Shown: piece by piece, positions 1 through 64,000 of the stretch
Layout of the letters: every line of letters starts with the position of its first letter
Position numbering within the stretch: position 1 is the stretch's first letter
Assembly: GCA_005791165.1 (NCBI GenBank)
Contig: SXXW01000034.1
Location: forward strand, 1 to 64,000
DNA length: 64,000 nt
Reading direction: 5' to 3'
Origin: Cytophagaceae bacterium
Lineage (GTDB): Bacteria > Bacteroidota > Bacteroidia > Cytophagales > Spirosomataceae
Position numbers and translations under genes: made by a program
The notes under the pieces: generated by a model
The model's database searches: none
Seen by the model: only the letters and a program-made list of their open reading frames with translations
Told to the model about the DNA's origin: nothing

Positions 1-116
1 GCGTCCACCAAACAATCAGCCGCTTTTTCAATCGCATCCAATTTGCTTGGATCAGATAAAAATTGCGCTAAAACATCTTGTGATTCGCGAAGAGATTGTT
101 GGATGATATCTTTCAA
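1..116 (-). CDS. gmhA: Probable phosphoheptose isomerase (GmhA-like), 5' end only
   Basis: The first 38 codons of a minus-strand gene lie here and the rest is outside the window. Reading from a TTG at 116 gives LKDIIQQSLRESQDVLAQFL, then a stretch containing DAIEKAADCLVDA. This resembles the N-terminal helix of sedoheptulose-7-phosphate isomerase, which makes heptose precursors for lipopolysaccharide core. No ATG is in frame upstream before the promoter element at 134-141, so TTG is the best start. The SIS-domain phosphate-binding residues are not visible, so the call rests on a short N-terminal resemblance. Another SIS-domain protein is possible. Confidence 0.5.
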   Translation of the reverse strand, partial: MKDIIQQSLRESQDVLAQFLSDPSKLDAIEKAADCLVD

Positions 117-133
117 AATATTTTTATTTTCAA

Positions 134-141
134 CAAAGATA
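134..141 (-). promoter_or_regulatory. Bacteroidota -7 element for the gmhA-like gene
   Basis: The minus strand reads TATCTTTG, an exact match to the Bacteroidota -7 consensus TAnnTTTG. It lies 17 bases before the TTG start at 116, in the short gap after the TPM gene. I see no clear -33 TTG. Confidence 0.5.
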
Positions 142-149
142 CAGATTAT

Positions 150-914
150 TTAAAAATCGCCACCTGCGCCGCCCCCGCCAAAGTCTCCCCCACCAAATCC
201 ACCAAAATCAAAACCGCCTCCTCCAGATCCACCAGAACCACCACCATAATTTCCGCCTCCTAGAAATATAGGTGGAAAAAACATGCCTCCTCCCCCATTT
301 GAACCAGGTCCTGATCCCCCATTTCTGTTTCGATTTCGATAGGCATTAATTAAAGTCATAAGAACAAAACCAATGATGATGATCGCAAACAATGGAATTC
401 CTTGGGGATCCTCAGATGCATCCGCCTTAAATTCACCGCTGGCACGCTGCATCATTTCAGTGGTTGCCATATCTAAACCTCCATAAAAATCTCCCCGCTT
501 TAAATATGGCTTGATTATCCGATTAATGATTCGTTTACAAATGGCATCGGTTAATACATCCTCGATTCCTCGACCTGTGACGATTCGAATCTTGCGCTCA
601 TCCATGGAAACTAAAATGACCACTCCGTTATTCTTTCCTTTTTGTCCTATGCCCCAACTTTTCCCTATTTCCATCGCATAATCATAGGCGTCTCGGCCTC
701 CAGTCGATGGAACTAATACTACTGCAAACTGAGTCGATGTGCTGTCCGCGTAACCTCGCAATTTTTGCTCAAGTAAATTACGTTCCTCAGGCTTTAATGC
801 AGAAATAGCATCCAATACATAGCCATTAGGTTTCGCAGGTATGTCTCCCTGACCAGCAGCCAGTAAGGTATTTGCCGTAAAGAGTAGGAAAAATAAGAAT
901 TTGATTTTTTTCAT
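150..914 (-). CDS. Secreted TPM-domain protein with transmembrane segment and Gly-rich tail (YgcG-like)
   Basis: This is a 254-residue protein of the TPM (DUF477/YgcG) family, whose biochemical role is poorly defined. Some TPM proteins have phosphatase-like or photosystem-repair functions. The start at 914 gives a clean signal peptide (MKKIKFLFFLLFTANTLLAA) and lies 7 bases after the upstream stop. The reading frame extends further upstream but that part has no signal-peptide character. The TPM domain spans about 31-156, a single membrane helix lies near 173-190, and residues 198-254 are very rich in glycine with Phe, as is typical of these proteins. It is the last gene of a lemA-TPM-TPM operon. 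Confidence 0.8.
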   Translation of the reverse strand: MKKIKFLFFLLFTANTLLAAGQGDIPAKPNGYVLDAISALKPEERNLLEQKLRGYADSTSTQFAVVLVPSTGGRDAYDYAMEIGKSWGIGQKGKNNGVVILVSMDERKIRIVTGRGIEDVLTDAICKRIINRIIKPYLKRGDFYGGLDMATTEMMQRASGEFKADASEDPQGIPLFAIIIIGFVLMTLINAYRNRNRNGGSGPGSNGGGGMFFPPIFLGGGNYGGGSGGSGGGGFDFGGFGGGDFGGGGAGGDF

Positions 915-921
915 CATTTGA

Positions 922-1347
922 CTAAGCTCCAAAAGATATTTCATTCGACAGCTCATTCTGATCATCTTTTTGATATGGAAAAAACGTGGCAAGCACTTCG
1001 CCAACGCGCATAATACCGTGTGAAAGGGCTATGCCAAATTCATTTTTTACTAAGGTAGGGCGCATTTCATCCCGGATCGTTTCCCAAAATTCCAAAGGAA
1101 CTTTCGCGTCAATTCCTTTATCTCCTACGATTGAGAATTTACGATCTTTGTGGGCCAAATAGATGAGAACTCCATTTTGCAAATCAGTTTGATGCATGCC
1201 TAATTCAAAAAAGAGCACCTTCGCTCTTTCGACCGGGTGCCCTTCACAATGACTTTCTATGTGCACGCGTACCTCTCCAGAAGTCTTTAGTTCGGCCTCC
1301 TGGATGGCTTGCAAAATTTGTTTTTGTTGGTCCTCAGATAAATGCAT
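922..1347 (-). CDS. TPM-domain protein (cytosolic, short form)
   Basis: A 141-residue protein consisting almost entirely of one TPM domain (about residues 8-120, with the conserved GVLIYLAHKDRKFSIVGDKG segment). It lacks the signal peptide and glycine-rich tail seen in its neighbour. It starts 1 base after the lemA stop and ends just before the second TPM gene, so it is surely cotranscribed and probably translationally coupled. Such LemA plus long and short TPM trios recur in Bacteroidota. A membrane-associated role with LemA is inferred from context only. Confidence 0.8.
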   Translation of the reverse strand: MHLSEDQQKQILQAIQEAELKTSGEVRVHIESHCEGHPVERAKVLFFELGMHQTDLQNGVLIYLAHKDRKFSIVGDKGIDAKVPLEFWETIRDEMRPTLVKNEFGIALSHGIMRVGEVLATFFPYQKDDQNELSNEISFGA

Positions 1348-1348
1348 C

Positions 1349-1942
1349 CTACTTTTTCTCGTCGAAATTCACCTCGGGTGCCTTATCAGACCCAGCTTCC
1401 GCTTGGAAAAAACCCTTCTCTACAAATCCAGAAAAGGAAGCAATTAAATTACCTGGAAAAGTAACAATCAAAGAATTATAGTTCTTTACCGATTCATTGA
1501 AACGATCGCGCTCTTCCTTAATTCTATTTTCAGTTCCTTCTAATTGTGATTGTAATTCAGAAAAGTTCTCCGTCGCTTTTAATTGAGGATAATTTTCAGC
1601 TACAACCATTAATCGAGATAATGCACCTCCTAAAGAAGATTGAGCTGCTTGATATTTTTGCAAGTTTTCAGGACTTAAGTCCTTTGAATCTAACTTCATT
1701 TGTGTCGCACTTGCACGTGCTTGAATCACAGCTGTCAACGTAGACTTTTCGAAATTTGCTACACCTTGTACTGTTTTAACCAAGTTGGGAATTAAATCCG
1801 CACGTCTTTGGTAAGCACTTTGAACATTCGCCCATGAAGCCTTTACTTCCTGGTCACTGGTCGCCATTCCGTTTCTAGAACCTACACCCCAGAAAACTAA
1901 GGCAACAACTACTGCTAAAGCAATCCAAATTTTCTTATTCAT
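1349..1942 (-). CDS. lemA: LemA family protein
   Basis: A 197-residue LemA family protein. Residues 1-20 form an N-terminal membrane anchor (MNKKIWIALAVVVALVFWGV), followed by the helical LemA domain with the hallmark YQRRADLIPNLV segment. The start at 1942 is chosen over an upstream in-frame codon because it begins the membrane helix and follows the promoter element at 1973-1980 by a normal leader. It is the first gene of the lemA-TPM-TPM operon. The function of LemA proteins is unsettled. They are membrane proteins with an extracytoplasmic or cytoplasmic helical bundle. Confidence 0.88.
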   Translation of the reverse strand: MNKKIWIALAVVVALVFWGVGSRNGMATSDQEVKASWANVQSAYQRRADLIPNLVKTVQGVANFEKSTLTAVIQARASATQMKLDSKDLSPENLQKYQAAQSSLGGALSRLMVVAENYPQLKATENFSELQSQLEGTENRIKEERDRFNESVKNYNSLIVTFPGNLIASFSGFVEKGFFQAEAGSDKAPEVNFDEKK

Positions 1943-1972
1943 CTTAAAAATTTTTATGGTTTTTTTGTTTGG

Positions 1973-1980
1973 CAAAGGTA
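1973..1980 (-). promoter_or_regulatory. -7 promoter element for the lemA operon
   Basis: The minus strand reads TACCTTTG, an exact TAnnTTTG match, 30 bases before the lemA start. No good -33 TTG is seen at the expected distance. Confidence 0.55.
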
Positions 1981-2079
1981 GACAATAAATAAAAATCTCC
2001 TTTACATTTTCGTACCAAAATACTTTTTACAGGATAAAAGTTCAATTTTGAGGAAGAATAAATAAATATTTTTGAAAAA

Positions 2080-2913
2080 CTATTTTTGAGCCAATACAAA
2101 ACGGTCATTTCCATGAAAGTCTTGATGCAATTCCGTGGTCGAAAATCCAATCTGCCTAAACAGCTTTTCCGTCTCAAGTCCATAAGCTCGGTTAATTTCA
2201 ACGGCCAACCAGCCTCCCGGGTTCAAACGGCACCAAGCAAAATCACCCAAGGTTTGATAAAATTTTAAAGGTTCGTGATCAGGCACAAAAAGAGCTACAT
2301 GAGGTTCAAAATCAAGTACATTGGGACTCATTTCGTTTTTTTCTTGGTCCAACACATAAGGTGGATTTGAAACGATAAAATCCCAAGTACCCGCAGTTTG
2401 CTCCCATCCAAATACATCTTGATGCAGAAAGCTAACTTGAGCGCCCAAAAGTCTCGCATTATTTTTTGCAATATCTAATGCATCCTCCGAAATGTCCCAA
2501 GCAAAAATGGATGCATCTGTTTCAATGCCTAAACTTACCGCAATGCAACCCGACCCAGTACCCACATCTAGGACTCGATGCTGTTTTTCAATCAAAGGAA
2601 AAATCTTCGTAATTAATTCCTCTGTCTCAGGCCTCGGGATTAACGTAGCAGGACTAACCATCAATTTACGATCCCTAAAAAACTCAAAACCCATGACATA
2701 CTGAAAAGGTTCTCCGGTTTGCAGTCGGCCTAATTTCGCATTCCACTCGACCGATATTTCCACTGGCTTTTCCATTAAAATATCGGTGGAACTACAATCC
2801 CATCCCAAATCCAAACATCGATATGCCATAGCTTTCGCCTCTTTTTCATTATACAAATGAAGTAGAGATGTCATTATTTGGCCAACAAGTTCCTTTGAAG
2901 ATATACGCGACAT
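2080..2913 (-). CDS. prmC: Peptide chain release factor N5-glutamine methyltransferase
   Basis: A 277-residue PrmC/HemK. It methylates the glutamine of the GGQ motif of release factors RF1/RF2 using S-adenosylmethionine. Visible signatures are the N-terminal helical region (1-80), IPRPETEEL at about 92-100, the SAM-binding loop LDVGTGSGCIAVSL around 115-128, and the substrate-glutamine motif NPPY at 183-186. Length matches the family. The gene is a single unit with its own promoter (2929-2956) and is separated from lemA downstream by about 140 bases. Confidence 0.93.
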   Translation of the reverse strand: MSRISSKELVGQIMTSLLHLYNEKEAKAMAYRCLDLGWDCSSTDILMEKPVEISVEWNAKLGRLQTGEPFQYVMGFEFFRDRKLMVSPATLIPRPETEELITKIFPLIEKQHRVLDVGTGSGCIAVSLGIETDASIFAWDISEDALDIAKNNARLLGAQVSFLHQDVFGWEQTAGTWDFIVSNPPYVLDQEKNEMSPNVLDFEPHVALFVPDHEPLKFYQTLGDFAWCRLNPGGWLAVEINRAYGLETEKLFRQIGFSTTELHQDFHGNDRFVLAQK

Positions 2914-2928
2914 GTTTGAAATTTAAAA

Positions 2929-2956
2929 CAAATGTAGGGATAAAAAAAATTAGCAA
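2929..2956 (-). promoter_or_regulatory. Promoter of prmC (-33 TTG and -7 TACATTTG)
   Basis: On the minus strand TTG (2956-2954) is followed after 17 bases by TACATTTG (2936-2929), an exact TAnnTTTG. The element ends 15 bases before the prmC ATG. This is the best two-part Bacteroidota promoter seen in the window. Confidence 0.6.
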
Positions 2957-2996
2957 AATGCCCATACACGCCCATTCTTTTTTTATTTTAATTCCC

Positions 2997-3004
2997 TATA
3001 TTTG
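2997..3004 (+). promoter_or_regulatory. -7 element for the GMC oxidoreductase operon
   Basis: TATATTTG is an exact TAnnTTTG match, 32 bases before the ATG at 3037. The region upstream is T-rich without a clear -33 TTG. Confidence 0.5.
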
Positions 3005-3036
3005 AAAACTTTAAGAATTAAAATACTTATTTACCT

Positions 3037-3603
3037 ATGAATATAAATAGAAGAGAGGCGGTTCAACGCATCGCTGCATTAATGGGAGGCATTATTTCCG
3101 CTCCCGCCATGGCTGGAATTATGGGCCAAAAAACCAATAATGGAACTTTTGTAAGTTTTACAGCGGATCAAACAGCCTTGATAGCTTCCATTGCGGATGT
3201 AATTATCCCGACCACTAAAACACCTGGGGCTAAGGCTGCTGGTGCGGAAAAGTTCATTATTAATGTGGTTCAAGACTGTTATACAAAAGCAGATCAAGAA
3301 ACATTTTATGCAGGCTTGACCAAATTAGACGCTGACTGTAAAACTAAGACAGGCAAAGGTTTCGTAGATGCGAATGACATACAGAAAAAAGAAGTTTTGA
3401 CGGCTTGCATGCTGGAAGGCGATGCGGCTAGAAAAGCAAAAAAGGGAACGGTTCCTTTCTTTTTTATGATCAAAGAATTAGCTACCACAGGATATTTTAC
3501 AAGTAAAATAGGTGCTACTGAAGCCTTAGAATATCTTCCAATCCCAGGTAAATTTGATGGATGTATGCCATTAGGGCCTAATCAAAAAACGTGGACTTTA
3601 TAA
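3037..3603 (+). CDS. Gluconate 2-dehydrogenase subunit 3 family protein (Tat signal)
   Basis: A 188-residue small subunit of the gluconate 2-dehydrogenase subunit 3 family. The N-terminus (NRREAVQRIAALMGG, then a hydrophobic stretch ending APAMAG) is a Tat-type export signal with twin arginines. The mature part begins with FTADQTALIASIADVIIPTT, typical of the family. In characterised FAD-dependent sugar dehydrogenases this subunit escorts the signal-less GMC flavoprotein to the periplasm. The GMC partner follows 23 bases downstream and has no signal peptide of its own, which fits that model. The substrate is unknown. Confidence 0.85.
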   Translation: MNINRREAVQRIAALMGGIISAPAMAGIMGQKTNNGTFVSFTADQTALIASIADVIIPTTKTPGAKAAGAEKFIINVVQDCYTKADQETFYAGLTKLDADCKTKTGKGFVDANDIQKKEVLTACMLEGDAARKAKKGTVPFFFMIKELATTGYFTSKIGATEALEYLPIPGKFDGCMPLGPNQKTWTL

Positions 3604-3626
3604 TTTTGACCTGAACTAATTTAACA

Positions 3627-5339
3627 ATGAATTTAAATATAGACGCAATAAAATCAATCACCTATGACGCCATTGTCGTAGGATCTGGAGTTTCAGGGGG
3701 ATATGCCGCCAAGGAATTAACAGAAAAAGGAATGAGAACTTTGGTGTTAGACCGAGGAAAGCAAATGGAGCATATCACAGGATATGAGCCTAGCTATAAA
3801 GATCCTTGGGATTTCAAATACAATGGTTTATTGACCCAGGAGCAAAAGGCTTCCCATCCAAAATTATCTCGTGATTATCCATATAACGAGATGACTGAAA
3901 AATATTGGATGAATGATTCGGATTCTTTATATAAAGAAGAAAAAAGATTTGACTGGTATAGGCCCAATATTGTTGGAGGTAAATCCATCATGTGGGGCCG
4001 TCAAACGTACCGCTTAAGTGATATTGATTTTGAGGCCAATATAAAAGAAGGCATTGCAGTTGACTGGCCAATTCGATACAATGAAATTGCTCCTTGGTAT
4101 TCCTATGTAGAGAAACATGTAGGTATTTCTGGTGAGGCTCTGGGATTACCTCAATTGCCTGATTCAGAGTTTTTAAAGCCTATGGACATGTATTGCGTGG
4201 AGAAAGAAGTTCGGAAGCGCATCGAGAAAAATTTTCCTGGTCGTATCATGACGATAGGGCGAGTGGCTAACTTATCTGAAGCGAAACAAGCCCAATTAGG
4301 CGTAGGCCGTTCAGCCTGCCAATACCGCAATAAATGTAGATTAGGTTGCCCATATGGCGCATATTTTAGTTCACAATCTTGTACACTTCCACCGGCAGCT
4401 AAGACTGGGTTGTTGACCTTAAGGCCTGACTCCTTAGTTTCTGAAATCATTTACGATGCGACTAAGCAACGTGCGAAAGGGGTCCGCGTAATTGATACGG
4501 TAACGCATGAAGTAAAAGAATATTTTGCCAAAGTGATTTTTGTGTGTGGTTCGACAGTAAGTACAACGGCATTATTATTGAATTCAAAATCAAATCGTTT
4601 TCAAAATGGATTTGGCAATGACTCAGGAGAATTAGGACATAATTTGATGGATCATCACTTTAAAATTGGCGCTACGGGCACATGGGAAGGTGATGAAGAT
4701 AAATATTACATCGGTCGTAGGCCAAACGGTATTTATATTCCACGGTATAGAAACATTGGAAATGACAAGCGCGATTATGTACGTGGATTTGGATACCAAG
4801 GAAGTGGATCACGTTCGGGTTGGAATAGAGGAATCGGTGATTTGAGCTTCGGCGCAGATTATAAAGAATCATTGACACATCCAGGACCATGGGGTATGGC
4901 TTTAAGTGGATTTGGCGAAACATTGCCTTACCATGAAAATAAAATGTATTTAGATGCTACGACGAAGGACAAGTGGGGAATGCCCGTGGTAGTATTTGAC
5001 GCGGAATTCAAAGAGAATGAGCGGAAAATGCGTAAAGACATCATGAACGATGCGGGCGAAATGTTAGAAGCCGCAGGTTTGAAAAATGTAAAAGCATTTG
5101 ACAACGGATCATATCCAGGTATGGCCATCCATGAAATGGGAACAGCTCGCATGGGCCGTGATCCAAAAACATCTGTATTAAACGGAAACAACCAAGTGCA
5201 TGCGTGTAAAAACGTTTTTGTCACGGATGGTGCTTGTATGACTTCTACTTCTTGCGTAAATCCGTCGCTGACCTACATGGCTTTAACCGCCAGAGCAGCC
5301 GATTTTGCCGTGAAGGAAATCAAAAAGAAACATTTATAA
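3627..5339 (+). CDS. GMC family FAD-dependent oxidoreductase (periplasmic sugar dehydrogenase, large subunit)
   Basis: A 570-residue GMC oxidoreductase. The FAD-binding Rossmann motif VVGSGVSGGYAAKEL is at about 17-31 and a second FAD motif, NIVGGKSIMWGR, near 114-125. Three cysteines in C-x5-C-x3-C spacing (Cys231, Cys237, Cys241, in ACQYRNKCRLGCPYGA) match the spacing of the iron-sulphur site of bacterial FAD-glucose dehydrogenases. The C-terminus has the GMC active-site pair: His in IHEMGTARMG and Asn in CVNPSLTYMAL. The partner small subunit is upstream. Likely substrates are sugars or glycosides oxidised at C1 or C3, with electrons passed to c-type cytochromes. The exact substrate cannot be read from sequence. 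A terminator follows directly. Confidence 0.88.
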   Translation: MNLNIDAIKSITYDAIVVGSGVSGGYAAKELTEKGMRTLVLDRGKQMEHITGYEPSYKDPWDFKYNGLLTQEQKASHPKLSRDYPYNEMTEKYWMNDSDSLYKEEKRFDWYRPNIVGGKSIMWGRQTYRLSDIDFEANIKEGIAVDWPIRYNEIAPWYSYVEKHVGISGEALGLPQLPDSEFLKPMDMYCVEKEVRKRIEKNFPGRIMTIGRVANLSEAKQAQLGVGRSACQYRNKCRLGCPYGAYFSSQSCTLPPAAKTGLLTLRPDSLVSEIIYDATKQRAKGVRVIDTVTHEVKEYFAKVIFVCGSTVSTTALLLNSKSNRFQNGFGNDSGELGHNLMDHHFKIGATGTWEGDEDKYYIGRRPNGIYIPRYRNIGNDKRDYVRGFGYQGSGSRSGWNRGIGDLSFGADYKESLTHPGPWGMALSGFGETLPYHENKMYLDATTKDKWGMPVVVFDAEFKENERKMRKDIMNDAGEMLEAAGLKNVKAFDNGSYPGMAIHEMGTARMGRDPKTSVLNGNNQVHACKNVFVTDGACMTSTSCVNPSLTYMALTARAADFAVKEIKKKHL

Positions 5340-5346
5340 AATTTAC

Positions 5347-5376
5347 AAATGCGGGCTAAGTGTCCGCATTTTTTTT
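5347..5376 (+). terminator. Intrinsic terminator after the GMC gene, before the lactonase
   Basis: AAATGCGG (5347-5354) pairs with CCGCATTT (5364-5371) around a 9-base loop and runs into a T tract. It begins 7 bases after the GMC stop and ends about 8 bases before the ATG of the next co-directional gene, leaving no room for a promoter. The lactonase is therefore probably expressed by read-through. Confidence 0.7.
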
Positions 5377-5384
5377 CTTTTTTT

Positions 5385-6407
5385 ATGAAAAAAATAATTT
5401 TAATAACCAGCTTGCTGGTAGGTTTTTTAGGAAATATGGCAACAGCTCAGCAATCTAGCTTTCCGACCATCGGTAAAATTCACCGTTTAGATCCAGCTTT
5501 AGATCATTTAATAGACACAACGTCAAAAATAGAAATTTTGGGCACCGGATATACTTGGTCCGAAGGTCCTGTCTGGGTAAAAAAAGGAGGGTATTTACTC
5601 TTCTCCGACGTGCCCGAAAATGTGATTCACAAATGGTCTCCGGCCAAAGGCATTGAAGAATTCTTAAGACCTTCAGGATATACGGGCACTGGCACTTATT
5701 CAGAGGAGCCAGGTTCTAATGGATTAATTATTAATAAAAAAGGCAATTTGGTTTCTTGTGAACATGGCGATCGTAGAATTGCAGAAATGCCATTAAATAA
5801 GCCTGATCAGAAAAAGACTTTAGCTCATTTATTTGAAGGTAAAAAACTAAATAGCCCAAATGATTTAGTTCAAAAAAGTTCTGGCGACTATTATTTCACG
5901 GATCCTCCGTATGGATTACCGGGACGAGGTAAAGTTGAACCTGCTAAAGAATTAGCTTTTCAAGGAGTTTATCGGATCGATACGAAGGGTAAATTAACGC
6001 TGCAATCAACCGACTTAATTCGTCCGAATGGCTTGGCTTTTAGCCCTGATGAGAAAATTTTATATGTAGGACAGTCCGACATGAAAGGATTAATATGGAT
6101 GGCTTATCCCGTAAACCCAGATGGGAATTTAGGTACAGGAAAAGTATTTTACGATGCTGGCCCATTAGCCAAAAAAGGCTGGAAAGGCGCTCCTGATGGA
6201 TTCAAAGTAGATAAAGAAGGTAATTTATGGGCGACTGGCCCTGGTGGAGTTTTAATCATCAGTCCCGAAGGAAAATTATTAGGGAGGATTGAGGCGGGGT
6301 CGGCGACGGCCAACTGTGCCTTCGGAGAAGACGGGAAGACCTTGTTTATCACCGCCGATATGAATTTACTTCGCGTGAAAACAAAAACCACCGGATTAGG
6401 TTTCTAA
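5385..6407 (+). CDS. SMP-30/gluconolactonase/LRE family protein, exported
   Basis: A 340-residue SMP-30/gluconolactonase-family beta-propeller. The start at 5385 gives a signal peptide (MKKIILITSLLVGFLGNMAT, cleaved near AQQ). An in-frame ATG 36 bases earlier lies inside the terminator stem and adds no signal-like residues. Family signatures are YTWSEGPVWVKKGGYLLFSD, LNSPNDLVQKSSGDYYFTDP, with the metal-binding Asn/Asp, and IRPNGLAFSPDEKILYVGQS. Members hydrolyse aldonolactones with a bound divalent metal. Placed after a periplasmic GMC dehydrogenase, it would open the lactone product of C1 oxidation. That pairing is inference. Confidence 0.85.
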   Translation: MKKIILITSLLVGFLGNMATAQQSSFPTIGKIHRLDPALDHLIDTTSKIEILGTGYTWSEGPVWVKKGGYLLFSDVPENVIHKWSPAKGIEEFLRPSGYTGTGTYSEEPGSNGLIINKKGNLVSCEHGDRRIAEMPLNKPDQKKTLAHLFEGKKLNSPNDLVQKSSGDYYFTDPPYGLPGRGKVEPAKELAFQGVYRIDTKGKLTLQSTDLIRPNGLAFSPDEKILYVGQSDMKGLIWMAYPVNPDGNLGTGKVFYDAGPLAKKGWKGAPDGFKVDKEGNLWATGPGGVLIISPEGKLLGRIEAGSATANCAFGEDGKTLFITADMNLLRVKTKTTGLGF

Positions 6408-6430
6408 AACTTAATTTTACTAGAATTTTA

Positions 6431-6468
6431 AAAAATCCACCTCTCAGCCTTGAGTGGTGGATTTTTTA
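6431..6468 (+). terminator. Intrinsic terminator after the lactonase
   Basis: AAAAATCCACC pairs with GGTGGATTTTT, with an inner CTCA/TGAG stem and a GCCT loop, then a T run. It closes the 3.0-6.4 kb operon. Confidence 0.85.
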
Positions 6469-6723
6469 TTTGCGTACTTGTTTTCGATTTGACGATTATG
6501 TTTATAAAAATTTCTATAAAATTTATGAGTTTTTTTTTATAAAAATATTCGATTATACGTTCTCTCTTTTTAACAAATACCGCTAAATAACCAAATAAAG
6601 GAGCGATTTATTGTATTATGATGATACAATATTGAACTATCCTTATGAGGAGTAAGGATAGTTCTACCACCTTCAAAACATATATTTAGCCTCTATTTAA
6701 ATAATTTACTTAAAATCATTTCT
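6469..6723 (+). promoter_or_regulatory. SusC leader region with two adjacent inverted repeats
   Basis: This gene-free stretch holds two consecutive dyads. The first is TATTGTAT-N7-ATACAATA (6609-6631). The second is GAACTATCCTTA-N7-TAAGGATAGTTC (6634-6664), a perfect 12-base repeat with loop TGAGGAG. Neither is followed by a T run, so they are not obvious terminators. A near match to the -7 element, TATATTTA (6681-6688, last base differs), lies 35 bases before the SusC ATG. If that is the promoter, the dyads sit just upstream and could be operators. If transcription starts earlier, they are RNA hairpins. The AT-rich part 6470-6605 shows nothing else recognisable. Confidence 0.45.
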
Positions 6724-9700
6724 ATGAAAAAAATTCAATTAACATTATTCATGATGCTATTGATTTTCCAAGGATTTGCACAAAGTCTGCAAGTGAAAGG
6801 AAAAGTTAGCTCATCTGACGGGACAGGAATTCCTGGCGTTTCCGTAACGGAAAGAGGGACCAGCAATGGTAGCGTTACAAGTGCTGATGGTAATTATACC
6901 ATCAAAGTAAGTTCAGGGGCAAATTCAGTCCTTGTTTTTTCATCTGTAGGGATGACTAGTAAATCTGAAACAGTTAGAAACCGTTCAATCATTGACGTAA
7001 CTTTAGAAGATAACCTAAAAGAGCTATCTGAAGTAGTTGTCGTGGGTTATGGTTCTCAAAGAAAGCAGGATATCACCTCAGCCATTTCAGTGATTGGAAT
7101 GAAAGATATAGGAGAGCAGCCAGCAAATAACTTAAACCAAATGCTTCAAGGTCGTGCAGCGGGTGTTACCGTAAAGCAAAAGAGTGGAACACCTGGTGGA
7201 TTATTTGAGGTTCGTGTACGTGGAATCGGTTCCTTGGGAGCTGGTAGCGATCCATTATATGTAATCGACGGGTTTGTCGTGGGTACCTCAGTAGGTCAAA
7301 ACTTTAATCCAAATGATATTGAAACTATTTCCATCTTAAAAGATGCGGCTTCTACAGCGATTTACGGTGCTAGAGGATCGAATGGTGTAGTTTTAATTAA
7401 CACAAAAAATGCGAAAGAAGGTAAGGTAAACATCAATTTTACCTTAGATCATGGGATTCAAAATATTCCTATGTCTCGTAGAACACCCGTATTAAATGGG
7501 GTTGAATTTGCGCAATTCAAAAAAGAGATATTTGAAGATAACTTCAGATATTTTAAGCAAAAAGAACCAACACTAGAAGATGTGCCATTAGGCTATCGTT
7601 ATCCTGAGCAAACTAAATTTTCAACAGATTGGTTTGGTGCGATATTAAATAATAATGCTCCGTATACAGATGCCAACTTAACTATTTCATCTGGTAAAGG
7701 AACAATGAAGTCGATGTTTTCTGTAGGGTACTACAAAGAAGCAGGATCTATTGTCAATACCAATTATGAGCGTGTATCTATCCGTAGTAACATAGGAGGT
7801 CAAGTTAATAAGTTCTTAAATGTAGGATTAAACGTAAACGGAAGTATCACGAAGCAAAACATTGCCAATACGGACGGGCGTAGTGCCTTAGTGGGAGGAG
7901 CCCTTTTAATGGATCCACGTGAACCTATCTATAACGCTGACGGATCTATGAGACCTTATATCGGTGGAGTGGACGGAGCTTTTGGTTTTCCAAATCCCTT
8001 GTTTTTACTTCAAAATGTTACTCGTAGGAGAAATATTGCCGACGTGTTAGCGAATGCTTTTGCTGAGTTCACTATTTTGCCTTCTTTGAAGTTTAAGTCT
8101 TCTGCCAATACAAAATTGAACTACAATGCGTTTAAGGAATATGTACCTTCGACCATTGGAACCTCAGTGGCATCAGGACAGGCAGGTGCTCCTCCAAGAA
8201 TTGCAACGGCTAGAGATATCACAGACCGATTGTTCAACTATTCATTTGACCAATTATTGACTTACAATCCTAAAATAGGAGAAGATCAAAAAGTGGATGC
8301 AATGCTTGGTTTTACTGCTCAAGAAGAAAATGTATATGGAATTGATGCATCAGGAAATACATTCCCTGATGATTTAGTTCGTTACATTGGTGCGGCCTCA
8401 ATTAGATCAGCCAACTCGTATGAGAATGGATGGACTTTGATGGCTTATTTTGCGCGTGCCAACTACTCATATAAAGACAAATATTTATTGTCAGCATCGT
8501 TCAGAAGAGAGGGTAGTTCACGTTTTGGTGAATTCAATAAGTTTGGAGACTTCCCTGCAGCATCCATTGGATGGAGAGTTTCTGAGGAATCGTTTATGAA
8601 AGATTTAACTTTTATCAATGACATGAAATTGCGTGCGAGCTGGGGTGTGACGGGTAACAACAACATCGGTAACTACCCAAGCTTAGCGTTCGTAGGATTA
8701 AATAACTATATCTTAAACAATTCATTTGCACCTGGTAAAGTAATTAGTTCATTTGCCAACTCGTCATTGAAATGGGAAAAATCAGATCAATTGGATTTAG
8801 GTTTGGATTTAGCTACGTTTAATAACAAATTGACTTTCACGTTTGAATACTATAGAAAGTTGACGAACGACATGTTACTTCCAGTTTCGATCCCAGCAGT
8901 TTCTGGTTTTACAACTAGTTTGGATAATATTGGCCAAGTAGAAAATAAAGGTATTGAGTTAAGTGTTGATTATAGATCAAATCTTGGACCTGTAAACTTC
9001 AGAACTAATTTGAACATTTCTGCGAACAGAAGTAAAATCTTAGCGATTAAAGGAGCTAATGATATGTTATGGTACGGTAGTTTCTACGGAGGTTATAACG
9101 TAATGAAAGTAGGCCGACCAATCGGTATGATTTATGGTTACAAGAAATTGGGTATTTTCAATACACAAGCAGAAATCGACGGTTGGGCTAAGCAAGATGG
9201 TGTTATCCCTGGGGGTATGAAATTTGCTGATACCAATGGTGACGGTGTTGTATCTTATGATACGCAAGACATGGTTGAAATTGGTAATCCAAATCCTGAC
9301 TTCACTTGGGGTTGGACCGTTGCAGCAGACTACCGCAATTTTGACTTAAATGTTTTATTTGTTGGAGCTCAAAATTTCGATATCTACCGTAACATCGAAG
9401 CATCAACAATGAATATGGATGGTGTATTTAACGTGTTAACAAAGGCAAAAGATCGCTGGCGTTCAGCTGCAAATCCTGGATCTAATCCAAATGCGAAAAA
9501 CTCTCAAGGAGGTACCAACTACTTTAAGTGGTCACGTGAAAGTAGCGAGCGTTATGTATATGATGGTAGCCATATTTGGTTGAAAGCGATTACATTAGGT
9601 TACACATTACCTAAGTTGAAATCAGTTTTCAGTGATGCGCGTATCTTCTTTACGGCTAATAACCTATTCTTGTTTACGAACTATCCTGGAAACAATCCAG

Positions 9701-9795
9701 ATGCGGGAGTAAGAGGTGGTACCGAATTGAACAATGACGATGAGTCATATCCAGTTCCACGTACATTAGCAATAGGTATCAAATTAAACTTATAA
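6724..9795 (+). CDS. SusC/RagA family TonB-linked outer membrane protein
   Basis: A 1023-residue SusC-type transporter that imports oligosaccharides or other nutrients across the outer membrane with its SusD partner. It has a signal peptide (residues 1-20, ending GFAQ), a carboxypeptidase-regulatory-like domain (about 22-100, starting LQVKGKVSSSDGTGIPGVSV), a TonB-box and plug region starting near EVVVVGYGSQRKQDITSAIS (VRGIGSLGAGSDPLYVIDGF follows), and a long beta-barrel ending in the LAIGIKLNL outer-membrane C-terminus. Length is typical. The stop overlaps the SusD start (TAATG), so the pair is translationally coupled. The substrate is unknown. No glycoside hydrolase gene is adjacent. Confidence 0.95.
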   Translation: MKKIQLTLFMMLLIFQGFAQSLQVKGKVSSSDGTGIPGVSVTERGTSNGSVTSADGNYTIKVSSGANSVLVFSSVGMTSKSETVRNRSIIDVTLEDNLKELSEVVVVGYGSQRKQDITSAISVIGMKDIGEQPANNLNQMLQGRAAGVTVKQKSGTPGGLFEVRVRGIGSLGAGSDPLYVIDGFVVGTSVGQNFNPNDIETISILKDAASTAIYGARGSNGVVLINTKNAKEGKVNINFTLDHGIQNIPMSRRTPVLNGVEFAQFKKEIFEDNFRYFKQKEPTLEDVPLGYRYPEQTKFSTDWFGAILNNNAPYTDANLTISSGKGTMKSMFSVGYYKEAGSIVNTNYERVSIRSNIGGQVNKFLNVGLNVNGSITKQNIANTDGRSALVGGALLMDPREPIYNADGSMRPYIGGVDGAFGFPNPLFLLQNVTRRRNIADVLANAFAEFTILPSLKFKSSANTKLNYNAFKEYVPSTIGTSVASGQAGAPPRIATARDITDRLFNYSFDQLLTYNPKIGEDQKVDAMLGFTAQEENVYGIDASGNTFPDDLVRYIGAASIRSANSYENGWTLMAYFARANYSYKDKYLLSASFRREGSSRFGEFNKFGDFPAASIGWRVSEESFMKDLTFINDMKLRASWGVTGNNNIGNYPSLAFVGLNNYILNNSFAPGKVISSFANSSLKWEKSDQLDLGLDLATFNNKLTFTFEYYRKLTNDMLLPVSIPAVSGFTTSLDNIGQVENKGIELSVDYRSNLGPVNFRTNLNISANRSKILAIKGANDMLWYGSFYGGYNVMKVGRPIGMIYGYKKLGIFNTQAEIDGWAKQDGVIPGGMKFADTNGDGVVSYDTQDMVEIGNPNPDFTWGWTVAADYRNFDLNVLFVGAQNFDIYRNIEASTMNMDGVFNVLTKAKDRWRSAANPGSNPNAKNSQGGTNYFKWSRESSERYVYDGSHIWLKAITLGYTLPKLKSVFSDARIFFTANNLFLFTNYPGNNPDAGVRGGTELNNDDESYPVPRTLAIGIKLNL

Positions 9796-11303
9796 TGAAT
9801 CGAAACATGAAAAAAATATCATTTTATATCATCTTGTCCCTTTGCTTGACACAGATATCGTGTCAAGAGGACTTTCTAAAAACCACCGATCCTACGAGAA
9901 TTGGTCGAGATTTGTTTTATCAAACTCAGACTCAATTTGAACAGGCTTTGAATGGTGTGTATGGTCAATTGCAAACCATTACCAACTCTGCTTATATCCA
10001 ACAAGAAATGATGTCGGATAATACCACATTTGATTTTAACCCCTTAGATCGTGGAGGTGCAGCTGGTTGGGAAGCTTTTGAATATTCTACTGTAAACCAA
10101 GGAAATGGTGAAATTTCATCCCTTTGGAATAACCATTACTCAACGATGTACAATATTAATTATGCATTGGAAAAACTAGCAGCTAGTAAAATTGACGCTA
10201 CAGCTAAAGGAGTTTTGGAAGGAGAATTTAAATTCATTCGAGCATACCACTATTTCAATTTGGTGCGCTATTTTGGAGATGTAGTTTTGGCAACCAAAAC
10301 CTTAACAAATCCAAATGAGGCCTTTGATTTAGTTAGATCTCCGCAAGCAGATGTATACAAGCAAATCTTAGCTGATTTAGCTGATGCATCAAAAATGCTT
10401 CCAGCGAAGGCTACTTTAAAAGGTCGTGCTACGCAAGGTGCTGCCCTAAGTTTATTAGGAAAAGTATACTTAACGCAGAAAAATTACGCTGCGGCTAGTT
10501 CTACGCTAAAGCAAGTGACTTCGTTAGGATATGCCTTGAACGCAAACTACAAGGATAACTTTGATCCGGCTAAAAAGAATGGGGTAGAATCTATTTTTGA
10601 AGTGCAATACCAAGGAGGAAATGATTTGGGAGAGCAAAGTAACTTCATGTATGTTTTTTCACCAAGACTTTCAGGTGCTGCAGTTACAGGTTTTGCAAAT
10701 ACTGCTTCTCTGGGTAGAAATATTCCAACAAACGACATGATGAATGCTTATGAAGCTGGGGATGTAAGAAAAGCAATTTCTGTTCAACCAGGATATACCT
10801 TAAACGGAAAATTTGTAGGCATCCCATTTGTAAGCAAGTATCAATACACGCACACCATTACGGGTCGTACAGATAACAACTGGCCTGTTTTGAGATATGC
10901 GGATGTGTTATTAATGCTAGCTGAATCCATCAATGAAGCTTCGGGTCCAAATGCTGAGGCGTATGATTACTTAAACCAAGTAAGAAAAAGAGCTGGCTTA
11001 GCTGCTTTAGATGGTTTATCAAAAGATGCTTTCAGAACAGCTGTATTAAAAGAAAGACGCGTTGAATTAGCTTTCGAAAATCACCGTTGGTTTGATCTTC
11101 AAAGAACGCTTACGCCGACTCAATTGACAGCTTTCATGAATGCACATGGAGCACAAGAAAAAGCAAGTCCTACTGTGGCTAGAGGTGGAATTGCTTTCAA
11201 TGCTTTAGATTATGTGTATTCAGATTTTGAATACTTCTTGCCAATTCCAGCTCCTCAAATTTTGATTAATAAAAAATTAACTCAAAATCAAGGGTATCTA
11301 TAA
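9795..11303 (+). CDS. SusD/RagB family nutrient-binding lipoprotein
   Basis: A 502-residue SusD-like surface lipoprotein that caps the upstream SusC. The signal peptide ends in a lipobox with Cys23 (TQISC followed by QEDF). A second ATG four codons in (9807) is an equally good start. SusD signatures include the TPR-like region with FIRAYHYFNLVRYFGDVVL, WPVLRYADVLLMLAESINEA, and the C-terminal KERRVELAFENHRWFDLQR and YFLPIPAPQILINKKLTQN segments. A strong terminator follows 33 bases after the stop, and then the cytochrome cluster begins. Confidence 0.95.
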   Translation: MNRNMKKISFYIILSLCLTQISCQEDFLKTTDPTRIGRDLFYQTQTQFEQALNGVYGQLQTITNSAYIQQEMMSDNTTFDFNPLDRGGAAGWEAFEYSTVNQGNGEISSLWNNHYSTMYNINYALEKLAASKIDATAKGVLEGEFKFIRAYHYFNLVRYFGDVVLATKTLTNPNEAFDLVRSPQADVYKQILADLADASKMLPAKATLKGRATQGAALSLLGKVYLTQKNYAAASSTLKQVTSLGYALNANYKDNFDPAKKNGVESIFEVQYQGGNDLGEQSNFMYVFSPRLSGAAVTGFANTASLGRNIPTNDMMNAYEAGDVRKAISVQPGYTLNGKFVGIPFVSKYQYTHTITGRTDNNWPVLRYADVLLMLAESINEASGPNAEAYDYLNQVRKRAGLAALDGLSKDAFRTAVLKERRVELAFENHRWFDLQRTLTPTQLTAFMNAHGAQEKASPTVARGGIAFNALDYVYSDFEYFLPIPAPQILINKKLTQNQGYL

Positions 11304-11336
11304 TTTGTCAATTCATTATATTTATAGTTGAATTTT

Positions 11337-11378
11337 ACTTGCGATGTAAATCTGAAAAGGTTTACATCGCAAGTTTTT
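11337..11378 (+). terminator. Intrinsic terminator between SusD and the cytochrome cluster
   Basis: ACTTGCGATGTAAA (11337-11350) pairs perfectly with TTTACATCGCAAGT (11361-11374), followed by a short T run. It ends 28 bases before the GTG start of the next co-directional gene. No -7 element lies in that gap, so downstream expression may depend on read-through. Confidence 0.8.
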
Positions 11379-11406
11379 AAAAGCCTAATTAAACAATTAC
11401 GTAGCA

Positions 11407-14205
11407 GTGCAAAATAATTTACTCAACGAGCTTTGGCAAATTTCAGGCCGACTACATCCATTAGTCGTTCATTTTCCCATCAGTTTGCTTTGGGTAGGTC
11501 TATTACTTGAATGCATTGCATGGAGAAAAAAATCAGACCAATTTCAATCTGCCATTGGTGTGATTTTGTGGGTGGGTACCATCACCGCAGCTCTGGCCGT
11601 TGGCCTAGGTTTTATTTTAATCAATCAAGACGAATACACAGGAAATACCATCACCATACACCAATGGTCTGGCATTGTAACTGCTATTTTATCGGGATTA
11701 ACGCTATATGCATTCATCTCTAAAGAAACAAAAAGCTACCGATTACTCTTATTTCTAACTGTTTTAGGGGTAAGTTTTGCGGGGCATTATGGGGCTATGT
11801 TGACCCACGGAGAAGACTATTTAGATCTAAGCAAAGAAGAAAAAACTCAAAAAATTGCCTTAAATCCCACACTCCATGTGGAGAAATTACAAGGTAAAAT
11901 AGACCCAAATCAAAAACAAGATTTAGGTATTGAGGCTAGAAATATCATAGCAAATCACTGCTACGATTGCCACAGCATCAAAAAATCAAAAGGGAAATTA
12001 CGCTTAGATGCATTAGAATATGTGCTAAAAGGTGGAAAGGAAGGTCCTGCCTTGGTCGTTGGCCATCCTGAAAAAAGTGAAATGATTCGCCGGATTAAAC
12101 TTCCTGCGAGCGATGATGACGCCATGCCCACCAAAGGCAAAAGGTTAACTAAAAAAGAAATTGAAATATTAGAAGTGTGGGTGAAGCAAGGGGCTCCTTG
12201 GCCTGGTGTAGCTTTGAAATCTGCTCCGTCAACAGCCGCTATAGATCAAGAAGAAGAGATTGAAGAAAACAGTAGTGTGGTTAAAAAATCAGGTTCTTCC
12301 GAGGATCGAATCATGAATACATCTGAAATGCCAGTTAAGGCGCCGGAGGTTTTAAATGCAAACCAATTACAAGAATTAAATATAAACGTAAGAACGATAT
12401 TGGCCCACAACTGTTATAGTTGCCACAATGCGACTAAAACCAAAGGGGGATTGCGCCTAGACAAGAAAGAGTTTATTTTTAAAGGTGGGGAAAATGGACC
12501 GATTTTAGTTGCTGGGAATTCTGAAAAAAGTGATATGATCCGCCGCGTTAAACTTCCTTTTGGCCATGATGATGCGATGCCTACCAAAGGCAAACGTCTT
12601 AGTAAAGAGGATGTAGCTATGTTGGAATATTGGATCCAACAAGGCGCTCCTTGGCCTTCAGGTCCTGAAAAAAGTTTATATCGGGTGGCTGCTTTGGAGC
12701 CGCGGATGCCAACTCTTCCCAAAGCAACGGCAGGATTAAATCAACCAATTGATTTATTTGTCAATGAATATTTCAAGAAAAATAAAATTTCTTGGCAAAA
12801 GTCGGTGGATGATAAAACGTATATTCGACGGGTTTATTTAGATGTTACCGGTTTAAACCCAAGCCCAGAAAGCATCAGCGCTTTTGTAAAAGATACCAAA
12901 TCGAATAAAAGAGAAGTGTTAGTTGACAAGCTTTTAGCCAACAATGAAGGGTATGCCCAACATTGGTTGACGTTCTGGAATGATGCCCTTCGTAATGATT
13001 ATTCTGGAACGGGATACATTACGAATGGACGATTTGGAATTACCAAATGGCTTTATGGTTCATTAAAAACCAATAAGCCCTACGATAAATTTGTCAAAGA
13101 ACTAATCAGTCCGACCAAAGAATCAGAGGGTTTTATCCGTGGAATCCAATGGAGAGGAACCATAAATTCTAGCCAAAGCACTGAAATGCAAGCGGCACAA
13201 AACGTATCCCAAGTACTCTTAGGACTTAACTTAAAATGTACCTCATGCCATGATAGTTTTATCAGCGATTGGAAGTTGGACGACGCCTATGCATTCGCCA
13301 ACGTATTCTCAAGCAAAACCTTAGAAATACATCGCTGTGATTTGCCAACAGGCCGTATGGCTGGGTATGGGGTTTTGTATAATTCACTAGGAAAAATTAA
13401 AGAGACCAACATTACCGCGGAGCGATTGGTGTCATTGGCTGATATTTTAGTTCAAAAGAAAAATGGACGTTTATACAGAACGTTGGTTAACCGCGTGTGG
13501 GCCCAATTAATGGGAAGAGGAATTGTGGAGCCAGTTGACATGATGGACAACGAACCATGGAGCCAAGATTTATTAGATTGGCTAGCCTCTGACTTTACGG
13601 CCAATGGTTATGACATGAAGCGATTAATGAGACAAATTTTGATCTCTAAAACTTATCAAACTCCGGCCATGGGTCTTAAAGAATCACAAATGTTGACCGC
13701 ATCAAACTTTGTATTTAAAGGCATCATGAAACGCAGAATTACAGCAGAACAATTTGCGGATGCGGTAAGTCAATCCTTTTTTCCACTTTATTCGGATTCA
13801 GCTCTGGTTAAAAAAATGTTGCCTGCCGATATTAAAAATGATATTCCATTTGTCCGAGCTTCTTTGGTCAAAAATGATCCTTTTTTAACTGCCTTAGGAA
13901 GACCCAATAGAGAAAATGTTTCCACTAGCCGTATTTCTCAGGCCAATTTACTTCAGGCGCTGGAATTGACCAATGGCAACAAATTCAATTTATCCTTGCG
14001 AAAGGGAGCAGAGATTTGGGCACAAAAATATCAAACAGGAGAATCTCTAGTTAAAGCCTTATATTTGAAGGCTTTAGGAAGAGAACCTAGCTTCAAAGAA
14101 ATTACCTTAGCCGTTAAATATATAGGGAAAAAGCCAAGTGTGGAAGGTATACAAGATTTAGTTTGGGCGGTTACCTTACTCCCTGAATTTCAATTAATTA
14201 TTTAA
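11407..14205 (+). CDS. DUF2231 membrane protein fused to two cytochrome c modules and DUF1549/DUF1553 (PSD1-type)
   Basis: A 932-residue multidomain protein. Residues 1-150 form a multi-helix DUF2231-like membrane region beginning RLHPLVVHFPISLLWVG. Two tandem planctomycete-type cytochrome c modules follow, with haem motifs C185-YD-C188-H and C336-YS-C339-H. Each has the same downstream layout (GLRLD-type segment, DDAMPTKGKRL, QGAPWP), so they look like an internal duplication. The rest is DUF1549 (with a third motif C611-TS-C614-H) and DUF1553, including RLYRTLVNRVWAQLMGRGIV. The start codon is GTG; a stop lies in frame just upstream with no ATG between. The DUF1501 partner follows 11 bases downstream. 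The function is unknown; haem binding and membrane anchoring are inferred. Confidence 0.85.
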   Translation: MQNNLLNELWQISGRLHPLVVHFPISLLWVGLLLECIAWRKKSDQFQSAIGVILWVGTITAALAVGLGFILINQDEYTGNTITIHQWSGIVTAILSGLTLYAFISKETKSYRLLLFLTVLGVSFAGHYGAMLTHGEDYLDLSKEEKTQKIALNPTLHVEKLQGKIDPNQKQDLGIEARNIIANHCYDCHSIKKSKGKLRLDALEYVLKGGKEGPALVVGHPEKSEMIRRIKLPASDDDAMPTKGKRLTKKEIEILEVWVKQGAPWPGVALKSAPSTAAIDQEEEIEENSSVVKKSGSSEDRIMNTSEMPVKAPEVLNANQLQELNINVRTILAHNCYSCHNATKTKGGLRLDKKEFIFKGGENGPILVAGNSEKSDMIRRVKLPFGHDDAMPTKGKRLSKEDVAMLEYWIQQGAPWPSGPEKSLYRVAALEPRMPTLPKATAGLNQPIDLFVNEYFKKNKISWQKSVDDKTYIRRVYLDVTGLNPSPESISAFVKDTKSNKREVLVDKLLANNEGYAQHWLTFWNDALRNDYSGTGYITNGRFGITKWLYGSLKTNKPYDKFVKELISPTKESEGFIRGIQWRGTINSSQSTEMQAAQNVSQVLLGLNLKCTSCHDSFISDWKLDDAYAFANVFSSKTLEIHRCDLPTGRMAGYGVLYNSLGKIKETNITAERLVSLADILVQKKNGRLYRTLVNRVWAQLMGRGIVEPVDMMDNEPWSQDLLDWLASDFTANGYDMKRLMRQILISKTYQTPAMGLKESQMLTASNFVFKGIMKRRITAEQFADAVSQSFFPLYSDSALVKKMLPADIKNDIPFVRASLVKNDPFLTALGRPNRENVSTSRISQANLLQALELTNGNKFNLSLRKGAEIWAQKYQTGESLVKALYLKALGREPSFKEITLAVKYIGKKPSVEGIQDLVWAVTLLPEFQLII

Positions 14206-14216
14206 TTTTTATTGCG

Positions 14217-15647
14217 ATGAAAAATCAATGGAATAGAAGAGAGTTTTTACAAAATACCAGCACTGCTACCATAGCGGCTTTGGGTTTGGGCTCTCCTATT
14301 GCGAGTTTAATGGCGGACCCAACGAGTCCATTAGCCAAAAAAGCGGCCACAGCAGATACCGTTATTTTGCTGTGGATGGCAGGTGGAATGGCACATACGG
14401 AGACGTTTGACCCGAAAAGATATACTCCTTATGAAAAAGGAATGGAGGGGAATCGTGTGTTAAGTACGTTCAAATCTATGCCAACAGCCATAGATGGGGT
14501 TAATTTTTCAGAAGGTCTTCAGTCGGTAGGAAGTGTAATGGATAAAGGAACGGTGATTCGCTCTTACGTGGCTGCAGATTTAGGCCACATCCTTCACTCA
14601 CGTCATCAATACCACTGGCATACCAGTTACGAACCCCCACAATCCGTAGCCGCACCTCACATTGGGGCTTGGATTTCAAAAGAATTGGGACCTAAAAATC
14701 CGGTAATTCCTTCCTTCATCGACATAGGCCAGCGCTTTACCGTAGGCGAAGCCGAGGAATTAAAAGCATTTCATACCGCAGGATTTTTGGGCAATGAGCA
14801 CGGGCCATTCTTGATTCCAGATCCAAGTCAAGGCTTAGAAAGTGTGCGACCACCGGTGGGAATGGACATGAAACGATTTGAAAGTCGAAATCAATTATAC
14901 AATAATTTAATCTCGCAAAGCGCGCATGGAGAATTTGGAAGTGATTACCAAAAAGAATCCTTACGTCGCTCCATGGAACAGGCCTATATTTTATTGAATT
15001 CGCCAGAGTCAAAGGCCTTCAATTTAAGTACTGAGCCAAAAGAAATTTATGATATTTATAACACAGGTCGTTTTGGTTTGGGTTGTTTATTAGCGCGTAG
15101 ATTGACTGAAAAAGGAGCCAGATTCATTAGCGTTACGACGGAATATGAGCCGTTTTTTGGTTGGGATACCCATGAAAATGGCCACACCAGATTAGAAGGA
15201 ATGAAGCGGATGATTGATGGACCGATCGCCCAATTGATCAAAGACTTAGATAAAACGGGTCATTTAGATCGCACATTGGTGATTTTAGCCAGTGAATTTA
15301 GTCGGGACATGATGGTGGAAGGCCGACCAGACCTAAAAGTTCAGGAACAAGTAAAACAACCTGAAATCCTAAATGACATTAAGTTTTACGGCATGCATCG
15401 TCACTTTACGGATGGATGCTCGATTTTAATGTGGGGTGGCGGTATTAAGAAAGGTCATGTGTATGGCAAAACAGCGGATGAACGTCCATGTAAAACAATT
15501 ACAAATCCAGTCAAAATTGACGGCATTCATCAGACTATTTACCATGCCCTAGGTATCAAACCGGATACACAATATGAAATTGAAAAACGACCTTTCTATA
15601 CCACACCGGATGGAAAAGGAAAAGCAGTACAAGATCTTTTGGCCTAA
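14217..15647 (+). CDS. DUF1501 family protein with Tat-type signal
   Basis: A 476-residue DUF1501 protein, distantly related to the alkaline phosphatase/sulfatase superfamily. The N-terminus NRREFLQNTSTATIAALGLG is a twin-arginine export signal. Family segments include LLWMAGGMAHTETFDPK near residue 60, the ISVTTEYEPFFGWDTHENGH region, VILASEFSRDMM, and a C-terminal MWGGGIKKGHVYGKT. DUF1501 genes almost always accompany DUF1549/DUF1553 cytochromes, as here on both sides. Its stop overlaps the next start by one base (TAATG), which implies coupling. The reaction is not established. Confidence 0.88.
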   Translation: MKNQWNRREFLQNTSTATIAALGLGSPIASLMADPTSPLAKKAATADTVILLWMAGGMAHTETFDPKRYTPYEKGMEGNRVLSTFKSMPTAIDGVNFSEGLQSVGSVMDKGTVIRSYVAADLGHILHSRHQYHWHTSYEPPQSVAAPHIGAWISKELGPKNPVIPSFIDIGQRFTVGEAEELKAFHTAGFLGNEHGPFLIPDPSQGLESVRPPVGMDMKRFESRNQLYNNLISQSAHGEFGSDYQKESLRRSMEQAYILLNSPESKAFNLSTEPKEIYDIYNTGRFGLGCLLARRLTEKGARFISVTTEYEPFFGWDTHENGHTRLEGMKRMIDGPIAQLIKDLDKTGHLDRTLVILASEFSRDMMVEGRPDLKVQEQVKQPEILNDIKFYGMHRHFTDGCSILMWGGGIKKGHVYGKTADERPCKTITNPVKIDGIHQTIYHALGIKPDTQYEIEKRPFYTTPDGKGKAVQDLLA

Positions 15648-17983
15648 TGAAACATAAAAAATTACTCTTATTTTCAGTTGCTTTAATCTCCATCGTTTGG
15701 ACATTTAATGCATGCAATCGAAATTCGGGTGTGCAGGAATCCGAAGAGGAAATGCCGAACGAGATTAGCTATAATTTTGATGTACGTCCCATTTTATCGG
15801 ACAAATGCTTTGCCTGTCATGGACCTGATGCCAAAAAACGCCAAGCAGGTTTACGTTTAGATGACCCAGCATTAGCATTCCAAGCATTAAAAGAACACCC
15901 AGGAGCACATGCATGGGTGGCAGGAGAACCCAACGAATCCGAGGCATTCCTACGAATGACCACCAAGGACTCGACTAAGTTAATGCCGCCAGCGACGTCC
16001 AACCTGAAATTAAATGGGTATGAGATTTCTGTCATCAAAAAATGGATTAAACAAGGGGCAAAATATGAGAAGCATTGGTCCTTTGTCGCTCCTAAAAAAC
16101 CTGCATTACCCGAAATAGACAATGAGTCTTGGGCCAGAAATGAAATCGATTATTTCATCGCAGAAAAACAAGAACAAAAGGGATTAAAGCCAAACGAGGA
16201 AGCCGATAAAGAACGCTTATTAAAACGACTAAGCATCGACTTAACCGGCTTGCCTCCCACCCTTTCCATGATGGACCGATTCATGGCCGATAAGAGCCCA
16301 AATGCCTACGATAAAATGGTGGACGAGCTATTAAAAAATCCAGCATACGGAGAAAAAATGGCTATATACTGGCTTGATTTAGCGCGATATGCAGATTCAC
16401 ACGGCTACCAAGATGATGGTTATCGCACGCAATGGCCTTGGAGAGATTGGGTCATTTATGCCTTAAATAAAAACATGCCTTATGACCAGTTTGTCACTTG
16501 GCAACTAGCCGGCGACTTTTTGATCAATCCCGCAAGACCTAATCAAACGAAAGAATTATTGCTCGCTACGGGTTTCAACCGAAACCATAAGATCACAGAA
16601 GAGGGAGGAGTAATCCAAGAAGAATATCGCTTAAGCTACGTAACGGATCGAAATGATTTATTTGGCAAAGCATTTTTGGGCATGACCCTAGAATGTGCAC
16701 ATTGCCATGACCATAAATATGATCCATTTTCGCAGAAAGATTACTACAAAATGTTTGCCTTTTTTAACAACATCAAAGAGGTTGGCATCGAATCGGTGAT
16801 CGGTGGACCAGAGACCTATGCAAAAAAACCATTGATGGAAATCAGCAATGATGATGTAAAAAACATCTTGAAATTCATTAATAAACAAGACACAAATCGA
16901 TTGATTGTATCCGTCATGACCGACATGGACACGGCAAGAAAAACATTCATTTTAAAACGGGGTGCCTATGATGCACCGGGTGACGAAGTGAGTCCTGGAA
17001 CTCCTAATTCCATTTTACCGTTTAATAAAAATTATCCGAAAAATAGACTGGGATTATCTAAGTGGTTATTTGACAGAAAAAATCCGTTGACGGCCAGAGT
17101 GTTTGTCAATCAAATTTGGCAAGAGTTTTTTGGTAAAGGCATCGTGAAAACGACCGGGGATTTTGGTATGCAAGGTGAATTACCAACAAATCCTAAATTA
17201 CTGGATTGGCTAGCCGTTGATTTTATGGAACATGGCTGGAATGTCAAGCGCCTAGTAAAGCAAATGGTTGCTTCTGCAACTTATCGGCAATCAGCCATTA
17301 CCACCCCTGAAAAATTAGCCAAAGATCCCGAGAATATCTATTTATCCAGGTCATCACGTTACCATATAAATGCTGAAAACATCAGAGATATCGTGCTTGC
17401 AAGCAGTGGACTTTTGGTTCCTAAAATCGGAGGGCCGAGCGTTAAACCTTATCAGCCACCCGGATTATGGGAAGGGGCAACTTCAGGTCGGGGATTATTA
17501 TCGATTTATGTGCAAGATCACGGGGAAAGTCTTTATCGAAGAGGTATATATACGTTAATCAAGCGGACTGTTCCACCGCCGACGATGAGTATTTTTGATG
17601 CCAGCAATCGAGATTTATGTGAAGTGAAAAGGCTGAAAACAAATACGCCATTACAGGCGCTGATGATGCTGAATGACCCAACGGTTTTGGAGGCATCCCG
17701 AGTGTTAGCTGCCAAATTATTAACGGAAAAAAGTAACCCTTCGGATAAAATCAAAAAGGCTTTCCGAATGATTGTGTGTCGAAATCCATCTGAAAAAGAG
17801 TTGGGGGTATTAAATACCTACTTTTTGAGTCAAAGAGCCAAAATTACTCCAGGGCAAGCAAGCAAAATTTTAGCGGTGGGGGAATATCCAATCGCGGCCA
17901 ACGTAGATAAAAAACTTTTAGCCGCCATGATGCGCGTCGTTAATACCATTTATAATTTAGAGGAAACCATTACTAAATCTTAA
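15647..17983 (+). CDS. PSD1 and planctomycete cytochrome c domain protein (DUF1549/DUF1553), lipoprotein
   Basis: A 778-residue lipoprotein (lipobox FNAC, Cys23). Domains in order are: a planctomycete cytochrome c module with C54-FA-C57-H near the start; DUF1549, including LLKRLSIDLTGLPPT and a second haem-type motif C350-AH-C353-H inside ECAHCHDHKYDPFSQKDYY; and DUF1553, with NPLTARVFVNQIWQEFFGKG and the conserved NTPLQALMMLNDPTVLEASR. It resembles the C-terminal half of the protein at 11407-14205 but has a lipid anchor instead of membrane helices. It probably receives or passes electrons in the periplasm. The substrate is unknown. Confidence 0.9.
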   Translation: MKHKKLLLFSVALISIVWTFNACNRNSGVQESEEEMPNEISYNFDVRPILSDKCFACHGPDAKKRQAGLRLDDPALAFQALKEHPGAHAWVAGEPNESEAFLRMTTKDSTKLMPPATSNLKLNGYEISVIKKWIKQGAKYEKHWSFVAPKKPALPEIDNESWARNEIDYFIAEKQEQKGLKPNEEADKERLLKRLSIDLTGLPPTLSMMDRFMADKSPNAYDKMVDELLKNPAYGEKMAIYWLDLARYADSHGYQDDGYRTQWPWRDWVIYALNKNMPYDQFVTWQLAGDFLINPARPNQTKELLLATGFNRNHKITEEGGVIQEEYRLSYVTDRNDLFGKAFLGMTLECAHCHDHKYDPFSQKDYYKMFAFFNNIKEVGIESVIGGPETYAKKPLMEISNDDVKNILKFINKQDTNRLIVSVMTDMDTARKTFILKRGAYDAPGDEVSPGTPNSILPFNKNYPKNRLGLSKWLFDRKNPLTARVFVNQIWQEFFGKGIVKTTGDFGMQGELPTNPKLLDWLAVDFMEHGWNVKRLVKQMVASATYRQSAITTPEKLAKDPENIYLSRSSRYHINAENIRDIVLASSGLLVPKIGGPSVKPYQPPGLWEGATSGRGLLSIYVQDHGESLYRRGIYTLIKRTVPPPTMSIFDASNRDLCEVKRLKTNTPLQALMMLNDPTVLEASRVLAAKLLTEKSNPSDKIKKAFRMIVCRNPSEKELGVLNTYFLSQRAKITPGQASKILAVGEYPIAANVDKKLLAAMMRVVNTIYNLEETITKS

Positions 17984-17986
17984 GCT

Positions 17987-19441
17987 ATGGAAAAGGAAAT
18001 ATTAGAACATGGTTTGAATTTTAATCGGCGACGATTCCTTTCCACGATGAGTTTAGGCTTGGGAAGTGTGGCCTTGGGTTCCTTGATGATTCCTGGTTTG
18101 CTCAATGGAGGAGATCGCGAAGAGTCGGGACTTACGCCAGGCATTCCTCATTTTGCTCCTAAAGCAAAACGTGTAATTTATTTGTTTCAAAATGGAGCAC
18201 CCTCTCAGTTAGAGACCTTTGATTATAAGCCTAAATTATGTGAAATGTATGGGATGGATTTACCTCCTTCCGTACGTGGAGAGCAGCGATTGACGGGAAT
18301 GACAGCGAATCAAGCCACTTTTCCGCTAGCCGCTTCCTTCGCAAATTTCAAGCAATATGGTAAGTCTGGGACTTGGATCAGTGATATCATGCCCTATACT
18401 TCCAAAATTGTGGATGATATATGCGTGGTTCGGTCGATGTACACTGAAGCCATCAACCACGATCCGGCCCTGACATTTTTACAAACGGGGTCCCAACAAG
18501 GAAACCGACCTAGCATGGGTGCTTGGTTGAGCTATGGATTAGGAAATGAAAACAAAAATTTACCAGATTTCACGGTTTTATTATCGAGGGGAATTGGGAA
18601 TGGGCAAGGAGTTTATTCCAAACTTTGGTCGAACGGATTTTTAGATTCCATCCACCAAGGCGTCCAATTTTCTAAAGGAGAAGATCCCGTTTTATACATC
18701 AAAGATCCTGCGGGAATGGCCAGGGGCGAACGTAGGGAAATGTTGGACCAACTGGCCCAATTAAATCAAATGTCTTACGAGGAATTTGGGGATCCAGAGA
18801 TTACAGCCAAAGTAAAGCAATATGAAATGGCCTACAGGATGCAAACGGCAGTTCCTGAAGTAATGGATTTGTCGAAAGAATCCGATGATATCGTTAAACT
18901 TTATGGACCCGATTGTTTGGTTCCGGGCACCTTTGCGGCCAATTGCTTATTGGCCCGTAAATTATCCGAAAATGGTGTACGATTTGTTCAATTATATCAT
19001 CAGGGTTGGGACCAACATGGAAACCTTCCTTTTGAAATTAAAAGTCAAGCCAAAGATGTAGATCAAGCCTCCGCCGCATTAGTAACCGATCTAAAACAAA
19101 GAGGTTTATTAGATGAAACCTTGGTGATTTGGGGTGGGGAATTTGGGCGTACAAGTTATAGCCAAGGGAAATTGACCCCTGAAAATTATGGCCGTGATCA
19201 CCATCCAAGATGTTTCAGTATCTGGATGGCAGGTGGTGGAATCAAACCGGGTATGGTCTATGGTGAAACCGATGAGTTAGGATATAATATCATTAAAAAC
19301 CCTGTCCATGTCCATGATTTCCAAGCAACGGTCTTGCACACCTTAGGTTTAAATCATGAAAAATTAATCTTCAAACATTTGGGAAGGCGATATCGATTAA
19401 CGGATATTTCAGGAAAAGTGGTTCGAGATATCTTAAGCTAG
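17987..19441 (+). CDS. DUF1501 family protein (second copy)
   Basis: A 484-residue DUF1501 protein starting 4 bases after the PSD1 gene. NRRRFLSTMSLGLGSVALGS is a Tat-type signal. The body has RVIYLFQNGAPSQLETFDYK near residue 65, QTGSQQGNRPSMGAWLSYGL, RFVQLYHQGWDQHGNLPFEI and VIWGGEFGRTSYSQG, and ends with a typical DHHPRCFSIWMAGGGIKPGM. It matches the common planctomycete DUF1501 subtype more closely than the copy at 14217. The cluster therefore carries two distinct PSD1/DUF1501 pairs rather than a simple duplication. Confidence 0.9.
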   Translation: MEKEILEHGLNFNRRRFLSTMSLGLGSVALGSLMIPGLLNGGDREESGLTPGIPHFAPKAKRVIYLFQNGAPSQLETFDYKPKLCEMYGMDLPPSVRGEQRLTGMTANQATFPLAASFANFKQYGKSGTWISDIMPYTSKIVDDICVVRSMYTEAINHDPALTFLQTGSQQGNRPSMGAWLSYGLGNENKNLPDFTVLLSRGIGNGQGVYSKLWSNGFLDSIHQGVQFSKGEDPVLYIKDPAGMARGERREMLDQLAQLNQMSYEEFGDPEITAKVKQYEMAYRMQTAVPEVMDLSKESDDIVKLYGPDCLVPGTFAANCLLARKLSENGVRFVQLYHQGWDQHGNLPFEIKSQAKDVDQASAALVTDLKQRGLLDETLVIWGGEFGRTSYSQGKLTPENYGRDHHPRCFSIWMAGGGIKPGMVYGETDELGYNIIKNPVHVHDFQATVLHTLGLNHEKLIFKHLGRRYRLTDISGKVVRDILS

Positions 19442-19448
19442 GTTGAGT

Positions 19449-21623
19449 ATGAATAAAAAATGGAGGGGTATTGTTGAACAATGTGTACTCATATCTGCGG
19501 TATTTCTAGTGTTTTTATTGGCCTTTGAGGATCAAATCGTTGTTCCTGTTTGGCTTCAATCCTTTGGTAGATTACACCCACTAGTTCTACATTTCCCAAT
19601 CGTTTTGTTGGTTTTGTTAATGGCCTGGGAGTTTTTCAGATTTAACCGAGAAGCTTCCCCATGGATTGATACCGCGGAGCAATGGGTTTCTGATGCTTGG
19701 ATTGTAGGTGCGACGCTCACTGGAATGACGACAATTTTTGGGTTATTTCTTTCAAAAGAGTCTGGTTATTCTGGAGATACCTTATTCTGGCATAAGTGGA
19801 CTGCTGTTTCCTTGTTTATCGTCTTTAGTGGCACATATTGGCTTAGAAATTTATCCTTTTATCATAAGCTGAACTCCCGATTATTGATTGGTTTAATTTC
19901 CGTTTTACTTATCTCAACTGGCCATTTTGGATCAGAACTTACGCATGGGGATGGTTTTGTTTTGGAGCCTTTCCAACAAGGAAAACAAATCTACCTAGAG
20001 GACGCATTGGTTTTTGAACACATGATCAACCCCATTTTACAGAATAAATGTGTCAGTTGCCATAACCCCGAAAAGAAAAAAGGGGAGCTTGATTTGTCTA
20101 GCAAAGAAGGCATTTTAAAAGGGGGGAAATCAGGCAAATTATTTGTCACCGGAAAACCTGAAATAAGCCTCTTATTAGAGAGAATTCACCTTCCTTTAGA
20201 AGACAAAAAACACATGCCTATCTCGGGCCAACCACAATTGACCGATGAGGAGAAAATGATTTTAGCTCTTTGGATCAAAGGAAACGCAACATTTACTAAA
20301 AAAGTGTTGGAATTACCCGTAACAGATTCACTCCGAATCATAGGGAACACCTTATTCAATTCTGTTCTGGACGAAGCTACAAATTATGACTTTTCTGAAG
20401 CAAGTCAGGAAACAATAGACGAATTGACAAACGAGTACCGAACGATTGCTAAGCTGGCTAAAAACTCACCGGCTTTACGTGTTCATATCTTCAATAAAAA
20501 TGAATTTAATTCTAAAAAGCTGGAGGAATTAGTTGCGATAAAAAAACAAATCGTTTTTCTAAGTGTGGCTAAAATGCCTGTGAAAGATTCCGATTTGTTG
20601 ACCATCGCCCAATTTGAAAACTTAGAACGATTGGAATTAAACTTTAGCAATATTACGGCTAAAGGTCTTTTGGCACTAAAAACATTAACCCATTTAAAAA
20701 GTATTTCGCTTTCGGGAACGCAAATGAATTACCTAGATTTACAAGTTGCCATGCAAGGATTGAAAAAGCTTCAGGCCATTTATCTTTGGGATACTCCACT
20801 TACTGCAGATGACCTCAAAGCATTATCGGCTAAATTTAAAACGGTCCAAATTATAGGCGGATTTAAAGATGACGGCAAAAATCCATTAAAACTAAATCCA
20901 CCCGAGTTAAGAAATACATCGACTATTTTTGATACCGAAGCGCCATTGACCTTATTCCATACGATTAAGGGCGTTGAGATACGTTATACAATGGATGGCA
21001 CACCTATTGATAGTGTAAAATCAGCCATTTTTGATGGAAAAGTGAAAATTAATTCCAACACGAGAATTCGAGCAAGAGCCTTTAAGGCCGGTTGGATCGG
21101 GAGTGATGAAGCGGTTTTTGAATATTACAAATGTGCGATTACACCTGATAGTGTAACGGTCGTGCTGCCGTTAAATCGGGTGCATAAAGCCAATGGGCCA
21201 AAATCATTTTTCGACCGAGACCTAGGAACCTTTAGTGCCAATGCTCCTGCTTGGGCTAATTTTTGGACCGGTGTACGAAATAATGACATGGAGTTAAATT
21301 TAAATTTCAAAACTCCAAAAACAATTTCCATTGTTTCTTTGCGTATTATGGAAGAGTTGACCACAGGAATTTTTCCACCTCAATCCATCGAGATATGGGG
21401 GAAAACAAGTGCGAATGGTCCATTTAAGCGAATACATATAATGAAAGTTCCCGTTCCTAAGGAAACGAGATTCCACGAGTTATATGCCATCGATGTGAAA
21501 TTCAAGCCAACGCTGTTTAGCGAAATGAAAATCATCGCAAAACCACTTGAAAAAATCCCACAATGGCACGGAGCGAAAGATAAAAGGGCCCTGCTTCTTG
21601 TTGATGAAATCTTTTTAAATTAA
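19449..21623 (+). CDS. DUF2231/cytochrome c/LRR-like/chitobiase-C chimeric protein
   Basis: A 724-residue multidomain protein. ATG at 19449 (8 bases after the previous stop) is preferred over an in-frame TTG at 19443. The N-terminus has about four membrane helices of DUF2231 type (GRLHPLVLHFPIVLLVLLMA). A planctomycete cytochrome c module follows with C201-VS-C204-H. Residues around 370-450 form leucine-rich-like repeats (FENLERLELNFSNITAKGLL, HLKSISLSGTQMNYLDL). After that comes a chitobiase/hexosaminidase C-terminal-like segment (IRYTMDGTPID) and a C-terminal region resembling a discoidin-type beta sandwich (NLNFKTPKTISIVSLRIM). It could anchor to the inner membrane and bind glycan or protein. 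Only the domain architecture supports this. Confidence 0.8.
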   Translation: MNKKWRGIVEQCVLISAVFLVFLLAFEDQIVVPVWLQSFGRLHPLVLHFPIVLLVLLMAWEFFRFNREASPWIDTAEQWVSDAWIVGATLTGMTTIFGLFLSKESGYSGDTLFWHKWTAVSLFIVFSGTYWLRNLSFYHKLNSRLLIGLISVLLISTGHFGSELTHGDGFVLEPFQQGKQIYLEDALVFEHMINPILQNKCVSCHNPEKKKGELDLSSKEGILKGGKSGKLFVTGKPEISLLLERIHLPLEDKKHMPISGQPQLTDEEKMILALWIKGNATFTKKVLELPVTDSLRIIGNTLFNSVLDEATNYDFSEASQETIDELTNEYRTIAKLAKNSPALRVHIFNKNEFNSKKLEELVAIKKQIVFLSVAKMPVKDSDLLTIAQFENLERLELNFSNITAKGLLALKTLTHLKSISLSGTQMNYLDLQVAMQGLKKLQAIYLWDTPLTADDLKALSAKFKTVQIIGGFKDDGKNPLKLNPPELRNTSTIFDTEAPLTLFHTIKGVEIRYTMDGTPIDSVKSAIFDGKVKINSNTRIRARAFKAGWIGSDEAVFEYYKCAITPDSVTVVLPLNRVHKANGPKSFFDRDLGTFSANAPAWANFWTGVRNNDMELNLNFKTPKTISIVSLRIMEELTTGIFPPQSIEIWGKTSANGPFKRIHIMKVPVPKETRFHELYAIDVKFKPTLFSEMKIIAKPLEKIPQWHGAKDKRALLLVDEIFLN

Positions 21624-22339
21624 TGATCATGAAATTCCGATACTTAATTTTTACTTTTCTTTTGTTTGCTGTGTGCCAATTGCATGGACAAGAAATTGCT
21701 TCCAAGGCCAATTACCTGGAAAAAATCAAAGCAGAAATGGTGGTGGAATGGCCTAAAAACAGGACCATCAACCTAGTATTCCACGGTCATTCTGTTCCGG
21801 CTGGATACTTTAAAACTCCCACGGTCAATACACTCGCATCTTATCCCTATTTGGTTTTAAAAGACATAAAATCAGCTTATCCGTTGACCGTAGTCAATGT
21901 GATCAATACGTCGATTGGCGGAGAAAACTCAGAAAGTGGCCTTAAAAGATTTGAGACTGACGTGCTCACACACAAGCCTGATGTATTGTTTATTGATTAT
22001 GCACTGAATGATCGGGGTATGGGTTTGGAGCGTGCAAAAGCGGCATGGGAAAAAATGATCCGATTGGCGTTAGAAAAAAATATTAAGGTTATTTTATTGA
22101 CCCCAAGTCCAGATCAAAGAGTGGACATCAAGGACGATCTTTCGATTTTAGACCAACATGCGAACCAAATCAAAGAACTAGCGAAGAGCTTCCAAATCGG
22201 TTTGATCGATACCTATGCCTTGTATAAAAATAAAGTGAAAAGCGGAAGTAATTTAGTAGACTATATGTCCCAAGTAAATCACCCGAATGAAAAGGGACAC
22301 CAAATGATTACAGACGAAATCATGGGTTATTTTAAATAA
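21623..22339 (+). CDS. SGNH/GDSL hydrolase family protein, exported
   Basis: A 238-residue SGNH hydrolase-like protein, last in the cluster; its start overlaps the previous stop by one base. Signal peptide: residues 1-24 (MIMKFRYLIFTFLLFAVCQL). Block I is FHGHSVPAGYF (nucleophile Ser in the place of GDS), the Asn block is DYALNDRGMG, and the His block is VNHPNEKGHQ. The Asp normally three residues before the catalytic His is Gln here, so the triad is a dyad unless another acid is used. Likely an esterase, possibly removing acetyl groups from glycans. Confidence 0.75.
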   Translation: MIMKFRYLIFTFLLFAVCQLHGQEIASKANYLEKIKAEMVVEWPKNRTINLVFHGHSVPAGYFKTPTVNTLASYPYLVLKDIKSAYPLTVVNVINTSIGGENSESGLKRFETDVLTHKPDVLFIDYALNDRGMGLERAKAAWEKMIRLALEKNIKVILLTPSPDQRVDIKDDLSILDQHANQIKELAKSFQIGLIDTYALYKNKVKSGSNLVDYMSQVNHPNEKGHQMITDEIMGYFK

Positions 22340-22370
22340 AAAAATCCGCTCGAACTGAGCGGATTTTTTT
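22338..22370. terminator. Bidirectional intrinsic terminator
   Basis: AAAAAATCCGCTC pairs with GAGCGGATTTTTT around loop GAACT, with A and T runs on the two sides. It separates the converging GDSL gene (plus) and DUF1080 gene (minus) and can serve both. Confidence 0.88.
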
Positions 22371-22387
22371 ATCGCACATTCTCAAAA

Positions 22388-23092
22388 CTACAATTTCTTA
22401 ATCTTAATATTTCTAAACCAAACTGGATTTCCGTGATCTTGTAGTGCTATACGGCCTTTCATATTTAAACCAAAAGCAGGCATGGTCTTAAACTTGGAAC
22501 CAGCAATCATCGTTTTCCAATTCGCATCGTCATAACGTGTTTCTACTACCTTCACTCCGTTCAAATATTGTTGTAGCAAACCGCGATTACATACAATACG
22601 CGCTGTGTTCCATTCGCCAACAGGCTTCACTGGCTCAGAAGATGATTTAATTAAATCATATAAATCCCCAGAACGGTGATTAAATATTTTTCCATCAGGA
22701 TGACCATCATTATCAAGAACCTGCATTTCAGGACCTGTATTATACGTACTGTGATATTTTAGGTCTTCCGTTACATTGAAGATAATTCCTGAATTTCCAT
22801 TTTTTGAAATTCTCCACTCCACTGAAAAATCATAATTTTCAAACTCTGCATCCGTCACTAAATCACCTCTTTCTTTTTTAGTCATATCAAAAGAAATGAC
22901 ACCATCCTCAACGGTCCAGCAATTCCCAATCATTCCTGGTTTATTATAGGTATGCCAACCAGCCAATGTCTTTCCGTCAAATAATAATTGGAACCCAGCC
23001 TTTTTTTCCTTAGCAGTCAATGAATTTAAGCTTTGAGCAAATGCCATCAAGCCAAAAGTCATTAGCGCACATGTTAATATCAGTTTTTTCAT
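22388..23092 (-). CDS. DUF1080 family protein (3-keto-disaccharide hydrolase-like), exported
   Basis: A 234-residue DUF1080 protein with a signal peptide (MKKLILTCALMTFGLMAFAQ). The domain begins FQLLFDGKTLAGWHTYNKPG and includes DFSVEWRISKNGNSGIIFNV, EMQVLDNDGHPDG and VRYDDANW-type ends, a concanavalin-like beta sandwich. Some DUF1080 members cleave 3-keto glycosides, and others are only binding modules. It converges on the PSD1/DUF1501 cluster. With the GMC dehydrogenase at 3.6 kb it could belong to a 3-keto-sugar route, but no adjacent isomerase or epimerase proves this. I see no clear promoter upstream. Confidence 0.85.
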   Translation of the reverse strand: MKKLILTCALMTFGLMAFAQSLNSLTAKEKKAGFQLLFDGKTLAGWHTYNKPGMIGNCWTVEDGVISFDMTKKERGDLVTDAEFENYDFSVEWRISKNGNSGIIFNVTEDLKYHSTYNTGPEMQVLDNDGHPDGKIFNHRSGDLYDLIKSSSEPVKPVGEWNTARIVCNRGLLQQYLNGVKVVETRYDDANWKTMIAGSKFKTMPAFGLNMKGRIALQDHGNPVWFRNIKIKKL

Positions 23093-23225
23093 TGTAAATA
23101 AGTTTTTTGAATTGCAATACTACTAAAAGAAATGAATTTTTTTATACTTCCATCAAAATTTTGAATAAAAAAGAGGAGGCAAAACTCCCATAATTCTTCG
23201 TAAATTGCACACTAATTTGAATTGA

Positions 23226-24551
23226 ATGAAAACAAAAGTAAAACCAAAATCTTCCATCAACATCGTAACCTTAGGTTGTTCGAAAAACCTCGTTGACTCG
23301 GAAGTACTTTATACCCAACTAAAAGGCAATGGCCTAGAAGTGACGCATGAAGCTAAAAAGGACACTGCATCCATTGTTGTGGTCAACACTTGTGGTTTTA
23401 TTGACAATGCAAAACAAGAATCCATCGACACGATCTTACGATACGTGGATGCAAAGGAAGCTGGGAAAATAGATAAATTATATGTCACGGGTTGTTTATC
23501 GCATCGATACAAGGACGATTTAGAAAAAGAAATACCCTTGGTTGACGCTTTCTTTGGGACCAATGAATTACCTAGGTTACTTAAGGCCTTAAAGGCAGAT
23601 TATAAGCATGAATTAGTGGGCGAAAGATTTCTTACCACACCCGCTCATTTTGCCTATTTGAAGATTGCTGAAGGCTGCGATCGACCCTGTAGTTTTTGTG
23701 CAATCCCCATCATGCGAGGAAAACACGTTTCTAGAAATATGAATGAATTGGTATTAGAGGCCAATTCATTAGCCAAAAAAGGAACCAAAGAATTAATCTT
23801 AATTGCCCAGGATTTAACCTTTTACGGATTAGATTTAAAAGGAGGGCAAACAGGCGGGCGCAAGTTAAAAGAATTACTAGAACGACTTTCAAACGTCAAT
23901 GGAATCGAATGGATTCGCTTGCAATATGCCTATCCGGCAGGCTTCCCTCTGGAAATTCTAGACACAATGGCTGAGCGTGAAAATATTTGTCGCTACTTAG
24001 ATATGCCCTTACAAAGTGGTTCAGATGCGATGCTGAAGCACATGCGCCGAGGAATCACCCGCGAAAAAACAGAAGCACTGATCGAAACGATACGTGAAAA
24101 AGTTCCAGGAATTGCCTTGAGAACTACCTTGATTTCTGGCTATCCAGGGGAAACTGAAGCAGATTTTGAAGAGACCTATTCGTTTGTTGAACGAATGCGA
24201 TTTGACCGTTTGGGAATCTTTAATTATAGCCACGAAGAAAATACACATGCGTATTTGGCGGAGGATGATGTACCAGAGGACGTAAAACAAGAGAGGTCGG
24301 ATGAAATCATGGCACTCCAACAAACCATTTCGGAAGAGTTGAATCAAGCAAAAGTAGGCCAAACGGTGAAAGTTTTGGTCGACCGAAAAGAGAGTGGATA
24401 TTTTGTTGGCCGAACCGAATTTGATAGCCCAGAAGTTGACAACGAAGTCCTAATCTCAGCCGAACAATATGCAAGGCTTGGTGATTTTGTTCATGTTAAA
24501 ATCAATAAGGCAGAGGAGTTTGATCTATATGGAGATATTGTTAATATCTAG
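23226..24551 (+). CDS. rimO: Ribosomal protein S12 methylthiotransferase RimO
   Basis: A 441-residue radical-SAM methylthiotransferase that modifies the conserved Asp of ribosomal protein S12. The N-terminal MTTase domain has the three cluster cysteines in LGCSKNLVDSE, NTCGFIDNA and VTGCLSHRY. The radical-SAM motif is Cys151, Cys155 and Cys158 in EGCDRPCSFCAIP. The C-terminal TRAM domain is present (about 375-441). SGYPGETEADFEETYSFVER is characteristic. The 3' end overlaps the converging moeB-like gene by 11 bases. Confidence 0.95.
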   Translation: MKTKVKPKSSINIVTLGCSKNLVDSEVLYTQLKGNGLEVTHEAKKDTASIVVVNTCGFIDNAKQESIDTILRYVDAKEAGKIDKLYVTGCLSHRYKDDLEKEIPLVDAFFGTNELPRLLKALKADYKHELVGERFLTTPAHFAYLKIAEGCDRPCSFCAIPIMRGKHVSRNMNELVLEANSLAKKGTKELILIAQDLTFYGLDLKGGQTGGRKLKELLERLSNVNGIEWIRLQYAYPAGFPLEILDTMAERENICRYLDMPLQSGSDAMLKHMRRGITREKTEALIETIREKVPGIALRTTLISGYPGETEADFEETYSFVERMRFDRLGIFNYSHEENTHAYLAEDDVPEDVKQERSDEIMALQQTISEELNQAKVGQTVKVLVDRKESGYFVGRTEFDSPEVDNEVLISAEQYARLGDFVHVKINKAEEFDLYGDIVNI

Positions 24552-25638
24552 GAATACTTGGGTCAATTTTTAAAGACCATGCATCTATTCCTCCCATCAC
24601 ATTATAAAGGTTAGTAAAACCCTTTTCTTGTTGTAAAAATCGGATCACGTGGGCTGATCTCATCCCATGATGGCACATAACAAGGCACTTTTTATGGACC
24701 GGCAAGTTCGCTGTATTATGGGGAACCTTGTGCATCGGTATTTGTAATGTATCAGGAATAGAAGCGATGGCAAATTCGTCCATTTCCCTAACATCTAAAA
24801 TATAAGCTGCGTTTTGTTGCAATAAGGCTTGTGCTTCGTCGACTTGAATTTCCCGCACTACATCTAAATTCGTTTTAGGAAAAATGCTTTCGGCTGCATT
24901 AGCTTCTCTGTCCACTTTAAAGTGCTTCATCGACATGTCGCGAGCATCCCACCGAAGAAGAGCACCCTGTGCTGGAGATGAAAAACCGGCCAAATAAAAG
25001 ATCGCCTCCTTTGCTTGTAAAAGGCCCATTATCCCTGGTATGAATCCCAGAACACCCACCTCATCGCAATTTGGAATCTCCGACATATTAGGCGACTCTG
25101 GGAATAAACACCTGTAAGTTGCCGTGCGCGTTCCATTAGCCAATAGCGCATTACAAACACTTAATAAACCTTCCCAAGCGTGAATGGCCGCATATACAAA
25201 TGGCTTATCCAAGGAAACGCAATAGTCATTAATTAAATAACGGGAAGTGAAATTATCTGTACAATCCAGCACCAAATCTACTTTTTGAATAAATTCAACC
25301 GCATTTTCATGCGTTAATTTAACTTGAAAACTTTGAACGCTGATATCTGGATTTAAGTCCTTTAAATATTTTTGGGCTAATTTGGATTTAGACTGCCCCA
25401 CCTCAGAAGAGCTATAGATGACTTGTCGGCCTAAATTGGATAAATCGACCGCATCGGGATCCACGATACTGATCTGACCTATGCCGGCAGCCGCCAAATA
25501 AGGAAGTGCGCCTACACCCAAGCCTCCCGCGCCCACAACTAAAACATGAGAAGCCTTTAATGCAAGCTGTTTCTCTATGCCCCATTCAGGAAGTTTCAAC
25601 TGCTTCTGGTATCGACTAAGTTCAGATGGTGTCAACAT
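24541..25638 (-). CDS. HesA/MoeB/ThiF family adenylyltransferase with C-terminal rhodanese domain
   Basis: A 365-residue E1-like enzyme that adenylates the C-terminus of a small sulphur carrier (MoaD/ThiS type). ATP-binding loop: VVGAGGLGVGALPYLAAAGI (near 33-52); Arg and Lys in NLGRQVIY and KSKLAQKYL; LDCTDNFTSRYLINDYC around 128-144. Residues 265-365 form a rhodanese domain with the active-site loop CHHGMRS. MoeB usually has two CxxC zinc pairs. Here the first pair is reduced to TYRC and the second is absent, so zinc is probably lost. The start codon lies only about 7 bases after the rpmB terminator's T run. Confidence 0.88.
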   Translation of the reverse strand: MLTPSELSRYQKQLKLPEWGIEKQLALKASHVLVVGAGGLGVGALPYLAAAGIGQISIVDPDAVDLSNLGRQVIYSSSEVGQSKSKLAQKYLKDLNPDISVQSFQVKLTHENAVEFIQKVDLVLDCTDNFTSRYLINDYCVSLDKPFVYAAIHAWEGLLSVCNALLANGTRTATYRCLFPESPNMSEIPNCDEVGVLGFIPGIMGLLQAKEAIFYLAGFSSPAQGALLRWDARDMSMKHFKVDREANAAESIFPKTNLDVVREIQVDEAQALLQQNAAYILDVREMDEFAIASIPDTLQIPMHKVPHNTANLPVHKKCLVMCHHGMRSAHVIRFLQQEKGFTNLYNVMGGIDAWSLKIDPSIPRY

Positions 25639-25645
25639 ATTAAAT

Positions 25646-25676
25646 AAAAAAAGCCTCCTTGAAATTCAAGGAGGCT
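25646..25676 (-). terminator. Intrinsic terminator of rpmB
   Basis: On the minus strand AGCCTCCTTGAA pairs with TTCAAGGAGGCT around a single-base centre (effective loop of a few bases), then a T run. It lies between rpmB and the co-directional moeB-like gene, ending 7 bases before the latter's ATG. Confidence 0.8.
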
Positions 25677-25700
25677 AATTTCGTTAATTTTTATTAAAAA

Positions 25701-25940
25701 CTATACGCTCAATGTACCTTTACGTGCAGATTGAATTAAAGTTTTCTCAAAACCATTCTTATTGATGGTACGAATTGCCTTCGCAGAAACTTTCATACGA
25801 ACCCAAACCCCTTCAGATTCTAAGAAAAATTTCTTCGTTTGCAAGTTTGGAAAAAACTTACGTTTTGTCTTATTATTAGCGTGAGAAACGTGGTTTCCTA
25901 CTCTTGTTCTTTTTCCTGTTAATTGACAAACCTTTGCCAT
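25701..25940 (-). CDS. rpmB: 50S ribosomal protein L28
   Basis: A 79-residue ribosomal protein L28. MAKVCQLTGKRTRVGNHVSH at the start and KTKRKFFPNLQTKKFF after it are diagnostic. The single CxLTGK cysteine lacks the second CxxC partners seen in zinc-type L28. rpmB is often followed by rpmG in other bacteria. Here a terminator follows and no rpmG is present. It has its own promoter element at 26000-26007. Confidence 0.96.
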   Translation of the reverse strand: MAKVCQLTGKRTRVGNHVSHANNKTKRKFFPNLQTKKFFLESEGVWVRMKVSAKAIRTINKNGFEKTLIQSARKGTLSV

Positions 25941-25999
25941 AATGATCTATTTTAATTTTTGCTTATGCCTTTAAATACTATTGTAGTTAAAAGGGATTG

Positions 26000-26007
26000 C
26001 AAAAGTA
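26000..26007 (-). promoter_or_regulatory. -7 promoter element for rpmB
   Basis: The minus strand reads TACTTTTG, an exact TAnnTTTG, 59 bases before the rpmB ATG. A TTG on the same strand (26030-26028) lies 20 bases upstream and may be the -33 element. Confidence 0.5.
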
Positions 26008-26079
26008 GAAATATTTTTTGAAAAACACAATCCTCTTCGTAAAAATTATAAAATGTAATTCCCTTTCCGAGTCAATGCG

Positions 26080-26087
26080 TATATTTG
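26080..26087 (+). promoter_or_regulatory. -7 element 3 bases before an ATG (candidate leaderless promoter)
   Basis: TATATTTG is an exact TAnnTTTG and is followed by AAC and then the ATG at 26091. Transcription starting about 4-6 bases after the element would begin at or within the start codon. No -33 TTG is seen. Confidence 0.45.
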
Positions 26088-26090
26088 AAC

Positions 26091-27233
26091 ATGAGAAAGC
26101 CGAGTTCTCCAAAATCAAGTCAAAAATCTTTCCTAAAAAAGTTCATTTCTTCGCTTATTTGGCTCGGAACTTTGCCCCTTTGTCTGTATACAATTCTTAC
26201 GTATCTACTAAGTTACTCCCTCATGATTGACCATTGGCTTGCCGGGTTTATCATGATGACGATGCCATATGCCCAAGTATTATGTTTTATTTCTTTATTG
26301 TTTTGGTTATTCCAAAGGGCAAAAAGAGCGCTATTGCCTCTGACCGTTTTATTGTTAGGCTATAGTTTTATTCAAAGAAGTTTCGTTTTAAATAGCCCAA
26401 ATGCCTTAGTTAAAAATTCAGTAAAGGTCTTGAGCTATAATGTATACGGCATGTATTCCAATAATTATGAAGCAAAAAAGGAATCTTTAGTCAAGCTAAA
26501 AGCATTTATGTTAGATTATTCAGCGGATATAAAATGCTTTCAGGAATTTTATTCCAATACGGATCGAAAATCCTACAGAAGCATCGCCATGATGTCAGAG
26601 CAATACCCCAATTATGCCTTTTTCCCTTTAAGAGAAGATCTTTTTGATGAAAATGAGAAGATGGGATTAGCCATTTTCACTAAATATCCCATCATCCACA
26701 AGGAAGGAAAACAATTTGCTAATTCCGCAAATGGGTATTTGTTGGCCGACCTAGTCATCAACCAAGATACCGTTAGAATTATCAACCTCCAATTGTGGTC
26801 CATGGGTATCCGAGTAGGAAAAGTGACTGGAAAGATTAGAGATCAAGATTACGAAGATGCCAAAAAAGAAGGTAGGGGAATTATTGCCTCACTCCGAAAA
26901 GGTTTTATTCATCACCGAGATGAAATGAATCAGATTAATCGATTAATCCAACAAAGCCAATTTCCGGTTATTGTCGTGGGTGATTTAAATGAAACCCCCT
27001 ACGGCTGGGCTTATGGTACCATTCGAGAACGCTTAAAAAATTCATTTGAAGAAGCTGGTCGCGGCTTTGGCTTTACTTTGAACAGAAGTCCTTATGTCGT
27101 TCGGATCGACAACCAATTTTTCTCCGACGATTGGAAGATCGTCCAATTTAGAACTCTCCGAAATATCCATTATTCAGACCATTTTCCTTTGATTGGCGAT
27201 TACATATTGAAGAAAAATGAAAGCGGGAACTAA
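26091..27233 (+). CDS. Endonuclease/exonuclease/phosphatase family protein with N-terminal membrane helices
   Basis: A 380-residue EEP-superfamily protein. The ATG at 26091 is preferred over an in-frame TTG two codons earlier. About three membrane helices occupy residues 18-105 (including LIWLGTLPLCLYTILTYLLS and YAQVLCFISLLFWLF). The EEP domain begins VKVLSYNVYGMYS and contains KCFQEF, VGDLNETP and YSDHFPLIGDY, supplying the metal-binding Asn/Glu and catalytic Asp/His. Substrate may be a phospholipid, phosphoester or nucleic acid. Bacteroidota have many such membrane-attached forms of unknown role. The 3' end overlaps the permease gene by 17 bases. Confidence 0.85.
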   Translation: MRKPSSPKSSQKSFLKKFISSLIWLGTLPLCLYTILTYLLSYSLMIDHWLAGFIMMTMPYAQVLCFISLLFWLFQRAKRALLPLTVLLLGYSFIQRSFVLNSPNALVKNSVKVLSYNVYGMYSNNYEAKKESLVKLKAFMLDYSADIKCFQEFYSNTDRKSYRSIAMMSEQYPNYAFFPLREDLFDENEKMGLAIFTKYPIIHKEGKQFANSANGYLLADLVINQDTVRIINLQLWSMGIRVGKVTGKIRDQDYEDAKKEGRGIIASLRKGFIHHRDEMNQINRLIQQSQFPVIVVGDLNETPYGWAYGTIRERLKNSFEEAGRGFGFTLNRSPYVVRIDNQFFSDDWKIVQFRTLRNIHYSDHFPLIGDYILKKNESGN

Positions 27234-28530
27234 ACAATTATGGAAAGTTTTAGGTACTACTTTTGGGGTAGCAGTTACCCTAGGGGGAACGATTGGAACC
27301 GGAATTTTACGTAAACCAGGCCCCATCGCGGCATCTCTTCATGACCCACTATTAATTATTTCTCTTTGGGTTTTAGTAGCCGTTTATGCCCTTTTGGGTG
27401 TTAGTTGTGTATTGGAATTAAGTTTATCCATTCCCAAAGCAGGTGCTTGGTATGGCTACGCTGAACGCGCCTTCGGTCGATACATTGGATTTTTAGTGGG
27501 GATTTCTAGTTGGCTCGGCACCGTAACAGCCCTCGGTTTTGGTGCTTACACTTTCTCAGAATACCTGGCCATTCTTTTCCCTTTTTTATCAAGTTATCTA
27601 GTTTATTGCAGTTTAGGAATTTTAATTTCGCTCTGGCTTTTTCATCAATTAGGTGTGGTATTAGCTGGAAAATCACAGGAATGGCTCAGTGGAATTAAAG
27701 CTGTTGCCCTATTGCTTTTTATTGGCATATGCGCATTCATGGGAAATGGCGGTGTCATCTCCGAAAGGCCATCCGCTCCCATCGGTCTCCCTTTGTGGTC
27801 TGGTATTATGACAGCATTGCTATCCATTTTCTACGCGTTTGACGGTTGGCACACCGCCGCCTACTTCACCGAAGAAAACAAAAACCCAGAAAAAAGTATG
27901 CCTAAATCGATGTTTATAGGAGTGATCGTGGTAGCCTTCATTTACATCATGATTAATATCGCCATTTTATACAGCCTTCCTTTTTCTATTTTAAGTCAAA
28001 GCAAATTAGCCGCCGCCGATACCATGACCTATATTTTTGGTGCCAATATGGGCAGATGGATCACATTATTCTTGATGGTCAGTATATTAGGAATATTAAA
28101 TACGCAAGTCATGTTTGCACCAAGAGTCATTTTTTCGATGAGTCGGGATGGCCTATTTTTTAAAAAAGCCAGTGAAATAAATGCCGTCGGCAGCCCAAGT
28201 TTCGCCACCCATATCACGCTAGTACTCGCGTGCCTATTTTTATTAGCTGGGAAGGAAATAAATGAAAGGCTTTCAGATATTGCCACGTTCTTTTTTGTCG
28301 CAAGTTATCTGTCGGGATTTGCGGCGTTAGTCCAACTAAGAATAAAGGAACCCCAATTGGCCAGACCGTATCGAGTTTGGGCATATCCCTATTTGCCCAT
28401 CTTACTGGTGTTTTTGTCCTCCCTGTTTTTATTAGGTACTTTATTGACGAACCAACAAAGCATCCTGTACGTCTTGATTTTTATTGGACTCAGTTATGGA
28501 ATTTATCATCAATTCCTAAAAAAGAATTAA
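27217..28530 (+). CDS. APC superfamily amino acid permease
   Basis: A 437-residue integral membrane transporter with about 12 helices. The first helix carries the APC substrate-binding GTIGTGIL loop (VAVTLGGTIGTGILRKPGPI). The segment FYAFDGWHTAAYFTEENKNP is typical of amino acid/polyamine/organocation permeases. The start lies inside the EEP gene, so the two are coupled. The substrate is not predictable. The stop overlaps the converging dacB-like gene by 4 bases. Confidence 0.88.
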   Translation: MKAGTKQLWKVLGTTFGVAVTLGGTIGTGILRKPGPIAASLHDPLLIISLWVLVAVYALLGVSCVLELSLSIPKAGAWYGYAERAFGRYIGFLVGISSWLGTVTALGFGAYTFSEYLAILFPFLSSYLVYCSLGILISLWLFHQLGVVLAGKSQEWLSGIKAVALLLFIGICAFMGNGGVISERPSAPIGLPLWSGIMTALLSIFYAFDGWHTAAYFTEENKNPEKSMPKSMFIGVIVVAFIYIMINIAILYSLPFSILSQSKLAAADTMTYIFGANMGRWITLFLMVSILGILNTQVMFAPRVIFSMSRDGLFFKKASEINAVGSPSFATHITLVLACLFLLAGKEINERLSDIATFFFVASYLSGFAALVQLRIKEPQLARPYRVWAYPYLPILLVFLSSLFLLGTLLTNQQSILYVLIFIGLSYGIYHQFLKKN

Positions 28531-29798
28531 TCTAAATTTTTAAGAAAATCGATTACATCACGCTTGCTTTGCGAGACAGAATGATTGGCCAAATTAGTCA
28601 TAATGGAAAAGACGTAGGTTTTTCCTTTTGAATTTTGGAAAAAGCCTGAGAGGTCATACGTATTACTAAAAGAACCTGATTTAGCCCAAATAATTTGATC
28701 ATCCGATTTCAGTTTAATGCTTTTCAAAGTTCCTGTTTTACCTGTTTGCGGCAACAGAAATTTTAGCTTATCCATCCCAAATTGTTGGTGCAAGGCCCTC
28801 ATTATCTCAACAAAGTCCACAGGTCTAAATAAATTATAACGCGATAAACCTGATCCATCAACCCAATGAACTGCTTTCAAAAATTCATAATTAGATTCCT
28901 TTTTCAATTTGGCAATAATGTCTTGTGCCCCACCCGTCCATTGGTTCTTGGCCCCAATTAACAACAATAATTGCTCTGCAATCATATTATCGCTATTATG
29001 AAGCATAGGGACATACAAAGAATCCAATAAACCGAAATACTGAATTTTGGCTAATGGATTTATCGATTTTCGTTGAACCACAACGTCTTTTTTGAGTGTG
29101 TCTGCCAATAATTTTGCTGTCAAAGAAGCAGAAGTCACAAAAGGAACTTTTTGGGCCTTCATTTCTAACCTCGAAACCGGCAAGGTAAACTCATTTTTTA
29201 AACGATCCCTAAATACATAATTATCGGTATTATTTCCCGAAATCGCTGATTTAAAATAACGAGGCGAAAACTCCCATTGCTGATTTTTAAATGTAAAAGT
29301 GGCAAGATTTCCATATAAAGGTAATGAGGAAATTTCTGCTGAATAACTATCGTTGTAGTCATCCCAGGACCAACCCGAGCCCAAAGGGGGAATTTCCTTT
29401 TGAGGCGCACAGTATACGAGCACCTTCGTCGACTTACTTAAATAATCGATAAGCGATGTGTTTTTATATGATGGATTTAATTGGGTCGGATCTCCTGTAC
29501 CCCAAAAAAATAAAGAATCCTTTGCTTCATAGTGAGCAAAGGATGGGATAGAATCTCCTAAAAAAGAATGGGCCATTAAAAAAGTTGCCAATTTAACATT
29601 GGAAGCAGGCATAAAAAACTGATCTGCTTGATGAGAAAAAACAACCTTACCAGAGTTTAGCTCTTGAATGACAAGGCCACTTGATTGCTTGGAAAGAGGT
29701 GATTTTTGAAAAGTTTTAGACCAATGAACTTGGGTACAAGAAAATAAATTAGTCAGTATGGCAACAACACAGATCCCCCGGACAAATTGATTTAGCAT
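28527..29798 (-). CDS. dacB: D-alanyl-D-alanine carboxypeptidase/endopeptidase (PBP4, DacB family), lipoprotein
   Basis: A 423-residue S13-family penicillin-binding protein that trims peptidoglycan peptides. The N-terminus is a lipoprotein signal with Cys21 (LFSC). The three serine-penicillin-recognition motifs are present: SNVK in FFMPASNVKLATF (about residue 63), SDN in MLHNSDNMIAEQ, and KTG in LPQTGKTGTLKSIK near the C-terminus. Length is a little short for the family because the inserted domains are compact. No exact promoter element is seen upstream; TACCTTTA at 29820-29827 (minus) is a near match. Confidence 0.85.
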   Translation of the reverse strand: MLNQFVRGICVVAILTNLFSCTQVHWSKTFQKSPLSKQSSGLVIQELNSGKVVFSHQADQFFMPASNVKLATFLMAHSFLGDSIPSFAHYEAKDSLFFWGTGDPTQLNPSYKNTSLIDYLSKSTKVLVYCAPQKEIPPLGSGWSWDDYNDSYSAEISSLPLYGNLATFTFKNQQWEFSPRYFKSAISGNNTDNYVFRDRLKNEFTLPVSRLEMKAQKVPFVTSASLTAKLLADTLKKDVVVQRKSINPLAKIQYFGLLDSLYVPMLHNSDNMIAEQLLLLIGAKNQWTGGAQDIIAKLKKESNYEFLKAVHWVDGSGLSRYNLFRPVDFVEIMRALHQQFGMDKLKFLLPQTGKTGTLKSIKLKSDDQIIWAKSGSFSNTYDLSGFFQNSKGKTYVFSIMTNLANHSVSQSKRDVIDFLKNLD

Positions 29799-29848
29799 AT
29801 ATTAATATTCAATGTTAGGTAAAGGTAAAAGGTTCTCCTAAAAATCGA

Positions 29849-29856
29849 TAATTTTG
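29849..29856 (+). promoter_or_regulatory. -7 promoter element for the symporter gene
   Basis: TAATTTTG is an exact TAnnTTTG match, 20 bases before the ATG at 29876. Confidence 0.5.
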
Positions 29857-29875
29857 GTTTAAATTTTAGACAATT

Positions 29876-31273
29876 ATGTTGGTTGGCTTCGTCATTTTTT
29901 ATCTCCAATTAAACCTAATTGTTGGTTGGTGGGCGAGTAAAAAAGTTCATTCCACACAGGATTTTATATTGGCAGGCCGATCGCTTCCCTTCGCTTTAGC
30001 CACCATGGTGACTTTTGCCACATGGTTTGGATCCGAAACAATGCTAGGAGCCCCGCGTGAATTTGTTCATGGAGGAGTATTGGCCATTATAGAAGAACCG
30101 TTTGGAGCTGCCTTAGGCTTACTCATCGTGGGCTCGATTTACGCAAAAAAACTGTATCCGCTTCCCGTATTAACATTTAGCGATTATTTCAGAATACGAT
30201 TTGGGCCTCTATCTGAAAAACTATCGGCTATCGTGATGATACCTTCCTATTTTGGTTGGATTTCAGCCCAATTAGTCGCATTGGGCTTGACTTTACATTT
30301 GCTTTTGCCCATTACGACCGAAATGGGAATTGTGATTGGCGCCGTTTTAGTCATGACCTACACGCTTTTAGGTGGCATGTGGTCAATCACCATCACCGAT
30401 TTTTTACACAATATAATTTTGATTATTGGCCTCCTATTTTTAGCCTATTTATTATTGGACAAAATTCCTGATTGGGGCATATTTATTAACCAACAACCTC
30501 CCGGATTTTTCAGGTTTATTCCCAAAGAAAACACCTGGGTGGATTGGTTGACCTATAGCGCGGCGTGGATGACGATCGGTTTAGGTTCTATACCCCAACA
30601 AGATATTTTCCAAAGGGTCATGTCGGCAAAAAGTGCTAAAATTGCCTCAAAAGCTAGTTTGGCTGCGGGAATGATGTATTTAACCATCGCAATGCTTCCA
30701 TTAATTATTGCTTTAGTTGCCGTAAGACTTTACCCCAGTTTACTAGCAGAAGATGATTTATTAATACCAAATCTTGTAATGAAATTTACCCCCTATGGAG
30801 TTCAAATATTATTTTTAGGCGCCTTACTTTCCGCCTTATTAAGTACGACTAGTGGCGCTATACTAGCACCTGCAAGTGTATTGGGAGAAAATTTATTAAA
30901 ACCAATGCTTAAAAAGCCTGATGACAAAAAGGTTTTATTATACATTAGAATTTCCGTTGTCCTAGTCACTGGAGCGTGCATTTGGATGGCGATTAGCAGG
31001 CAAAATATTTTTGAACTTGTCAGTGAGGCATCAGCTTTTAGCCTTGTGTCATTATTTATCCCGCTAAATGCAGGATTATGGTGGAAAAAAGCCAGCGCGA
31101 TGGGCTCGCACCTAAGTATGATGGCAGGGCTATTGGTCTGGATTTATTTTAATTTCATCCATCCGAATGACATTCCATCCGTATGGTATGGTTTAGTAGC
31201 CAGTGTGATTGGATTACTAGTAGGTACAGCTTTTTATCCGGCAAATCTCGTTAAACCCAATGCTGATCTATAG
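29876..31273 (+). CDS. Sodium:solute symporter family protein
   Basis: A 465-residue SSS-family transporter with about 12-13 membrane helices. STQDFILAGRSLPFALATMV and FATWFGSETMLGAPREFVHG are typical of the first transmembrane repeat, and SALLSTTSGAILAPASVLGE with adjacent Ser/Thr is the sodium-site region of helix 8. The solute is unknown; relatives carry proline, pantothenate, sugars or nucleosides. The 3' end overlaps the converging Nudix gene by 23 bases. Confidence 0.9.
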   Translation: MLVGFVIFYLQLNLIVGWWASKKVHSTQDFILAGRSLPFALATMVTFATWFGSETMLGAPREFVHGGVLAIIEEPFGAALGLLIVGSIYAKKLYPLPVLTFSDYFRIRFGPLSEKLSAIVMIPSYFGWISAQLVALGLTLHLLLPITTEMGIVIGAVLVMTYTLLGGMWSITITDFLHNIILIIGLLFLAYLLLDKIPDWGIFINQQPPGFFRFIPKENTWVDWLTYSAAWMTIGLGSIPQQDIFQRVMSAKSAKIASKASLAAGMMYLTIAMLPLIIALVAVRLYPSLLAEDDLLIPNLVMKFTPYGVQILFLGALLSALLSTTSGAILAPASVLGENLLKPMLKKPDDKKVLLYIRISVVLVTGACIWMAISRQNIFELVSEASAFSLVSLFIPLNAGLWWKKASAMGSHLSMMAGLLVWIYFNFIHPNDIPSVWYGLVASVIGLLVGTAFYPANLVKPNADL

Positions 31274-31688
31274 CGCCAATATACTTCCCAGGTTTTTGAA
31301 GGAAAAGCATGTCTTGTAACTCTACCGACACATTTGGGTACATGTTTAATTTGGTTATCTCTGAAATGGAAACCCAAACTAATTCAATGGCACTTGTTTG
31401 ATCCGCTTGAAGTATCGGAATACCTGCAATAATTTTACCTTCAAATAACAAATGAACAGAAGCATCTCGTTTATCAGAGGCTAAAATTTCTCCAACCATC
31501 AAGATATTTCCTACCTCCACTTCGATCGCTAATTCCTCTTGGCACTCACGAATTATCGTTTCAGGGAAAGTTTCACCTGGATCTGGATTGCCTCCTGGTA
31601 AATTGTAAACAAATTCTGTACCATATTGGTACTTCATCAATAAAATGTGATTTCGTTCTACTAGAACAAGTGCAGGTCTGCAACGCAT
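31251..31688 (-). CDS. Nudix hydrolase
   Basis: A 145-residue Nudix hydrolase acting on a nucleoside diphosphate linked to another group. The Nudix box is GGNPDPGETFPETIIRECQE followed by ELAI. It has the required Glu pattern (GxxxxxE, REUxEE), with Ala in place of the late Gly. ALVLVERNHILLMKYQYG precedes it. It is a single gene between a symporter and a Nif3-like gene, and no exact promoter element is seen. Confidence 0.88.
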   Translation of the reverse strand: MRCRPALVLVERNHILLMKYQYGTEFVYNLPGGNPDPGETFPETIIRECQEELAIEVEVGNILMVGEILASDKRDASVHLLFEGKIIAGIPILQADQTSAIELVWVSISEITKLNMYPNVSVELQDMLFLQKPGKYIGAIDQHWV

Positions 31689-31754
31689 AAAATATGGGGA
31701 TTCACTAAGAATTATTTAAATATACGATTAATTTCGCCAACAATTAAAGAATTT

Positions 31755-31762
31755 TACCTTTG
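31755..31762 (+). promoter_or_regulatory. -7 promoter element for the Nif3-like gene
   Basis: TACCTTTG is an exact TAnnTTTG match, 21 bases before the ATG at 31784. Confidence 0.55.
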
Positions 31763-31783
31763 CAGCAGATAAACAAATAATGT

Positions 31784-32875
31784 ATGATAGTTCAAGATGT
31801 TTGTGTAGCCATGGAAAAGTGGGCACCCATTGCGTGGCAAGAGTCGTATGACAATTCGGGATTGCTCGTTGGCCATAAAGACACACAAGTCACAGGCATC
31901 CTCATCAGTTTAGACTGTACAGAAGAAGTCGTAGACGAGGCCATCAAAAGAGGTTGCAATATGATTGTTTCGCATCATCCCATTATTTTCAAAGGTTTAA
32001 AGACATTAACTGGGGCTAATTACGTAGAAAAAACCATCATAAAAGCCATCCAAAATTCCATTGCACTCTACGCGTCACATACCAATTTAGATCATGCTCC
32101 TTTGGGCGTGAGTTATCATTTAGCCAAAAAAATAGGCTTACAAGGGAAAGTGTTAATGCCGTTTTCAAACGCCTTAAAAAACCTAAGTTATTTTGTACCG
32201 GAAGCTTTTGAAAAGATAGTAAGAGAGAAATTACATGAAGCCGGTGCTGGAAACATAGGTGAATATAGTTCATGTAGTTTTTCGAGCGAGGGGACGGGCC
32301 GATTTACACCTTCGGAAAATTCAAACCCATTTCAAGGAGAAAAAAATGCCCCGTCGACCGAAAAAGAATTGAAAGTGGAAATGATTTTTCCTTCCCACCT
32401 AGAAAATGAAATCCTTCAAGTACTGAATGGAGCACATCCTTATGAAGAGGTGGCCTATTTTATTACGAGTTTAAGCAATCGCTGGCAGGATGTGGGTTCG
32501 GGATTTATAGGCCAATTAGAAAAACCGATGAGCTCTGCGGAATTTTTGGAGCATTTAAAAAAACACCTGGACTTAGGTCAAATAAGACATACCGCCCCTC
32601 TAAAAAAGAAAATTCAGACGGTTGCCGTCTGCGGAGGAGCGGGTAGTTTTTTATTAGGCGAAGCAAAAAAACAAAAAGCAGATGCCTATGTATCAGCAGA
32701 TTTTAAATATCACGAGTTCTTTGATGCGGAAAATAGCTGCTTAATATGTGATATAGGACATTATGAATCGGAAGTAATGATAAAGGATGCAATCCTTGAT
32801 TATTTATCAAATATTTTTAGTACTTTTGCCGTTCTGAAAAGTGATATTTGCACTAATCCAGTGTTATATACTTAA
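31784..32875 (+). CDS. Nif3-like dinuclear metal centre hexameric protein (GTP cyclohydrolase I type 2 homologue)
   Basis: A 363-residue Nif3/YqfO-type protein. The N-terminal half has the metal-site motifs NSGLLVGH, MIVSHHPIIF (HHP) and ASHTNLDH. A central inserted PII-like domain of about 150-260 contains EVAYFITSL. The C-terminal half has VAVCGGAGSFLLGEAKKQKA and the second metal site in YHEFFDAENSCLICDIGHYES. The length matches the three-part Bacteroidota/Firmicutes form. The biochemical role is unsettled. It is followed 41 bases later by a zinc-ribbon protein gene, a pairing common in Bacteroidota. Confidence 0.9.
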   Translation: MIVQDVCVAMEKWAPIAWQESYDNSGLLVGHKDTQVTGILISLDCTEEVVDEAIKRGCNMIVSHHPIIFKGLKTLTGANYVEKTIIKAIQNSIALYASHTNLDHAPLGVSYHLAKKIGLQGKVLMPFSNALKNLSYFVPEAFEKIVREKLHEAGAGNIGEYSSCSFSSEGTGRFTPSENSNPFQGEKNAPSTEKELKVEMIFPSHLENEILQVLNGAHPYEEVAYFITSLSNRWQDVGSGFIGQLEKPMSSAEFLEHLKKHLDLGQIRHTAPLKKKIQTVAVCGGAGSFLLGEAKKQKADAYVSADFKYHEFFDAENSCLICDIGHYESEVMIKDAILDYLSNIFSTFAVLKSDICTNPVLYT

Positions 32876-32916
32876 AAATTAAGAGAGGTTTAATACTTTC
32901 AAACGTAACAATAATA

Positions 32917-33726
32917 ATGGCTACAGTAACCGAAACAACGATTGCCCAAAAGTTAGAAGCATTGTTAAAGCTTCAGACAATAGATTCAGCCTTAGACAAT
33001 ATCAAGAAAGTAAGGGGTGATTTACCTGAAGAGGTGCGCGACTTAGAAGATGAGATTATAGGGATGGAAACGCGTCTATCTAAATTCCAACAAGAAATTG
33101 CAACTTTGGATGAGCAAATTTCTAGCTACAAAAATGCGAAGAAAGAATCTGAAAAGTTAATTATCAAGTACAAGGAGCAACAAATGAATGTTCGCAATAA
33201 CCGTGAATTTGAAGCTATTTCGAAAGAAGTAGAGCTTCAAGGAATCGAAATGGAGATTGCAGACAAGCGAATCAAGGAAATTGATTTCAAAGTTTTGAAC
33301 AAAAACGATGAAGTGGCCGGAGTTGAATCTGCTTTATTTGAACGCAAAAAAGATTTAGAAATTAAGCAAAAAGAGTTAGAATTGATCATTGCAGAAAGCG
33401 AAGAAGATGAGCAAAAATCTTTAAAGGATCGCGAAAAAGCATTGAAAATAGTGGATGCTCGTTTGTTGAAATCATATGAAAAACTACGTGGTAATGCTAG
33501 AAATGGACTTGCTGTCGTTATGGTTAAACGTGGCGCTTGCGGAGGATGTTTTAGTTCTGTGCCACCACAAAGACAAACCGATATCAAGGACAAGAAGAAA
33601 ATTATTGTTTGTGAGCATTGTGGTCGTGTTTTTGCGGGAGTTGAGGACGTAATTCCTGCACCAGAAAAAGAAAAGAAAACAAGAGGTAAAGTTACTGCAG
33701 CAGCAGCAGCTGTTACAGCAGAGTAA
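32917..33726 (+). CDS. Coiled-coil protein with C4-type zinc ribbon
   Basis: A 269-residue protein of the COG1579 type. Residues 10-195 form a long charged coiled coil with heptad-like Glu/Lys/Leu pattern, and the C-terminal zinc ribbon has CGGC (in KRGACGGCFSSVPPQ) and CEHC. A lysine- and alanine-rich tail ends the protein. Likely nucleic-acid or protein interaction; no enzymatic motif is seen. Probably cotranscribed with the Nif3-like gene. Confidence 0.88.
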   Translation: MATVTETTIAQKLEALLKLQTIDSALDNIKKVRGDLPEEVRDLEDEIIGMETRLSKFQQEIATLDEQISSYKNAKKESEKLIIKYKEQQMNVRNNREFEAISKEVELQGIEMEIADKRIKEIDFKVLNKNDEVAGVESALFERKKDLEIKQKELELIIAESEEDEQKSLKDREKALKIVDARLLKSYEKLRGNARNGLAVVMVKRGACGGCFSSVPPQRQTDIKDKKKIIVCEHCGRVFAGVEDVIPAPEKEKKTRGKVTAAAAAVTAE

Positions 33727-33745
33727 CATTACTGCATTTAAATTT

Positions 33746-33781
33746 AAAAGCCCTTTGCATAATTTGCAAAGGGCTTTTTTT
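33746..33781. terminator. Bidirectional intrinsic terminator
   Basis: AAAAGCCCTTTGCA (33746-33759) pairs perfectly with TGCAAAGGGCTTTT (33765-33778) around a 5-base loop, with A and T runs on either side. It separates the converging zinc-ribbon and accD genes. Confidence 0.88.
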
Positions 33782-33835
33782 ATAGTCAATAAAAGAAATC
33801 ATGTTGGGTTTTTAATAAGCCCAAATTAGGAATAT

Positions 33836-34678
33836 TTATTTGAGCATCGTAAGCAATGCGCTCAATTTATCTTTAAGGTCCTTACGGTCCACAATAAAAT
33901 CTAAAAATCCATGGTCCAAGACAAAGTCTGAACTTTGAAAACCTTTAGGCAAATCCTTGCCAATCGTTTCACGAATAACGCGTGGGCCTGCAAAGCCAAT
34001 TAAAGCGCCAGGTTCTGCAATATTAAAATCTCCTAACATGGCATAAGAAGCGGTAACTCCTCCCGTTGTAGGGTCAGTCAATAAAGAAATATAGGGAATT
34101 TTTGCCTCGGCCAATAAGGCCAATCGGGCAGAGGTTTTAGCCATTTGCATTAAAGAAAATCCGGCCTCCATCATGCGTGCCCCACCAGATCTTGAGATCA
34201 TTAAAAAAGGACTACCTGTTTTTAAGGAATGATCAATCGCACGAGATATCTTCTCTCCTACCACCGAGCCCATCGAACCTCCGATGAAACTAAAATCCAT
34301 GGCAGCAATGGTAATAGGATTTCCATTCATTTCACCATAGGCAGAACGAACCGCGTCTTTCAATCCACTTTTTAATTCTGTGGAAGCCACTCGGTCTGTA
34401 TATTTTTTAGTGTCAACAAAGGAAAGTGGGTCACCCGATCCCATATGGGCGTCCAATTCGGTGTATTTAGTCATGTCAAACAACAATTCAAAATACTCCT
34501 GGGAACCTATCTTTTCATGATAATTGCAATTAGAACACGTATAAGCAAACAAACGATGTTCTCTCGTATGTATCGCCTTTTTACAAGACGGACATTGATA
34601 CCACAACCCATCGGGTGCTTCGCGCTTAAATTCAGTGGGAGTTTGAATCCCTTTATCTTTTCTTGAAAACCAAGACAT
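33836..34678 (-). CDS. accD: Acetyl-CoA carboxylase carboxyltransferase subunit beta
   Basis: A 280-residue AccD that, with AccA, transfers carboxyl from biotin to acetyl-CoA to make malonyl-CoA for fatty acid synthesis. An N-terminal zinc ribbon (CPSC...CSNC, residues about 29-51) is followed by the crotonase-like carboxyltransferase domain with SRSGGARMMEAGFSLMQMAK and LTDPTTGGVTASYAMLGD. Full length. It lies 58 bases downstream of the T9SS-sorted gene. Confidence 0.95.
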   Translation of the reverse strand: MSWFSRKDKGIQTPTEFKREAPDGLWYQCPSCKKAIHTREHRLFAYTCSNCNYHEKIGSQEYFELLFDMTKYTELDAHMGSGDPLSFVDTKKYTDRVASTELKSGLKDAVRSAYGEMNGNPITIAAMDFSFIGGSMGSVVGEKISRAIDHSLKTGSPFLMISRSGGARMMEAGFSLMQMAKTSARLALLAEAKIPYISLLTDPTTGGVTASYAMLGDFNIAEPGALIGFAGPRVIRETIGKDLPKGFQSSDFVLDHGFLDFIVDRKDLKDKLSALLTMLK

Positions 34679-34736
34679 AAAAAATTATTTAATGGACCGA
34701 TCCGTATAAATCGGAATGCAATTTAATAAAAACCCA

Positions 34737-37406
34737 TTATTTAATGAGTACAATTTTTCGACTAATTAATTTATCCCCGGTTTGAACCTGCAATAAATAC
34801 GTCCCTTGCGCTAAAGCAGACAATTCCAATTCTTCCTTGAACAAGTCTCCAGTAACTTGATATTTTTTAGATAAAATCAGTTTACCCATCATATCTGAAA
34901 ACGCAATATTTACTTCTTTCCCTTCATCCCCAAACAATGGCATTTGGATTAACAAGCGACCGGTCGTTGGGTTAGGGGAAACCTGTAAATCCCTGATTTT
35001 AGTACCAGGCTCGATAGCCAAAATCGGGTTGCTAATAGTACTGGCCCCTTGAATGTTTAAGTTGTCAATCCACCAACCCCAACCGTGAGCCCCTACATCT
35101 GCATGTAGTCTAAATCGGATAATGACTTGATCTCCCGGCTTAAATTTACCTGAGGCCAACATATCTATTTCGCGTTTTTTCAACAAAGATGGACTGCCAG
35201 TAGCGGTCGAATTACCATCTTTATCTGTCTTAGATTCCCAAGCCTTTTGCCAAATTGAATGGGCATTAGCATCCCAGCCATCGGTAAAATTAGACCATGT
35301 TTTACCCAAATCATTAGATCCTTGAACAATTACATAGTCGAAAAAATTTCGATTCACCGAACCGTCCACATTAAAAAAAGCTTCCCCTAGTTCTCCAGGT
35401 TCTATTAAAGCTACTTCGTCAAAATAAATTTTGGCTGTATCAGACCTAATGATAATGGGTTTCAACAATATGGCATCGTTGTTAGTGAATTTATCAGTTC
35501 CTCCACCTCCATCATACGATTCCTCGACACCATCTGTATAAGGATGGTCCGAATTTAAACTAGGTGAGATAAAGCCAGCGGGCTGACTAAATGTAAATCC
35601 TTTTAAATAAAATTCAGAAAAAGGTTGTTGGTCAAAATTATTTACATAGGATTTGGTTGATGCCAAAATATTGATAACCTTAAATTCATAAAATCCATTG
35701 ATGGGTAAATTAACCACATTGGTGATTTTGGCCTTATCCTTAACCACAATTCTATATTTGATGACGTCGCCAGATTTTAAAGTACCCGCTAAAAAACTAA
35801 ATGCAGTGGAATAGGAATAGGAATCGCCGACAAGCTTTTTAAATCCTTGCCCCTTTAATGCAGCGCCATTGATCGCATATTCCATGTAAATGGTATCTAT
35901 TCCTATATTATCTTGGGCCAATAAAGTAGGCAAAGGAATAGTGGACTGAGAAGTAAATATATATTTAAGCGGATTTGAATACACGACGATTGGCTTAACC
36001 GTATCTACCCCTATGACAAATTCGTTGTAACTCCCAAATTTTGTACCTGCAATGACCGGGGCTTCGGCTGGTGAGGTGAATTTTTTGCCAGACAATTCGT
36101 TCGCAGTCCAATAATAGGACACTTTTCGATTGGCCGTCGACTTAGGTAAACTGAGCAAATAAGAATAGGTATTTGCACCCGTCTTTGTAAAACTAGTCAC
36201 TGGAGTCGCTGACAATATACTTTTGTCAACAGAGTACATAAGCTTTAATGATTTCTCATCCCAAAGCGTATCCGAATAAACCTTCGCAGAAAAAAGCACT
36301 TGGTTTTCTTCCGTATCCCTAAGTTCAGGATCGATGATATTCGACGAATACCAACCCAAATCGTTAAATATACCCTTGACAATAGGGCCTAATTCGGCCG
36401 TGATTTCACCCCTCGCAATTTGAGGAGTCATCAATGCATTTAAATTTCCTGGAGGGTATGTGTTTTGATCCACATGATAGACACTGGAACCTTCAATATA
36501 TCCCATAGGATTTGATGGATTTCTTTGAGTAGGTTTGGGGGCATAGAGCCGCGCCGATTCATTAGAATTATTCCTCAAAACAGCGTTTGATGTAAAAAAT
36601 AAACTATCCGATATGATTTGCTTAAACAACTTATTGGAATTCTTTTTATAGGTTAGCGTGTCGACAAGCTGCTTATTTTTACTATCAAAAATGAATTGAT
36701 CAAATATACCTGGATACCCATAAGAGGCAGTAGCGAGACTTGTAGAATTAGATGTTACATCCGCTTGAATTTGTCCAATAAACCCAAGTCCGTGGCCCAT
36801 CTCATGCAAAACCACTGAATATAAGTCAATCTGATTGTTTGTCGGCACCCCATTGGTCCCTATAAACCAATCAGGGAAGTCGGAATTAAAAGTGGCAACA
36901 ATATCTGAATCCGTTCCATTTAAATTAGTGTGTGCCATTTTTTCAGCCAATGCGATGGGATACCAAGTGTTTAGTTTATTTGCCCCTACAAAATTTCTTA
37001 CACTCGAATATGCCCCTGCGCTCCCTAATATGCCTGTAGCCAATGGACGCCATTTTACATAAATTCGAATAGGAACATCAGACTTTAAAAAATTAGCCCA
37101 CGTAGTAGCTGCCTGCTCAAAAACCGACTTTACATTTGCCGGTGGCGGTACTTCATAGGTAATAATAACCTCACTCGTGCTGACAGTAGGTATATTAGTA
37201 GCCAACGATTTCTTACTCGCATTTTCAAGGATTTGGGCTAAGGTTTTGTCGTAATAACCGTCTGGAAGTTTTCGGATAATTCCCGATTTTTCAGGCGTAT
37301 ACTCCTCGATCATTTCGCCCGGCTTCATCTCCATTTTTAATTTCTGCGCATTTAAGCCATTAATTAGACTAAAGACCAATAAAAAACCCAATAAAAAAAC
37401 GCGCAT
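34737..37406 (-). CDS. Secreted putative metalloprotease with T9SS type A sorting domain
   Basis: An 889-residue exported protein. The signal peptide is residues 1-20 (MRVFLLGFLLVFSLINGLNA). A zinc-protease-like segment near residue 203 reads VVLHEMGHGLGFIGQ. HExxH is intact, but the third metzincin ligand position is Gly, so activity is uncertain. The middle contains beta-sandwich regions, and a jelly-roll-like domain follows (around 590-800, YDGGGGTDKFTNNDAILLKP). The C-terminal 80 residues are a Por-type sorting domain (VSPNPTTGRLLIQMPLF, then GTYLLQVQTGDKLISRKIV), which targets it through the type IX secretion system to the cell surface or medium. Confidence 0.85.
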   Translation of the reverse strand: MRVFLLGFLLVFSLINGLNAQKLKMEMKPGEMIEEYTPEKSGIIRKLPDGYYDKTLAQILENASKKSLATNIPTVSTSEVIITYEVPPPANVKSVFEQAATTWANFLKSDVPIRIYVKWRPLATGILGSAGAYSSVRNFVGANKLNTWYPIALAEKMAHTNLNGTDSDIVATFNSDFPDWFIGTNGVPTNNQIDLYSVVLHEMGHGLGFIGQIQADVTSNSTSLATASYGYPGIFDQFIFDSKNKQLVDTLTYKKNSNKLFKQIISDSLFFTSNAVLRNNSNESARLYAPKPTQRNPSNPMGYIEGSSVYHVDQNTYPPGNLNALMTPQIARGEITAELGPIVKGIFNDLGWYSSNIIDPELRDTEENQVLFSAKVYSDTLWDEKSLKLMYSVDKSILSATPVTSFTKTGANTYSYLLSLPKSTANRKVSYYWTANELSGKKFTSPAEAPVIAGTKFGSYNEFVIGVDTVKPIVVYSNPLKYIFTSQSTIPLPTLLAQDNIGIDTIYMEYAINGAALKGQGFKKLVGDSYSYSTAFSFLAGTLKSGDVIKYRIVVKDKAKITNVVNLPINGFYEFKVINILASTKSYVNNFDQQPFSEFYLKGFTFSQPAGFISPSLNSDHPYTDGVEESYDGGGGTDKFTNNDAILLKPIIIRSDTAKIYFDEVALIEPGELGEAFFNVDGSVNRNFFDYVIVQGSNDLGKTWSNFTDGWDANAHSIWQKAWESKTDKDGNSTATGSPSLLKKREIDMLASGKFKPGDQVIIRFRLHADVGAHGWGWWIDNLNIQGASTISNPILAIEPGTKIRDLQVSPNPTTGRLLIQMPLFGDEGKEVNIAFSDMMGKLILSKKYQVTGDLFKEELELSALAQGTYLLQVQTGDKLISRKIVLIK

Positions 37407-37440
37407 TATCTATAATTTAATTTGTTAAAAATAAAAAATC

Positions 37441-38082
37441 TTAAAACATTTTTTGAAATAAGTCAATAAAATTTGGACTCGTTATATGGGTGTGGGATAA
37501 TTCCTGCGAAGAATGTGAAGTGGTCATGCCCACCACCTTCATCCCACCAGATAAGCCTGCTTCAATTCCTTGAAGTGAATCCTCAATGACCCAACAATCT
37601 TCTGGACTTACATGCACTAATCCTGCAGCACGTACATAAATTTCTGGATCTGGCTTTCCCTTTGTCACTTCCGCCCCGCCAATCACCGCATCAAACTCAG
37701 CTCTTATACCTAAGCCATCTAAAATAAAGTCAATATTTCCGGGTCCAGCTGAAGTACCCAAAGCCGTCTTTATTCCATTCGCTTTAAGTAACGCCAAAAA
37801 ATCCATCAAACCTGGAGCCGGGCTTAAAAAAGGCTTATAAAAACCTCTGTAAATTTCTTCCTTTTCCTCTTCCATTTCGATGATCTCTTCTCTAGTGATT
37901 TCACGTTTTAGAAGCCATTCAAATGTGTCTTTGGAATTTAATCCATTGAGATCCTTATAAAAAATTTCTCGAGTTAAGTGAATGCCATGGCGATCACAAT
38001 ATAATAACCATGCATCTACATGATAAGGCAAATTGTCTATCACCACCCCATCCATGTCAAACAATACAGCTCTTTGCCCCAT
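37441..38082 (-). CDS. HAD family phosphatase (beta-phosphoglucomutase-like)
   Basis: A 213-residue HAD hydrolase. The start at 38082 lies 4 bases after the MBL gene's stop and begins directly before motif I (AVLFDMDGVVIDN, Asp9/Asp11). The upstream in-frame codon at 38109 would overlap that gene and is less likely. The cap domain and LGTSAGPGNIDFILDGLGIR (motif II Ser/Thr) follow, then KPDPEIYVRAA (motif III Lys) and CWVIEDSLQGIEAGLSGGMK (motif IV). Likely a sugar-phosphate phosphatase or mutase. It is the third gene of a receiver-MBL-HAD operon. Confidence 0.88.
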   Translation of the reverse strand: MGQRAVLFDMDGVVIDNLPYHVDAWLLYCDRHGIHLTREIFYKDLNGLNSKDTFEWLLKREITREEIIEMEEEKEEIYRGFYKPFLSPAPGLMDFLALLKANGIKTALGTSAGPGNIDFILDGLGIRAEFDAVIGGAEVTKGKPDPEIYVRAAGLVHVSPEDCWVIEDSLQGIEAGLSGGMKVVGMTTSHSSQELSHTHITSPNFIDLFQKMF

Positions 38083-38086
38083 CGAA

Positions 38087-38857
38087 TTAGATTGTAATTT
38101 TAAAACCATCTTGAGCTAAAAAAACATGATCGGGGAGCTCAGCTTGTACCTCGGCATGTAAACCCATCATGTGACTCAAATGGGTTATATAGGCCTTTTC
38201 AGGCTTAATTTTTTCAATCACATCCAACGCTTCCGATAAAGTAAAATGCGAAACGTGCGTTGTTTTTCGCAAAGCGTTAATCACTAAAATTTTTGAACCT
38301 TTTACTTTTTCTAATTCCTCGTCAGATATATAATTAGCATCTGTGATGTAGGTAAAGTCTCCAAAACGAAAACCCAGAATATCGATAAAATAGTGGCGCA
38401 CTTTAATGGGAATAATGGAAACGCCTTCTATTTCAAAGGGTTTGTTTTCAATGTAATGCACCTCGATTTCTGGAACACCCGGATATTTATTCTCATCAAA
38501 AGCGTAGGCAAATTCGCGTTTTAATTGGTCTATCACATTTTTCTGCCCATACAAAGGAATTGACGATTTTTGTGCATAATTAAACCCGCGAATGTCATCC
38601 ATACCCGCGGTGTGATCCTTGTGCTCATGGGTATAAATCACCGCATCCACGTGCTTTATTTCTTCTCTAAGTATTTGTTGGCGAAAATCAGGACCTGTGT
38701 CAATGATAAAACTTTTGCCTTGGGTTTCTACATGAATGGAAACTCTTAATCGTTTATCACGAGGGTCGTGTGACCTGCAGACTTCACAATCACAGGCTAT
38801 CATCGGAATCCCCTGAGAAGTTCCCGTTCCTAAAAACGTCACTTGTATCGGGGACAT
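38087..38857 (-). CDS. MBL-fold metallohydrolase (PhnP-like)
   Basis: A 256-residue metallo-beta-lactamase-fold hydrolase close to the PhnP/RNase Z-like group. TFLGTGTSQGIPMIACDCEV at the N-terminus, including the Cys pair CDCEVC that can bind a structural zinc in PhnP, is followed by the active-site signature THEHKDHTAGMDD, the ITDANYISDEE region, and the final metal ligand in KAYITHLSHMMG. Substrates may be cyclic phosphodiesters. It starts 4 bases after the receiver gene's stop. Confidence 0.88.
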   Translation of the reverse strand: MSPIQVTFLGTGTSQGIPMIACDCEVCRSHDPRDKRLRVSIHVETQGKSFIIDTGPDFRQQILREEIKHVDAVIYTHEHKDHTAGMDDIRGFNYAQKSSIPLYGQKNVIDQLKREFAYAFDENKYPGVPEIEVHYIENKPFEIEGVSIIPIKVRHYFIDILGFRFGDFTYITDANYISDEELEKVKGSKILVINALRKTTHVSHFTLSEALDVIEKIKPEKAYITHLSHMMGLHAEVQAELPDHVFLAQDGFKITI

Positions 38858-38861
38858 ACAA

Positions 38862-39230
38862 TTATTCCGTTAAGGCTTTCACTTGGGAAACTAATGCATC
38901 AAAATTTAAAGGCTTTGCAAGAAAATCGTTGAAGCCTGCCTCTTTAAATTCTGCCATTGAATAATTTCTTGCATTCCCAGTAATGGCAATCATCGGAATT
39001 TTTGATTTGTTTGCATCACCTAAAGCACGTACTGCCTTTGCGCATTCCATTCCATCCATCACGGGCATGTTGATATCTAATAAAATGATATCAAAATCAG
39101 CTTTGGCTAATTCGTCTAAAACTTGTTGGCCATTTTTCACAGCATGAATCTCAAAATTCTGAAATTCCAAAATCTTTTTAGCCAAATTTTGAATCACTGA
39201 ACTATCTTCTGCAATCAATACTTTTTTCAT
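38862..39230 (-). CDS. Stand-alone CheY-like response regulator receiver
   Basis: A 122-residue single-domain response regulator. MKKVLIAEDSS carries the acidic pair, Asp52 in IILLDINMPVMDG is the phosphoacceptor, and the conserved Thr (IAITGNA) and Lys (FLAKPL) are present. There is no output domain. The ATG at 39230 is preferred over an in-frame TTG at 39239, which lies inside the -7 element. No histidine kinase is in the window. The MBL and HAD genes follow in the same operon, with no known functional link. Confidence 0.9.
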   Translation of the reverse strand: MKKVLIAEDSSVIQNLAKKILEFQNFEIHAVKNGQQVLDELAKADFDIILLDINMPVMDGMECAKAVRALGDANKSKIPMIAITGNARNYSMAEFKEAGFNDFLAKPLNFDALVSQVKALTE

Positions 39231-39236
39231 AGAAAC

Positions 39237-39244
39237 CAAATTTA
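39237..39244 (-). promoter_or_regulatory. -7 element 6 bases before the receiver gene ATG
   Basis: The minus strand reads TAAATTTG, an exact TAnnTTTG, with GTTTCT and then the ATG at 39230. The transcript would have a leader of only a few bases. Confidence 0.45.
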
Positions 39245-39310
39245 AACGTGATATAAGCTTATTAGGGTAAAAATAGCCAATGAAACCTGCATTTCAAACC
39301 AAAAAAGCAT

Positions 39311-39340
39311 AAAAAAAGCGATTCCATGGGAACCGCCTTT
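39311..39340 (-). terminator. Intrinsic terminator after the DUF2911 gene
   Basis: On the minus strand GCGGTTCC pairs with GGAATCGC (one G-U) around a 3-base loop, followed by seven T. It lies 19 bases after the DUF2911 stop and before the receiver gene's promoter. Confidence 0.75.
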
Positions 39341-39358
39341 CTTTTATTTTCAAAACCC

Positions 39359-39868
39359 TTATTTCACGTAAAATGAAACAGAAGTCTTGTCCCAATCTAA
39401 GGTAACTTGGCCTGTCGCCGAAACCCCAATGGTAAATCTTTCCGTCATTTTATGCTCACTTGGCTTAGCCTGAACACGCAATACATCCTTTTCAGCTTTA
39501 TAGGTATAAGCACCCCACATTTTAGCTTCCTTATTGAAAATGATTGTCCAATCCGTTTCTCCCGGAATCGTAAATAAGGAATAAACACCTTTGGCTAATT
39601 TCTTACCTTGAACGGTCACATCGTTTGAGAATTCAATGGTGGTGGACTCATTGGCCCCAGTTCTCCAAACTTCGCCATAAGGAACCAAAGCTTTCTGCGC
39701 TTTTGTTCCAAAAACTAACCTGCCCTTCACTGCAGGTTGTGCATATTTGATCATTACCTCAGTACTACCCACTTTTTGAATAACAACGGCTGGAGGAGAG
39801 GGAACTTGACTTTGTGCAAAAGCACCAAAGCTTACTAGACAAGTTAAAATTGCAAATAATTTTTTCAT
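39359..39868 (-). CDS. DUF2911 family exported protein
   Basis: A 169-residue DUF2911 protein with a signal peptide (MKKLFAILTCLVSFGAFAQ). VKGRLVFGTKAQKALVPYGE and EVWRTGANESTTIEFSNDV are characteristic. It is a beta-rich periplasmic or outer-membrane-associated protein of unknown function, common in Bacteroidota. It begins 21 bases after the DUF5916 gene and is probably cotranscribed with it. Confidence 0.88.
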   Translation of the reverse strand: MKKLFAILTCLVSFGAFAQSQVPSPPAVVIQKVGSTEVMIKYAQPAVKGRLVFGTKAQKALVPYGEVWRTGANESTTIEFSNDVTVQGKKLAKGVYSLFTIPGETDWTIIFNKEAKMWGAYTYKAEKDVLRVQAKPSEHKMTERFTIGVSATGQVTLDWDKTSVSFYVK

Positions 39869-39889
39869 GATTTCTGTTTAATATTTATT

Positions 39890-42121
39890 TTACAAATTAA
39901 GCCAATAATTTAATTTTAACACCAATGCGCGATTACGAATTTGAAAAATTTCTGGAAAATAATTATCCGTATACACTAAGAATAAATCTGAAGCCGGCTT
40001 ATATCGCCATTGTAAACGGGCATTTAGGTTGACGTTCTTTGTTTGTTGGTTCAACTGAAAAAAGGTCGCAAAAAATAATTTATTGGAAAAGGTGATATCA
40101 ATTTTGGGACGAACAATCCAAAATTGGGACGAAACATTTTTAGCCGCCATCGTGGCCGTACCCGGGACGTAAACATCCTGGATGTCATTATAATCTATGG
40201 CCACCGATACGCTACCATAAGGCTGAAAACGATACCCAATATCCGTTGTAATTCCTGTACGCCAACCGTTTCCAAAGTACCCCCCAAATCTAGCAGTCGT
40301 CGAATAGGTCAATAATTTTATAGGAGAAGATTTATAAGAAAAATTAATGGCGTTCCATGCATGATCCGTTCCTTTTTTCAAAGCAGTATTCCCCATTCGA
40401 GTAGCATCAAAATCATATAAAAGTTTGACGTAATCATACGATAGAAAAGTACCGAAACTTGATTGGTCTTTAAGCTTTCCCTCAATTGCCACGTAGGTTG
40501 TATTATCCGTTTTGACTCCTTGGTTATTCCAGTAATTCATGGACGTAGCCCTCAAAGTCATATAGAATAATTTAGATGATTTATTCTTAGGGTAAAATAT
40601 TTTACCAAACTCAGGATTGATGTACGTATAATTCACGCGGGGCACATATCCCACTTCTGGATTATAATTTGACCCTACCCATTGGTGTTTCCAACTAACA
40701 ATCCAGTTATTATCTTGGTAGGCTAAAGAAGCGGCATGTGAAAAATTTTCGTCTTTATTTTGAGGTGTCAAGGAACCATAATAAAATATTTTACCGGTCC
40801 AGAAATTATTTGCAGACGCTAAATTATATTCCACTCCAATGTTGCGATTGTATTCCAAAAAGCCATTTTGTCTTTGTAAATCTGTGTCAATAAACGATTG
40901 CTTATTGATCATAAAAACTCCCATGTTGGATCGTGCAAATAATTTACGCTGAAATGCCACCATCGAATAATTTTGAGTAGGAACTCCTTTGGCTTCTATT
41001 CGCTCGGATTGCACATTCAAAACTCCGATGCGCCAGTCGTTTGTCAACTTACCACTCAATCGGGCCCCGTAAGTAATAGGGGTTTGTTCATAAATACCTG
41101 TTTTGGGATTCAATGCTAGGCCTATTCTCCTCGAAAAAAATGGACGAATATTTTCCGTTCCAAAGCCATCAAACAAATCCGAATTCTCAATAAAAAACTG
41201 CCTTTTTTCAGGATAAAATAATTCAAAACGATCCAAGTTTGTTTGTTGGCGATCCACATCCACCTGTGAAAAATCAGGATTTAACGTCATGTCTAAATTC
41301 ATACTTGAACTTATGGAAACCTTAATGTCGCCCCCTATTTGATTTCTAAAAATCGCCGGATTCTTTGTCTCATAATTGGCCGATACTCCCGATAAAACAT
41401 AAGGGATAACGGATATATTTTGCTTGGGCGTTGGCGGTGGCGTATCCCAAACCAATACCCCTGCATAGGCCAAAGAGGCCGTTGGGAATTGTCGGGGCAC
41501 CGGAGCCCAGGCTGATTTTTCCTTGGCCTTTAAATCTAAACGCGAGAAATTTATCCCCCAGCGAGTCGAATTTCCTCGATAGCGAATGGATTTAAATGGT
41601 ATGGCCGCTTCGAAGATCCATGACTTATTATTATACGTTGTGGCTGATTCCCACTTATTATCCCAATTCAAATTCATCTTGGCCCCCTCCGACATTTGGC
41701 CATCCCACTGAGCTCCAGCGGCATTAGCTCCAAAAGAAAAACCTGTCGTTTTATCCTCAAACGTATCGATGAAAACTAAAAAGTTGTCATTGCTACCAAA
41801 TGAAAAATCTCGCTTTAATGACTCGACGACATAATTGGACTCCGATTGCAAAAAGCATTCTGCAGAAATATACAAATACTTATCATCGTAGGTCATTCGT
41901 ACATCCGTCCTTAACTTAGAACATAAAGTATCAAAGGGATTAACCATCATAAAATCACTTACCGCAGCGGCAGAAAGCCATGCGGGCTCATCTAATTTTC
42001 CGTCAACCTTTAAATTTCCCTCTGACTGCTTGATGTGCATTTTATAATTTTCATTTCGCTTTTGGCTAAAAGCGAAAAGGGGAATGCCTACTAAAAGCAA
42101 TAAGTAAATATATTTTTGCAT
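39890..42121 (-). CDS. DUF5916 family protein (CBM9-like domain plus outer-membrane barrel)
   Basis: A 743-residue protein with a signal peptide (MQKYIYLLLLVGIPLFAFSQ). The N-terminal CBM9-like domain (about 30-230) starts VDGKLDEPAWLSAAAVSDFM and contains YDDKYLYISAECF and GFSFGANAAGAQWDG. DUF5916 follows, with DMTLNPDFSQVDVDRQQTNL and RRQFFIENSDLF-like residues (YPEKRQFFIENSDLFDGF), then a C-terminal region of antiparallel strands rich in Tyr/Trp that ends LVLKLNYWLNL, consistent with an outer-membrane beta barrel. Function unknown. Confidence 0.88.
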   Translation of the reverse strand: MQKYIYLLLLVGIPLFAFSQKRNENYKMHIKQSEGNLKVDGKLDEPAWLSAAAVSDFMMVNPFDTLCSKLRTDVRMTYDDKYLYISAECFLQSESNYVVESLKRDFSFGSNDNFLVFIDTFEDKTTGFSFGANAAGAQWDGQMSEGAKMNLNWDNKWESATTYNNKSWIFEAAIPFKSIRYRGNSTRWGINFSRLDLKAKEKSAWAPVPRQFPTASLAYAGVLVWDTPPPTPKQNISVIPYVLSGVSANYETKNPAIFRNQIGGDIKVSISSSMNLDMTLNPDFSQVDVDRQQTNLDRFELFYPEKRQFFIENSDLFDGFGTENIRPFFSRRIGLALNPKTGIYEQTPITYGARLSGKLTNDWRIGVLNVQSERIEAKGVPTQNYSMVAFQRKLFARSNMGVFMINKQSFIDTDLQRQNGFLEYNRNIGVEYNLASANNFWTGKIFYYGSLTPQNKDENFSHAASLAYQDNNWIVSWKHQWVGSNYNPEVGYVPRVNYTYINPEFGKIFYPKNKSSKLFYMTLRATSMNYWNNQGVKTDNTTYVAIEGKLKDQSSFGTFLSYDYVKLLYDFDATRMGNTALKKGTDHAWNAINFSYKSSPIKLLTYSTTARFGGYFGNGWRTGITTDIGYRFQPYGSVSVAIDYNDIQDVYVPGTATMAAKNVSSQFWIVRPKIDITFSNKLFFATFFQLNQQTKNVNLNARLQWRYKPASDLFLVYTDNYFPEIFQIRNRALVLKLNYWLNL

Positions 42122-42143
42122 AGCTTATTGTATCCTTATCATA

Positions 42144-42151
42144 CAAAGGTA
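42144..42151 (-). promoter_or_regulatory. -7 promoter element for the DUF5916-DUF2911 pair
   Basis: The minus strand reads TACCTTTG, an exact TAnnTTTG, 22 bases before the DUF5916 ATG. Confidence 0.55.
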
Positions 42152-42246
42152 ATCTAATAATTGATAGGCTTTTCCTGAGTTATGGGGAGAAACAAAATAA
42201 AAAGAACATTTTTAAAAGAATGTAAAGAAAATCCTTTTGCTTGTTT

Positions 42247-42254
42247 TATTTTTG
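42247..42254 (+). promoter_or_regulatory. -7 promoter element for yebC
   Basis: TATTTTTG is an exact TAnnTTTG match, 21 bases before the yebC ATG at 42276. Confidence 0.5.
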
Positions 42255-42275
42255 CAATTCGAAATATATTAAACT

Positions 42276-42992
42276 ATGGGAAGAGCATTCGAGTTTAGAA
42301 AAGCAAGAAAATTTAAGCGTTGGGGACAAATGGCCAAAACCTTTACCAAAATTGGTAAAGATATTGTGATCGCAGTTAAAGCAGGTGGACCTGATCCGAC
42401 AGCCAACTCTCGCTTACGTGCCATCATTCAAAATGCGAAGGCTGTCAACATGCCTAAAGATAATGTAGAGCGAGCGATTAAGCGTGCCATTTCAAAAGAC
42501 CAAGAAGATTATAAAGAAATCGTATATGAAGGATATGCCTTACACGGCATCGCCATTTTAGTAGAAACAACCACAGACAACATCAACCGAACGGTGGCTA
42601 ATATACGTTCTTCGTTCACTAAATGTGGAGGAAGCTTAGGAACACAGGGGATGTTGGATTTCATCTTTACTAGAAAATCAGTATTCAAAATTGCCGCTAA
42701 ACCTGACATTGATTTAGAAGAATTAGAATTCGACCTGATTGACTTAGGCGGCGATGAAGTTTTTTTAGATGAAGAAACGAATCAAATCAATATCTACGGC
42801 GAATTTACCGCCTTTGGTGCCATTCAAAAGTTCTTAGAAGAGAAAGGTTTTGAATTGATGGGAGCGGACTTTGAGCGTATTCCGAACGAAACCAAAGACC
42901 TAAGTGAAGACCAAATCGCAGATGTGGAAAAGTTAATTGAACGATTAGAAGAGGATGATGATATACAAAATGTATATCATAACATGACCTAA
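42276..42992 (+). CDS. yebC: YebC/PmpR family DNA-binding regulatory protein
   Basis: A 238-residue YebC/PmpR (TACO1) family protein. The N-terminus has FRKARKFKRWGQMAKTFTKI and DPTANSRLRAIIQNAKAVNM, then MPKDNVERAIKRA. KIVYEGYALHGIAI-type residues (IVYEGYALHGIAILVETTTD) begin the second domain. Members act as transcriptional regulators or relieve ribosome stalling. The start differs slightly from the usual MAGHSKW: this one reads MGRAFEFRKARKFKRWG, a form also seen in Bacteroidota. The 3' end abuts the converging NrtR-like pseudogene. Confidence 0.93.
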   Translation: MGRAFEFRKARKFKRWGQMAKTFTKIGKDIVIAVKAGGPDPTANSRLRAIIQNAKAVNMPKDNVERAIKRAISKDQEDYKEIVYEGYALHGIAILVETTTDNINRTVANIRSSFTKCGGSLGTQGMLDFIFTRKSVFKIAAKPDIDLEELEFDLIDLGGDEVFLDEETNQINIYGEFTAFGAIQKFLEEKGFELMGADFERIPNETKDLSEDQIADVEKLIERLEEDDDIQNVYHNMT

Positions 42993-42993
42993 T

Positions 42994-43716
42994 TTACTGC
43001 AGATTGCCTTTTAGTCGATACAAATAAGGCGCCTTGTGTGCTCCACCCGAATATTTTTTCTCAATTCTTTCCAAGATATCCAAACTCAATATCTTACGCT
43101 GAAAGTTTGTTCGAACGATCGAAGTTCCTAAAATAGTTTCATACACCTGCTGAATTTCAGACATGGTAAAGGTTTCAGGCAGTAGGCTAAAAGCTATTAA
43201 TTTGGTATCCAGGCATTCCCTTAATTTGACCAAGGCCTTATCTACAATTTCATTGTGATCTAAAAATAACTTCTTAAAGTCAGTCACATCCTGCCACAAA
43301 AATTGATCAGAAATATCTCCTGGCGATACATTCACCTTGCTATAATCAACAATGGCTAAATATCCCAAGGTAATAAATCGACTTGAAATCCAATCCAAAT
43401 CATCCGTAGTTCTAAGGATATCACTTTTGATTTTCTCAAATTCTAGTCTTGCATTTACGTTTCTTCCAAACTCTCCAAAACAGTAAAACTGCTCTAAAAA
43501 AATACCCGATAAGCCCGTTCGTTCATTCAAAACCCTTTTTGCGGCATCATTTATACCTTCTTTAATCCCTACAACCCCGCCTGGCAGAGACCATACATCT
43601 TAATTCAAAAACTTTAAAGTCAAGTACTTAAGTTGGTTTTCATGAAAACAAAACAAAACACAATCCACCGAAATTCCGGGTAACCAATCTTTTGATGAGA
43701 ACACAATATTATTCAT
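42994..43716 (-). pseudogene. NrtR-like Nudix regulator interrupted by one in-frame TAA
   Basis: Reading from ATG at 43716 gives an N-terminal Nudix strand region (VDCVLFCFHENQLKYLTLKF), then a TAA at codon 39 (43602-43600). The same frame continues straight into DVWSLPGGVVGIKEGINDAA and through to the C-terminal winged-helix-like region ending LYRLKGNLQ. With the stop read as sense, the product would be 240 residues, the normal size of NrtR-type Nudix regulators. The Nudix box is degenerate (RVLNERTGL instead of REUxEExGU), as in non-catalytic regulators. No frameshift is needed, only one base. A sequencing error, a recent inactivation, or restart at the TTG at 43530 are the alternatives. 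Confidence 0.78.
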
Positions 43717-43719
43717 AAA

Positions 43720-44370
43720 TTAACGCAATTTTTCTAAAATAAACTTCCTGATTTTTGCAGAGAAAATCAGATATCCCTTCTCATTTAAGTGCAATCGGTC
43801 TGCGATAAAAATATCAGGCATCACCGTGCCATCAGGTAAATAAAAAGGGGAATGCATATCTAAAAAGAACCTTCCTTTTTGAGATTTGCAGTATTTTTCT
43901 AACCAACCATTAAACTGCTTTTGCTTGTCGACAATCGCAATCCGAGATAAACTAGGTCGCACGGCCAAATAAACTAATTTGGTTTTAGGCAATGCCTTCT
44001 TCAATCGGTTTGAAAATTCCTCGTATTCCTTGGCCAATTCTTCTATGCTTTTACCCTTATTCAAATCATTATCTCCTTCATAAACCACTACGGTACTCGG
44101 CGCATATTTCACAACCATGCGATCAAAATAATACAAAGCATCCGTCATCGTTGACCCGCCAAATCCCCGATTAATCGCTGAAATCCCAGCCAAATCACTC
44201 GCAAATGTTTTCCAAATCCGAAAGCTTGAGCTTCCTATAAATAAGATTTGCCCCTTCGAAGGCATCGAAATAGAATCTTGCTTTTCGTAACTCCTTATCT
44301 CATTTTCAAAAGCATGCTGAGCCCATAATGGACTACTTATCAGGCATAAAAGAAAAATTATTTTTTTCAT
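43720..44370 (-). CDS. SGNH/GDSL hydrolase family protein, exported
   Basis: A 216-residue SGNH hydrolase. The start at 44370 gives signal peptide MKKIIFLLCLISSPLWA; an in-frame ATG at 44382 overlapping the upstream gene is also possible. Block I is LFIGSSSFRIWK (Ser nucleophile in GSS form), block II has the Gly in NRGFGGSTM, block III is YEGDNDLNKG and block V is DRLHLNEKGY with the Asp-x-x-His pair. All four blocks are intact, so it should be an active esterase or lipase. It is near the end of the serine operon, with no obvious metabolic tie to it. Confidence 0.87.
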   Translation of the reverse strand: MKKIIFLLCLISSPLWAQHAFENEIRSYEKQDSISMPSKGQILFIGSSSFRIWKTFASDLAGISAINRGFGGSTMTDALYYFDRMVVKYAPSTVVVYEGDNDLNKGKSIEELAKEYEEFSNRLKKALPKTKLVYLAVRPSLSRIAIVDKQKQFNGWLEKYCKSQKGRFFLDMHSPFYLPDGTVMPDIFIADRLHLNEKGYLIFSAKIRKFILEKLR

Positions 44371-44374
44371 GAAC

Positions 44375-45376
44375 TTATTCATTCGGGTATTTCAATCCAA
44401 TCTCAGCCCTAATTTGATCCAGTAAGCCCATCAACTCTTGGCTAAATTGGTGCGTCATTAAACCATTTTCCGTTCTACCTGCTCGTAAATCATTTTGTAC
44501 GGCATCCGCTTCATAACTATATCCCCAACCTAATCGCTCAGGCTCAAACAACGTATCCACTTGGGATTCCCCCTCATACACTGACATAGTAATTCCCTTC
44601 GTCTCATGGAATCGTCCATGCATAAAGATCTTACCTAAAGTTCCATAAATGGTACAAGTCGTATCTGTCTGAGCCGCAAAGGTTGAAAAAAGAGTAGCCG
44701 TAGCGCCCGACTTATATTTAGTCACTATCGAGCAATTCATATCCACTCCCGTGCCTGCCATCACTCCCGAAGCCTTCAATTCAAGCGGTTGGCCCAAAAT
44801 TAATTTCGAAATAAATAAAGGGTAAATTCCTATATCCATTAAAGATCCACCCGTTAAATAGGGATTAAACCAACGGGCCTCCTCCACATAAGGTAATTTG
44901 ATTCCAAAATCAGCTTCCAAATGCAATATGTCTCCAATAACGCCCGAAGCTAATATCTCTTGAACTTTAGCCACAGACGGATGAAAACGGGTCCATAAAG
45001 CTTCCATCAAAAAGATGTTTTTCTCACGTGCCTTAGCGATCATTTTCGATACTTGGCCTGAATTAATCGCGAATGCTTTTTCACACAATACAGGCAAACC
45101 AGCCTCCAAACATAACATGGTATGCTCATAATGTAAACCATGCGGCGAAGCAATGTAAACCACATCGATTTCCCCGCTGGCCAACATAGACTCGTAGGAT
45201 CCAAAAGTCTTTACATCTTTTGAATAATGGGATGCAAATTCCTGTGCCCTTGAAATATCACGTGAAGCAACTGCCGCTAAATAACCATCCGTCACATAGG
45301 CCAAATCATCCGCAAATTTACGAGCAATACCTCCACAAGCTAGAATACCCCAACGAATGGGTTGTGTCGTTTTCAT
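44375..45376 (-). CDS. Gfo/Idh/MocA family NAD(P)-dependent oxidoreductase
   Basis: A 333-residue oxidoreductase. The Rossmann start is IRWGILACGGIARKFADDLA, followed by IDVVYIASPHGLHYEHTMLC and the conserved EKAF (LCEKAFAINSGQ, with the catalytic-site Lys). The C-terminal alpha/beta domain includes TRFHPSVAKV and GGSLMDIGIYPLF. The subgroup resembles dihydrodiol/xylose dehydrogenases. Substrates are usually sugars or inositol. It sits between serC and a GDSL hydrolase in the same operon. Confidence 0.9.
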   Translation of the reverse strand: MKTTQPIRWGILACGGIARKFADDLAYVTDGYLAAVASRDISRAQEFASHYSKDVKTFGSYESMLASGEIDVVYIASPHGLHYEHTMLCLEAGLPVLCEKAFAINSGQVSKMIAKAREKNIFLMEALWTRFHPSVAKVQEILASGVIGDILHLEADFGIKLPYVEEARWFNPYLTGGSLMDIGIYPLFISKLILGQPLELKASGVMAGTGVDMNCSIVTKYKSGATATLFSTFAAQTDTTCTIYGTLGKIFMHGRFHETKGITMSVYEGESQVDTLFEPERLGWGYSYEADAVQNDLRAGRTENGLMTHQFSQELMGLLDQIRAEIGLKYPNE

Positions 45377-45394
45377 ATAGGTTTAATTTAAAAT

Positions 45395-46480
45395 TTATTT
45401 CTTCAAATTGTCAATCAAGGTTTGTACTTGATTCACGTCAACCGCAGGGAAATTAGCAATACGGATTTGGGTTTCTTTCATTTTTCCATACCCCGCACCT
45501 ACGACCATCCCCGTTTGGTTTTTCAATCGATCGATCAATTCACCCGCTAAATCTTTGCAATTTAATACCACTACCGTGGCAGAACGATGCGATTCGTTTT
45601 CAACAAAAATATCAAACTGATCCGATTTTTTTGCAAAATCATATAACATGCTAGCCTTCTTATCTGTATCCTTTCGTATATTTTCAATCCCTATTTTATT
45701 TAGATCCTCGGCTACTTTTCCTAAGACATAAATGGCCATCACATTCGGTGTTTCCGGAGTTTCATAACTTAGATAATTTTCCCACAAACTAGGCAATGAA
45801 TGATAGGTGCCAACAATCCCTTCATTTTTTTTAATCTGTTCTGACTTCGCCAACATCGCTTCATTGGCAATCCAAACCCCCAAACCTGCCGGCATTCCAA
45901 AAGCCTTTTGGACTGAAAACATAGCCGAATCAACCAAGCTATAATCCAAATTTGTATAGGGCGCCGACGAAACCATGTCCACGATAACAAACTTATTTTT
46001 ATTTGCTTTCTTCAACTTATGAATTTCAGTCGCGCGCATTTGAACGCCAGAACTCGTCTCATTCGCCGTGCAACAAATTAATTCGGCATATTCAGGAACT
46101 GTAATTTCACTCGCATCAAAGCCCTCACCAAAAGGTTTTTGAAAAGCATTCGCAAACTTGTGCAGCTCCTTTGAAAACTCAAAAAACTTTTTTGAAAATG
46201 AGCCATTGACCAAATGAAAACTCTCATGCTCCACGGTGTTCATTAATACTCGCTCCCAAATCTCCGTGGCAGAACCCGTAAATAAAATCGCATGGCTCGT
46301 AGGTAAATTTAAAAGCTCCCTTAACTGCTCAACGGTATGCTGATAAATCTTACGAAAAGTACTTGAACGATGAGAAATCGATCCCAAATTTTGTCGAAAA
46401 GCCTCTAGGTAATGATCCTCCACTGTAGGAAATAATGCGGCGGGACCCGGAGTAAAAAATATGGAATTGTGTTGACTCAT
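45395..46480 (-). CDS. serC: Phosphoserine aminotransferase-like class V aminotransferase
   Basis: A 361-residue fold-type I, class V aminotransferase. Signatures are FFTPGPAALFPTVEDHYLEA, LGSISHRSSTFRKIYQ, TGSATEIWERVLMN, CCTANETSSGVQMRAT and the PLP-lysine segment SVQKAFGMPAGLGVW. The N-terminus resembles SerC-type phosphoserine transaminases more than alanine-glyoxylate enzymes. It lies only 2 bases after the SerB-SerA fusion gene, which supports the serine-pathway role (3-phosphohydroxypyruvate to phosphoserine). The family call is firm; substrate assignment rests mainly on context. Confidence 0.8.
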   Translation of the reverse strand: MSQHNSIFFTPGPAALFPTVEDHYLEAFRQNLGSISHRSSTFRKIYQHTVEQLRELLNLPTSHAILFTGSATEIWERVLMNTVEHESFHLVNGSFSKKFFEFSKELHKFANAFQKPFGEGFDASEITVPEYAELICCTANETSSGVQMRATEIHKLKKANKNKFVIVDMVSSAPYTNLDYSLVDSAMFSVQKAFGMPAGLGVWIANEAMLAKSEQIKKNEGIVGTYHSLPSLWENYLSYETPETPNVMAIYVLGKVAEDLNKIGIENIRKDTDKKASMLYDFAKKSDQFDIFVENESHRSATVVVLNCKDLAGELIDRLKNQTGMVVGAGYGKMKETQIRIANFPAVDVNQVQTLIDNLKK

Positions 46481-46482
46481 CG

Positions 46483-48396
46483 CTAATATAACATTCTAAA
46501 TTTAATCGTATCCTGTATCAATTTTAACTCATTCACTATCTCCTCTGAATATTCTTTGGCCACATCCGTAATGACATACCCTGTTTTCTCCGTTGTTTTC
46601 AAATATTGACCAATGATATTGACCTTGTATTTTGCAAACACATTATTGATCTGAGCTAAAATACCCGGTACATTATGGTGTATGTGCAACAAGCGATGCG
46701 CATCCTCTAGAGGTGGCAATTGCAATTCTGGGAAATTAACCGAGCCATAGGTACTTCCATTATTGATAAATTGAAGCAATTTAGTCGGCACAAATTCACC
46801 AATATTCGCCTGCGCCTCCTCCGTACTACCTCCAATATGTGGCGTCAAAATCACATTAGGCAAACCTCTTAATTCATTCACAAACGCCTCATCATTTGTC
46901 TTAGGTTCATAAGGAAATACGTCGATCGCAGTACCCCAAACCTTTCCAGATTTTATGGCTTGCACTAAAGCCGGAATGTCCACCACATGACCCCTGGACA
47001 AATTCAAAAAGATCACATGATCTTTCATCCATGAAAATTCCTGCGCACCTATGATATTGGTATTCGACTTTCTTCCGTCGACATGCAAACTTATAAAATC
47101 AGCAAGGCCAAAAAGTTCCTTCAACGACTTGCATTTTTTTGCATTACCTAAAGCAAGCTTATCAACGATATCATAAAAATAAACTTCTAAACCCAAAGCC
47201 TCCGCAATGACAGAAATTTGAGTTCCGATATTTCCATACCCAACTAAGCCTATTTTCTTGCCTCTAATTTCGTAGGAATTTTTGGCCGACTTATCCCAAA
47301 TACCGGCATGCATTTTGGTCGACTTTTCGAAAATATCACGAGTCAACATCACCATTAAGCCAATAGATAGCTCAACGACACTTCTTGTATTTGAATAGGG
47401 CGCATTAAAAACAGCTATGCCCCGAGTTTCACATTCGGCTAAATCAATCTGATTTGTCCCTATGCAAAATGCCCCCACACACATGAGTCGGGATGCATTC
47501 GGATGATCCAATACTTTTTTTGTTAAGCTCGTTTTAGATCTCAAACCTAAAATAGATACGTCTTTGATCTTTTCAATCAATTCATTTTCATCCAAGGCCC
47601 CCTTCAAAAGCTCCACTTGAAAACCTTCCTTTTTGAAAGCGCTAACAGCCGACGGGTGCACATTTTCAAGCAACAAAACCTTAATCCGAGACTTTGGATA
47701 AGACTGCGCCCGGCTCAAACCATTGATATATAAAAACTCGTCCAATGACGGCACCACATAATCTGCTTTATCAGTCACTGCTTTTCGAGAAACATTTTCC
47801 GTGAAAGCAAAAAACGTATTGGCCAAGCCAGACTCCCGTAATTCATAATCCGTAATGCCATCGCCAATCACACAAACCTCCCCCTCCAAAGCTAAAGACT
47901 GCAATAATTTAACCTTCCCCTTGTCTTGAGAAAGTAAATTAGTCTGATCATATCCTGTAATATTCCCTTCCGCATCATAGGTAAATGTATTGGCATGCAC
48001 ATGGTCCGCCGCAATGCCCATTTCCTCCACCACCGGAACGATGAAGTCCTTAAACCCACTAGAAATAATTAAAATCCGATCCGCATACTCCTCCAAAAAA
48101 TCTTTATTTCGCTGAAAAGAATCCGATATTTTACCTTTTAAAAATGTGATCAATTGGTCTACGTGAGAACGATTAGCAGGCAATAAAGCCACGCGATCGC
48201 GCAAAGAATCTGAAAACAAATATTCCCCCACCATGCCCTTATCCGTAATCTCGCGAATTTTCGAGACAATTTCTTGCTGCTTAGGATTGCCCTGAAGCGA
48301 AATTCTAGCTAATTCATCCAAGCCTTCCACTTTGGTAAAAGTGCTATCAAAATCAATGACAATGGTCAATGGGTCCGTAGGTATATTAGACATCAT
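46483..48396 (-). CDS. SerB-SerA fusion: phosphoserine phosphatase plus D-3-phosphoglycerate dehydrogenase
   Basis: A 637-residue bifunctional protein. Residues 1-220 are a HAD phosphatase of SerB type: motif I IDFDSTFTKVEGLDEL (Asp15, Asp17), motif II ISSGF, and motif IV VIGDGITDYELRESGL. Residues 230-560 are a SerA dehydrogenase: GAFCIGTNQIDLAECETRGI, NAD loop GLVGYGNIGTQ, catalytic LSRGHVVD (Arg), and TPHIGGSTEEAQANIG (His). A C-terminal ACT domain (HNVPGILAQINNVFAKYKVN) suggests serine feedback control. The start at 48396 follows the YheT stop by 13 bases; further upstream the frame overlaps that gene. With SerC next door, the operon encodes all three serine-synthesis steps. Confidence 0.9.
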   Translation of the reverse strand: MMSNIPTDPLTIVIDFDSTFTKVEGLDELARISLQGNPKQQEIVSKIREITDKGMVGEYLFSDSLRDRVALLPANRSHVDQLITFLKGKISDSFQRNKDFLEEYADRILIISSGFKDFIVPVVEEMGIAADHVHANTFTYDAEGNITGYDQTNLLSQDKGKVKLLQSLALEGEVCVIGDGITDYELRESGLANTFFAFTENVSRKAVTDKADYVVPSLDEFLYINGLSRAQSYPKSRIKVLLLENVHPSAVSAFKKEGFQVELLKGALDENELIEKIKDVSILGLRSKTSLTKKVLDHPNASRLMCVGAFCIGTNQIDLAECETRGIAVFNAPYSNTRSVVELSIGLMVMLTRDIFEKSTKMHAGIWDKSAKNSYEIRGKKIGLVGYGNIGTQISVIAEALGLEVYFYDIVDKLALGNAKKCKSLKELFGLADFISLHVDGRKSNTNIIGAQEFSWMKDHVIFLNLSRGHVVDIPALVQAIKSGKVWGTAIDVFPYEPKTNDEAFVNELRGLPNVILTPHIGGSTEEAQANIGEFVPTKLLQFINNGSTYGSVNFPELQLPPLEDAHRLLHIHHNVPGILAQINNVFAKYKVNIIGQYLKTTEKTGYVITDVAKEYSEEIVNELKLIQDTIKFRMLY

Positions 48397-48409
48397 ATTT
48401 TTATATTCA

Positions 48410-49387
48410 TCAAATTCTAAACCATTCCGCCGCACGCTTCTCAGACCAAGTAACTCCTTGGTAATTTTTTGGATAAAAACCACAATGACCTCCCGCTTTT
48501 GGAGCTTCCAAATAGACAAAATCCGAGGATTCAGCTAATTGATATGGAATACACTCCTCCGTTAAAAATGGATCATTTTGTGCATTCACAACCAAAACCG
48601 GAATGCGTATTTTTTCCAAAAAATAAAGCGAACTATTCTGTTCATAATAATCCTCCGCATCTTTAAAACCATGCAGTGGACCCGTAATTACATGATCAAA
48701 ATCTTTCAAACTCTTAATGTTTGCCAACATACCAGCCGTAATATCGTGTGGATACAATGCCGACTTTTCAGTGACTTTTTTTATGAGAGTTTGTAAAAAT
48801 CGATGTGTGTAGATGCGGTTTTCCCGGCGAGCCAACTTCCGGCTACTGCTAGAAAGGTGTAAAGGTACAGAAAATGCTACAGCTTTTCGAATGAATTGAG
48901 GAGGATTTTCTCCTTGCTCGCCCAACCATTTTAGTGTTAAGTTTCCACCCAGCGAGAATCCAGCCAGGGAAATTTGATTTGCTCCCCTTTGGTTTGCCTG
49001 TCTTATAATGAAATCCAAATCATCCGTAGCGCCACTATGGTAAAAACGCAACACTCGGTTTATTTCCCCGGAGCAACTTCTATAATTCCAAGCCAGAATA
49101 TTATACCCTTCACTTTGCATCATGTGAATAAGTCCTTTCACATAGTGCCTGTCACTACTTCCTTCCAAACCATGTGAAATAATTAGAAGAGGTGTTTTGT
49201 CAATATCTCCCTGATTTAAATACCAATCCACATCTAAAAAATCACCATCATCCGTATTCAAGCGCTCTCGGATCGGCTGATGTGGTAAGACCACATGTCG
49301 AAAAAGCGCAGGATAGATGCTTTGGGTATGACCCTCAGGCAACCAAAAAGGCGATTTAATCGGATTTTTAATGGGTATTACTGGCAC
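48410..49387 (-). CDS. YheT family alpha/beta hydrolase
   Basis: A 325-residue alpha/beta hydrolase of the YheT/ABHD1-3 group. FWLPEGHTQSIYPALFRHVV at the start, LLIISHGLEGSSDRHYVKGL (oxyanion region), WNYRSCSGEINR, the nucleophile elbow LAGFSLGGNLTLKWLG and the late catalytic His in KAGGHCGFYP are all present. Substrate unknown, likely a lipid or small ester. It starts 4 bases after the SDR gene and ends 13 bases before serBA. Confidence 0.9.
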   Translation of the reverse strand: MPVIPIKNPIKSPFWLPEGHTQSIYPALFRHVVLPHQPIRERLNTDDGDFLDVDWYLNQGDIDKTPLLIISHGLEGSSDRHYVKGLIHMMQSEGYNILAWNYRSCSGEINRVLRFYHSGATDDLDFIIRQANQRGANQISLAGFSLGGNLTLKWLGEQGENPPQFIRKAVAFSVPLHLSSSSRKLARRENRIYTHRFLQTLIKKVTEKSALYPHDITAGMLANIKSLKDFDHVITGPLHGFKDAEDYYEQNSSLYFLEKIRIPVLVVNAQNDPFLTEECIPYQLAESSDFVYLEAPKAGGHCGFYPKNYQGVTWSEKRAAEWFRI

Positions 49388-49391
49388 AGAA

Positions 49392-50213
49392 TTAGATAAA
49401 AAAGTCAGGAATTAATTGGTCTTCTCTCGTCGCAGGATTTACTCGGTATGCGTCAAAATTCACGATCCCCTCTTCCCTCAATACTTCCTCGTCGATATAA
49501 AAATGACCACTGACCGATTTAGCATCCCGATTTAAAATAACTGCCGCCGCATCCGCCATGATGCTCGCCTTCCTACCTAACTGCATCATATCAGCATTTC
49601 CAATCGCAAATTCGATCGCTGCCGTGGCAATAATTGTTTTTGGCCAAAGCGCATTAAAGGCCACTTTCCCTTTAAACTCGGCAGCCATTCCTAACGTACA
49701 CAAAGACATCCCAAATTTGGCCATGGAATAAGCCACATGGTTTTCAAACCAGCGCGCCTCCACATTTAAAGGAGGCGAAAGCGTTAACACATGCGGATTT
49801 TCTGATTTCAATAAATAAGGTAAGCATGCCTGCGCGCACAAAAATGTTCCCCGGGCATTTACTTGATGCATTAAATCATACTTTTTCATCTCGGTGCGGA
49901 GCGTTCCCGTCAACTGTATCGCCGAGGCGTTATTGATTAAAATGTCAATCCCCCCGAACGTTTCCACCGCTTTTTGGACCGCCGATAAAACCTGATTTTC
50001 GTCACGAATGTCGACCATGCAAGGCAAAGCCTTACCTCCCAATGCTTCAATTTCTGAGGCAGCGCTATAAATGGTCCCCGCTAATTTAGGATGCGGCTCA
50101 GCCGTTTTTGCGGCAATTACTATATTAGCGCCCTCTGAAGCTAGTTTTTTGGCTATCTCTAACCCGATTCCTCTGGAAGCGCCTGTGATGAAAACAGTTT
50201 TATTTTTAAACAT
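49392..50213 (-). CDS. Short-chain dehydrogenase/reductase (HSDL2-like)
   Basis: A 273-residue SDR. The start at 50213 (MFKNKTVFITGASRGIGLEI) is preferred over an in-frame TTG at 50237. The cofactor loop TGASRGIG, the NNASA segment and the active-site YSMAK (Tyr-x-x-x-Lys) are present. The catalytic Ser before it appears in TLSPPLN. The pattern GTIYSAASEIEALGGKALPC and KYDLMHQVNARGTFLCAQAC resembles HSDL2-type enzymes linked to fatty acid or peroxisomal-like metabolism. It is probably the first gene of the operon running down to the NrtR-like pseudogene. I find no exact promoter element upstream. Confidence 0.88.
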   Translation of the reverse strand: MFKNKTVFITGASRGIGLEIAKKLASEGANIVIAAKTAEPHPKLAGTIYSAASEIEALGGKALPCMVDIRDENQVLSAVQKAVETFGGIDILINNASAIQLTGTLRTEMKKYDLMHQVNARGTFLCAQACLPYLLKSENPHVLTLSPPLNVEARWFENHVAYSMAKFGMSLCTLGMAAEFKGKVAFNALWPKTIIATAAIEFAIGNADMMQLGRKASIMADAAAVILNRDAKSVSGHFYIDEEVLREEGIVNFDAYRVNPATREDQLIPDFFI

Positions 50214-50288
50214 CTTACCTGATTTTTTATTTATCAATAAAATTACGATTTTCTTCTAAAGAAGGATACAAATTAAATATTTGCATTG

Positions 50289-50296
50289 TACTTTTG
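50289..50296 (+). promoter_or_regulatory. -7 promoter element for hemA
   Basis: TACTTTTG is an exact TAnnTTTG match, 26 bases before the hemA ATG at 50323. Confidence 0.55.
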
Positions 50297-50322
50297 TGAA
50301 TTAAATTTACGATTCCATCAGA

Positions 50323-51594
50323 ATGATTATACCATTTAAGTCAGTTAGTATTTCTCATCGTACCGCACCACTCACAATCCGTGAAATGGTCGCTTTGAAT
50401 GAGGAAGAAAGCAAGGCGTTTGCGATCAAGTGCAAAGACCTTTTTGGCCTAAATGAATTATTAATTGTCTCCACCTGTAATCGTACTGAGTTATATTATA
50501 CTACGCAGGCAAACATCTCGGAGGATTTAGTCAAAGCCCTTTTAATTGAAAAAGCAATAGAGATAACCTCGGAATTCCTAAACTACTTCAAGCATCTGAA
50601 TGAAACGGAGGATTCTTTAAGGCACCTTTTTGAAGTGGCAACAGGTTTGCAATCCAAAGTAGTGGGTGATTTACAAATCCCAAATCAGATTAAAAAAGCA
50701 TATCAATTAGCAGCTGATTTAAATTTAGCAGGACCTTACTTGCATCGCTTGATGCATACTATATTTTATTCCAATAAGCGAGTAGCCCAAGAAACTTCCT
50801 TTCGAGATGGTGCAGCTTCTGTTTCTTATGCGACAGTAGCCCTAGCAGAAGAGCTTTCGCAAGCAATTCCACAGCCTAAGGTTTTGATATTAGGTTTAGG
50901 TGAAATCGGCTTAGATGTTTGCAAGAACATGGAAGAAAAGGATTTTGCTGAATTCACGATCATGAATCGTACGCAAGAAAAAGCAGAGAAAATAGCTCAA
51001 GGAATGCCTTTCCGAGTAGCACCTTTTGCTGATTTATGGGAAGAAATTTCAAAAGCAGACATCATCATTTCATCGGTTCGAACGGAAAGCCCAATCATTA
51101 CCCTAGATGAAATAAAAAAACTTCAAGTACTTTCCTTTAAATACTTTATCGACTTATCGGTGCCCAGAAGTATAGAAGATGGAATTGAAAAGAATCCAGG
51201 AATCTTACTTTATAATATTGACTCCTTAAAAGAAAGGGCGGATGAAGCATTAGCGGCCAGAATGGCCTCTGTACCAGATGTTCGCGTGATCATTGAGGAA
51301 AGCATCGTTAGTTTTAATGATTGGTCCAAGGAAATGGAAGTTTCTCCTACCATACATAAATTAAAAAGTGCGCTTGAAAATATCAGAAAAGAAGAGATCA
51401 ACCGACATATTAAAGGGTTGAATAAGGACGAAATCGAAAAGCTGGAGAAAATCACCGCTAATTTGGTCCAAAAAATCATGAAGCAACCCATCCTTCACTT
51501 AAAAGCGGCTTGCAAAAGAGGTGAATCTGAGAAAATGGTTGATATTTTGAACGAACTGTTCAATTTAGAGCATATAGAAGAATTCGAATCCTAA
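50323..51594 (+). CDS. hemA: Glutamyl-tRNA reductase
   Basis: A 423-residue HemA, the first enzyme of C5 haem/tetrapyrrole synthesis, reducing glutamyl-tRNA to glutamate-1-semialdehyde. The catalytic Cys52 lies in STCNRTELYYTT. SISHRTAPLTIREMVALNEE at the N-terminus, EVATGLQSKVVGDLQIPNQI, the NADPH-binding segment PKVLILGLGEIGLDV and a C-terminal dimerisation helix are present. The rest of the haem pathway is not in the window. Cytochrome c proteins elsewhere in the window need this haem supply. recX follows 12 bases later. Confidence 0.95.
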   Translation: MIIPFKSVSISHRTAPLTIREMVALNEEESKAFAIKCKDLFGLNELLIVSTCNRTELYYTTQANISEDLVKALLIEKAIEITSEFLNYFKHLNETEDSLRHLFEVATGLQSKVVGDLQIPNQIKKAYQLAADLNLAGPYLHRLMHTIFYSNKRVAQETSFRDGAASVSYATVALAEELSQAIPQPKVLILGLGEIGLDVCKNMEEKDFAEFTIMNRTQEKAEKIAQGMPFRVAPFADLWEEISKADIIISSVRTESPIITLDEIKKLQVLSFKYFIDLSVPRSIEDGIEKNPGILLYNIDSLKERADEALAARMASVPDVRVIIEESIVSFNDWSKEMEVSPTIHKLKSALENIRKEEINRHIKGLNKDEIEKLEKITANLVQKIMKQPILHLKAACKRGESEKMVDILNELFNLEHIEEFES

Positions 51595-51606
51595 TTTTTC
51601 CCAGGC

Positions 51607-52056
51607 ATGGACAGCAAGGTTTTAAACCAATTGGCCCGTTACTGCGCCTATCAAGAACGCTGCATCTCCGAAATCAAACAAAAAATGAAGGACTTGCTGG
51701 TGGACGAGTCAGACTACGCCAACTACCTAACTTGGCTTTCCGAAAATAATTATTTGAATGAAGCTCGGTTTGTCGAGCTGTATGTTCGATCAAAATTCAA
51801 TCAAAAACATTGGGGTCGAAATAAAATAATGTTTGAGTTAAAAAAAAGGGGGATTCCTGATTCCATGCTTAATAATGCGTGGAATGATCTAAATGAAGCT
51901 GATTACATTGTTCAATTGACAAAAATATTGCACAAGAAAAAAGCGGAATTGAAAACGGGGACGAGCCAACAAAAATACCAAAAGTGTTATGCGTTTGCCC
52001 TTTCAAAAGGATATGAGTCAAGTCTAATTGTAGCTCACCTAAAAGGCCTTTTTTGA
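51607..52056 (+). CDS. recX: Regulatory protein RecX
   Basis: A 149-residue RecX, which modulates RecA filament dynamics. The three-helix repeats are seen in ARYCAYQERCISEIKQKM, WLSENNYLNEARFVELYVRS, KHWGRNKIMFELKKRGI and KCYAFALSKGYESSLI. It is slightly short but complete. It is cotranscribed with hemA by spacing. recA is not in the window. Confidence 0.88.
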   Translation: MDSKVLNQLARYCAYQERCISEIKQKMKDLLVDESDYANYLTWLSENNYLNEARFVELYVRSKFNQKHWGRNKIMFELKKRGIPDSMLNNAWNDLNEADYIVQLTKILHKKKAELKTGTSQQKYQKCYAFALSKGYESSLIVAHLKGLF

Positions 52057-52084
52057 TTTAATTTGCTAAAAAACATTTTTTTTA

Positions 52085-52092
52085 TACCTTTG
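52085..52092 (+). promoter_or_regulatory. -7 promoter element of the tyrosine operon leader
   Basis: TACCTTTG is an exact TAnnTTTG match followed by GGGC and then the leader-peptide ATG at 52097. Transcription would start at or very close to that ATG. Confidence 0.6.
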
Positions 52093-52096
52093 GGGC

Positions 52097-52162
52097 ATGC
52101 ATTTTGAAAACAAAACTTATTACATCGGATATTATTACGCAGGGTATTTCCATTGCGCATAG
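52097..52162 (+). CDS. Tyr-rich leader peptide of the aminotransferase-tyrA operon
   Basis: A 21-codon ORF with a stop TAG at 52160-52162. Its centre encodes YYIGYYYAGYF: six Tyr codons (52118-52123, 52130-52138, 52145-52147) and Phe at 52103 and 52148. This is far above chance and sits directly upstream of tyrosine-synthesis genes. The product is probably not functional as a protein; its translation would report tyrosyl-tRNA supply. The ATG lies 4 bases after a -7 element, so the mRNA may be almost leaderless. It resembles leader peptides of pheA- and trp-type attenuators in other phyla. Confidence 0.8.
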   Translation: MHFENKTYYIGYYYAGYFHCA

Positions 52163-52220
52163 CCGGTTACATAGGTTTTAAATATAACTTACTAACAACC
52201 GGCCCTTCGTCGGTTTTTTT
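52124..52220 (+). promoter_or_regulatory. Ribosome-mediated transcription attenuator (mutually exclusive hairpins)
   Basis: Segment 1, ATCGG (52124-52128), lies between the two Tyr runs and can pair with CCGGT (52163-52167, one G-U). Segment 2, GCCGGTT (52162-52168), begins at the last base of the leader stop codon. Segment 3, AACCGGC (52197-52203), is perfectly complementary to segment 2 and is also the 5' arm of the terminator. Segment 4 is GTCGGTT (52209-52215), followed by T. A ribosome stalled at Tyr codons would mask segment 1 and let 2 pair with 3 (read-through). A ribosome reaching the stop would mask segment 2 and let 3 pair with 4 (termination). Confidence 0.75.
52197..52220 (+). 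terminator. Attenuator terminator of the tyrosine operon
   Basis: AACCGGC (52197-52203) pairs with GTCGGTT (52209-52215, one G-U) around loop CCTTC. Seven T follow (52214-52220). It ends 5 bases before the aminotransferase ATG, leaving no space for another promoter. Confidence 0.85.
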
Positions 52221-52225
52221 GTTTT

Positions 52226-53401
52226 ATGAGCTTACATATATCCACAGCATCTAGGTTAAATTCGGTTGAAGAATATTATTTTTCAACCAAATTAAAGCAG
52301 ATAGCCCAATTTAAAGCAGAGGGAATTCCAGTCATTAACATTGGCATTGGTAGCCCCGATTTGGCCCCTTCGCAAAAAACGATTGATGCCCTAACGGCTG
52401 CTGCAGCAAATCCGAATAACCATGCCTACCAAGGATATCAAGGAATACCGGCATTAAGAAAGGCATTTGCTGATTTTTATGCCACACATTATCAGGTAAC
52501 ATTAAATTCCGATTCTGAGGTTCTTCCCTTGATTGGATCCAAGGAAGGAATTATGCACATTGCCATGGCCTATTTAGAAGCTGGGGACGAAACGCTAATT
52601 CCAAATCCTGGATATCCTACTTACCAAGCAGCTTGCTCATTAGCCGGGGCAAAGGTTTTAACCTACGAATTGTCTGAAAAAACAGGCTGGCTTCCAGATT
52701 TGAAAGCGCTTGAATTAAAGGATTTATCGAAGGTGAAAATCATGTGGGTAAACTATCCGCATATGCCAACTGGAGCAAACGCGGATGATGCATTTTTTGA
52801 AGAATTGAGAAAATTCGCGTTAAAGCATTCCATTTTAATTGTGAATGACAACCCTTATAGCTTTATTTTAAATGATAAACCCATATCGATGTTATCCATT
52901 CCTGGGATGATGGAGGTGGGCATTGAACTAAATTCCTTGTCAAAATCCCATAATATGGCGGGCTGGAGAATAGGTGCCCTGTTAGGCAAATCGGCGTTTT
53001 TAAATCCTGTTTTAAAGTTTAAATCGAACATGGATTCAGGGATGTTTTTGCCTTTACAATTAGCGGCCGTTGAAGCTCTTTCGGCAGATATCAAGTGGTT
53101 TGAACAACAAAATGAAATATATAAGTCGCGCCAAAAACGGGTGTTTGAACTACTAGATTTATTAGCCTGCACCTACGACAAAGCGCAATCAGGGATGTTT
53201 GTATGGGCAAAAACGCCTGACAATTTTAGCTCAGGCTATGAATTATCGGATCAAATATTAATCGAAAATGCGGTTTTCATCACACCTGGAGGGATATTTG
53301 GATCACAAGGAAATAAGTATATCCGCATATCGTTATGTGCAAAAGAAGAAGTGTTTAAGGAAGTTATTCAGCGCATTAAATCTAAATCAAATGGAATCTA
53401 A
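52226..53401 (+). CDS. Class I/II pyridoxal-phosphate aminotransferase (probably aromatic amino acid)
   Basis: A 391-residue fold-type I aminotransferase. SRLNSVEEYYFSTKLKQIAQ and INIGIGSPDLAPSQKTIDAL start the protein, LIPNPGYPTYQAACSLAGAK and NYPHMPTGAN follow, and the PLP lysine is in NSLSKSHNMAGWRIGAL. Closest in style to aspartate/aromatic aminotransferases. Its place behind a Tyr-rich attenuator and overlapping tyrA suggests it transaminates 4-hydroxyphenylpyruvate or phenylpyruvate. Family assignment is firm; substrate is inferred from context. Confidence 0.88.
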   Translation: MSLHISTASRLNSVEEYYFSTKLKQIAQFKAEGIPVINIGIGSPDLAPSQKTIDALTAAAANPNNHAYQGYQGIPALRKAFADFYATHYQVTLNSDSEVLPLIGSKEGIMHIAMAYLEAGDETLIPNPGYPTYQAACSLAGAKVLTYELSEKTGWLPDLKALELKDLSKVKIMWVNYPHMPTGANADDAFFEELRKFALKHSILIVNDNPYSFILNDKPISMLSIPGMMEVGIELNSLSKSHNMAGWRIGALLGKSAFLNPVLKFKSNMDSGMFLPLQLAAVEALSADIKWFEQQNEIYKSRQKRVFELLDLLACTYDKAQSGMFVWAKTPDNFSSGYELSDQILIENAVFITPGGIFGSQGNKYIRISLCAKEEVFKEVIQRIKSKSNGI

Positions 53402-54263
53402 ACAAAAGGTAGGGGTTATCGGCATCGGGTTAATTGGCGGTTCCATCGCCTTAGGACTTCGTGAAAGCGGTTGGGCTTCTGAAATAATCGGCATCGATTC
53501 CAATCCTGAACACCAATCAAAGGCCTTATCGCTCCGATTAGTTGACCGCGTAATGACGTGGGAAAACGCATTACAAGAAGTAGATATTTTTGTTACATCC
53601 ACCCCAGTTGATGTATTAGTCAGCATCATTCCTGAAATATTAGATCATTTAAAACCTCATCAATTGATCATCGAGGTAGGTTCTACAAAAAGTCCCGTAT
53701 TTGAAGCACTAAAAAATCACCCAAAACGCGCCCAATTCGTTTCAACACACCCAATGGCCGGCACCGAATTTTCGGGTCCTGAAGCGGCTGTTCTTGGACT
53801 TTTTAAAAACAAAACCTGTGTCATTTGCGACAAAGAATTAAGCTCAGCTTCAGCCATACAAATCATTGAAGACCTATATGCAAATGGTCTACACATGCAA
53901 TTGATTTACATGGATTCCATTGGTCACGATGTTCATACGGCCTATATTTCACATATTTCACATATCTGTTCCTTTGCCTTAGCGAACACCGTTTTGGAAA
54001 AAGAAAAGGATGAAAAAAGGATTTTTGAATTGGCTTCCACGGGTTTTGAATCGACGGTTCGTTTAGCCAAATCCTCCCCAGAAACCTGGAGCCAGATTTT
54101 CCACCAGAACCAAGAAAATTTATTAGACGTCTTAGACGAATACATCAATACGCTGCTGAAATACAAAGGCTTAATGCTCGCCGGAAGCTATGACAAACTC
54201 AAAGATGAGTTAAGCAAAGCCAATGACATAGGCAGAATTCTAAACAATAAAAAAGGCCTTTAG
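53391..54263 (+). CDS. tyrA: Prephenate dehydrogenase
   Basis: A 290-residue TyrA converting prephenate to 4-hydroxyphenylpyruvate. The ATG at 53391 overlaps the aminotransferase stop by 11 bases and leads straight into the NAD loop VGVIGIGLIGGSIALGL; the frame upstream runs through the other gene and is not used. FVSTHPMAGTEFSGPEAA, the DSIGHDVHTAYISHISHICS helix and the VRLAKSSPETWSQIFHQN segment are diagnostic. There is no fused chorismate mutase or ACT domain, so regulation may rest on the leader. A terminator overlaps the stop. Confidence 0.93.
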   Translation: MESKQKVGVIGIGLIGGSIALGLRESGWASEIIGIDSNPEHQSKALSLRLVDRVMTWENALQEVDIFVTSTPVDVLVSIIPEILDHLKPHQLIIEVGSTKSPVFEALKNHPKRAQFVSTHPMAGTEFSGPEAAVLGLFKNKTCVICDKELSSASAIQIIEDLYANGLHMQLIYMDSIGHDVHTAYISHISHICSFALANTVLEKEKDEKRIFELASTGFESTVRLAKSSPETWSQIFHQNQENLLDVLDEYINTLLKYKGLMLAGSYDKLKDELSKANDIGRILNNKKGL

Positions 54264-54285
54264 GTGAGTTCCTAAAAGCCTTTTT
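54250..54285. terminator. Bidirectional terminator after tyrA and the DUF1080 gene
   Basis: AAAAAGGCCTTTAGG (54250-54264) pairs with CCTAAAAGCCTTTTT (54271-54285) with one mismatch around TGAGTT. The left arm contains the tyrA stop codon. The A run on the other side also serves the converging DUF1080 gene, whose stop is 18 bases away. Confidence 0.85.
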
Positions 54286-54302
54286 CAAAATTTTTATTTC
54301 AG

Positions 54303-55160
54303 CTATTTACGCTTCTTTTTAAACGTGCAATCGCTCGGTTTTGATTTAATAAAATAGGATTTATAATTTAAGGCTAATGGATCCATGCAGCCTTCCAAAT
54401 TTAGAATTTCAATATTTTTAAACTCAACAGGATGGCTTTCACTTTGAAGTGAGATATAGCCATCGGTCAACAACTGTCCCTTCGTTCCAAAAACAACTTC
54501 TTGGCCACTGACATTACCACCACCAATTTGAGGCTTTTGGTAGGACAGAACGATTTGTTCATTAATTAAATGTTGGACCAAAGAATCTCCCAACACATAA
54601 ACTTCCGCTTTTACCCATTGATCACCATGATAGGTTTCTGAAGTAGAATTGATGCAATGTGGAGTAAATAATTTCCCATTCATTTCCACATTTGTGCCTG
54701 GCGTACATAAATTACACGTGGTGCGTTTGTCCTTTCCATTGCCGCCCAACAATTGAACTTCGATCGAAACAGGAAAATCCTGGTTTTTTCCCATCGTTTG
54801 AGGAGCTTGGCCATGAATCATAATTCCACTATTTCGCGTGGCCCAACCAGGACCATTAATGGCTTGATCACCCACAAATCGGTAGTTCAAACGTATGCGG
54901 TAATAACTGAACTTGTCTTTATAAAAAATATGACCAAATCGTTCATTAAATGAATCATAAGCATCATACCTTACGACTAATTTTCCATCTTCCACACGAA
55001 AGGTATTTCCAAAATTTTCGCCAGAAGCATAATTTCGAATCTTAGGAGTCCATCCCGTTAAATCCTTCCCGTTAAACATGGAGATCCATTCCTCTTTAGA
55101 AGCTTTTTGCCCCATTAAACTGGTGGAGACAAACAATAAAAGCAGTCCTAATTTTTTCAT
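54303..55160 (-). CDS. DUF1080 family protein (3-keto-disaccharide hydrolase-like), exported, with extra C-terminal module
   Basis: A 285-residue DUF1080 protein with a signal peptide (MKKLGLLLLFVSTSLMGQ). The domain begins ISMFNGKDLTGWTPKIRN and contains SGIMIHGQAPQTMGKNQDFP, SIEVQLLGGNGKDKRTTCNL and GYISLQSESHPVEFKNIEIL. About 30 residues follow with GCMDPLALNYKSYFIKSKPS, a Cys-containing motif repeated in many Bacteroidota surface proteins. Its start overlaps the PAP2 gene by 4 bases (ATGA). Hydrolysis of a keto-glycoside is possible; sugar binding alone is the alternative. Confidence 0.87.
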   Translation of the reverse strand: MKKLGLLLLFVSTSLMGQKASKEEWISMFNGKDLTGWTPKIRNYASGENFGNTFRVEDGKLVVRYDAYDSFNERFGHIFYKDKFSYYRIRLNYRFVGDQAINGPGWATRNSGIMIHGQAPQTMGKNQDFPVSIEVQLLGGNGKDKRTTCNLCTPGTNVEMNGKLFTPHCINSTSETYHGDQWVKAEVYVLGDSLVQHLINEQIVLSYQKPQIGGGNVSGQEVVFGTKGQLLTDGYISLQSESHPVEFKNIEILNLEGCMDPLALNYKSYFIKSKPSDCTFKKKRK

Positions 55161-56467
55161 AATAAGTTTAGTTTTTTAAGTATATGATTTCCTAGTTTTT
55201 TACCTTGTGATTGACCCGAAGTGATACCATCCATAAAATGAATACCCCCATATAAACGTGATATACTCGCTTCCTCAGCCGCTTGATTAAATGACTTAAA
55301 AGGTCTAGCCTCGATACCATATCGCGTTTCCACCGTATCCACATAAGAAAAATTCTCTCCTATGAAATGTGTTAATATCACAGCGGCAGTAGATGAAACC
55401 GTTGAATGGCCACTCGGATACTCCGGAAATGGAGGTGTCTGTAAAAAAGGTTTCCAACTAGGATCGATTAATTTTCTAACAGCTGTTTCTGGCCGAATGC
55501 GATTGCTGTGGTATTTCTCACGCCAACAAACCCAAAAGGCGTCTTGCATGCTCACAGATAATACGGTGCGGACCAATAAACTATGCCCGAAATCTAATTT
55601 TTTCTTTGCACAGGCTATGGCTGAAATACCCATCCAATGTGCGCCAGGAGAAATCTTTTTCATGGCAATAAGTAAATGACCATTGGAGGACAGTGCAAAA
55701 GGATTACAGTCCCAAAAAGCGGCAATTTTCTGCTCTTCCTGTTTTTTACCCACCAAATAAACCTGGTTTGCTAACGTATAAAACTCAGAACGCTGATCGC
55801 TTGAATATGCTTTTGGGGGGTCAATTTCAAATTCCGAAACTTCAGATTCAGACAATGAATAATTTCTGATTTTAGCAAAATAGGGCTCAACAGCCGGAAA
55901 GTAGCCCGGGGGAGTTGGATACCAATATCCTTCTTTTTTATCAGGGGTATATCGTGGAAAGTTAGACAGTGTATTGTACCGGTCAGCTTTTGCATATCCC
56001 AATATATTCTTGGCCACTAATGCGCCAATAGCCTTAGAATTTTCTATAACCTCTGAAGGTAAGCCAATCGATTTGCATGAATCCAAGTAATTTTTTTCCC
56101 AAAGTTCCATCCGCTTACCAGAGGGCTGGATTTTTTGGGAGACTTCCATCATCGCAATAATAGCCGCTAAATTAGGATCCGAAGTCGTAAAATCGATTTT
56201 CTCAATAGTTGGATATCCATTCAAATGTTCCAAAATACGAGGTAGCGTAGAATCATGCGATGCCATTACCTGATATCCTGCTAAGCAAGTATAGGAGAAA
56301 AACCGCATGGCTAATGGCGGATTTGTGACATCGTGTACCATCAATTCCGTCATTTCACCCAACACCTTATCAATCTCCCGACCCGTAAATTCTACTTTTT
56401 TATTCTCTGTTTTGCAAGAAAAAAAAGCACTCAAACATATCGTGACTAGTAAAATAATTCTCATCAT
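55157..56467 (-). CDS. Vanadium haloperoxidase/PAP2-like lipoprotein
   Basis: A 436-residue lipoprotein (Cys18, lipobox FFSC) of the vanadium-dependent haloperoxidase-related PAP2 superfamily. The phosphate/vanadate site motifs are present: KYHSNRIRPETAV (Lys-x6-Arg-Pro), FPEYPSGHSTVSS (Pro-Ser-Gly-His), and SRLYGGIHFMDGITSG (Ser-Arg and His). It could be a phosphatase or haloperoxidase; sequence alone does not separate the two. Its start overlaps the stop of the ASPIC/UnbV gene by 4 bases and its stop overlaps the next start, so the three genes are one operon. ASPIC/UnbV and PAP2 neighbours are common in Bacteroidota. Confidence 0.87.
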   Translation of the reverse strand: MMRIILLVTICLSAFFSCKTENKKVEFTGREIDKVLGEMTELMVHDVTNPPLAMRFFSYTCLAGYQVMASHDSTLPRILEHLNGYPTIEKIDFTTSDPNLAAIIAMMEVSQKIQPSGKRMELWEKNYLDSCKSIGLPSEVIENSKAIGALVAKNILGYAKADRYNTLSNFPRYTPDKKEGYWYPTPPGYFPAVEPYFAKIRNYSLSESEVSEFEIDPPKAYSSDQRSEFYTLANQVYLVGKKQEEQKIAAFWDCNPFALSSNGHLLIAMKKISPGAHWMGISAIACAKKKLDFGHSLLVRTVLSVSMQDAFWVCWREKYHSNRIRPETAVRKLIDPSWKPFLQTPPFPEYPSGHSTVSSTAAVILTHFIGENFSYVDTVETRYGIEARPFKSFNQAAEEASISRLYGGIHFMDGITSGQSQGKKLGNHILKKLNLL

Positions 56468-59400
56468 TTCAGCATTTTATAGGATTCCACACCCACTGAA
56501 TTAATACCAAAATACCAATGATCCTCCACTTTCAACATGGACCTTACATCACCTTTCAGCCAAAAACCAGTCTTTTTTTGCGGCACCAACTTAAAATTCA
56601 ATTGGCCATCCCCCAGCAACAAAAGTCCATAATTGGAATCCATTTTCCCTATTCGCAATTTTGCATGATTGATATTGCCCGCCATGACTAAATCTAAATG
56701 TCCATCTGCATTCACATCTGCCATTTGAAAAGCAAAAATGGGCGAAGACTGTACGATAGAAGGCAAAGGTTTTGATTCGTATTTACCTCCAGCATTTAGA
56801 CTAAATAAAGATGTTTTTAATTCAGTGGCTTGGTAAATTTTAGCGTCTTTTAATTCATCCTCGGTAAAAATGTCTGAGAGCTTGGCCTCGGCAAAACTTT
56901 GATAATCTGTAAATCGAGGACGCATCATAGAGATCTGTTCCAATAATTCATCTCTTGTTAAAAATGGCACTTTAATGCCTTTCACATACGTAGTTAAAAT
57001 CGGCTCAACAGATCCATTGGAATCAAAATCTTTCACATATAACTCCATAGGTTCTGCAATAGAAGCCTTATATTGAGAGTTTAATCCTTGGTTACCCACT
57101 AATAATTCAAACTTCCCATCTTTATTTAAATCCTCAATCATTAGCGTATTCCATAAGCCTGAAGGGGATTCATCAAAAAATGTCATCGTAACATTTATCG
57201 ATTTACCTTTATCAAAATTGAAAATTTGCAAAGGCATAAACTCACCAATAATGATCAATTCAGATTTCTGGTCTCCATTCAAATCTTTAAATTCAGCATC
57301 TGTGACCATGCCTATCGATTGAATCTCCGGATAATTTATACTTACATCCAAAAATTTACCATTCCCTTGATTTAACAATAATTGGCTCTTGGGAACTTGA
57401 GGATATTGGCCTGGAATGACCCGAGCACCCACAAATAAATCAGGTAATTTATCCGCATTTAAATCAATCCTAGTGACGCACGAATGAGAACCATTTGGAT
57501 TAGGTAATTTGTTTTTAGATAAAGAGAAATTGCCCTTTCCATCATTCAAATAAATCCGATCTTGCAAATAAGTAGAAGTAGGTTCCAAATTAGCATAACC
57601 GCCACTAGCCACATATAAATCAACATCTCCGTCAGCATCCACATCCATGAACAAAGCATCTGAATCTTCAAAACCCTCAGAACCAGACAAGCCAACAGAT
57701 TTAAATTGCCCCCCTTTTTGCTGGAGAAATAAATGAGCAGGTTTTCCTTGTGAAGCGCCTACAAAAATATCGGAAAGACCGTCTTGATTAACATCGGTAG
57801 ATTTTAAAACGGGGCCCACAAAAGACAAGGGATTGACCAATTGCGTTTGTCGCTTAAAATCACTCACCGGATTAGCTCCAGGGTTTTGAATTAAGGGTTC
57901 AGCGCGAACGAAATACGATTTGTTTTCAAGCTCTTTCGTTTGAATGACCTTGGCATCTTTCTCAAAAAAAGAAATGTTTTTAATTTCTTTAATGCCCTTA
58001 AGCGTTTGAGATTTACCTGAATTCCAAAGCACTTTGACTGAATCAATCTTAGGCGTATTCCCTAATCCTACGTGCAGGCGAGGGCTCATACTGGATTGAT
58101 ATCCTCGATACATATTGGCATAAACAACTTGGGCTTGGCCATTTTGAAAGACGCTTACGCTTGCGCCGGCACCTTTCGTATTTTCGCCTAACCCATGTAA
58201 ATCAATTGAAATAGACTTGTTTTCTTTATAAACTTCGTTGCTTTTATTCTCATAAATAGAAGCCGGTTTATTGATGTTATTGACTATTAGCTCCAGATCA
58301 CCGTCCCCATCTAAATCTGCATAAGCGGCCCCATTGCTATTGGTCGGCATTTCCAAACCCCAATCGGCCGTTACATTTTTAAAAGTCGCATCCTTTTTAT
58401 TTTTAAAAATATAATTGGACACATTGGACGCAGGCATTTTTTGTACAAGCTCTAGGACATTCTCCCTTTGAATCGAATTTTGATTATTTTGAACATAGTC
58501 GCCCATGTACTTCAGAAAATCTAAATTGGTATAATCTCTTAAATATCCGTTAGACACAAAAAGATCTTTCCATCCATCATTATCATAGTCGGCAAACAAG
58601 GCACTCCAGCTCCAGTCCGTATTGGATATTCCGGCCAATTGACCCACTTCTGAAAACATCGTGTTACCTGATGCATTTTTACCCAAATTCAACTGGAGCA
58701 TATTGCGCATGATTTGATGTCCAAAACCAACCTTTAAATTGAAATCATACTTTTCATAATTATCGGGGGACATCAAAAGCTTTTGCCTTAGATTATCTTC
58801 GGGCAACATGTCAAGTGTAAAAATATCGGGCATTAAATCGTTATTGACATCGGCAATATCGTTCCCCATAGAAAAATGGGACATGTGGCCGATGCTTGAA
58901 TTAATGGTATTGGCAAATGATTTACCCGCCTGATTGATATAGAGAAAATCGGGTATGGTGTAATCGTTGGAGACATAAAAATCGGGCCAACCGTCTTGAT
59001 TGACATCTGAAATCCCTACGGCTAAGCCATAGGAAAGTGTGGAACTTTGTATTCCTAACGCTTTTGTTTGATTGATGAATTTTCCTCGTTTGCCAGGATT
59101 GACAAAAAACTGTATACCTGAATTTTCATCAGGTTTATTTAATAAATCGGCGGTACTAGATTCATCCAAAACTGGCAATGATTTTGGATTGTGGTTGACT
59201 AATATCATGTCAAGATCTTGGTCTCGATCATAGTCAAAAAATACAGCATGCGTACTATTAGATGGACTATCTAAACCATAGCTTTCAGCCTCATCTTTAA
59301 ATGTGGGAATGCCCGAATCATCATTCCCTTGATTGATAAACAATTGATTTCTTTTTTTATCAGGTGGCAAATTCCCTGAATAACATAGGTAAATGTCTAA

Positions 59401-59790
59401 TTTATGATCTCCATTTATATCCACAAAGCTAACGCCAGTCTTCCAGGGACCTGGTCGGCCAGTCACGCCAGCCTGTTGGGCCACCTCCTTGAATTTCAAA
59501 TTACCTTCATTGATATACAGATGATTATCCTCCATGTTACTAGAAAAGTACATGTCTTCTTTTCCGTCTCCATTGAGGTCACCTGTAGCAACCCCGCCCC
59601 CATTGTAAAAATATTCATACATGAGGACATTGGTATTTAACCCTTCTTGAATGTTATTTTGAAAATTAACTTGGGTTTGTTCTGGACTTAATAATGAAAA
59701 CAATTGAGGTTCGGAGACCTCTACAGATTCTTTGGATTTTTGGCATCCCAAAAGAAACAATAAAGAAAATAACAGGTAGTATTTTGGCAC
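56464..59790 (-). CDS. FG-GAP/VCBS repeat lipoprotein with ASPIC/UnbV domain
   Basis: An 1108-residue lipoprotein (Cys16, LLGC), start codon GTG; a stop lies in frame just upstream with no ATG between. The body has many FG-GAP/VCBS repeats forming beta propellers with Asp-rich calcium loops (GDLNGDGKEDMYFSSNMEDN, VDINGDHKLDIYLCYS, DYDNDGWKDLFVSN, DLDGDGDLELIVNN, DVDADGDVDLYVASGG). An ASPIC/UnbV domain lies around 540-615 (STKGAGASVSV-type GENTKGAGASVSVFQNG, SSMSPRLHVGLGNTPKIDSV). It is likely a surface binding protein tied to the SusC/SusD pair upstream. Confidence 0.92.
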   Translation of the reverse strand: MPKYYLLFSLLFLLGCQKSKESVEVSEPQLFSLLSPEQTQVNFQNNIQEGLNTNVLMYEYFYNGGGVATGDLNGDGKEDMYFSSNMEDNHLYINEGNLKFKEVAQQAGVTGRPGPWKTGVSFVDINGDHKLDIYLCYSGNLPPDKKRNQLFINQGNDDSGIPTFKDEAESYGLDSPSNSTHAVFFDYDRDQDLDMILVNHNPKSLPVLDESSTADLLNKPDENSGIQFFVNPGKRGKFINQTKALGIQSSTLSYGLAVGISDVNQDGWPDFYVSNDYTIPDFLYINQAGKSFANTINSSIGHMSHFSMGNDIADVNNDLMPDIFTLDMLPEDNLRQKLLMSPDNYEKYDFNLKVGFGHQIMRNMLQLNLGKNASGNTMFSEVGQLAGISNTDWSWSALFADYDNDGWKDLFVSNGYLRDYTNLDFLKYMGDYVQNNQNSIQRENVLELVQKMPASNVSNYIFKNKKDATFKNVTADWGLEMPTNSNGAAYADLDGDGDLELIVNNINKPASIYENKSNEVYKENKSISIDLHGLGENTKGAGASVSVFQNGQAQVVYANMYRGYQSSMSPRLHVGLGNTPKIDSVKVLWNSGKSQTLKGIKEIKNISFFEKDAKVIQTKELENKSYFVRAEPLIQNPGANPVSDFKRQTQLVNPLSFVGPVLKSTDVNQDGLSDIFVGASQGKPAHLFLQQKGGQFKSVGLSGSEGFEDSDALFMDVDADGDVDLYVASGGYANLEPTSTYLQDRIYLNDGKGNFSLSKNKLPNPNGSHSCVTRIDLNADKLPDLFVGARVIPGQYPQVPKSQLLLNQGNGKFLDVSINYPEIQSIGMVTDAEFKDLNGDQKSELIIIGEFMPLQIFNFDKGKSINVTMTFFDESPSGLWNTLMIEDLNKDGKFELLVGNQGLNSQYKASIAEPMELYVKDFDSNGSVEPILTTYVKGIKVPFLTRDELLEQISMMRPRFTDYQSFAEAKLSDIFTEDELKDAKIYQATELKTSLFSLNAGGKYESKPLPSIVQSSPIFAFQMADVNADGHLDLVMAGNINHAKLRIGKMDSNYGLLLLGDGQLNFKLVPQKKTGFWLKGDVRSMLKVEDHWYFGINSVGVESYKMLK

Positions 59791-59812
59791 GAAATATTTT
59801 TATGCTAAAAAT

Positions 59813-59857
59813 AAAAAAAGGAAATGGGAAAGTCCTTAAACTTCCCCATTTCCTTTA
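59813..59857 (-). terminator. Intrinsic terminator between SusD and the ASPIC/UnbV gene
   Basis: On the minus strand AAAGGAAATGGG pairs with CCCATTTCCTTT (12 pairs plus an inner GAAG-type extension), followed by seven T. It lies 14 bases after the SusD stop and ends 22 bases before the GTG of the next co-directional gene. Confidence 0.85.
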
Positions 59858-59870
59858 AAATTAATTTGGA

Positions 59871-61718
59871 TTAATATCCAGGATTCTGAACCAAATTTTT
59901 GTTACGGTTCATTTCATCGCGGTGGATAGGTAAGAAATACATCTTATCTGCCCAAGCACGGTTTTCTTTACCTGGATCCATCAAAGCTACTTTGTATTGA
60001 TAGTCGTAGCTAGTAGGATCATAACGATAAAGCGTAACCGTTTTTCCTGGCTTCAAAGTACCAATCACGTTAATGACTTGAACTTTATTACCTAAGGTAG
60101 TAGGGGCAATCATCCAACGACGGGCGTCATGATATCTTTGCTCTTCGAAAGCCATTTCAATGCGACGTTCATTGCGATATTTTTGACGTAAAGCATTTCC
60201 ACTTTCAGTGACCGCTGGCATACCCGAACGGAAACGAACTTTGTTCAACCAAGCACGAGCTTCAGCATCTTCACCTAACTCAATACAAGCCTCCACATAA
60301 TTCAAAACTGCTTCTGTATAGCGGAAGAAAGGCCAAGGAATTTGTTGCCATGTATTTTGGTCAACAATCGCTGGATTAGGATCCGTAAATTTACGGAAAT
60401 AGTATCCCGTATAACTTCCATTCCAGTCTTCGATTGAACTTTTACGCGTGTCTAAACCAAAATAAGCTACCTTATTAGACCCTGACATAATCTCATACTG
60501 TCCAGTTTGTATTTGATTAAATGGATCTTTTGGTGCTGCACTCGCTGAACGAGGCTTCCAAGCAGAACCATCATACATTAAAGTCGCATAGAAACGCGGA
60601 TCACGATTTACATAGGGAGCAGCTGAATGTTCAGGCTTAGACCATGAAAACTTAGTACCATCCATCATTTCATAATCATCTACGAAATTTTGAATAGGTG
60701 CATTTCCAGCCCAGTTATTATATCCATTAGGTCCGTTAAACAAACCGATACGTCCACCATTCTCAGCTTTGGCATTGATGAAATAACGAGCGAAAATTAA
60801 TTCTCTCTCTCCTCCATTTCTGGATAAAGAGTTGTTCATATAATTCGTTGTTCCATCATCTTTAGATGCGGGCTCAGATAAATTCAATTTATTACCGAAA
60901 CCTGGCAAATCTAATACAGCTTTAGCTGCATTTTTAGCTTTAGTCCAGCGCTCAGTACGAGAACCGTCCACAAAAGCAACAAATTCAGGATTTGTGTAAG
61001 CTGCCATTGCTGCAGATTTAGACTTAGCTGTACTGGCATCATATAGATCACTGGCTGCATAGATTAAAATACGAGATTTTAAGGCTAATGCAGCTCCTCT
61101 AGAAGCACGACCCGCAGCCATAGTTCCCGTCAATAAAGCAGCAGACTCATCACATTCCTTCTCAATAAAAGCGATACACTCTTTCATCGTGTTTCTTTTT
61201 GACAAGAATTCAGTATCTGCTAATGAGAAGGACTTATCCACGATGGGAACACCTCCAAAATAGCGAACTAATTGGTGATAATAATAGGCTCTCATGAATT
61301 TAGCTTCTCCATTCAAACGATCAACAGTAGCTTTAGGAAAAGTAGTCGCCTTTTTTAAATTTTCTAAAGCCACGTTACAAGCACGTATGCGAGTGTACAT
61401 ATTTTGCCAACTTAAGGTTCCGTTGATCCAACCTGGATCGGCAGGATTTGAACGTGATTCAGTGATCGTCGTTATATTTCGACCTGGGTGAGTGAAGGAT
61501 GCTTCATCTGTTAAGGATGCCAACATCTGCTCATCAAATCCTCCATTACCTAAACCTCCGTAGAGTTCAGTTACAAAGGCCTCCGCTAAGCTTGGATCTG
61601 TCCATACGACAGACTCCGAAAGTTGATCTAAGGGTTTTGTGTTGACAAAACTGTCATTACAGCTCGTGAAGACAGTGCCAAAAACCGATAGCGCAATGAT
61701 TACATATCTTTTTTTCAT
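59871..61718 (-). CDS. SusD/RagB family nutrient-binding lipoprotein (second)
   Basis: A 615-residue SusD-like lipoprotein (Cys20, FTSC). SVFGTVFTSCNDSFVNTKPL at the start, FMRAYYYHQLVRYFGGVPIV, WPFFRYTEAVLNYVEACIEL, RRIEMAFEEQRYHDARRWMI and the C-terminal FLPIHRDEMNRNKNLVQNPG are diagnostic. It is longer than the first SusD because of extra loops. It starts 19 bases after the SusC stop. Substrate unknown. Confidence 0.95.
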   Translation of the reverse strand: MKKRYVIIALSVFGTVFTSCNDSFVNTKPLDQLSESVVWTDPSLAEAFVTELYGGLGNGGFDEQMLASLTDEASFTHPGRNITTITESRSNPADPGWINGTLSWQNMYTRIRACNVALENLKKATTFPKATVDRLNGEAKFMRAYYYHQLVRYFGGVPIVDKSFSLADTEFLSKRNTMKECIAFIEKECDESAALLTGTMAAGRASRGAALALKSRILIYAASDLYDASTAKSKSAAMAAYTNPEFVAFVDGSRTERWTKAKNAAKAVLDLPGFGNKLNLSEPASKDDGTTNYMNNSLSRNGGERELIFARYFINAKAENGGRIGLFNGPNGYNNWAGNAPIQNFVDDYEMMDGTKFSWSKPEHSAAPYVNRDPRFYATLMYDGSAWKPRSASAAPKDPFNQIQTGQYEIMSGSNKVAYFGLDTRKSSIEDWNGSYTGYYFRKFTDPNPAIVDQNTWQQIPWPFFRYTEAVLNYVEACIELGEDAEARAWLNKVRFRSGMPAVTESGNALRQKYRNERRIEMAFEEQRYHDARRWMIAPTTLGNKVQVINVIGTLKPGKTVTLYRYDPTSYDYQYKVALMDPGKENRAWADKMYFLPIHRDEMNRNKNLVQNPGY

Positions 61719-61737
61719 TGTTTTGTCTAGTTAATAA

Positions 61738-64000
61738 TTAAAACGTTGCTGTTAATCCTAAATTGATAATCTTAGATTGTGGGTAATACTGGCCAGTAGA
61801 GCTCACAGTTTCAGGGTCAAAGATTTTTAATTTATCCCATGTAAACATATTTAGCCCGTTGGTATACAATCTACCGTTCTTTAAACCAATTTTACTCAAT
61901 AATGTTTCAGGAAGATTATATCCGATTTCAAAGTTTTTCAAACGAATGTAATCTGAACTTCTCAACCAATATGTGTTATTAGCTGAAAAATATTGATCAT
62001 TACGGTTAGCAATACGAGGATGTACGCTGCTAGGGTTTTCTACCGTCCAACGATTCTCATAAATGTCAGAGATGTAATTACCTATATTCCCCATTTCACC
62101 AGCACTGATGAATTGCATGGCTCCGGCTGCTCCTTGAAATAAGATCGTTAAATCAAAATTCTTGTAAGTAGCGCCGATATTTAATCCTCCTTGGAACAAT
62201 GGCAATTGAGTGAAATCATTACGAACCATATCGTTCGGGTCGATTTTACCATCTCCATTCCAATCCTTGTATTTCATATCTCCTGGGCGCAAAGTATTCA
62301 CAAGAGCTTTATAGCTTATCGTTGTTGCATCGATATCCGCTTGATCCTTAAATACTCCATCGTATTGATAAACCATGAAAGTATTCATAGGTCTTCCCGT
62401 AGTACGTTGCCACTCAGGCGCACCTGGTGCCTCATCCCAGAATAAAACCTTATTCTTAGCATAACCACCATTTATACCCACATTGTATTTGAAATCACCG
62501 ATTTGATTGCGATATCCAATGGTAAAATCAAATCCTTTGTTTTCAACTTCTCCAATATTTTGAGCTGGCAATGTTAAACCTGTTGATTGAGGAACAGATG
62601 CATTTTTTTGCCAAAGAATATCGGTACGCTTGTTGTAGAAATAATCTAACTCAAAAGTTACCTTATCGTTAAACAATGAACCTTCTAAACCGATATCCGA
62701 GTTAGTAGCCACCTCCCATGTAATATCAGTATTAGGAATTTTGGTCTCAAATAAAGTTTTAGTTTCTACGTTATTAATGATGTAACTTCTAAATCCATAA
62801 GTCGACAAATATTGATAAGAATCAATTTGGTCATTACCCATTTGTCCCCAAGAACCTCTTAATTTCAAGAAATTAATGGCAGGCAATTGGTCCTTAATGA
62901 AACTTTCTTCCGACATCACCCAACCTAACATACCGCCTGGGAAAAATCCATAACGAGTAGCTTCAGGGAAAATATCAGATCCGTCATAACGCCACAAGAA
63001 TTCAGCTAAATACTTTTCTTTGAAGTTATAAGCCACACGACCAAAATAGTTCAAACGTGCACGCTCATAAGCACCACCACCATTATTTTTCTCTAAATCT
63101 CCACCAGCAAACATTTGATCTAAAGCCGGTGAAATGAAGAAACGACGATATGCATTAAAGTTATCTCCAACGATAGTTTCTCTGTTCGTTCCAGCCAATA
63201 CCGTAATTCCATGGTCATTAAATTTACGCTCATAAGTGGCAATAGCTCCTAGCAATATATTCAGTTGAGATTCATCACCTAATGTCAAGCGAGGCTCAGC
63301 AGGTCCACGTCTAGATGGTACCAATGTTGGAGTTTTTCCATCTGCCTCAAAAGTACTTCCTTTTTGATAAAGAGTCCAAGGGGTCTCCCAACGCTTCGTT
63401 GCACGGAAACGCTTATCTATCGCGGCAGTTCCTGTAAATTTCAAACCTTGAACCCAAGGAATTTTAACATCTAACTGGCCATTGGTTTGAAAATAACTTT
63501 GTTGATCACGGTCATACCCAGTTTGGTTAGTTGTAATAACCACTGGATTTTGTCCATTTTCAATATCAGGACCCGGTAAGCCGTTTGGCCAAAATGCTTG
63601 CTCTTGAGGTTTACCTCTCATTTGCATCCTAAAAATAGCTCCTGCTGACTGGGTTGGAAATCTACGATTTTCTTCACGTCCCAAAACACCAATAGACAAA
63701 TTTATGTTTTCATTAATTTTAGCATCCAAATTTAAACGTAAATCATATTGCTGAAATCCTGTGGCTGAATTTTTATAAAAGGCATCTTGATTTTGATAGC
63801 CTAATGAAGCCAAATACCTGATATTTTCACTTCCTCCACTCATTTGCACATTATGGCGCGACTGAGGTGACCATGATTTTAACGTGGATTTGTACCAATC
63901 TGTATTTGGGTAAAGCCATGGATCAGAACCATCTGCATATTTTTGAATGTCAGTTGGACTAAAAGGAGCTTTTCTACCATTGTAAACCCCTGTGGATTTA
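61738..64000 (-). CDS. SusC/RagA family TonB-linked outer membrane protein (second), 5' end outside window
   Basis: The C-terminal 753 residues of a SusC-like receptor. The same frame is open through to 64000, so the methionine at 63849 is internal. Upstream in frame read WYKSTLKSWSPQSRHNVQMS, a typical SusC segment after the plug. GEDPRFRATKRW-type strands, NFLKLRGSWGQMGNDQIDSY, DWNGDGKIDPNDM and the barrel end SKIINLGLTATF identify the family. The signal peptide, CarboxypepD-like domain and most of the plug are missing because of the window edge, not truncation. Confidence 0.95.
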   Translation of the reverse strand, partial: KSTGVYNGRKAPFSPTDIQKYADGSDPWLYPNTDWYKSTLKSWSPQSRHNVQMSGGSENIRYLASLGYQNQDAFYKNSATGFQQYDLRLNLDAKINENINLSIGVLGREENRRFPTQSAGAIFRMQMRGKPQEQAFWPNGLPGPDIENGQNPVVITTNQTGYDRDQQSYFQTNGQLDVKIPWVQGLKFTGTAAIDKRFRATKRWETPWTLYQKGSTFEADGKTPTLVPSRRGPAEPRLTLGDESQLNILLGAIATYERKFNDHGITVLAGTNRETIVGDNFNAYRRFFISPALDQMFAGGDLEKNNGGGAYERARLNYFGRVAYNFKEKYLAEFLWRYDGSDIFPEATRYGFFPGGMLGWVMSEESFIKDQLPAINFLKLRGSWGQMGNDQIDSYQYLSTYGFRSYIINNVETKTLFETKIPNTDITWEVATNSDIGLEGSLFNDKVTFELDYFYNKRTDILWQKNASVPQSTGLTLPAQNIGEVENKGFDFTIGYRNQIGDFKYNVGINGGYAKNKVLFWDEAPGAPEWQRTTGRPMNTFMVYQYDGVFKDQADIDATTISYKALVNTLRPGDMKYKDWNGDGKIDPNDMVRNDFTQLPLFQGGLNIGATYKNFDLTILFQGAAGAMQFISAGEMGNIGNYISDIYENRWTVENPSSVHPRIANRNDQYFSANNTYWLRSSDYIRLKNFEIGYNLPETLLSKIGLKNGRLYTNGLNMFTWDKLKIFDPETVSSTGQYYPQSKIINLGLTATF

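Follow-up and report, generated by a model that had tools for sequence, protein, structure and literature searches.

Control of the aminotransferase-tyrA operon described here very probably lies with a transcription attenuator in which a translating ribosome gauges the supply of charged tRNA-Tyr. Positions 52085-52225 of the window (the whole stretch of 64,000 nucleotides that was analysed) contain a Bacteroidota-type promoter, a Tyr-rich ORF at the predicted +1, a predicted terminator and two competing pairings. All features below are on the forward strand.

The source of the window is a freshwater bacterium. The gene upstream of the leader, recX, ends at 52056, and the leader ATG is found 40 nt further on. 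Between them lies the predicted -7 element of a Bacteroidota sigma-A type promoter, TACCTTTG (52085-52092), with a possible -33 element, TTTG (52062-52065), 19 nt upstream of it. In general both elements recur: TAnnTTTG is present at most 60 nt from the leader in 60 of 61 orthologous loci, and TTTG or TTG 18-21 nt upstream of the -7 element in 60 of 61 leaders, the latter being a count in AT-rich DNA without a chance control. The distance from the -7 element to the first in-frame ATG is conserved, being 4 nt in all 37 leaders from the genus and Sandaracinomonas and 4 or 5 nt in all 16 from the Arcicella/Flectobacillus group. According to the available text of PMC9723704, the -7 box occupies positions -12 to -5, and with a 4-nt spacing transcription would begin exactly at the first base of the leader ATG. 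The leader mRNA is thus predicted, from promoter spacing, to be leaderless and to start at that A, which agrees with the first-pass annotation, where it was called nearly leaderless. By the same rule a leaderless transcript is not expected for six Siphonobacter leaders (18-20 nt) and for one further leader, L133 (24 nt).

The first gene of the operon is a class I/II aminotransferase (52226-53401, PF00155), whose substrate is not given by the sequence; none of the 25 NCBIfam models listed, out of 66, reaches its cut-off. The second gene is tyrA, a prephenate dehydrogenase (53391-54263, PF02153 and PF20463), with 336.8 bits for NF006307 against a cut-off of 295. The two genes overlap, as tyrA starts at 53391 and the aminotransferase gene ends at 53401. 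There is no pheA in the operon.

The leader peptide ORF, MHFENKTYYIGYYYAGYFHCA followed by a stop (52097-52162, predicted leaderless), has 21 codons, six of them Tyr and two Phe. Segment 1 (AAAACTTAT...ATCGG, 52112-52128) lies within it and would be the partner of segment 2 as long as it is not covered by a ribosome. Segment 2 (GCCGGTT ACA TAGGTTTT, 52162-52179) starts with the third base of the stop codon of this ORF, and segment 3 (AACTTA CTAAC AACCGGC, 52186-52203) follows. The last 7 nt of segment 3 are common to the antiterminator (2:3) and the terminator (3:4). In the 1:2 pairing ATCGG (52124-52128) can pair with CCGGT (52163-52167), including one G-U, and AAAACTTAT (52112-52120) with ATAGGTTTT (52171-52179). 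The 2:3 pairing joins GCCGGTT (52162-52168) to its complement AACCGGC (52197-52203), with 28 nt between, and also TAGGTT (52172-52177) to AACTTA (52186-52191). Finally, the predicted intrinsic terminator 3:4 (52197-52220) consists of AACCGGC-CCTTC-GTCGGTT and a run of seven T, with GTCGGTT at 52209-52215 and the T-run at 52214-52220. Its energy of -9.7 kcal/mol is the value for the stretch that is free when a ribosome is at the stop codon. The ATG of the aminotransferase (52226) is 5 nt past the T-run and 63 nt downstream of the leader stop. The first-pass annotation had described TAnnTTTG, the ORF with its Tyr and Phe codons, the GCCGGTT/AACCGGC pair, the T-tailed terminator and ATCGG, all correctly to the base, and the pairings turn out to be even longer than it noticed.

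In the classic scheme of the trp, his and pheA attenuators of E. coli and Salmonella, many codons of the leader ORF specify the amino acid that the operon makes, segment 2 is located at the stop of this ORF, the 1:2, 2:3 and 3:4 pairings are mutually exclusive and the terminator is T-tailed. The window shares this layout of leader ORF, segments and terminator, but it differs in having Tyr as regulatory codons, an aminotransferase-tyrA operon and a predicted leaderless mRNA. We infer that RNA polymerase would start at or beside the A of the leader ATG and that a ribosome would follow it, translating the 21 codons. When Tyr-tRNA is ample, the ribosome at the stop codon would cover segment 2, which leaves segment 3 available to segment 4, so that the terminator would form and transcription would end at 52214-52220. 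When it is scarce, the ribosome would stall at codons 8-17, covering segment 1 and leaving segment 2 free; 2:3 would then pair, 3:4 would be blocked and tyrA would be transcribed. With no translation at all, 1:2 would pair and the terminator would again prevail.

Folding with the ribosome footprint masked is consistent with this scheme in the window. The probability of 3:4 is 0.95 for the free RNA and 0.96 with the ribosome at the stop, but it falls to 0.01-0.07 as soon as one of the Tyr codons occupies the A site. Antitermination is predicted over codons 8-19, 7-18 and 6-17 for footprints of 10, 13 and 16 nt, and all six Tyr codons are inside this span at each of the three. Among the 38 distinct leaders, only 21 have at least one Tyr codon at which the equilibrium probability of 3:4 falls by more than 0.5. 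In the Arcicella/Flectobacillus group a clear equilibrium switch is seen in only 2 of 14 distinct leaders, and the remaining ones would need 2:3 to be formed first in order to switch. In one leader (L026) the probability of 2:3 is at most 0.02 at every Tyr codon, and in two others (L134 and L136) the terminator is not dominant without a ribosome, with 3:4 at 0.17 and 0.24.

The fold of the whole leader in the window is unremarkable (z -0.92, with 29 of 200 shuffles as good), and the evidence against chance comes from the relatives. A Tyr-rich leader ORF precedes 61 of 61 orthologues in the family, at 62% identity or more among the matches listed. One of these leaders (L050) has the cluster YRYYY and only 4 aromatic residues in 8 codons, so it falls below the scan threshold. 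The first-pass annotation had suggested aligning the leaders of relatives, and the outcome favours its reading: the relatives have kept the Tyr codons as well as 2:3 and 3:4, with covarying bases. In the 18 distinct group ORFs of the same length (66 nt), codons 8, 12, 13, 14 and 17 are always Tyr, while codon 9 is Tyr in 12. A scan of 26 named-contig loci gave 25 with a leader, whereas 1 of the 26 reverse complements and none of 78 shuffles passed it, but these loci are mostly one species and hence give no additional evidence of conservation. A further 126 genomes of the family have a match, at 49-53% identity among the matches listed; in the 10 of these more distant genomes that were examined no leader was found by the criteria used for 1.5 kb and 1 kb upstream.

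A terminator and an antiterminator are predicted in all 38 distinct leaders, the latter by pairing of the terminator's 5' arm with a stretch at the stop codon. Many of these leaders are closely related, so that the counts are not independent. In every one of the 38 the core of segment 2 starts at most 1 nt ahead of the first base of the stop and at most 9 nt past it. For the 2:3 pairing the mean z is -2.66; it is better than at least 285 of 300 shuffles in 31 leaders and below that mark in 7. Standard pairs make up 176 of 190 core positions for 2:3 and 187 of 190 for 3:4. The fourth core column alternates between T:A and C:G, and in L131 and L133 matched changes across all three segments give a three-way covariation. 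In L127 segment 3 is altered, which breaks some core pairs. For the 1:2 pairing, which the first-pass annotation had proposed from ATCGG, 47 distinct leaders have 13.8 paired bases on average, more than the means of 8.4 and 8.0 in the two kinds of shuffle. Taken one by one, only 22 (first kind) and 24 (second kind) of these leaders beat 190 of 200 controls.

The codons of the leader follow the content of the operon. The phylum sample comprises 40 analysed genomes of 84 with a match. Homologous operons that start with pheA have mixed Phe/Tyr leaders at 76 of 82 loci, 22 of them with a tandem pair, and a control run on stretches of at least 300 nt found a leader at 73 of 80 PDT-first loci. The tandem count of the scan was 23; it became 22 because two leader ORFs of L106 share one terminator. 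Phe is among the densest 8 codons in all leaders that precede a pheA-first operon, 99 of 99 (the extra ORF of L106, which has Phe only, is counted here), but in 0 of 25 leaders in the group of the window, where the operon has no pheA and the leaders are dominated by Tyr. In three of the 25 (L031, L032 and L095, with the same peptide type as the window) an 8-codon stretch with one Phe ties for densest, the tying stretches each holding 5 aromatic residues and one of them including Phe-18. On balance we lean towards the following history: an ancestral Bacteroidota pheA-aminotransferase-tyrA-aroF operon had one or two Phe/Tyr leaders, and after pheA left in one lineage of Cytophagales few or no Phe codons remained in the leader, which turned into a Tyr run, giving a tyrosine-dedicated attenuator on a leaderless mRNA. 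The loss of Phe in operons without pheA was probably a single evolutionary event.

The attenuator could in principle sense Tyr and Phe jointly in this species, as the ancestral leader was probably mixed and codon 18 is Phe in the window, as in 4 of the 18 distinct ORFs in all. Phe-18 is within the antiterminating span at two of the three footprints, a stretch containing it ties for densest in the three leaders mentioned above, and pheA operons are preceded by mixed leaders. However, codon 18 is Tyr in the other 14 ORFs, 16 of the 25 group leaders have no Phe at all and the operon lacks pheA, so that we regard joint sensing as unlikely. Further, it is very improbable that the peptide YYYAGYY arrests the ribosome on a small molecule rather than by codon-wise sensing of tRNA. 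In favour of arrest, all 18 distinct ORFs keep Ala-15 and Gly-16, the latter in spite of synonymous changes in its codon. Against it, leaders outside the genus share little beyond the run of Tyr (YYYYYGQ, YYYYALQA, YYYYYANA), and such a sensor would not require the type of leader codon to agree with the genes of the operon, yet they do agree.

A control acting on translation of the aminotransferase, by reinitiation or masking of the start site, is also given little weight. In the window the T-run ends just 5 nt ahead of the structural ATG, which would suit it; the leader stop, however, is 63 nt upstream of that ATG, and in relatives the gap from T-run to ATG reaches 114 nt and the T-tailed hairpin is still kept. 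That the hairpin merely terminates recX and the Tyr-rich ORF arose by chance has next to no probability. The end of recX is indeed only 40 nt upstream of the leader ATG, but the conservation of the Tyr-rich leader, of TAnnTTTG and of the pairings described above is opposed to it. We reject it since both leader and pairings are still present when another gene precedes them; in L034 and L052 the leader is kept although the upstream gene is a different one or lies on the opposite strand.

Tyr-specific T-box RNAs sense the charging of tRNA-Tyr and control terminators ahead of tyr genes. They bind the tRNA directly and do not require translation. The attenuator in the window would thus share the tRNA-Tyr signal and terminator control with them, but T-boxes work without translation. 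A T-box or another known RNA family was rejected, since Rfam gives no match anywhere in the window, and no T-box was found by Rfam in 20 related loci either (one tRNA only).

Similar leaders were also searched for at other genes. In this lineage pheA stands apart from the operon, and none of 24 genomes outside the genus (L280 included) has an F/Y/W-dense ORF in the 400 nt ahead of it. Within the genus 2 of 17 pheA loci have a passing ORF, with a TTG start and not convincing (L192 and L199), and one locus (L189) has only 116 nt upstream. The gene of L281 was verified to encode a fusion of chorismate mutase and PDT, and the others are judged to be of this kind by their similar N-termini. Ten loci of DAHP synthase genes in 6 genomes have no convincing leader; one of them (L330) has an ORF and a weak hairpin. 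In the genome of the window TANNTTTGNNNNATG occurs 58 times and the reversed pattern 37 times; none of the 57 sites besides the present one looks like another amino-acid attenuator.

In the literature searched we found no report of tyrosine-specific ribosome-mediated attenuation. The available text of PMC1183508 names seven attenuated operons of enteric bacteria (trp, his, leu, thr, ilvGMEDA, ilvBN and pheA) and no tyr operon. The nearest studied case with Tyr codons is AroR, a leader before aroF in Corynebacterium glutamicum, where ribosomes stall at Phe-Tyr-Phe codons (Neshat et al. 2014, as cited in the review PMC11802643); in the accessible part of that review, AroR responds to limitation of Phe, while availability of Tyr has no effect. 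Like AroR, the leader in the window has aromatic codons ahead of an operon of the aromatic pathway, but it is dominated by Tyr and its operon consists of the aminotransferase and tyrA only. The AroR transcript is reportedly leaderless, as is predicted for the one in the window.

Within the phylum, the available text of PMC9723704 describes clues for leader-peptide attenuation of amino-acid operons in Flavobacterium psychrophilum, and a conserved structured 5' element upstream of pheA without an Rfam match, which is probably the counterpart of the Phe/Tyr leaders that we find ahead of pheA operons. The main text of that source, as available, does not contain tyrA or the word aromatic and does not name tyrosine. 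The first-pass annotation had considered a compact attenuator of tyrA notable in this phylum. Leader-peptide attenuation is known in general and had already been suggested here (PMC9723704, available text), but the version proposed here, dedicated to tyrosine and on an mRNA predicted to be leaderless, looks new.

A leaderless leader raises the question whether initiation at the extreme 5' end keeps the ribosome near enough behind RNA polymerase for attenuation to work. Further, if Phe codons disappeared from the leader in the way proposed once pheA had left, the codons of a leader record the product of its operon. Homologous operons with pheA and mixed leaders, and without pheA and with Tyr-dominated leaders, constitute a natural experiment on how specificity is determined by the codons of the leader. 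The findings suggest that a similar circuit, lacking an Rfam model, acts on many operons of the phylum.

The predicted promoter of the leader reads TTTG-N19-TACCTTTG (52062-52092, forward strand), with a gap of 4 nt between TACCTTTG and the leader ATG at 52097. The leader ORF has 21 codons, six for Tyr and two for Phe, and ends at the TAG of 52160-52162. Downstream on the same strand follow GCCGGTT in segment 2 (52162-52168), AACCGGC, which is the 5' arm of the predicted terminator or segment 3 (52197-52203), GTCGGTT, its 3' arm or segment 4 (52209-52215), and a run of seven T (52214-52220). These elements were read directly with the indices rechecked, and the coordinates of the first-pass annotation match the sequence at every position. 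The operon, on the forward strand, opens with an aminotransferase (PF00155, ATG at 52226), directly followed by tyrA, a prephenate dehydrogenase exceeding the NF006307 cut-off. As the aminotransferase has only PF00155 and reaches the cut-off of none of the 25 NCBIfam models shown, its substrate is taken from the neighbouring gene. Upstream of the leader are hemA, which exceeds its model cut-off, and recX, recognized by Pfam domains. At 46483-48519 on the reverse strand, a 678-aa ORF joins a HAD-type phosphatase domain to a D-2-hydroxyacid dehydrogenase and an ACT domain (Pfam), resembling a fusion of phosphoserine phosphatase with phosphoglycerate dehydrogenase.

Folded by itself, the leader is ordinary (z -0.92), so it is the relatives that decide between chance and a real element. 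The family search gave a match in 187 of 222 genomes. In named contigs, aminotransferase identity to the window is 100% in an uncultured Cytophagaceae bacterium, 78% in Aquirufa antheringensis and 77% in Sandaracinomonas limnophila; the group names Arcicella, Flectobacillus and Siphonobacter are assigned from identical or near-identical leaders in named contigs. Among the matches listed, all 61 loci with at least 62% identity were read, with the doubly listed Sandaracinomonas counted once, and every one has a Tyr-rich leader ORF upstream, which bears out the conservation of Tyr codons expected of an attenuator. In 31 leaders of the group there are 18 different 66-nt ORFs, all of which have Tyr at codons 8, 12, 13, 14 and 17, with TAT and TAC exchanged at three of these positions; Gly-16 uses three different codons and codons 2 to 7 are variable. 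The leader scan is positive for 25 of the 26 named-contig loci, and in the controls it picks up 1 of 26 reverse complements and 0 of 78 shuffles; the single locus missed, L050, has a slightly looser Tyr cluster. Among ten more distant family members examined, none has the leader.

The antiterminator (2:3) and terminator (3:4) pairings were studied in 38 leaders that are distinct over the stretch from 6 nt ahead of the stop codon to the T-run, and the fold predicted for the untranslated state (1:2) in 47 distinct leaders; neither count is of independent cases, because many leaders are closely related. In all 38 the stop-proximal segment 2 folds with the region of segment 3, at a mean z of -2.66 against shuffles of the sequence that precedes segment 3. 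The pairing is better than at least 285 of 300 shuffles in 31 leaders and falls short in seven. In the five-pair core, standard pairs fill 176 of 190 cells for 2:3 and 187 of 190 for 3:4. The fourth core column of 2:3 alternates between T:A (16) and C:G (16), and two leaders, L131 and L133, are altered in all three segments together; the covariation looked for in both pairings is thus present, as a preserved core with matched changes. In the leader L127 (G044:C384), CCCAC replaces CCGAC in segment 3 and breaks core pairs of both terminator and antiterminator, which we read as a decaying copy or an assembly error. In every one of the 38 leaders the start of the segment 2 core falls in the interval from 1 nt upstream to 9 nt downstream of the stop codon's first base, and at this position it would be covered by a terminating ribosome.

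The annotation had also paired ATCGG with segment 2, and this pairing forms part of a longer helix. Segment 1, within the leader ORF, resembles segment 3 (AAAACTTAT...ATCGG against AACTTA...AACCGG). Over the 47 leaders the 1:2 fold averages 13.8 paired bases, where dinucleotide shuffles average 8.4 and codon permutations 8.0; individually 22 and 24 of the 47, respectively, pass 190 of 200 controls. It is clear as an average and modest for individual leaders.

Folding the leader of the window under a ribosome mask gives 3:4 a probability of 0.95 when no ribosome is present, of 0.96 when one sits at the stop codon, and of only 0.01 to 0.07 when any of the six Tyr codons occupies the A site. If the stall is shifted through the ORF, the antiterminating span comprises codons 8-19, 7-18 and 6-17 for downstream footprints of 10, 13 and 16 nt. 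All six Tyr codons lie within it for all three footprints and Phe-18 for two; a stall at Phe-3 gives a 2:3 probability of just 0.01 to 0.33. The reading as an attenuator holds, and its proposed mechanism is the classic ribosome-mediated one. Our confidence is high for the anatomy and for attenuation as the mechanism, and lower, because of Phe-18, for tyrosine-only sensing in the exact species of the window.

With a ribosome at the stop codon, the 3:4 probability exceeds 0.9 in 37 of the 38 distinct leaders. A stall increases the 2:3 probability, relative to the ribosome-free state, by more than 0.1 in 25, and at equilibrium a Tyr-codon stall lowers 3:4 by more than 0.5 in only 21. In the Arcicella/Flectobacillus group, where terminators are stronger, 2 of 14 distinct leaders switch at equilibrium; in the others 2:3 would need to be in place before segment 4 has been transcribed. 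The E. coli trp leader likewise has 3:4 as its more stable hairpin. Two leaders, L026 and L127, fit the switch model poorly, and in L134 and L136 the terminator is not favoured without a ribosome.

The -7 box of Bacteroidota is reported at -12 to -5 (PMC9723704), which with the 4-nt gap predicts the +1 on the A of the leader ATG. The gap from box to first in-frame ATG measures 4 nt throughout the genus and Sandaracinomonas (37 of 37 leaders), and 4 or 5 nt (eight each) in 16 of 16 from the Arcicella/Flectobacillus group. Elsewhere it is longer, 18-20 nt in six Siphonobacter leaders and 24 nt in L133, and L140 has no -7-type box within 60 nt. For the phylum, leaderless mRNAs have been reported to be uncommon: in B. 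thetaiotaomicron about 3.7% of 5' UTRs are shorter than 10 nt (PMC7366714), and the figure for F. psychrophilum is 5.5% (PMC9723704). The whole genome of the window has 58 TANNTTTGNNNNATG sites against 37 of the reversed pattern. Since 19 of the 57 sites other than the one studied here open ORFs of at least 100 aa (within the fetched stretch), leaderless genes may be commoner in this genome than the few percent of other reported Bacteroidota.

A wider survey covered 130 loci upstream of the same aminotransferase. Operon content was read from ORFs in 19 loci, with genes named by sequence likeness and the prephenate dehydratase domain of pheA (PDT) located by tblastn. A short Phe/Tyr-dense ORF followed by a T-run hairpin is present in 76 of 82 PDT-first loci; in a control run on stretches of at least 300 nt, a leader is found in 73 of 80 such loci, whereas the reverse complements give 0 of 80 and the shuffles 1 of 240. 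The scan finds two ORFs in 23 PDT-first loci, and as the pair in L106 has one common terminator, 22 of the 82 have two complete tandem leaders, each with its own T-tailed hairpin (L061, L069, L091, L093, L250 and 17 others). The 2:3 pairing extends to the pheA-type leaders: when the ribosome is placed where the dense stretch has its first aromatic codon, the energy of the antiterminator is better than that of at least 95 of 100 shuffles for 92 of the 99 pheA-type and 24 of the 25 Tyr-type leaders. The densest eight codons include Phe in all 99 pheA-type leaders and in none of the 25 of the window's group, although three of the latter (L031, L032, L095) have an equally dense stretch with one Phe. 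The median Phe share of Phe plus Tyr is 0.57 against 0, and 16 of the 25 lack Phe entirely. F, Y and W carry equal weight in the scan, which is therefore not biased toward either outcome.

The operon order is pheA-aminotransferase-tyrA-aroF in L061 and L093 and aminotransferase-tyrA in the lineage of the window. For non-PDT loci outside the family, the scan finds no leader in 11 of 12. The exception, L103 from a Saprospiraceae bacterium, has aminotransferase-tyrA followed by an aroF-like ORF, no pheA upstream, and two retained mixed Phe/Tyr leaders, consistent with sensing of both products of the shared first enzyme.

A probable Trp attenuator lies ahead of trpE in the genome of the window itself (L302, G000:C25, upstream of 30305; about 1300-1430 of the locus), with the ORF MIKAAYNKNGWQG, containing one Trp, and downstream competing repeats and a T-tailed hairpin. 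This leader would not be leaderless, as the promoter-like box is farther from the ATG. The trpE leaders of relatives contain WW (L301, L303) or WWW (L300, L305). Further, ILV-rich leader ORFs with T-tailed hairpins lie ahead of ilvD in two family members (L311 at 1138, L313 at 1196).

PMC9723704 describes for F. psychrophilum 'strong clues' that amino-acid operons are controlled by leader-peptide attenuation, and reports, upstream of pheA, a conserved element with no Rfam match; the mixed leaders found here ahead of pheA are therefore probably known in part. Leader-like short ORFs in long 5' UTRs are reported for B. thetaiotaomicron (PMC7366714). The nearest Tyr-related case found is AroR of C. 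glutamicum, with a Phe-Tyr-Phe leader that is described in PMC11802643 as responsive to Phe, not Tyr. A Tyr-dedicated leader-peptide attenuator was not found in searches of open PMC papers; Lopatovskaya et al. 2010 could contain such predictions.

All 24 lineage genomes outside the genus have a separate PDT gene elsewhere in the genome, none with an aromatic leader within 400 nt, and one was confirmed as a chorismate mutase-PDT fusion. The 84%-complete genome of the window itself yielded no PDT. A tree of 80 aminotransferases places the 26 Tyr-group rows, L050 included, in one clade (support 99/94), and mixed leaders fall on both sides of the midpoint root. The pattern fits a single re-tuning event of leader specificity, and the match between leader codons and operon genes therefore rests mainly on one change.
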